A stretch of 31,447 bases of DNA from contig NW_006766903.1 of the NCBI RefSeq assembly GCF_000275845.1, forward strand, positions 488,858-520,304, read 5' to 3'. Both the position numbers and the translations under genes were made by a program. The DNA comes from Dichomitus squalens LYAD-421 SS1 (taxonomy: Eukaryota > Basidiomycota > Agaricomycetes > Polyporales > Polyporaceae). The notes under the pieces are model-generated. The model was not told the origin of the DNA. It saw only the letters and a list, made by a program, of their open reading frames with translations, and made no database searches. Positions 1 to 31,447 of the stretch are shown in pieces. Position 1 is the first letter of the stretch. Every line of letters starts with the position of its first letter.

Positions 1-273
1 ATCGTGCCGGATGATAGCAGCGACGAGGTGCTCGACGCGTACATCCGTGCCAACCTCCGAACGTGCCTCCACTACACGTCAACGTGCCGCATGGGCGCGA
101 CGACGCATGCGGAGCGCCCGAGCGTGGTGGACACGGAGCTGAGGGTGCATGGCGTGAAGGGGCTGAGGGTGTGCGACGCGAGCGTGTTCCCGGAAATTGT
201 TGGGGCCCACACGATGGCGCCGACTGTTATGGTCGCGGAGAAGTGTGCAGATCTGATCAAGGCGTCCAAGTGA
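1..273 (+). CDS. GMC oxidoreductase, C-terminal fragment (5' end outside window)
   Basis: The reading frame is open from base 1 to the TGA at 271-273 and gives the last 90 residues of a glucose-methanol-choline oxidoreductase of the aryl-alcohol oxidase type. These are FAD enzymes that oxidise alcohols and pass electrons to oxygen or quinones. Visible are the conserved HYTSTCRMG block, carrying the first active-site His, and AHTMAP, carrying the second. They are followed by the VMVAEK end of the FAD domain. The fragment lines up almost residue for residue with the end of the full gene at 3188-5293, so the two are close paralogues. No break is visible in this part. Whether the whole gene is intact cannot be judged because the rest lies to the left of the window. 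The family is very sure; the substrate is unknown. Confidence 0.9.
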   Translation: MVPDDSSDEVLDAYIRANLRTCLHYTSTCRMGATTHAERPSVVDTELRVHGVKGLRVCDASVFPEIVGAHTMAPTVMVAEKCADLIKASK

Positions 274-437
274 ACGTCTCTCTATGGTATCTGAGATTTG
301 CTGTCTACGTTCACGCTCGCGGGCATGCGGTGTGAGAGTGCTTGTCTTGTGACCCCTGCTACCGTAAGTTGCCGAAAGCGAACTCGTCGACTGCACACAC
401 CTCTTCTATCGATCCTATCAGCTACCCTTATCACGCC

Positions 438-1573
438 ATGTCTTATAGCGACGGTGCACGGCCTCCGAAGCGCACTCGGGCGGAGGTGGAGAACGAGAGC
501 GACCTTGATTCTGTCTCGCAGCGACAGGGCAACGAGGACTCCGCACAAAGCGGTGTGAAGCGTGACGAAGAATTCTGGTTCCACGACGGGAGCGTGGTCA
601 TACGCGCGGGAGAGACAGCCTTTCGTCTCTTCAAGGGGCTCCTGGCTGCGCAATCTCCGGTGCTTCACGACTTGTTCTCTGCTCCCAACTTCGCACCCGA
701 CGAGTATATCGATGGCGTTCCTGTCGTGCGCGTCTTCGACGCTCCAGAGGACTGGCGCTACCTACTGCGCATCCTGGTACCGAAGGGTGAAATGATGTGA
801 GTACTTGTGGCCAATTGCCTTGGTGGTCTGTCGACTCACCGCGTCTTCTCATCTACAGCATGTTAGAGACCATAAGAAGTCTGAAGGACTTTCCTTTGGT
901 ATCGGCACTGATACGCCTAGCGCACAAGTACCAGATCGGCAGCCTCGAGCAACGCGCGATCGAAGCCCTGAAGAGGATGTACCCGAACACCTTCGAGTCG
1001 TTCGTCCAAGTTCAGAGTGAAGTCTACCCGGCGGACGCCAACAACGCTCGTCAACTTGCGTCAAACCCGCCGGTACTGGCCACGTATGCCATCAGCGCTA
1101 CCAACCTTGCGCGACTTACCAACACCACTTCCGTCCTTCCTGCTGCTCTCTACCATTGTGTCTGCCTGGGAGGCGCCGTTGTCAGAGGCTTAGTTCGCGA
1201 GGGCGGGCCCGTGGAGTTCCTCAGCGAAGCGGATCTCGCCATCTGCATCAACGCCACGAGCCTGTTGACCTGTGCATCCGCGGAGTACGTCGACTCGATG
1301 CAGTGCTCGCTATCTTACACATGCGGAACCCCGCACGTGTGTGGGCGTATCTGGAATGAGACGATGAAGAAGCTCAAGGAGGAGTGGCAGTTGAGACTTG
1401 GCAGCCACGCTCTGCGGGGCTCGGCCCACGACTACCGCGAACTCTGCACAAGTTGTCTGGTACTTGCACAGAAACGTGACCTGGCGGAGCGGAGGCAGGT
1501 CTGGCAGAGGCTGCCGAAGCTCTTGGACATTGCAGACGTTGTTGGTCCATGGCCCGTCAAAAAGCGGTTGTAG
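438..1573 (+). CDS. BTB/POZ domain protein
   Basis: Two exons, 438-796 and 859-1573, join across a 62-nt GTGAGT...CAG intron to give 357 residues. The start at 438 is chosen because the product then opens with a basic, polar leader (PPKRTRAEVE) typical of the many small agaricomycete BTB proteins. An in-frame ATG at 342 would add an unlikely leader. The BTB fold covers about residues 45-155: EFWFHDGSVVIRAGETAFRL, then QSPVLHDLF, the start of a strand-helix repeat, and after the intron LIRLAHKYQI. The C-terminal half is helical with scattered Cys residues and has no second recognised domain. BTB domains dimerise and often act as adaptors for cullin-3 ubiquitin ligases or in transcription; the partner here is unknown. 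The gene sits between two GMC genes but shows no functional link to them. Confidence 0.85.
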
Positions 1574-3187
1574 GCATTTTGTTGCGGATGCTACAAACGT
1601 ATCGTTCTCCATGCAGATCCCATTGTATGCTCGTGGAAAGACTACTCTCCTCAGGCTTCCAACGTGCGCTGTTCCTTGTACAGAACTAAGTTGTTGAGTT
1701 ACGGTGCGAGTTCATGCGGAGAATGTGTCGGCATGGAGTACCCAGAGGTTTGCATACCTCGTTGTGGTCTTTACCGGCATGGCACAAAGGACAACATTTC
1801 CCATAAGATACAAGCCAACGAGAGACGTTGAAGTGCCCACACCAGTGCGCTCAATCGCACTTGCAAGACTTGCCTTGCATGCTATCAGTGGTATGGGCTA
1901 GTGCGGTGCTGGGCAACGCCTCTCCAAGCTGCAGTCAGCACCGCGGTATCTCTCATCTCGAGGTGTCCTCGCCACAGAGATGCCGGTCAAAGAAAGGAGG
2001 GGCTGTAACTATGTCACGGATGATCGCGTTCGCGGCGCGAAGATATGGTAGACGCTGATTTGACTCCTTCGGCGGCGGCACACATGAGGGTCGGCTTAGA
2101 GGCGAGCTGATCGGCATGAAGGACACGTCGCGATCTATGTACCTCGACACCCCAGAGTCATGTCAGACCAGCAGTCGTAAGTGAATTCGTGTGATATAGC
2201 AGAGTGCGTCATTAGGAAATGCAAGGCAATGCTACATACAAGCAGGACCCCTTGCCCGCCGCGGGCCAAACACCATCGTCCGACCCGTACCGAGAGCACA
2301 CCCGACGACATTCACGAAAAGGAGGTCGGATAAAACTGCAATTTCGCAAGCTGGATGGCATTTTTGACGCACCGTCCAACCACCGTGGAGACTAGTAGGT
2401 GCAGTCGCGTCCATCGACTCGGATTCCTGTGCGGGACATGCGAATGAAGCTACGGACCACCGCTCCAACGGACTCTGCCACTAGCAATTGGTAATACAGG
2501 TGCCGTGACGCTCTTGTGCTCGACAAGTGGGGTAGATCTAAAATCAGATGGTGCCCACTAGAGTGCCATCCGGAAGATCGCGAAATAGGTAGGAGATCAC
2601 CCTCAAGGTTGACTGTTACTACACATTCACAGAGCAGAATCAGAATATATTTTTGATCATGATGACGGTCAAATTTCTTAGAGGCATCGACGTGACGGAG
2701 TCGAACCAGGGGACATGCGAACTCGTCGGCGGCCACTGTGCTCGAACTTCAAGATATTGGACACTACTTGAGTGTTGGTAGCGCGAGAAAGCGCCGTGGA
2801 CGTCGCGTCTGTTTGCCTTTATTTGTGAGTGGCATTGTTCGCAGGCATTCACACGTCATGGACTTCCCGGTTATCTCGGGCTCAATAGTAAGGTCAGCAA
2901 TCGAGTCCGAACATACTGTGAATCTCCTTGACATCGCATCTCCGTCATCTGACGGACTGTCTGATTAGACTTCGTATAGCATCGTCTCCTGAAAGTACCA
3001 CTGCAGTCTGCCACCGTGCCACGTCTGCCGCTCCATTCCTGAGATTCTTCCCAGCGTACGTTTATAGCCGCATCCTACAGTCATCCTCCGCCTTCTCCCA
3101 TAAGCTAGCGCAACTATTGCCGTTGGATGGTATTTGACAGATTGACCAATATCGAAAAGTCAAGCACACGGCCAAAGGTACTACGAT
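1574..3187. other. Intergenic region, no gene recognised
   Basis: About 1.6 kb between the BTB gene and the GMC oxidoreductase. Only short open frames occur, on both strands, none longer than about 114 codons and none with a recognisable domain or intron pattern. The 3' part must hold the promoter of the GMC gene, but I see no clear TATA box. No tRNA, repeat or transposon end was found. Confidence 0.5.
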
Positions 3188-5293
3188 ATGGGGAAGGAGC
3201 CTGAGTTAGGCCCTCAAGACGTCGGGGCGGCCGTTCCCTTCAATACTCAAGTCTTTCCGGAGAGCTATACATACGACTACATCATTGTGGGAGGTATGCC
3301 ACCTATTTACAGGTTGCTGGATGTCTCACATTCCTCCAGGTGGAACGGCAGGATGTGTCCTTGCCTCACGACTCAGCGAAGATCCCACCGTGTCCGTGCT
3401 ACTCATTGAGCAAGGTCCAGTGGCTGACACGTGGGGGTCCCGGGTGCCCGCCATGTCCGCGAACCTATACAGCACGGACAGCGTTGCGGCGCAGTGGTGG
3501 TCGTTGCCATTGTCTCACGTAAATAATCGCAGTCTCGGCCTCATACGTGGTGAGGCTCTCGGGGGAACGTCTCGCATAAATAGCATGTTATACACTCGCG
3601 GTGGGCTTTTGGTCATTCCCTCAGGTCGTCTGTTCATACTAAACAAATCTCATAGGCCCACCTGGAGACTACAACCAATGGCAGGCCCTTGGGAATGACG
3701 GGTGGAGCTACGAAGATCTGCAGCCATATTTTATCAAGTCCGAAAATGCTCGGACACATCGGGAAGCAAAACATCGTGGAAAGAACGGTATGTGTTTTAC
3801 ATCGCCATCGGGGGGCTAACTTTTCAGACCATCTACAATCGTCAGGCGTGTGGCAGAATCGACAGTTCGGAACTCCGCAGTACCGCTCGGTATCTTTGTA
3901 AGTGGGGCATATCATGATTGTGTCTGTACTGACAGTGATTGCAGGGTACAGCGCGCCTTAGAGGATATCGGGATATGCACGTATCCCGATTTGAACTCGC
4001 CTGAGATGCCTTCTGCGGCGCAGGGAACATTGGACATCACCCAAGATGACAGCTACCATCGACACTCGACGAACCGCGCCTTTCTCCCCCCACAGCTCGT
4101 TCGGGAGCGGCATGACCGCCTGAAGATATGTGCGGAGACCCTAGTGACTCGTGTCGCTCTCTGTACAGAGGGAGATGAGGTGCGCGCTGTCGGTGTCCAC
4201 TTTGAGGCGACGAACCCGAGGAAGGCGTGGAAGCGGTACTTCGCCAAAGTTAGACGGGAGGTCGTGCTTTGTTCAGGTGCTCTCGGATCGCCCCAGATCT
4301 TGATGTGCAGGTAAGACCCATTATCATCGCATAATCTCACCGCAATCGCAACTGAAGCTGTCATCCGCAGCGGGATTGGTCCTAAAGAACATCTGTCGGA
4401 GAAGGGTGTCCCGGTCATTCGAGATGTCCCTGCGGTTGGAGCTTACTTGGTACGTTACGACGAATTTCTCGGAGCACAATTCTGAGGGAAATCAGCAGCA
4501 AGATCACATAGGCGTGCCGCTGACATACGAGGTGCCCCTATCTGAATCTCTGCACCAGCTCGAAGCGAACCCTCTCAAGGCGCTCCAGGAGTTCATCAAG
4601 TATCTTCTCACTGGCCGTGGGATGCTTTCCCATCCGTTCCAAGAAGCGTCTGCATTCGTCCCAACATGGCTGCTCAAAGATGACTGCAGCCTCCCTATTG
4701 TTGACCTCCGTGAGCTCGACGCGACCGTGCCTGAGAACCGTGCCGACCTTGAGCTCATGCACCTTGGGAACAACTGCACCGACGCTGACATTCCTGGTAA
4801 AGGTCTCTCGACCCTGCTGCCAACCCTAATTCGTCCCAAGTCGCAGGGCTCTGTCCGACTTGCCACGAGCAACCCACGGGCCCGTCCAGATGTCGATCTC
4901 AATTACTTCACGGACCCCGAGGATTACGTCCCCCTTCGGAAGGGCGTGCGTCTCGCTCTCCGCGTTGCTGCCGACGTACGGAAGCAGGGGTATCCTCTAC
5001 AGGACCTTATCGTCCCGACTGGGACTAGTGATGAGGAGATCGACCAATTCATTCGCACCAACCTGCGCACGTGCTTCCACTACACGTCGACGTGCCGTAT
5101 GGGCGCTGCAATTGATGGAGAGCGTCCGAGCGTCGTGGATACGAGGTTGAGGGTGCATGGAGTGAAGGGCCTTCGCATATCCGACGCATCTGTGTTCCCT
5201 GAGATTGTATGTGCTCATACGATGGCCCCGGTGGTCATGGTTGCAGAGAAGTGTGCGGTTATGATCAAGGAGGAGGCGCAATACATGCATTAG
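3188..5293 (+). CDS. GMC oxidoreductase, aryl-alcohol oxidase-like
   Basis: Seven exons (3188-3293, 3340-3600, 3656-3787, 3828-3897, 3945-4310, 4371-4449, 4499-5293) give 602 residues, the normal size for this family. The frame closes exactly at every junction and all six introns are 40-60 nt GT-AG. The FAD-binding Rossmann motif DYIIVGGGTAG spans the first intron at about residues 29-39. GMC signature 1 (GEALGGTSRINSMLYTRG) and signature 2 (SGALGSPQIL, then SGIGP) are intact. The two active-site His residues are at about 532 (CFHYTSTCRMG) and 578 (CAHTMAP). Members oxidise aryl or other primary alcohols with release of hydrogen peroxide, or reduce quinones. There is no obvious signal peptide, so a cytosolic enzyme is more likely than a secreted one unless an upstream exon was missed. 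It is the intact GMC of duplication copy 1; its copy-2 partner is the pseudogene at about 10280-10850. Confidence 0.92.
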
Positions 5294-6021
5294 GAGGGGG
5301 ACCTTCACGAGATGACTGCACGTCTGTTCAATTGTTGGCTAGATTTTCGAGAGCCCGGTGCTGCATTGAACGATCATATTCTTTCTTCCTGTAGTCCGCT
5401 CAAGCCTGTCAACATGTACTGACTGGGTACACTCGCACGGGGAGTTGGTAAGCGAGCCCGAGATGTTCTATACAATCTCATAAAGGAAATGCAATGCAAA
5501 CCGTGTATGTGACGGGGCGGATCAAGCATGCGTTATCTGATTCGATGAACAACGCCTAGTAGAGGCATAACAGCATGGTCGAGACACACTAAGCGTGTAA
5601 CCTGATTCTCTACATCATCGCTTGATGTCCGGTCCTGTGGGTCGCCCGCAATTCCCCCGTGGCGTCGCATATATGACACGCTCAAAGGCTGCGGGTGATT
5701 ATTCGAGTACAATTTGGCACAAAGCTTCGTGTCACGGCGGAAATGCGTTCGGTGGCATTGGCGCCTGACGTTGACAGCTAGGTTGCCAGTGGTATCCGGT
5801 CCTATGGCAACACATTCGCGCCGATTGCACGAGATATATGTTCTCTTAACCTGTGCTCCATCCACTGAGGCAGTATGCTGGGACGTCCTGGAAGATTTTG
5901 TACAATGACGGCGGACGCAATCTGTAACAATTGTTGATGTCCTGCGGACCCTTATATTACTGAACAGAGTTGTGCGGTATGTCATACCTGTAGACCTGTT
6001 TTGATCCCTCGAGGTGCCAAG
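5294..6021. other. Intergenic region between GMC gene and DUF6533 gene A
   Basis: About 730 bases. A 168-codon open frame on the minus strand (5533-6039) runs through it but shows no domain, and its end overlaps the first exon of DUF6533 gene A. I treat it as chance. No repeat or RNA gene was seen. Confidence 0.5.
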
Positions 6022-7605
6022 ATGACCGCAGATCCTCAAGTTGAACAGAAATTGTGAGAGTTTACTTTAGGCGACTTGTGAACGGACACTGATTTCTGGT
6101 CAGCTTATTCATACAGACCTCCCAGGTCTCTTTCATGGGTATGCAATCCAGGATCTATCTAGAGTAAACTGTCTGAGGACTAGTCTACCTTTCCAACAAG
6201 CTCTGTTGCTGTACGAGCTCACTATCACTTTCGGCCGGGAGGTCGATGTAATATGGCGGTCACGCTCAAGCCTACTCACCCTGCTATATTGCTTCAATCG
6301 CTATCCCAGTATCATAAATTCAATCGCATCTGTGGCGCTATTCTTCCCTATGAATGACTCTGTGAGTGGCACTTTTCTGGTCTAGTTTTGTCACTAACAC
6401 CCTAGCTTGGCAGGCGTAAGGTCATATGCACTTTTCCTGAGTACTTACCTGACGCGTCTCCGTAGTTGCCAGGGTATTTCGAGGCTATACAATATCACCA
6501 TGGTATTTCCATACATAACATGGATAGGTAGGTCAATGTGTTTGGCTCGTTTTAGATGTAGTGTAACATCCAACATAATGGATTAGCCTTTTCCGCATTT
6601 CGCGCCTACGCGCTGTCGAATAGAACAATCATAATTGGAATACTAGTTTTGGTATTGAGCTCGGGCTTTGCAGCCCTCACTGTGGTCAGTTCTTATGGTC
6701 TTTTGTTTATTGTGAGTACTCACGGCGAGGCCATCCATAGTGGCAGATAATAGACGCACCAGTTGATGATATGCCGCCTCCGTTCAACTGCTTTTCCCCG
6801 ATCACATTCAACAAACAGATCTCCATTGGGTGAGCCTATAGCTAGAATGATTTCCTAAGCATCATGGCTCATGGAGGTTATATAGTGCGTGTTCCCCTAT
6901 GCAACCAGCAACACGGCTCACATAGCTGCTACTAGCCGATGCGGTAATGAAGGGAGCCTACGTGGTCTGGGAGCTTATCATCATTGCGCTTACTCTCAAA
7001 AGGACTTCTCCGATACTTGTGACTTCCCAGCATCAACCCCCACGAGCGTTGGCAAGCACCCTACTTCAGAATAGTTCGTACTTCATTCTTCCCTGCTTTT
7101 GATGAAAACACTGATGACCTCATGAAGGTGTGATATGCTTCTCGTAAGTAACTGAGTCTTGGCCCCAAGTATTCCAGTAACGGCCCTCACACAGGATTCC
7201 TCTCGTGTTCAACTTGATTGTATTAGTGAATGCTTTTGCAGTGGTAAGTCCTATATCTTGACATCTGTAGCAGACATCGCCAACGCTCATGTTGAATAGA
7301 CGTCTGAAAACGAGAACACCATTCGATCCAGAGTCATGATCATAGTCGGCAACTTGAGAGATCCGTAGGTCCCCTCCTCTCAGCTTCAAATTATATCGGC
7401 TAAATTTTACATTAGTGTGACAGCCATACTCGTCTCACGATTTCTACTCGATCTGGCAGAATACGCTCTTGGGGCCCATGAGAGTAACAATACATGGGCG
7501 AATATTGTGACCAGCGACGTCACCGTACATCCTTCTGACGTGCTCTCAGAGCTTCCTCCGGAGCAACGCAGAATATCGTTACATGTCGCTGCAGGAGAGG
7601 AATGA
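6022..7605 (+). CDS. DUF6533 multi-pass membrane protein, copy A
   Basis: Thirteen exons (6022-6053, 6104-6138, 6201-6361, 6414-6415, 6466-6527, 6587-6684, 6741-6829, 6886-6890, 6936-7073, 7128-7143, 7195-7243, 7300-7364, 7416-7605) give 313 residues. The N-terminal block ALLLYELTITFGRE, then IWRSRSSLLTLLYCFNRYPS, is the fungal DUF6533 signature. Further hydrophobic helices (NITMVFPYITWIAFSAFRAY, IIIGILVLVLSSGFAALTV, VVWELIIIALTLKR) and the AILVSRFLLDL end match the family. Its function is unknown; the architecture suggests an integral membrane protein of about seven helices. Exon 4 is only 2 nt. Exon 8 is only 5 nt here because the donor used in copy B is mutated and the next upstream GT gives the right phase, so this step is the weakest part of the model. 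Exon lengths match copy B at most positions. Confidence 0.8.
6414..6415 (+). other. Predicted 2-nt microexon (GC) of DUF6533 gene A
   Basis: The preceding exon ends in phase 0 (FFPMNDS) and the next exon must be read from its second base (TGC CAG: CQGISRL), so two bases are missing. They are supplied by GC between a 52-nt intron (6362-6413, branch-like CTAAC) and a 50-nt intron (6416-6465, branch-like CTGAC). The spliced codon is GCT (Ala). The same position holds a 2-nt exon in genes B and C. Confidence 0.7.
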
Positions 7606-8089
7606 CTTGAGACTGCAGAGTGCGCCGGGGCATGAAGGAACTCTGTCCCTCTCGACCACGACAGTCGACCGAGTCTCAGGACGGTAAGTAGTTCACCACC
7701 CCAGCTTATGCTTACAATCAGGGGAGAATTAGCCATTTACCTCTAGTACAGGTTCGCTCTCGATTGAGAAGTCTATTTGGTGCGGCGGAGCTAGCTTGAG
7801 TAACGGTCTCTGACTAATTGTCTTTGAACACTGGTGTTTCCCTATGTGGTTGTAGCCCCTACGGATTTTTTGATCGGGTATGTAGTCGAAATTGAATATG
7901 AAGCATTTAGCGGTCTCCAAAGATAACGAACTCCCAGTACTTGCTAGCTTACATGTGTGTTGCTTGGCTTGGCTAGTCGTGGGGGCTATTATTGCAAGGG
8001 AGAAAGGCGGCCTCAGAGGAGTCGACGGGCCGACAACGGCCCAACCCGGTACTGCCCGATCACACCTGGTGCAGTTTGCCCTTTGTTGA
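7606..8089. other. Intergenic region, no gene recognised
   Basis: About 480 bases downstream of DUF6533 gene A and upstream of the first inverted-repeat element. Only short chance frames are present. Confidence 0.5.
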
Positions 8090-8450
8090 CAGTGGATGTA
8101 AAAATCAGCGTCGCATGCCCCGCGCCGGGTGGTGTGCTCAGATCAGCGGCAGGCCCCTGCCGAGCCCCGCCAGCCTGCTCTCCGGCCACCTTCCAGCTCG
8201 GGGACACGCTCGCTGTGACTGCTTGAGACGTGCCCCGCCGAGCTATGCCGCTTTTCGAGCTACAGAATACTCTATTTCTTACCTGGGATGTTCCCTACAC
8301 AGATTCCCGGCATATTCAAGTGCTTCCAGCTGTGGAACAGAGTTGGGTAATGGCTTCGGTGCGGTAGGGTTGGGGCTCGGCCGGGGTTTCCCGGTGATCC
8401 GAGCATACTACCCGGCGCGGGGCATGCGACGCTGATTTTTACATCCGCTG
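8090..8450. mobile_element. Small inverted-repeat element (MITE-like), about 361 bp
   Basis: The two ends are long terminal inverted repeats. The left arm, from about 8090 to 8167, reads CAGTGGATGTAAAAATCAGC and onward. The right arm, about 8373-8450, is its reverse complement beginning CAGCGGATGTAAAAATCAGC. The first 50 or so bases of the arms are almost identical and similarity fades over the next 25. No transposase frame is present. Apparent peptides such as VKISVACPAPG appear on both strands purely because of the inverted repeat. No convincing target-site duplication is visible, so the superfamily is undecided. It lies only 10 bases from the next element. Confidence 0.75.
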
Positions 8451-8459
8451 GAATCCGAC

Positions 8460-8705
8460 TCTTACAGCTGTTTTCAAAACGATAGGCCCCTGCGCGGCTT
8501 TTTACGCACATTGTCGGACCATGGAGTTCAACTCCCGAGGTAACTCAGCACGTTAGCCGCACCCCTTCGATGTCTGGATGAGGCCATGCCGGGACTCGGA
8601 CTTCGGATATCCCGCTGAACCCTGGTTTGGGCCGGCCATTTCGAAGTCCGGCCGTGTGTGTAAAAAGTCGTGCAAGGGTCTATCGTTCTGAAAACAGCTG
8701 TAAGA
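8460..8705. mobile_element. MITE-like element, copy 1, about 245 bp
   Basis: The outer ends are inverted repeats, TCTTACAGCTGTTTTC at the left and its mirror ending GAAAACAGCTGTAAGA at the right. Imperfect pairing continues inward for roughly 50 bases, for example GGCTTTTTACGCACA against TGTGTGTAAAAAGTCG. The interior has no coding frame. A diverged second copy with the same ends and interior lies at 12338-12573, which shows a dispersed family. No clear target-site duplication can be read. Confidence 0.8.
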
Positions 8706-8744
8706 CCTTTTCCTTCGCACACCGCCCATAGCGTCTTCGGATGT

Positions 8745-9990
8745 ACTGACGTCTCATGTACGTACGCAGTGCAGAGGAGCTCTTACCGCGAGATTGCGCT
8801 AATCAACCTTCTTCTTGTAACTGTTTTGACTCCATCCCTGGTTGTTCCGCTAGCCCCTGCTCGTTGATTTACCTGTTCATGTCCCTTGGGATCGTGGCTC
8901 TTGGCTCGACTCAAACTTCACGACGACCTTGACGAGGGTCTCCTTGACGCGTGGGACTGCACTTGGACTGGTCCTTCACCGATACAGCGTGCGCGCAATC
9001 CGCGTAATCCCAACATGCCCCGCCCACCGTCACCAGTACAGCTCTACGAAATCTGCAGCCGAGGCACCGTCGTTTTCTTTTGCGCGGCGTCTGAGAAATG
9101 TGCGGGATGTGTGCGGTCGGGCTTCACGTGAGTCATCAGCTCTTCTCCGTGGGGGTTCGACCGAAACGTGATGCCAGTGTCGCCAACGAATCTCCAGACT
9201 ATATCGACCTCGAACAAGAGCCCACGAACGTCCCCTTCCCTTCATCAGGGCGCGAAGCGGCCGAAGAGGCACACCTCGGCCAAAGCAAATCACTATGCGC
9301 TGGCGATGGGCAGGGTGAGGCTCGATCCGGGCAAGGTGAGTTTCATGGGACTCAGTTCGGGAGGGATCTGGATACAGATACGGATGTCGTTGTGCACAAA
9401 AGTCCGAATGAAGGTATGTGGCATACCCACCTCACGTTCTGCACGGACTGTCTTACGGCGGCAGCACTTCTCTCCGCTTCTGCGCGGACTTCGCGCGCGT
9501 TATTGTGGGCGCACTATTCATAGCCCTTTCTAACTGGACCCCTTCCTTCCGGCTCCAGCGCAGTCTGGTGCTCTACCTTTCATCATGCCTGTCAGAGTAC
9601 TTGGCCTTCACGGCATTCATTGAGCCCGAGAGCGATGAAATCATATTCCAACCCTTCGTCGATCATCGATCATCACCTGTCATACATGTTCGCCTTACAC
9701 GGTGAGATATGTATCTACGCTCGCCTGCATCCCAGGACCGAGCCCTCCCAAGAATAATCATCGATCATCAACCTCCACGAGCTCCGGTACGTCTCTTTCA
9801 AGCATGCGCCGTCAACGAGATAGCGAGGCGTGATTCAGATGCACCGTTACCACAATAACAAACTTCATTACAGTAAACAGTCTGTCGGGGAGGCATTCAT
9901 GCGCTCAGAGTTGGAGATTATGCCGCAGATTGCGGAGGAGCGCAAGCTCGTGTCATGTCCGATGAAACTATACGTCTGTCTGGCTGCAAC
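8745..9990 (+). pseudogene. Kynurenine aminotransferase-like pseudogene (duplication copy 1)
   Basis: This is a decayed relative of the intact aminotransferase at 15727-17706. Similarity begins in the 5' flank (the GCAGTGCAGAGG and CGAGATTGCGC blocks near 8770-8800). It continues through counterparts of exon 1 (from about 8898), exon 2 (about 9180-9414; ...EAAEEAHLG... and the DTDVVVHKSPNEG end followed by GTATGT) and exon 3 (about 9600-9780; YLAFTAFIEPESDEIIFQPF). It ends with exon 4 (about 9893-9970; SELEIMPQIAEERKL against AELEKIAQIAEEHNL). The frame is lost by several indels. Everything after exon 4 is absent, including the region that should carry the PLP-binding Lys, so the product cannot be an aminotransferase. 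Boundaries are approximate. Confidence 0.85.
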
Positions 9991-10279
9991 ACATTACTAG
10001 GGAGCACAACTCACGGCGCCTTTCTAGTCTAGGGTCATATCCCCGCCATATTAGAGCGCATTGCTTCGCGCCATTTCTCAGAACGGGGGACCGAGCGATC
10101 ACCATTTAATCATCTTCCCATACTTTTGGATCGTTCGGCGGTTGTAATATCGCCCCTGTGATCGCTTCCTGGCGGGCTATGGTGGCGCTTCTCTACGATC
10201 TTCTCCCAACCCAGTACGGAGCTGGCCCTGACAATTGCACGCTCAACTATGTTCTACTCCTGACATTCAGCTTTCATCG

Positions 10280-10850
10280 ACTATCTACTTACTCAAGCAC
10301 CTATGGAGACTTAAACATACGCCTGGTTCACCAGTATGCAGATCGTTCTATATCGCATCATCACTGGCCATCTGACGATGTTTCAGGTGGAAGGGCAGAA
10401 TGCGTTCTAACCTCATCGAAGACCCCGCCCACTGTATTCATGCTACTCATCAAGCGAGGCCCAGTGGCAGAGACGTGTACATCACGAGTGTCTGCCGTAT
10501 ATGCGATTCTGCTTGCCACAGACATCGTTGCGCCAAGCGAGAGCGTGTCTCGCCCTCAGGCTGTAGGTCCCCGGAAACGCTGGTCGAGAGCATCAATACT
10601 CTACAGAGTCTCATTGTCCATACCGTGACCAGTGACGAGGACACTGATCATGTCGTTTGCACAAGCCTGCGTACGTACCTCCACCTCACCTACACGCGCC
10701 TTATAGGGGCTGCCATTGATGGATTACGTCTGAGGGTCGTGGATACAAGGCTGAAGGTTTACCGAATGGAAGGACGACGCGTCCGTCCCCTTTGATACCA
10801 CATGTGCTCATACACCGCATCGGTCGTCAGCAGTGCAGAGAAGAGGCCCC
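10280..10850 (+). pseudogene. GMC oxidoreductase pseudogene with large internal deletion (duplication copy 2)
   Basis: DNA similarity to the gene at 3188-5293 starts near 10283 (TACTCAAGCACCTATGGAGA) and covers the end of exon 1, intron 1 and most of exon 2. There GGRAECVL and TVFMLLIKRGPVAET match GTAGCVL and TVSVLLIEQGPVADT. Near 10545 the match jumps from the exon-2 region (about 3495) to the last exon (about 4945), an internal loss of about 1.4 kb. It then continues with TSDEDTDHVV and SLRTYLHLTYTRLIGAAIDG. That removes both GMC signatures. In the remainder the CFHYTSTCRMG motif has become YLHLTYTRLIG, and the frame fails before the second active-site His. Traces of the 3' end (GCAGAGAAG) reach about 10850. 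It is clearly non-functional. Confidence 0.88.
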
Positions 10851-11197
10851 GTCTGTTCTCTACAATCTCCCCAACGAGATAAGATGCCCAGCCACAGCTC
10901 GGTCAGGAGTTTGACCGGTGACCGGTGAATGTCTGGACATTAGAACAGATGTCACGTCTGCTCTCCGATTTGATAGCCATTCACGCGACAATCGTTACTT
11001 GATAGCATACACTTTACAGATGAACAGATTGAGCACAAGACTCGTTCCCCCATCATCCCCTGGTTCCCAACCCCGTGGAATACTGGTGGTTGCCGCACAA
11101 GAGCGACTCCCTGTAGTATGCAGCCACATGTACAATGTATTTACGATTGGGTTAGTGCCGTCTAACTCCACAAAGAAGTCGACGAACCATTGCTTGT
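10851..11197. other. Intergenic region, no gene recognised
   Basis: About 350 bases between the GMC pseudogene and the 3' end of the secreted-protein gene on the other strand. Nothing recognisable is present. Confidence 0.5.
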
Positions 11198-11795
11198 TTA
11201 GGTGGAGGGCACTAGAATGGACGCCGTTCCGGGGGTGAAGCAGAAGCCGTCGTCCAGGCGTGTGCCGCAAGTGGACAGCTGATTGCAGCTATGCCCGCAC
11301 CCTCCGCGGTCGCAGAACCCGACGTTGGTCGTTGCAGAGAGGCACTGCGTATCGGGTGCGTTAAGGCACTTGGCATTGCCTGTGTAAACGGTGCAATCGC
11401 CCCCACAGACGTCGTTGGTGCGGCGGTTGCAATACGTGACCGTGGTGTCTTGAGCAGACCGAGGAGTCAGAGGGTTGACAGTATCTCCAACAAAGGTGAG
11501 GTTCGCGTCGGTGTGGGCGATCCAGTACATCATCTGCTCATGGGAGACCAGATACGTTGTCGGCTTTTTAGAGACGTTGTGTCAGCTCGTGTTTGACGCG
11601 AGGAAAATGTTCTATCTCTACTTACGTCTCCTAGGTCAACATTGGGGTCCTTACAACAGTAAGCACAGATGTCATTGCTGAGCAAAAAATGGGCAAGGAT
11701 ATGTGACTCACAGTACCCAAGGGGGTTCCATTTCCGCCGTTTGCCCAGGTGAGCGCGGCCAGGACGGGACCCATGAATTTAAACGAGAGTTGCAT
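11198..11795 (-). CDS. Small cysteine-rich secreted protein
   Basis: Three exons on the minus strand (11712-11795, 11626-11649, 11198-11563), separated by two introns of exactly 62 nt, give 157 residues. The start is the first ATG after a TATA box. The N-terminus MQLSFKFMGPVLAALTWANG is a typical signal peptide. The mature part carries ten Cys residues in its second half (YCNRRTNDVCGGDC, AKC, TQC, GFC, GGC, GHSC, STC, GFC), enough for five disulfides. It ends FTPGTASILVP. I do not recognise a catalytic motif. It resembles uncharacterised secreted proteins of wood-decay fungi; an effector-like, wall or lectin-like role is only possible, not shown. It lies antisense between the GMC pseudogene and DUF6533 gene B, a position without a counterpart in duplication copy 1. 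The acceptor of intron 1 (GTAAG) is the least certain point. Confidence 0.75.
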
Positions 11796-11879
11796 GGTGA
11801 ATTTGTGAATGCCGATATGGGTGTGTAGACGAAGCTAGGGCTGCTTGGACTACTGAATGTTGAGTGTACTACCCTCACC

Positions 11880-11886
11880 TTTTATA
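11880..11886 (-). promoter_or_regulatory. TATA box of the secreted-protein gene
   Basis: On the minus strand the sequence reads GCTGTATAAAAGG, a strong TATA box 84 bases upstream of the ATG at 11795. It fits a highly expressed small secreted protein. Confidence 0.65.
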
Positions 11887-12337
11887 CAGCAGGATTCCAA
11901 CAGCGCCTGATAAAGCCAACGATATTCGTTTTTGAAAGAACATAGCTGTCGGACGTGTATAGGTCACCGATGACCGATACAGCAGCATCGTTGTCGTTTC
12001 TTACTGCGTGCAGGGCATGCGAATAGTCATCTACACTACCCTATTGACCTCTGACCGCACTGTAACCTCTGGCAAGGTCCCACATCGGTCAGAACAGTTG
12101 CATGGAAGTCTGGTAGGTCGACTCAGCTAGGATTCTCCACCTCCAAATCGAGGTTCTCCACATTGCGAACGGTACATAAGACACTGATATTGCCTCATCG
12201 GCTCCGGCGATTGAACAGAGAGATCAATGCATGCGACAATTCCGATGTATAATGAGACGTAACCTAGACTGGGCCGCCCCATTTGTAGCGGAGCAACGAG
12301 GACCTGTCACTGACTTGGGCAGTCTGATGAGAAATGT
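11887..12337. other. Intergenic region, no gene recognised
   Basis: Upstream flank of the secreted-protein gene. No open frame of note and no repeat was seen before the MITE-like element. Confidence 0.45.
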
Positions 12338-12573
12338 TTTACAGCTATTTTCAGAACGATAGGCTCACGTACGACTTTCTACACACTGTCAGACCATCGA
12401 CTTCAATTCCCGAAGTGACTCAGCCCGATAAACGCACTCCTTCGGGTCGAGCTTAGCCTGGGACTCGGAGTTCGGATCTCCCGCTAGATGTTGGCTTCAG
12501 CCGCCCCTTTTGAGGTCCCGCTGTGTGTGTAAGATGTCGCATAGGAGGCCATCTTTCTGCAAACAGCTGGAAC
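12338..12573. mobile_element. MITE-like element, copy 2, about 235 bp
   Basis: This is a diverged copy of the element at 8460-8705. The left end reads TTTTACAGCTATTTTCAGAA and the right end TTTCTGCAAACAGCTGGAAC. Interior blocks such as GACCATCGACTTCAATTCCC, GGGACTCGGAGTTCGGAT and TGTGTGTGTAAG line up in order with copy 1. It sits between the GMC pseudogene and DUF6533 gene B, whereas copy 1 sits between DUF6533 and the aminotransferase. The two are therefore not simply carried along by the block duplication. Confidence 0.75.
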
Positions 12574-13343
12574 TATCTCATAATGTACTCATTGTGATGT
12601 CACATGATTCTCAGCAAGTAATCAGAAACCGCAAAGTACGGCGGTCCTAGCAACTCCGTACTGCACATCAACCAGCTCTGCCGGGGCTCGCCTTGTACTC
12701 TCTTTGTCAAGTAGTATAGTCAAAAACCGGTGAGCGCCACCATCTCAGGGAAGGTCTTCTTCTCCCGGCGGAGCCGATCGTATCCAATCGGTGATCGTAC
12801 TGAGACAACCGAATGTCTCAACTTCTGTTATCGTTATTCGTGAGCACCACCCCGGAAGGCTACGGAGGCAGTTGCTTGGGAAGCGCTGACAACCAGGAAT
12901 ACATACTTGGTGAAACATGGCATGCCAACTCAGGTCGTCACCCAGGAGATTTACTTTAAACCTGTGTACGTGGAAGCTCTGTAGGCGGCACTCTGGGCCT
13001 CGTCTCCTTCCACTACCTCGCCTGGTGATACTCTGTCATGCGGCCTGGCGGGGCGCAGCCAAGTGTGATGCGCGGAGTCGTGAATCACTGATGCGCAACC
13101 CGGACGCTATGTAACAGATCATACACCCTTGGGAACGTGATACCCGGGCGCTAAAAATGCGTCAAAGATCTCGATACGTACCACGGATGTTTTGCCCGGA
13201 TGGCGTGCGTTGTAGATGCAAGAATGGGAAGAAGGTACCTGGAACACTTGGAATAAAGGAACTCGTTATGACATACCAGACCTCCATTCCCCACTTTGAC
13301 TCCTCGCTGTGCGAGCACGCGTAGTACGTCTCCTTATGCTATC
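12574..13343. other. Intergenic region upstream of DUF6533 gene B
   Basis: About 770 bases with only short chance frames. No transposon ends or RNA gene were recognised. Confidence 0.45.
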
Positions 13344-14895
13344 ATGTCTGCGGAATATGCAGAACGGACGATGTAAGCAGACAATACTCAGGTTTCATGT
13401 AACTAGCTATTCACCTTTGATCAGCATCCTCATAGAGGACTACCAAGTCTCCATTGCCGGTTCGTACCCAGCCATCGGATACAAATAGAAGACTGACCAA
13501 AAGGCAATGCGCTTATCAGCTCTGTTGATATACGAGTTCTCGATCACATTCGCTCGAGAATGCAATGCAATATGGGGTTCGCGTCCAGGCTTCTTCACCC
13601 TATTGTTCTTTGTCAACCGCTATGGGACGATCCTAAATGCAGTTGCGTTGTTTGTCCTCTTCTTTCCTATGGAAAACCAGGTAGGGCATCCCTCCTTCGT
13701 CAAGATATCTGACATTCATTCCGTTTGGACAGATGTAGGCATCTTAATGCTCTACTAGAGGCCCTTTCTGACCAATATTATCAGCTGTCAGGTGTTCTCA
13801 AGGTTGCAGGGTGTGTTGATGATCCTTCCGTACCTCTCCTGGATAGGTCAGTCTGTCGCGTTGTCATTCACTGAGCTCACAATACGATCTACGTCCTCGT
13901 GTAGTTTTTTCAGCCTTCCGTGCCTATGCTCTGGCAGATAGGACTTTGTTAATCGGATTCATGGTATTGATTCTAAGCTCGGGCTTCGTAGGCCTGACCA
14001 TCGTGAGCGCAAGAGACATTGAAACGCTTCATGAAGCTCATTATGAGATAATCTCTAGTGGCAGTTAGTGCTTACTTCGGTACAAGACCTGCCGTCTCCA
14101 TTCGATTGTTCTGCATCCATAGTCAACACCAAGCAGCTATCCATTGGGTGAGCCTCTTCCCGAGATCGATGCAACCGCTAGCTGAAAAGGTCTATATTAG
14201 TGCGTTTTTCCCAGGTTCAAACGAGCACTGTACTGAGATCTTTTTTCAGCTGATGTAGTGGTGAGGGGAACATTCATGATCGCAGAGATCATGGTCATTG
14301 TGTTCACGCTCAAGAGAACTTTGAAACTGACCACCCGCCGGAATCGCGGACCTCGGACTTTGATGAGCATAGTCCTTCAGAACAGTCTGTTTTACTCTTC
14401 TCTTCTGTTACTTTAAGCTCAATCAATATTGAACACAGGTGTGCTATGTTTCTCGTGAGTGAACCATCGACAACCCAGATCTTCGCTGATCACCTCCCCG
14501 ACACAGGATTCCCTTCCTATTCAATGCGCTCGTATTGGTCAATTCTCTCACAGTGGTAGGCAGTCACAGTCCAAGTCTAAGCCCCAAAAAGGATAGCTTA
14601 GATTCAGGTGGACAGACTCAAGAGAATCAAGATCAGCTGATATTCAGAGCATTGCTCATAGCGGGCAACTTCAGAGACCCGTACGTATTCTCCGATCGTT
14701 CCTACTCTTGTAGCTGAGCAGACGGCAAGCATCACGTCGATTCTCATCTCGCGCTTCCTCCTCAATCTTGGAGAGCTGTCTCATAGCGATATGTCGACTG
14801 GGGACAGCTTGGGAAATATCATTTCGAGCGACATCACGATGCACCCTTCCGACGTGATATCGCTACATCTGCCCCTGGACCGACCGTCGAGTTGA
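13344..14895 (+). CDS. DUF6533 multi-pass membrane protein, copy B
   Basis: Thirteen exons (13344-13372, 13425-13459, 13520-13680, 13733-13734, 13785-13846, 13914-14002, 14059-14147, 14201-14214, 14250-14384, 14439-14454, 14507-14555, 14616-14680, 14730-14895) give 303 residues with a closed frame. The start MSAEYAERT leads into ILIEDYQVSIA and then the DUF6533 core ALLIYEFSITFARE, IWGSRPGFFTLLFFVNRYG. Later helices include VLMILPYLSWIAFRAYAL, LLIGFMVLILSSGFVGLTI and TFMIAEIMVIVFTLKRT. The protein ends SILISRFLLNLGE plus a short polar tail. All key blocks are intact, so the gene looks functional although its function is unknown. Exons 2, 3, 4, 5, 7, 10, 11 and 12 have exactly the same lengths as in copy A. 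Exon 4 is 2 nt. The 35-nt intron after exon 8 is unusually short and should be checked. Confidence 0.85.
13733..13734 (+). other. Predicted 2-nt microexon (AT) of DUF6533 gene B
   Basis: It lies between a 52-nt intron (13681-13732) and a 50-nt intron (13735-13784), the same lengths as in gene A. It completes the codon ATC (Ile) between FFPMENQ and CQVFSRL. Without it the downstream membrane segment (VLMILPYLSWI) is out of frame. Confidence 0.7.
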
Positions 14896-15580
14896 CTGTG
14901 GGGTTGAGGAGCGGAGTGGCACATGTTTCCCCTGTATAGTATTTGTGTACCAAAATTGGAGAGCGGTCGGACTAGTGGCGTACTTGTTCTCGCGGCTACT
15001 GAGCGCAGCACAGACATAGATGCGCATCGACGCTACGAGATCGCGTCCCTCGGCGAGGTGGCGAGACCTCATGGACCGGATACGAAGGCAATGATTATGC
15101 TGGTAATTTGGGGATTCAGCTGTCATGCTCTCGTTCTGCGAGCCGGAATCTTGCCCAATCGACAGGCCGGGAGAGCTCCTAATCTAGGTGGTGTTGGCTG
15201 CGACGGATTTTGGCGAGCTGCTCTACGAGCGCCTGGATTTCCTGACGCGGTCGGTTTATCGGCGGCCCGATATTTCTCGATGTTGGAGGTACCGAGCATA
15301 GCGAAAGTCGGGATTGCTTCTGAATATGATTATGAACCAAGACAATCTCCTCGTACCTGCTCACAAGTTGCGGGTTTTCCCCGTTGGTCCTGGTACTCAA
15401 ACGAGTACGATTGCGAGGTCGACGGTTGCCAGCGGCAAGGCCACAAAAGCATCGGAGGTCGCCGGGTACGTCAGGCCACAGTGCCAGATCTCGCTGGGAT
15501 TCGCTTCATCGTATTCTGCCCCTTGCTCTGCTTCGCGCCTGAATGCGCACCGTCTATGACCTCGAATGCGCCGAAATCTC
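14896..15580. other. Intergenic region with a 263-codon open frame of doubtful status
   Basis: A plus-strand frame at 14923-15714 is open for 263 codons. It has no recognisable domain, no intron pattern and a composition typical of GC-rich chance frames. Its last third lies in the aminotransferase 5' flank (from about 15580), which is also found, without an open frame, at about 8745-8890 in duplication copy 1. I do not annotate it as a gene. Confidence 0.5.
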
Positions 15581-15726
15581 ACGTATGTGTGCAGTACAGA
15601 GGGGCTCTCGCTGCGAGATTGCGCCATTCCGACTTTGTGACTCGACTTCTTCCGGTGCGGTCGACCGTGCGCGTTGCTTCTCCTCTCCAACTCCCTTGGG
15701 ACTACGGCTTTTGAGCCGGCTCGAAC

Positions 15727-17706
15727 ATGAGGGTGACTGTGACAAGGTTCTCGCTAGCGCGTTCGCATGGACTGGTCTTTCGTCGTCCCAGCACGCCCAC
15801 CATCCGCGCGTTGTCCACATCCCTCGCGCACCATCTGGACAACACCGCCGTGATGTCCACAGCTAGGAAACCGGTGTTTCCGTTCGCACAGCGTCTGAAC
15901 GATGGGCGGGCCCTTGCACTAGACGTGTGGACTATCTTCAGGTGAGTCATTGCCTATGCTTCCTTGCGCACGGATACCGAGGACGCAAGGGCAGTGCCGC
16001 AAACCTGCCTCCCGACTGCATCAACCTCGGCCAGGGGTACATGAACTTCCCGCCGCCGTCATGGACACGCGAAGCAGCGGAAGAGGCACTCCGCTCGGTT
16101 GAGGGGAATCACTACTCGCCGACCAGGGGAAGGGTCAGGTTGCGGAGAGCGATCAAGGAGTTCTATGGGACGCAGTTCGGAAAGGAGCTGGACCCTGATA
16201 CGGAGATCGTTGTGACCAGCGGCGCAAATGAAGGTATGTCATTGCCATGTCCGCTTTGGCAACCATGGCGGAGCTGCCATGCTGCGGGTGCGCCTCAGCA
16301 CGCCTGCGCGGACGTCCCGCGTGCGCCCCCTCGGGACCCCTAGACTGTCTAGTTCTGGGTTCAGCCCGTGGGTTCCCATGTCAGCGTAGCCTGATACCCG
16401 ATGTTTTCCATGTAGGCCAATACGCTGCCTTCACGGCGTTCATCGAGCCCGGAGACGAAGTGATCATTTTCGAGCCCTTCTTCGACCAATACCTGCCATC
16501 CATCGCTTTCCAAGGCGGGAAGTGCGTCTACGTTCCTCTACATCCGAGTCCCGAACCTGCGCCGAACGTCAAGATCGGGAAGCGGTCATGGACGATCGAC
16601 TTCGACGAGCTCCGGTATGTCGCTGCCAGACAGGCGTGCACGACGGAAGACTGATGCCTCAAGCAGACGCGCCGTCACCCCCAAGACAAAAATGATCGTG
16701 CTGAACACGCCGCACAACCCTGTCGGTAAGGTGTTCACGCGTGCGGAGCTGGAGAAGATCGCGCAGATCGCGGAGGAGCACAACCTCATCGTCATGTCCG
16801 ATGAAGTGGTACGTTTGCATCTCGCTAACGGCTTGGATAGACGACTCATCGCCTGTTTTAGTACGAGAGGCTGGTCTTTGACGGACAGGAGCACGTTCGC
16901 ATCGCGACTCTGCCCGGGATGTGGGACCGGACTATCACCGTGGGTTCGGCAGGCAGTCCGTAGACCTCCCTTTTACCTTCTCGCCTTCCACACGCTCATG
17001 ATGCCTCCCAGAGCTGTTCGCTGCAACGGGCTGGCGCATCGGTTGGCTCATCGGCCCTCCCTCCTTGATCGGGCCTACGACGGCTGCGACCATTCGGATC
17101 GTCTTCAGCTCGAACACCCCTATGCAGGAAGCAGTTGCCGCCGGCTTCGAGCAGGCGCGCGAGCGCGGCTTCTTCGAGCAGCAGCTCAAGGAGTACGAGG
17201 AGCGACGGCAGGTCCTCATCGATACATTTGAAAAACTGGGACTCGAGTACACCTGGCCGGAGGGTAGCTACTTCATTCTTCTCGTGAGCAGGATGTCCCT
17301 CCATCGACGACGACTGGACCGCGGCTGACGAGCACTACTAGAATATCTCTAGACTCCGATGGCCGGAAAACTACGCGTTCCCTGCCACTCTTGAAGGTCG
17401 CGGACGAGACTTCAAGTGCGCACAAGCCTTCGTGCCCATATATTACCGCACTTGAATTCACCTGCTGTCTCTGTAGGGCCGCGTGGTTCATTGCGAACGA
17501 AATAGGCGTTTCTTCGATCCCAGTCAGCGAGGTGCGTACTACCGCACCGCCTGCTGCGACATACCTCACTTCTGGCCCCTTAGTTCTACTGCGAAGAGCA
17601 CGTCAACATCGGTGAAAACTACGCACGGTTTGCGTTCTGCAAGGATCTCGATACCCTGCGTCGCGCCGGCAACCGACTTCAGCGTCTCCGCGAATACATC
17701 GTCTGA
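15727..17706 (+). CDS. Kynurenine aminotransferase-like, PLP-dependent class I/II aminotransferase
   Basis: Nine exons (15727-15941, 15995-16233, 16416-16614, 16667-16808, 16862-16955, 17012-17283, 17342-17415, 17477-17531, 17584-17706) give 470 residues with exact phases. Family blocks are INLGQGYMNF, GRVRLRRAIKEFYG, TSGANEGQYAAFTAFIEPGD, LNTPHNPVGKVF, SDEVYERLVFDG, and GSAGKLFAATGWRIGWLIGP with the PLP-binding Lys at about residue 297. The end is ENYARFAFCKDLDTLRRAGN. Such enzymes transaminate kynurenine or 3-hydroxykynurenine to kynurenic or xanthurenic acid, and often act on other aromatic and sulfur amino acids or as cysteine-S-conjugate beta-lyases. The first 42 residues are basic and hydroxylated (FSLARSHGLVFRRPSTPTIR), like a mitochondrial presequence. 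An in-frame Met43 could start a cytosolic form. It is the functional partner of the pseudogene at about 8745-9990. Confidence 0.92.
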
Positions 17707-19304
17707 TTGCGCAGGCCTGCAGACGAACACCCACGCTATGACATGCAGGGAAGATGAAGGTTGTGCATAAGAGGATCGACTACGGCAGTGTAGCTGCACG
17801 CCGTCCCATGTCGGCTCCCCAACAGGCTGCGGCATTGCTTTCTGTGCGTTCGAGGCCTTTACCCATTTATTACCGTATATACTTTCAGGGTTATTCAACA
17901 AGCACAGAAGTAGACATATCTTCCCTCTCACCAATACCCAACTTACGGCAAGGGTCGAGGTGTAAGTCAGAGTCGCTGCATGACTGTTGTCGCAGTCTCA
18001 CACTGTGCGTTATGACGGAATTGTCATTTCAGTCACAAGCAGTCGAATAAAAGTAGCTTGTTTCTAGGGACTTCATGACGTCGTTACGGGCGCCCCATAA
18101 TGGTGCTGCAACGAGGTTGGAGCTTGAGCTAACGGAGACTTAAGGTAATCGTAGTGATGAAATGGACCTGCGGGCTTCGTACGAAGCTACGATGCCGAAG
18201 AGCGGAGCGCCCGCTAGAATAAGTACACCCTCGTACCATGCTAGCCTGACTTCAGTACTGTGTCAATGAGGCATTCCACATACTGCGGCATACGGGCGGG
18301 AATTAGTATATAGTCAGGACCACGTTATGTCCGTCAAGACAATGGCGTCTGTCAGATAATTGTCGGGAATTCGGGTCGAACAGGTATTCGTTGCGGTTAC
18401 CGAATGTCGTTGTGATATGGTAGTACATATTGAATGTTCTCCTGCGTCCAATGCTACAAAAACATGAACTGAGCACTCAAGAGCGCATGATGGGCGGAAC
18501 TACAGACCCAGTTGACATCCAGGCGCAGCACAACTACAGGATTCCTCAGGAGACGTGTTCAACAGACGAGGTCATGATAGAGGTGCCGAGCCATGCCGAC
18601 ATGACCTTCTTCTCCTCCTCCGTGCGCACCGGTATAAGGCCGCGCTTACACGTCCATTACTGAGTCGCGACGATAACAGAGGCGGCCCAAAGGGTGGTAG
18701 AGAGATTGCGAGCAAGATCCGGTCAGCGTCCTGCTTATCTATGCACTCGTGGCCAAGGCGTCCCTTGGATTTTAGTCTCGTGAGAGTCGAAGCGTTGACC
18801 GACACCGCGATGAGAGCCTTTTCAATACGACTTGAATGAGTCACAAGACTTCTGGCGATGTGCTCTCTCAAAAGCCTCCTCGGAACTGACAGCTTCACAG
18901 ATAGCGACGCAAGCTTATGGTAACGTGCGAACGTTTGCCCATGAACGAACGCCTTTGTGTAAAGCTCGCACGCACATACAGGCGACGTGTAGACCCGCCA
19001 CAAGGATGGCGCTGATTCCAGTTTGCCACAGCGCCTGGTGCAGGGTAGGCGTTGCGGCGTGCGTTCGTCGCGGTCCAGCTGGTGGGGCTCGGGGGACCGC
19101 TTGCGCCTCCCGGACACGCATAACCTCGTTTCGCCTGCTTACTGATAGTGCCGCCGCGGCGGTACACCCCGATTTCCATATTGAGGGCTTCTACCATGCC
19201 GTGCCATCTCGACCGGCCTTCATATGCTCACGTCTCGCCGCGATAAGTGCGAGGGTGTGTCTCACGTTATCCGGGATCTGAATCTTGGAACCGCGCAATG
19301 TGAC
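17707..19304. other. Intergenic region, no gene recognised
   Basis: About 1.6 kb. Overlapping frames occur on both strands between 18430 and 19281, the longest 181 codons on the minus strand at 18572-19117. None shows a domain, a signal peptide or family resemblance, and their mutual overlap points to GC-rich chance frames. Confidence 0.45.
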
Positions 19305-19312
19305 TATTTAAA
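19305..19312 (+). promoter_or_regulatory. Possible TATA element of the amine oxidase gene
   Basis: TATTTAAA lies 53 bases upstream of the ATG at 19365, in an otherwise GC-rich flank. Confidence 0.4.
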
Positions 19313-19364
19313 TGTTCGTCGTCCGAGTAAATTCTAGCTCGTAGACCCGGTCCATCGCTGCACT

Positions 19365-21443
19365 ATGCTTCGCTCGACATACACCGCATTTCTGACCTTG
19401 CTCGCATTCCAGGCGTTTTGGTGCGCCTCCGCACTTCCCGCCTTCTCTGATGCACAGACTGTACTCTCAACCGAGCATCAAGACACGAAAGTCCTCATAC
19501 TCGGTGGAGGTATGGCAGGCGTCATCGCCGCGCGGACCCTTCACGAGCAGGGCATCGACTTCATAATTGTCGAAGCCCGACACGAGCTTGGGGGAAGATT
19601 AATGAGCCATACCTTCGGGGAGGGTCCAAACCAGTGGACGGTTGAGGTAGGCGCAAACTGGGTACAAGGTACGCAGACGGGCAACGGCCCTGCAAACCCC
19701 GTCTGGGAGCTCGCCAAGAAACACAACATGTCCCTCTTGTCAAGCCACTATTTCGGCAGTATTTGTGAGCGTGTATCCGCTGTTTGCAGGGGATGACAGT
19801 ACTTACGAACAGTCAGCAACGTATGACGACTCGGGTCCCTACGACTTCCAAGACATATTCCGAAAGTCAATTGAAGATTTCCAACATTTGACCGCCACAG
19901 CGGGTAAGTGTTTGAGGTGCCGATATGTCGATGACAAGAGTCAACTCACCTGCCATTTACAGGTGCTCGGGTTCCGCATCGGCTGGTCGACATGACTGCC
20001 CGGGGCGGATACGCGCTCTCGGGCGCGACCCCGACCTCACGATACGCAATGGCATCGGAATATTACCAGTTCGACTGGGAGTTCGGCGCCACGCCGGAGG
20101 AGACGTCTTGGCTTGCTTCGTCTTGGGTGCATTGACATTCTTTCTCCGCAGCTTCAACTGGCGAGGACTCGCCGAGCGGTGTGCATGTGCAGTGTAAACC
20201 CGCAGTGAAGTCTTTCCGGTAGAGGTTGGCGCATCCCTGTGTCCTTGTTGTGCTGACATGTTTTATACGGTGCTTTGCTATCAACCTTCGGCATACCACT
20301 TCGCAGGCGCACAACAATACCTTCAAGACTTTCTCGCCCGAGAACCTGCTCTCCGTTGACCAGCGCGGATTCAAGACGTTGATACAGGCGGAAGCTGCAG
20401 AATTCCTGAAGGAGGATCAAATCCGTCTGAACGCTACCGTGTCGACGGTGACCACAACAAGAAATGGAGTGTCTGTGATGCTAGCTGACGGCACGACAAT
20501 ATCGGCAAATTACGCGCTCTGCACGTTCAGCCTTGGAGTGCTGCAGCACGACGATGTCAAATTCATCCCTCCGCTGCCCGTATGGAAGCAGGAGGCAATT
20601 CATAGCATGGCGATGGTGAGTACGTCTAGGGCGGTTTTTCAGCTAGAGCCCAAAGCAACGAGATGGGACAGGGTACATACACGAAGATCTTCTTGCAGTT
20701 TCCTGAGAATTTCTGGTTCGATACGGAGGTAAGCGCGTCCACAGGCATCTCGCTACAACTCGCAGACATTAACCTGAGACATTATGCAGATGGCACTCTA
20801 CGCCGACCATGAACGGGGCCGATATCCCGTCTGGCAGACGCTCGACCACGCAGCGTTCTTCCCTGGCTGTGGAATCCTCTTTGTGACGGTCACCGTGAGT
20901 CCTAGCGCATCCCTCGACTTTTAGCGCGAATCACTCACCGAGGGGTACACTCCCCATGCATTGGTTGCGCTCGGTCCGCTCCGCTCGCTTGTAGGGTACC
21001 TTCTCTCACCGCATTGAGTCTATGTCGGACGCGGCTGTGCAGGCTGAGATCCTCACCGTGCTCGGGACCATGTTCCCGAATGTGACAATACCTGAACCTC
21101 TCGACTTCTACTTCCAGCGCTGGCACAGCGACCCGCTCTTTCGGGGCTCCTATTCGAACTGGCCCGCGAACTTCCTCAGTGAGCACCAGGGCAACTTGCG
21201 CGCAACCGTCGACGATAGGTTGTGGTTCGCCGGCGAGGCAACAAGTAAGAAGTGGTTCGGTAAGTTGATCGCGAGCCGCCGTCCAAGCCACGACTCACAA
21301 CGGACTCAGGATACCTCCACGGAGCCTACGCGGAAGGAGAAGCCATCGCGCTGGCACTCGTGAGGTGTATCAAAGACGGCCTGTGCGGTGGGCTTGAGCA
21401 CCGGGAGCGGGTTCGGAATGCGCTTCCGTATGATATCGAGTAG
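19365..21443 (+). CDS. Secreted FAD amine oxidase, polyamine oxidase-like
   Basis: Eight exons (19365-19738, 19800-19903, 19963-20126, 20307-20615, 20672-20728, 20790-20894, 20995-21259, 21310-21443) give 503 residues with a closed frame. The hydrophobic N-terminus (AFLTLLAFQAFWCASALP) is a signal peptide. The FAD motif VLILGGGMAGVIAA follows at about residue 47, then IVEARHELGGR, VEVGANWVQG, SVDQRGFKTLIQ, and the C-terminal FAD block RLWFAGEATSKKWFGYLHGA. These flavoproteins oxidise polyamines or other amines, yielding an aldehyde and hydrogen peroxide, probably outside the cell. Intron 1 (19739-19799, donor GTCAAG) is inferred. It restores the family-like YEQSATYDDSG after HNMSL, and the alternative donors give introns of only 25-31 nt. 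Intron 3 is long (180 nt) and might hide a small exon. The substrate is not predictable. Confidence 0.88.
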
Positions 21444-21690
21444 CACGGGACGAGGAGTTGGTGATATACTTGCCTACTATGTGGTATATCAGTAATGTCT
21501 GCATCACATCACTGTCCATGAGAGACGCACTTGTATTTAGACCCACTGCGTTGCAGATTCTATATGCGCCACGAGGTCCAATACGTCAAAAGCCCATCGT
21601 TCTAGTTCGATTTTCGTAGCGCTGCGTGACCGGTGGGATACATACAATGATCTACAGCCTGGCCTTCAATTAATTGATGATAAGTTAAGT

Positions 21691-23009
21691 CTACACGAAG
21701 TACGGCATATTTCCCTGTGGCCGACATAAGTTTAACGGCATAATGCCTGACGAAGACTGCACACTTACTATCTTCCTTGTCTTCTGCATCCCCTTATCCC
21801 TCTCGTTCTCCGGTGCAGCATCATAGACAGTGAACGATCGATCACCGTCATCGCGAATCGTCAGGATGGACGCCATGTTCCCGCACCGATAGCAGTAGTT
21901 CGGTGCGGACCATACTGTGACCAGCTGCTCGTCAAACATGTACTTGTAGCCCTCTTGTACGAGCTGATGCGCCCGGGCGATTAGCTGGAGGGAGTTGACA
22001 TGATTGAACTGTATCCAATGTACATGAGTCTTAGGTTAGCCAAAACACAACGCGAAACAAGAACGGACCTCTCGCGTTACGCTCCCTCCGAACAACCAAC
22101 CCGCTCCTCGTGGACTGACGGCCCAGTTCTCAATATCGTCCGGATCCGACCACATCAAGTCTGGCGGTATGGAGCAGGGATATCTCAGGAGCGGTCTCAT
22201 GCCAATGTAGCAATAATGGCTCACCGCAGAAGGCGCCTTCGTGTGGGATCTCCTGTGCTCTCGATAGGACTCGAATCTGGTCTAATGTTCGGATATCCGG
22301 AGAGAGACCGCCATGGACACATAGCGTCTCGCCGTCGATAATCTTCGGTGGGAGATGAACGCATATAGAGATGAACCTGGACTCGAGCTACGTACCGCTG
22401 CCAGATTCAAGTAGTCAAACACGCTACAGCACGCCTTCCATACCTGAGCAGAGCCGTACTTTTGTTGGCACTCGTCTATGCGACCTCCTCAATATCCACC
22501 TTGGAGATTCAATAGACAGTACGTACCGTAGAAGCCATAGACCTGCGTTATCTGCCTGCTCTCATGGTTTCCTCGCAGCAATGTGACTTTGTCGGGGTAT
22601 CTGAGCATGCCTTTCAATGATAGCTCCTTGGTGGAAATGTATATTGCTAACTTGGCCTTCAGGACGAGCAACAACGACACCGTCTCAAGACTGTAGTGCC
22701 CGCGGTCGACGAAGTCACCCTGCAGACTGTCTAAGCAGCCTTCTCGAATGGTATGGAGGAATACATACGTGCCATAAAGATGTAGCTCGTCTCTGGTACC
22801 ATCCCACCCTTCCTCAATAGCTCGAGCAAATCCCAGAACTGTCCATGGATATCGCCGCATATTGTGACCGGACTTGTTACAGGTTGAATGTTGGACTCTT
22901 CGAGTAGTATGGAGCGCACGCGCTCGCACAGGACCTTCATGTCGGCCTCGGGGAGGTGCTGACATTCCAGGAGCATCGAGAGCCATTTGTCCGGATCGAA
23001 GGAGGTCAT
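21691..23009 (-). CDS. PP2A-type Ser/Thr protein phosphatase catalytic subunit (PPG1/PP6-like)
   Basis: Eight exons on the minus strand (22773-23009, 22652-22719, 22527-22600, 22396-22475, 22225-22342, 22069-22160, 21769-22008, 21691-21714) give 310 residues, the normal size. All metal-site motifs of the PPP family are present: GDIHG (residues 52-56), GDFVDRG (80-86), [30 protein letters not shown] and [11 protein letters not shown]. The tail ends MPYFV, close to the PYFL/DYFL ends that are methylated in PP2A-like enzymes. The [13 protein letters not shown] and DAAPEN blocks place it nearer PPG1/PP6 than PP1; the exact subtype is not certain. The first intron (22720-22772) appears to use a GC donor, giving FM then GDFVDRG. 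Intron 3 is 51 nt with no stop, so retention would insert 17 residues. It shares a 287-bp divergent promoter with the next gene. Confidence 0.9.
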
Positions 23010-23296
23010 CGCGCGTGGAGCAAGAGCGAGGTGAGTAGTAGTACAACAGTTAGTGAGAGTATCAAACGAAGTCAAGGCTAATGAAGGAGTAGTAGGACAC
23101 GGTAAGAGCGGACGATGATGGAAGAGACGAAACAAGAGCCGCCGCCGTCGTCAGCGACAGCGCCCGAGGCCTCATCCCCGACGATCACCACAACCTACGA
23201 CTAGAACGTTCTTCGGGGCCGATATATCGCAACTCACACACATGGACGAACCTTGACAACTCCCATCACCCTCGCTGCCCCAACGAACTGGCCAGT
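23010..23296. promoter_or_regulatory. Bidirectional promoter region with a possible upstream ORF
   Basis: Only 287 bp separate the start codons of the divergent phosphatase (23009, minus) and hydrolase (23297, plus), so both promoters lie here. On the plus strand a 29-codon frame at 23115-23204 (starting with two consecutive ATG codons) ends before the hydrolase start and could act as an upstream ORF. It is rich in Pro, Ser and Thr and may be chance. Confidence 0.5.
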
Positions 23297-24269
23297 ATGT
23301 CGGCAGAGAAGGAAATAACGCTACGCGAGTCGTCGAACTCGACGCCGAGGACGAAGCCGCCTCCGAAGTCCTCCATGATCCCAGTGCCCTTCGTCTACAA
23401 TCCCAGTGATGACGGCACGGACGAAAACTTACTGATTCTGCTTCATGGGCTCGGTAAGCATCGTGTCCATCGCCTGCGCGGAGACCACTCGTTTGACTCC
23501 CTTCCGTAGGCGACACTCAGGTCCCGTTCGGTAAGTTGGGACGCCAGCTGCACCTCCCACAGACGGCGACGCTCGCACTACGCGCGCCAGAGCAGTACGT
23601 ACTGCAATTCTTCAGCGGATCTGACATACTCAGTGTGGATCGTCACCCAGAATCCCGTTCCTTTATGAGCAAGCCTTCCAATGGTACACGTCCTTCGACC
23701 CCCTAGGCGAGCTTATCGACCGGCCGAACCCAACCCCCGCACTAGACTTGATGTCGAAAGTCGTCGAGCATCTCACGAAGGACTGCAGGTGGCCTCCACA
23801 CCGGATACATCTCTTTGGCTTCGCTCAGGGCGGCAGCGTGGCCGCTGAATTCGCCCTCAAGTATTGGCGGAGCGAGCTGTCGCTGCACCAGAAGTCCCTC
23901 CCATCCTTCGACGCGAATTCTGGTTCGGACGCCAGCGAGCATGCGCCTCGCGCGTTTGGGTCTATCGTCAGCGTCTCAGGGCCCCTTCTGTCGTACCCTA
24001 CGCTGTCTAGACCGTGTCCGACGCCCTTCTTGATTCTCCACCGCCCACCACCTGCGGAGTCCGCATTAGCTCCAGACGCGGTGACGGCGTTGAGGAAGGG
24101 TTTCACGAAAGTCGAAGAAGTGAAAATGAAGGGAGAAGGCATGCCCCGCTCGAAGGAGGAGTTCGAGCCGATTATGCGCTTCTGGAGCGAGCACCTTGGC
24201 CGGAGGCAGATAGAAGGGTTGTATGAAGTCATGAGCGGGATGGCGGTCCCGCCCCATGAGGCACGTTAG
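23297..24269 (+). CDS. Acyl-protein-thioesterase/carboxylesterase-like alpha/beta hydrolase, nucleophile missing
   Basis: Three exons (23297-23453, 23510-23594, 23651-24269) with two 56-nt introns give 286 residues. The fold is that of the phospholipase/carboxylesterase (acyl-protein thioesterase) family: LLILLHGLGDTQVPFGKL, LALRAPEQIPF, YEQAFQWYTSFDPLGE, then HLFGFAQGGSVAAEF, IVSVSGPLL and PTPFLILH. The usual GFSQGG nucleophile elbow reads GFAQGG, so the catalytic Ser is Ala at about residue 139. The region that normally carries the catalytic His reads KGEGMPRSKEE, without His. As written the protein should not hydrolyse esters by the usual mechanism; it may bind a ligand or serve as a scaffold. 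The frame is otherwise fully intact, so this does not look like a decaying gene. Divergently transcribed from the phosphatase. Confidence 0.85.
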
Positions 24270-25730
24270 TAGACTGTGGCTTTTGTGAGTTCACACGTTC
24301 AAGCGCGACCCATCCGACCCCTTGCTACTGTCACGGTGCTATTTTTTTGACTCTTCCTTTACGTTGCAGTCATGCACGTCGATCATGAAACAGACGCCAG
24401 AAGTTGATTGCCGCTCATCCATTGAGACTCGGTGAGTTTTCTGAGCGGCACATAGCGGATGTACGGGTAGACAGCATCTGCGTAACTCGTCCGGAAGGGA
24501 TATGTGCAACTGTGTTCCTTGAGGCGGTCTTGTCTGCAAAAGACTTTGCACAAGTTCATAGCGACAGTGCGTCCCGGAGTTGTGTAGCGCACGTCGCTCG
24601 CGAGGTACCTGCCTCTTCAGTGTAGTCGTTTATGCTACATTTGGGATCCATCTTTGCGCTCCTAGGCCGAACGGCACATCCACTTTCGCGACGAAGCTCA
24701 TACCCGAAGATGTCTAGTCTCGAGGGATGATCTGTCGCAGACATCCACAATTCTTTTGAAGTAATTCTAGCATCTTCTTGACGGCCCACGTTGCCTTTCC
24801 CCGTCTCCCAATTCGTGCCTCGTGGTCCCTCGTGGAGCGCGCGCGCGCTTGAAGGCAAATGGGCGAACATCCGAGGGTGCGAGTTCACTGTATTCTCCCA
24901 CTCGGCGTTCCCGCTAACTAGCATAGGCAGAGCAGGTTGACTATGGACATGGGTATAGCGTCTATGGAGATTTGAACCAACACGAGACAACATTTAGGGC
25001 GCTACTCTGGCTGTGGGAGTACTGCATAGTCTTCGGGTGAGTAGCTCCCCTGCGGCCGCTTCCAAGTCGCGGCGCTCAAGTGCTGGGCTTGTCGTCAATA
25101 TGCCAAATACTGGATGACCATAGAAGCGAACCCCTCCAGGACTACAACACTTCCTTACGTGGCAATATTCATTACGTCAAATCTCTGAGAAAAGATCAGC
25201 CTTACAAGGCGACTTTGAGCGGCTGGTGCTTTCCATCATCGGGCTTCTTAACGATGGTCCGAGGGAGCTCTTGCGACGGCTCCCAGTGGCTTTGCCCTCT
25301 CGGGGACAGCCATCTTACGCCGGATTCAGACGTTACGGCCATCACGTCGATGTAATCCTCGGCAAATTATGACGAGAGAGTGCATTGAGTACTGGAGGTC
25401 GCGCAACACCGCCGAAGGCAACATTCTCTCCCGGCGCAGGCACTTGCGGGGCGGCTTCGACAAGGCGCGTTCGCCGTGATCCCAGCCCTCACTCACCAAA
25501 TATCGTTAGTGGTGAGCAGCGGACTGAGGGTGATGGTGGATCCACAGGCTAACTGAAAACACTAGGTCCTGGGAAACGGCTTACTGTGCTCTAGGACGAT
25601 ATGTCATCCACTGCACGCACCTACCTCTTTACCTCGCTAGCGTCGTCGGGTTCGAGCTCAGAACGCGAGTATAAGCGAGGGGCGTGCCTTTCACTTCGTT
25701 TTGCCGTCGCCTCACCCTCGCGAGGCATGG
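24270..25730. other. Intergenic region, no gene recognised
   Basis: About 1.5 kb. The largest frames (24556-24993 minus, 145 codons; 25080-25355 plus, 91 codons) show no domain or splice pattern. No repeats or RNA genes were recognised. Confidence 0.45.
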
Positions 25731-25736
25731 TATAAA
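25731..25736 (+). promoter_or_regulatory. TATA box of the EHT1-like hydrolase gene
   Basis: TATAAA lies 160 bases upstream of the chosen start. An ATG at 25757, in another frame, opens a 137-codon frame overlapping the main coding region and might lower translation. Confidence 0.4.
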
Positions 25737-25890
25737 CGTATCCCGCACACCCCGAGATGCACCTCGATCCATCCCGCGACGAGCGCAGCAACCCACCACG
25801 TCTTCGTTCCAATTCTCTGAACTCCCCGCCTAGCGCGACGCCCGCTCTGTCGCCGCTATCCGACTTCCTGTCCTCGGCTGCCCTCCCGCG

Positions 25891-27777
25891 ATGTCTGTCG
25901 TTCGCGACGTGTATATATCCTACTCGGGGCCGAAGTCGCTCGATGACCTTACCAAGACCTTCGCGCAGGTCGCGCCCTCATTGCGGCTCGCATTACTACC
26001 CGCCTATGTACTCCAGATCGTGCTTCGGTGGCTGCTCGCGGCTCCGACGCGTGTTCGCGAGGCGCTTCGGCGGTATCTTCGGCGGCTGCGGTCACGAGTG
26101 CGCTCGCGATCACGTATACCGCGATTGCACTTCGCTCAAGCGGACGCGAGCGCGGAGAAGGCGTGGCTGACGGTCCGATGCGAGAAGGGAACGGTCAGGA
26201 TGAGATTGCGCGACTTCGTATGCTCGAAGTGCCCAAGTTTACTGGAAGAGTTCAAGCCTTCGAGATTGCTGTTCAAGTTAGTAGCATAGTTCCATGTCTT
26301 ACGCTTCCGATATTAACAGGCACTAGTGGACATCTACAGACTGCATATAGCGCGTACGGAGACTTTTCCGAAGTTGACAGAATAATGTACGATAGGTAAG
26401 GCATCCTCCTATGTCTAACTCTATCACATTCTCATTTACGCTCTAGAAAACTGATCCGACTGCTGGACGGAGGAACGCTGTGAGGCGCTCACGGCATACG
26501 CTCATCTCCCTTCGACTGAACTATCACAATTTACGAAGTTCATTAGACTTCACACCCCCTGAAGATGAACGACGCCTACCAGACGATATCCCTATCATTG
26601 TCACATTCCATGGTTTGACTGGAGGTAAGGTCCGATCTCGATCGGCTTGAGATACCTTCTCACCGCTATCATGTGTACTCCAGGTTCGAATGAAGCATAC
26701 GTGCGCGCTATCCTTGCTCCCGCATGCGCGCCAGTCGAGGAGGGCGGTCTAGGATATCGTGCGGTCGTCGTGAACTACCGCGGTTGCGCGGGGACCCCGG
26801 TGACAAGCGAGAAGTTGTACCACTGCGGCAACACAGATGATGCGCGGCAGGCGCTGATGTACATATCGCACCGGTATCCTAAGGCGAAGCTGATCGGGCT
26901 CGGTTTCTCACTGGGGGCGAACATACTTGTACGATATCTTGCGCAAGAAGGCGAACAGAGTCGGCTTGTTGCGGGATGTGCACTGGGATGCGTGAGTATC
27001 TTGCGGTCGTCTCACATGTATGCGCGCTGACGTATCACGGACAGCCATGGGACTTGCACTCTGTAAGCTATAAGTGAGTTACGACCTCAATGATTTATGA
27101 ACCCAATTTGACGTCTGGACATCAGGCTGTCTAACGGAGCCTGGGTCGACCGCATGTACTCCCGCATGCTCGCAGAGAACATGGCGACGCTCATCAAGGC
27201 GAACAAAGACGTGCTAGCCAACAACCCGAAGCTCGCGAAAGCGCTCCCCTATCTCTTCTCACTTCCTTCGCCAACTCTCTGGGACTTCGACATATATTAC
27301 GCGTACGAAGAGAAGACGGAGGAATTGGAAATGCTCGGTACCTTTAGGGATCAAGGCGACTTCTATCGCTGGGCGTCCAGTCATACGGCCCTCTCCGACG
27401 TACGCGTTCCTCTTCTCGCGATTAACGCCGACGACGACCCCATCGTCCGCGATCTGCCCGTGGACGTCGGTGGCAACTCGCTGGTGTCACTGGTCGTCAC
27501 CCAAGGTGGCGGCCACCTTGGGTGGTTCGCATCTGAAAGGAAATTATTGCGCAGGCGTCGTATGCGATGGATCAGGAGACCTGTGCTGGAGTGGCTGCGG
27601 GCGGTAGGACAGGATCTTGTTGTTGATTTTCCGCGGTGCCAGCCTCTACGCGAAGTACATGGGTTCATATGCGAGGTAGGGCGCACAGGGCTCGGATGCA
27701 GGCAGGTTGATGGAGGAGGAAAGTTCCCAGGTGAGATGCTCCAAGTGGGACGCACGGGCTTGATGGCTGGTTTTTGA
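25891..27777 (+). CDS. EHT1/EEB1/YheT-like alpha/beta hydrolase (medium-chain acyl ester synthase/esterase type)
   Basis: Seven exons (25891-26276, 26327-26395, 26447-26479, 26539-26624, 26684-26991, 27045-27073, 27126-27777) give 520 residues. Family blocks are DFVCSKCPSLLEEFKPSRLL, NGHLQTAYSAYGDFS, DFTPPEDE, IVTFHGLTGGSNEAYVRAIL, YRAVVVNYRGCAGTP, GLGFSLGANILVRYLA (nucleophile Ser about 267), LLAINADDDPIV (catalytic Asp about 406-408) and GGGHLGWF (His about 434). Yeast members make and cleave medium-chain fatty-acid ethyl esters; bacterial YheT is a related hydrolase. The N-terminus has a hydrophobic helix (LRLALLPAYVLQIVLRWLLA), suggesting membrane attachment. Just after it, the frame used here is Arg-rich, while a different frame of the same bases encodes a transmembrane-like AVTSALAITYTAIALRSS. 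This suggests two compensating indels. The precise start is therefore moderately sure; the hydrolase core is very sure. Confidence 0.88.
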
Positions 27778-28168
27778 GGCTTCATGTGCCTTGCTGTACC
27801 CTTGGACTATGTAGATTTGGCGCTGCGTATCAGTGTCATAGACATGTGTCCTGTTCTTAGCAACTCTTCGTGTCCCTGTATTTGACTCTAAGCTATCTCT
27901 AACGCCCTCGTGGAAGAGCACCAAGTATCATTGCGAGTCTGGTACATATCATTATACACAGTGCGCGTGTACGGGGTATGCAAGGGGTATGCGGGTAATA
28001 GATAGATGACGGAATGATGATGCAAATCCAAGAAAGTTCAGCGCAAGGGTAACGCTGGGAGGAAACCATGCTCTCGTGCTCAAAGGACAGGCTAGACTAG
28101 CATACATCGGGCAATCGACCTTGCGCCCACATACAACTCTACGCAGAGGTCTATCTATATTGGTCATG
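27778..28168. other. Convergent intergenic region
   Basis: About 390 bases between the 3' ends of the EHT1-like gene and DUF6533 gene C. It presumably holds both transcript ends. No distinct terminator, gene or repeat was recognised. Confidence 0.5.
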
Positions 28169-29824
28169 TCATACGGCGCTCCACCCTGTGCGGTGGCTGC
28201 CCTCGGCATCACTGTCGAAATGCCTTCCGTTGTACTCCTCGTCGAGGGAGTGCAGAGATGGTATGTCAGGGGCACTATGCGACCAATCTGTGGTGAGGAA
28301 TCCTTGGTGTTCATCGGTCGCTTCGATTGTGGTCGCATTGAGTTGGGATAGGTCGAGAATAAAGCGCGATAATACTATAGTCACGAGGCTGTCAATTGGC
28401 TCAATCAGCATGGTAAAAGGCGAGACAAGATGGACCGTACTGACGCATCCCTTAATATACCCCAGTTTTCCAACGATATTTTTGAAACAGAAGTTTGCTG
28501 TATGGCGTCTCAGCGTCGTACGTAACATACGATGTTGATAGGGTTGCAGTTGAGCATTATACTCACCAAATCTAAGGGAAAGGATATTGCACTCAAGACC
28601 ACCGTCATGCTGTTTGGTATCGTGAGCGGAAAGACAACGAGGGCAGCCCCAAGCGTACTGACAAGAAGCAGACAAATCCTAAACAAATTCTCTTCAGTCA
28701 CCGGTATAATTTTCTTGCCAGTAGGTACGTACCGTTCTCGAACAGAACGTCGGAAATTAATGCACGCCCCTTTTTCTGTTTTGAACCAAGCCACGCTCCG
28801 TATGTCTTCGTGCAAGTCAGAAATAGAACTACCGACTCGGCGATAATGTTCGCCGTCCGTGTAGCAATCATCACTGAGAACGGTACTCATTCAGTGATGC
28901 AACGAGATAGGCAAAAGTATTCAGTATATTTACTGCGGGGTTTAGGTGTTAGAGAGGATCAGTACATACGATACAGGAACACACTGACCAATCCGTTCGT
29001 AGGTTTATAGCGCTGGTTGTCACCTCTCCCGTACATCTCGGAGGGGTTCCCGAGTAGACTAAGGACATTGTTATCAACTGGAACTGGAGAGCCCAACATG
29101 AGGATAGAGACACGACCGAGGCGAGATTGTTTTACTTACTAGGCTGGGTGCAGCGAATGACGCACTGGAAAGGGACACGAAAAGGCAGACGAGGACGCTC
29201 TTTCCGGAAAGTGCGTATGCTCTCAACCCCAAGAAAGCTGCCAAAGTTCCTGTGTGTCAGACAGTGGGAAGGCGAGGAAGAAATTCAGGAATCGACAGCA
29301 CCTGCCCATCCAAAATACGGAATGATGACAGAAATCGAGCTGATGATATTCAGTGAAGTGCACCTGTTTAGACATATCAGAATTGTATCAAGACTCAGAG
29401 AGGCAGGCATGCCACAGCGCACATCTGCAATTCTTCGGTGAGAAAAGGAGGAGTAGTGATGCCTGAAGAGCACTAACGAGAGAAGAGGCAGAACCGAAGA
29501 CCAAAACCATCAAATTCAGGACGACACTTGCGAGTTGGAGGTGCCGAATGGCCACATATTGTAGAACAGTACGCGTGCCTCTACGAGCCCATATGGAGCT
29601 GAGTTCATGGTCGAACGTTAACAGTGTATCGTATAGCAATAGCGCTGCGATTTAGTGAGTACGCAAGTTCTCTCATGTAACTATCGACCACTCACCTATC
29701 CCGGCGAATGCAAAAGCTAGAGCTAGAAAGCTACCGAGGTCGTCAGTATTGACATGCAGAAACAACTAAGCAAATACCTCTGTTCCGCTTCTTCTGCGGC
29801 CGTAGTGAGCAATGCTGATGGCAT
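28169..29824 (-). CDS. DUF6533 multi-pass membrane protein, copy C
   Basis: Thirteen exons on the minus strand (29778-29824, 29696-29730, 29478-29644, 29423-29424, 29302-29363, 29140-29249, 28989-29083, 28904-28932, 28733-28873, 28663-28678, 28567-28609, 28445-28497, 28169-28388) give 339 residues. The DUF6533 core is GIALLLYDTLLTFDHELSSI followed by WARRG. Further helices include NIISSISVIIPYFGWAGTLA, AFLGLRAYALSGKSVLVCLF and RTANIIAESVVLFLTCTKTY, and the family end VTIVLSRFILDLSQLN is followed by a polar tail. It is clearly more diverged than A and B but has the same exon plan, with exons 2, 4, 5 and 10 (35, 2, 62, 16 nt) unchanged in length. Exon 8 and the 30-nt intron after it are doubtful; an alternative there would change only a few residues. 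Function is unknown. Confidence 0.8.
29423..29424 (-). other. Predicted 2-nt microexon (AT) of DUF6533 gene C
   Basis: It lies between a 53-nt intron (29425-29477) and a 59-nt intron (29364-29422). It completes ATG (Met) before CTSLNIISS. The preceding exon ends in phase 0 (FGSASSL) and the next is read from its second base, exactly as in genes A and B. Confidence 0.65.
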
Positions 29825-30136
29825 TTTGAGGAGCAGTACAGAATATATGGCGCTTGCGGGTTTGGCGAGAGAAGCTTCCTGCAGTAGGTCCTGTCACGCA
29901 CTGTATTTGAAGGAGCTCAGTGTCTTGATCTTCTAGAATCTCTGGCCTGATATTGATGTCTCTGACTGAGATGATCTGACCCTCCGTGCTGATTGAGATA
30001 TGCGTCGGTCGTCCTGACACCAGTTTGCAGAATAGGTTCAGAGTTTGACGAAGTACGTTGTGTCCGGGTGTTCTCATGTCCCGATGAACGATGTATCGTA
30101 ACATATCTGCGAGGGGCATCTGCTGCAAATCTCCCG

Positions 30137-30208
30137 AGATCTGTAGTGAGCGTCCACGAGAAATGTGACGCTATCAACGATGATGAGGTGGACGCTCACT
30201 ACAGATCT
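30137..30208. repeat. Perfect 21-bp inverted repeat with 30-nt spacer
   Basis: The left arm at 30137-30157 (AGATCTGTAGTGAGCGTCCA plus one base) is the exact reverse complement of the right arm at 30188-30208. It could form a stable hairpin if transcribed, or be the remains of a small transposable element. It lies about 310 bp upstream of the start of DUF6533 gene C. Confidence 0.85.
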
Positions 30209-31153
30209 GTTGGCGCGGCGCGTATCCTCCTTCTCACGTGTCACGAGTAAGCTGCGACATCAAGCTCAGCTCATTCAGAATACATAACTTGTCTGGGTCG
30301 GTACCAACGTGGCGTGTAGAGTTAGGACGGATCAGGCGAAGGTCTGGATTGTGGACAAGAACGTTCTATTCAGATTTATTTTTTGATACCGTACCGATGA
30401 GTGCCTTAGGCCGCCAGTCTTTGAGTCCAATGCTGCACTGCCTGATCGGTCGGCCTTTCAGACAGCCAGCCCTCTATCTAAGCATTTGATGACACCCAAA
30501 TTTGTTCCGCCACACCCTGTACAACATACAACCCATGCACTAGCCGAAAAGCACAAACAGTAGTAAGGAGCAGCCTGAGATGGGCATCCGATGGCAATCA
30601 AGCGGGTTTCAACTACGTTTAGATAGCGAAATACCAAGTTCATGAATCCGATTTTGAGTCGCAGGCGTTGTTGTTGGCTACCGTTCATCTTATGTGCCTG
30701 ACTAGGGTCAATTTCCTGAAAAAAACCAATGAGCAGGCGGTCGCCGAGCCATACGCACAAGGACTAGGCGGCAAACACTGGCTGTGAGAAGATCTGGAAC
30801 TGAACCGGTTCAGAACAGTAAGGCGCTTTCATCTGGATCTGAAGCCTCTGCGACGAGCCAGCTCATCCGCGACTTGCTAAGTCTGCATCTTAAGCATGGA
30901 AATTCGCAGCGTCACCTCAACCCCTCCCGATCATCACCTGTTCACGACGGGCATTCACCGGGTTTAAGGACCTCTTGGTTGAGGGGCGAGTGCCTGTGAA
31001 CAAGTGTGTAATCGGAGTCTGGTCGGAGTACTAACCAGTAGGCCATTCGAACTTGTGCCAACTGGGAATACGTGTGAATAGACGGTTTCACGAACAAAAT
31101 AGTGCATTGGATCAGAGCATGTCATCGCGATGTTAGCAGGAGCCCCAGTTAAG

Positions 31154-31252
31154 CTTCGAATGAATGGATTATTCAAGGGGACATCCACGGGTGCGGTTTG
31201 AGGTTCGAATAGATGGACTACTCGAACGGGTTATATACGTCAGCTGTTTGAG
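31154..31252. repeat. Degenerate two-unit tandem repeat of about 50 bp
   Basis: Units 31154-31202 and 31203-31252 both start TTCGAAT, share GATGGA/AATGGA and TTATTC/CTACTC blocks, and end GGTTTGAG or TGTTTGAG. Similarity is moderate in the middle. Confidence 0.45.
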
Positions 31253-31447
31253 GCATTAACACACCGGTGAGTCGAATATGTAAGGAACTTAATATATTAC
31301 AAGTAGCTCTGTCTAGTACACATGTGAGCTACCAAGCAAGTCTGGTAAGAAAAACTAAGAAGGTTGCATCTAGTATGGGCTATATACATCCATCGGGTAC
31401 AAACAGAGGCAAAGAACACACTAGCCGCCCGTGCTGGTATTGCGCCC

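Follow-up and report, generated by a model that had tools for sequence, protein, structure and literature searches.

Among the closest described counterparts of the exons reported here are those of plants, where the excerpts of the reports on APC11 (Guo and Liu 2015, PMC4674806) and VPS55 (PMC8831610) describe a constitutive microexon of 1 nt in two gene clusters. For filamentous fungi, the abstract of the report on the Trichoderma xlr2 microexon (PMC11121469), an exon of 20 nt that is regulated by glucose, states that no functional microexons had previously been described. The excerpt on the P450 genes of Phanerochaete chrysosporium (PMC1184071) mentions microexons, the shortest with 6 bp, and frequent introns of 45-55 bp. 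Stwintrons are introduced in the excerpts of two reports (PMC9024468, PMC12403724) as arrangements in which one intron splits the splice signal of another. Among the matches listed from the open-access full-text literature (PMC), the excerpts contained neither a fungal 2-nt exon nor tiny exons of DUF6533 genes. A DUF6533 protein, SNB1, is required for fruiting-body patterning in mushrooms, according to the excerpt of its report (PMC10949477).

The DUF6533 genes of Dichomitus squalens share features with each of the systems in these excerpts. As for APC11 and VPS55, the proposed exon is shorter than 3 nt, conserved, essential for the frame and overlooked by annotation, and relatives lacking introns keep the bases. 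However, in this case it comprises 2 nt, often occurs twice per gene, is spread over more than 100 paralogs of a single fungal genome, and was recognized by comparison and not from RNA. Like the xlr2 case, it is a microexon of a filamentous fungus that matters for the frame, and as in P. chrysosporium, likewise a white-rot basidiomycete, small exons lie among frequent introns; the lengths differ, with 20 nt and glucose regulation in the former and at least 6 bp in the latter. The likeness to stwintrons is that two short fungal introns would be removed consecutively at almost one site, whereas here two coding bases separate complete introns. The likeness to RS-exon recursive splicing, as presented in the excerpt of PMC6224609, is that the junction contains a 5' splice site once the first exon has been joined; in contrast, here two bases must remain in the mRNA.

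The window, i.e. the whole analyzed stretch of 31,447 nucleotides, contains three DUF6533 genes, A, B, and C. All three passed the Pfam cut-off of 24.1 bits for DUF6533 (PF20151), with 47.0, 48.6, and 26.0 bits, respectively. The sites around the tiny exon are as follows:

6201 to 6361, forward strand: exon 3 of gene A, 161 nt, ending in phase 0
6362 to 6413, forward strand: intron a of gene A, 52 nt, GT-AG
6414 to 6415, forward strand: 2-nt exon GC of gene A, coding for the Ala that precedes the TM3 Cys
6416 to 6465, forward strand: intron b of gene A, 50 nt, GT-AG
6466 to 6527, forward strand: exon 5 of gene A, 62 nt, TM3
13520 to 13680, forward strand: exon 3 of gene B, 161 nt, ending in phase 0
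13681 to 13732, forward strand: intron a of gene B, 52 nt, GT-AG
13733 to 13734, forward strand: 2-nt exon AT of gene B, coding for the Ile that precedes the TM3 Cys
13735 to 13784, forward strand: intron b of gene B, 50 nt, GT-AG
13785 to 13846, forward strand: exon 5 of gene B, 62 nt, TM3
29425 to 29477, reverse strand: intron a of gene C, 53 nt, GT-AG
29423 to 29424, reverse strand: 2-nt exon AT of gene C, coding for the Met that precedes the TM3 Cys
29364 to 29422, reverse strand: intron b of gene C, 59 nt, GT-AG
29302 to 29363, reverse strand: exon 5 of gene C, 62 nt, TM3

An earlier note on this DNA had described these three sites, and base-by-base re-reading found all of its coordinates, intron lengths, and phases correct. 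Exon 3 ends in phase 0 (in gene A with the peptide FFPMNDS), the following 62-nt exon needs two additional bases, and a single AG-NN-GT per gene supplies them as GC, AT, and AT. The introns have GT-AG borders throughout, as had been claimed. As to the CTRAY-like branch sites, introns a and b of genes A and B and intron b of gene C each contain an exact CTRAY, and intron a of gene C does not. In one respect, the solution is not unique: in genes A and B, the frame can also be kept with the two bases omitted, by way of an inner acceptor located 7 nt into the 62-nt exon, at the cost of three residues, one of which is the cysteine. In gene C, there is no in-phase inner acceptor within 24 nt.

The observation of the earlier note thus proved to be correct in the compared sequences, and its spread is far wider than three genes. 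The DUF6533 genes of this polypore, which are 7TM receptor-like, very probably hold a genuine and old 2-nt coding exon that separates exon 3 from the TM3 exon and, where this could be tested, mostly a further one located between exon 7 and exon 8; both would be handled by intron definition, probably with sequential removal of the neighboring introns. What can be read directly from the DNA is the demand of the frame, the presence of AG-NN-GT nearly everywhere it was resolvable, normal-looking introns on both sides, and one-intron copies that retain both bases. The second 2-nt exon, the competing inner acceptor, and in-frame stops further downstream in A and B go beyond the earlier note.

The genome comprises 40.3 Mb in 116 contigs. 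A search with the DUF6533 profile yielded at least 150 matches (150 of 204 candidates were scored), including A and B. The gene set of 150 consisted of 147 fetched paralogs and A, B, and C; one match near a contig end (C59:928-1047) was left out. A gene was regarded as resolved when it had a phase-0 donor of exon 3, a stop-free 62-nt TM3 exon preceded by AG and followed by GT, and an LRxYAL-like anchor downstream, all of which are independent of the 2-nt exon. This applied to 123 of the 150 genes. In 120 of them, the gap between exon 3 and the TM3 exon was at least 85 nt, and three had short gaps (L033, L057, and L101). AG-NN-GT, at least 40 nt from either end, was found in 119 of the 120 resolvable gaps, whereas 100 dinucleotide shuffles of the gaps gave 12.8 on average and 22 at most. 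In all 119 paralogs, complete GT-AG introns lie on both sides of the microexon. Several AG-NN-GT sites were available in 14 genes, and the site was then picked by its splice-site score. The single exception, L130, has AC followed by GCGAGT and possibly contains a 2-nt exon AC with a GC donor replacing GT.

A relaxed, hand-judged rescan was applied to 31 cases, namely the 27 unresolved genes, the three short-gap genes, and L130. It added 13 further 2-nt exons, with the weakest support for L022, L029, and L089, as well as the GC-donor case of L130 and the fused copies L033 and L057; 15 cases stayed unassigned, and four low-scoring candidates among them were not counted. The combined pattern of GT, AG-NN-GT, and AG followed by 62 nt and GT, with intron-like spacing, was searched in the DNA that follows the domain, for the first 90 paralogs; it gave 238 sense matches versus 1 antisense match, counted as matches and not as genes.

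Longer exons that would also keep the phase were tried and rejected: lengths of 5, 8, 11, and 14 nt were found in 18, 11, 13, and 11 of the 120 gaps (shuffle means 11.7, 10.8, 10.4, and 8.6), and these counts are within the shuffle maxima of 18, 18, 16, and 18. The lengths of 0, 6, 7, and 9 nt exceeded every shuffle (74, 38, 27, and 26 of 120), and all of them are out of phase. Judged by eye, they seem to arise secondarily from AG-AG-GT and from GTNNGT or GTATACAGT-like donors that related copies have in common. The value for 0 nt bears on the idea that a stwintron or a recursive splice site of zero nucleotides is present, with nested introns that are removed in two steps and leave no exonic base. 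The two adjacent introns of about 50 nt would fit, and so would the AG immediately before GT in 74 of the 120 gaps. However, this excess derives from AG-AG-GT, in which the second AG is the exon, and exon 5 would be out of frame in every resolved gene. Moreover, public protein P0001, which is described below, contains the extra residue. The arrangement therefore falls outside the stwintron class, because the frame is kept only if two bases separate the complete introns, and it also differs from a zero-length recursive site (AG directly followed by GT), because two bases have to be retained and NN is other than AG in 51 of 119 genes. We consider this explanation very improbable.

The introns on both sides of the proposed 2-nt exon look like the ordinary neighboring intron. 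Introns a and b have a median length of 56 nt (5-95% range 49-69), compared to 58 nt (46-71) for intron 5, and CTRAY is present in 50, 56, and 38 of 119 genes for introns a, b, and 5, respectively, with about 13 expected for each. The lengths of introns a and b occupy all three classes modulo 3, and therefore the frame is kept only when both introns are removed. Stops are found in intron a of 69 and in intron b of 92 of the 119 genes; together with the length classes, this led to the rejection of in-frame intron retention. An alternative phase-2 donor of exon 3 was likewise rejected: 23 of the 119 genes have no such donor, and in only 1 does it equal or exceed the score of the phase-0 donor.

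For genes A and B, the inner acceptor would allow a single intron of 111 or 109 nt (TTGCCAG/GG and CTGTCAG/GTG, with the slash at the splice site), and would make a 2-nt exon superfluous. The frame is preserved in this structure, which is also that of the public model of gene B. On the other hand, it removes three residues including the one that starts TM3, which is a Cys in 85 of 119 genes. In-phase inner acceptors within 24 nt occur in just 33 of 119 genes, at +7 in 9 of 119, and in C there is none; in addition, AG-NN-GT in 119 of 120 gaps would be left unexplained. This makes the single long intron improbable for A and B, and the 2-nt exon is preferred for these genes as well.

The dinucleotide of the tiny exon is AG in 68 of 119 genes, GG in 13, GA in 10, and AC, CT, or AT in 6 each, with others in the rest. 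Ser is the most common encoded residue (69 of 119). A single intron of about 107 nt that ends two bases early, with the AG of the last acceptor being read as exon, would predict this preference, because AG plus N encodes Ser or Arg. It would, however, require a non-AG acceptor nearly everywhere, and the length of about 107 nt is outside the 46-71 nt range of intron 5. Furthermore, the residue is Asn in the public protein P0008 and Met in P0016, which cannot arise from AG plus N, and the second junction of P0001 reads K-F where AG would yield K-V. The probability of an early-ending intron is therefore nearly negligible in our judgment.

If the two bases of the 2-nt exon end an exon at a used 5' splice site, they would be expected to pair with U1 and to exchange with position +5. 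In the NN/GT sites, G is present at +5 in 32 of 35 genes with a non-G at -1, compared to 39 of 84 genes with a G at -1 (p=3e-6). Pooled with the second 2-nt exon, the dependence has p=2e-8. When each of the 36 clusters at 50% identity contributes a single gene, p has a median of 0.026 and reaches 0.27 at most. Because the genes are related and the cluster-level p is weaker, we take this relationship as support, not as proof.

Two of the short-gap paralogs serve as natural experiments. L033 lacks the first intron; its exon 3 continues through AA to a phase-2 donor, which is followed by an intron of 47 nt. L057 lacks the second intron; after an intron of 59 nt, AG is joined to the 62-nt exon. 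Both continue in frame and have kept the two bases.

Public proteins were also inspected. Forty were gathered, the alignment was judged by eye, and DNA was compared only for those matching L048, B, and L103. P0001 from D. squalens is 98% identical to the model of L048 and contains FTLH-S-CAQWAN and STK-F-TVISRS, i.e. the residues predicted by both tiny exons. The reading as an old 2-nt exon, which the earlier note had suggested, is supported by this protein together with the two one-intron paralogs and the paralog count. A single residue precedes the TM3 Cys, as predicted, in 8 of the 40 proteins (P0001, P0002, P0008, P0010, P0016, P0021, P0023, and P0025), and 8 others have extra residues at this place (P0003, P0004, P0006, P0012, P0014, P0032, P0034, and P0037). 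In the remaining 24, the region is missing, otherwise different (P0020), or ambiguous.

The tiny exons are handled inconsistently in public DUF6533 protein models, and the prediction that the family would be misannotated was accurate. P0020, a D. squalens protein, was the sole public protein retrieved when gene B served as the query, and it is near-identical to B outside splice differences; together with P0001, it makes D. squalens or a very close relative the probable source of the genome. P0020 omits the 2 nt via the inner acceptor (ENQ/VFSRLQ) and thereby loses the conserved cysteine; it also departs from the family elsewhere and skips the exon-8 stop stretch of B. P0034, the public model that corresponds to paralog L103, retains the complete 60-nt intron a and then uses the donor at the 2-nt exon. 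P0006 and P0009 seem to have been translated straight through from genomic contigs of other origin. In both, Glu-Val represents codons 19-20 past the exon-3 donor and, with the preceding Ala or Ile codon, these peptides would fit CAG-AG-GT or TAG-AG-GT located one intron further downstream. A search with P0001 in genome and viral contig collections retrieved no relative; there were 17 pattern matches in genome contigs, none of which was confirmed. P0001 and the fused paralogs give indirect support for the presence of the tiny exon in the mature mRNA, in contrast to the model of B, which is without it; the public models cited in support may in part have been derived by homology.

The second 2-nt exon was searched for in paralogs other than A, B, and C. 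Of the 74 full-length paralogs of the strict set, 46 had a TM5 motif with an acceptor at a fixed distance, by which exon 8 could be located. One intron upstream of it, a second AG-NN-GT was found in 44 of the 46, e.g. in L048 and L012, compared to a mean of 4.5 and a maximum of 10 in 200 shuffles. In one of the two exceptions, L005, exon 7 reads through both bases to a donor, and the first flanking intron is absent; the other, L075, perhaps has the same fused reading with a less recognizable exon 7. Spliced models with an open frame and both tiny exons were found for 42 of the 46 paralogs; because they were built by requiring an open frame and the phase of the second exon, they show existence and are no independent test. 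The model of L048, the gene that corresponds to BD311DRAFT_767086, is a single open frame with both 2-nt exons and is broken without them.

In genes A and B, the second 2-nt exon as such was not found. Comparison with L048 places a GT of gene B at the site of the second exon:

14215 to 14216, forward strand: GT of gene B, seemingly fused to exon 8, with an in-frame TGA after it

In the simplest reading, exon 8 of both genes contains an in-frame stop near the start of TM5, TAG in A (6886-6925) and TGA in B (14215-14236). Because of these stops, the two copies may be damaged, or exon 8 may be spliced otherwise than in this reading. If A and B were decaying pseudogenes, their splice pattern would now be irrelevant, and the stops are what such genes would be expected to carry. 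Against this, exons 3 to 7 as modelled have identical lengths in A and B (161, 2, 62, 98, and 83 nt) and open frames, and decay of two copies would not account for the pattern in over 100 further paralogs. We regard decay of A and B as unlikely, though worth bearing in mind. In the C-terminal half of both genes, a probable exon of 16 nt between GT-AG introns was noticed by eye (7128-7143 in A and 14439-14454 in B).

The AlphaFold2 model of P0001 has seven membrane-type helices in a bundle and a hairpin before TM5, with a mean pLDDT of 79.7. The best match in the PDB was a somatostatin receptor (E 1.4e-4, TM 0.57), and GPCRs are the nearest solved folds. The first tiny exon codes for the residue that precedes Cys83, where TM3 begins, and Cys151 is located within the hairpin preceding TM5. 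A GPCR-like disulfide between TM3 and ECL2 is likely in this predicted structure. The second tiny exon maps to Lys164-Phe165 near the start of TM5.

In fungi with short introns, splice sites are thought to pair across introns. If the splice sites of the DUF6533 genes were paired across their introns of about 50 nt, i.e. by intron definition, exon size would not be limiting. Across the two bases, the 3' site of intron a would overlap with the U1 site of intron b and, as two bases cannot seat U1 and the 3'-site factors together, the introns would be removed one after the other; this order is proposed on steric grounds only. At the second 5' splice site, the two bases would double as positions -2 and -1. 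If the exon were skipped, TM3 would be read in a shifted frame, and the mRNA would probably be directed to decay; when the 2 nt are left out, 66 of 119 genes are predicted to run into a stop within exons 5-6. It would be a bolder and rather doubtful step to assume that the spliceosome routinely defines two 2-nt exons per gene by ordered, recursive-like removal across more than 100 receptor genes, and that the order or efficiency of removal gates functional mRNA for each paralog.

Two nucleotides are below the limits of exon definition, and yet such an exon appears to be the norm in a large family, with a second one in 44 of 46 testable genes. More than 100 natural variants in one genome could thus inform on how the spliceosome defines an exon below its own footprint, and the same variants bear on the order of intron removal and on the exon's contribution to the 5' splice site. 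Public DUF6533 models are possibly wrong around TM3 and TM5 unless tiny exons are allowed when they are built.

The DUF6533 matches are unevenly spread over the genome: of the 150 listed, contig C14 has 16, C2 has 13, and C32 has 11, and many lie close together, which suggests repeated local duplication. Members of the DUF6534 family were also located in this genome.
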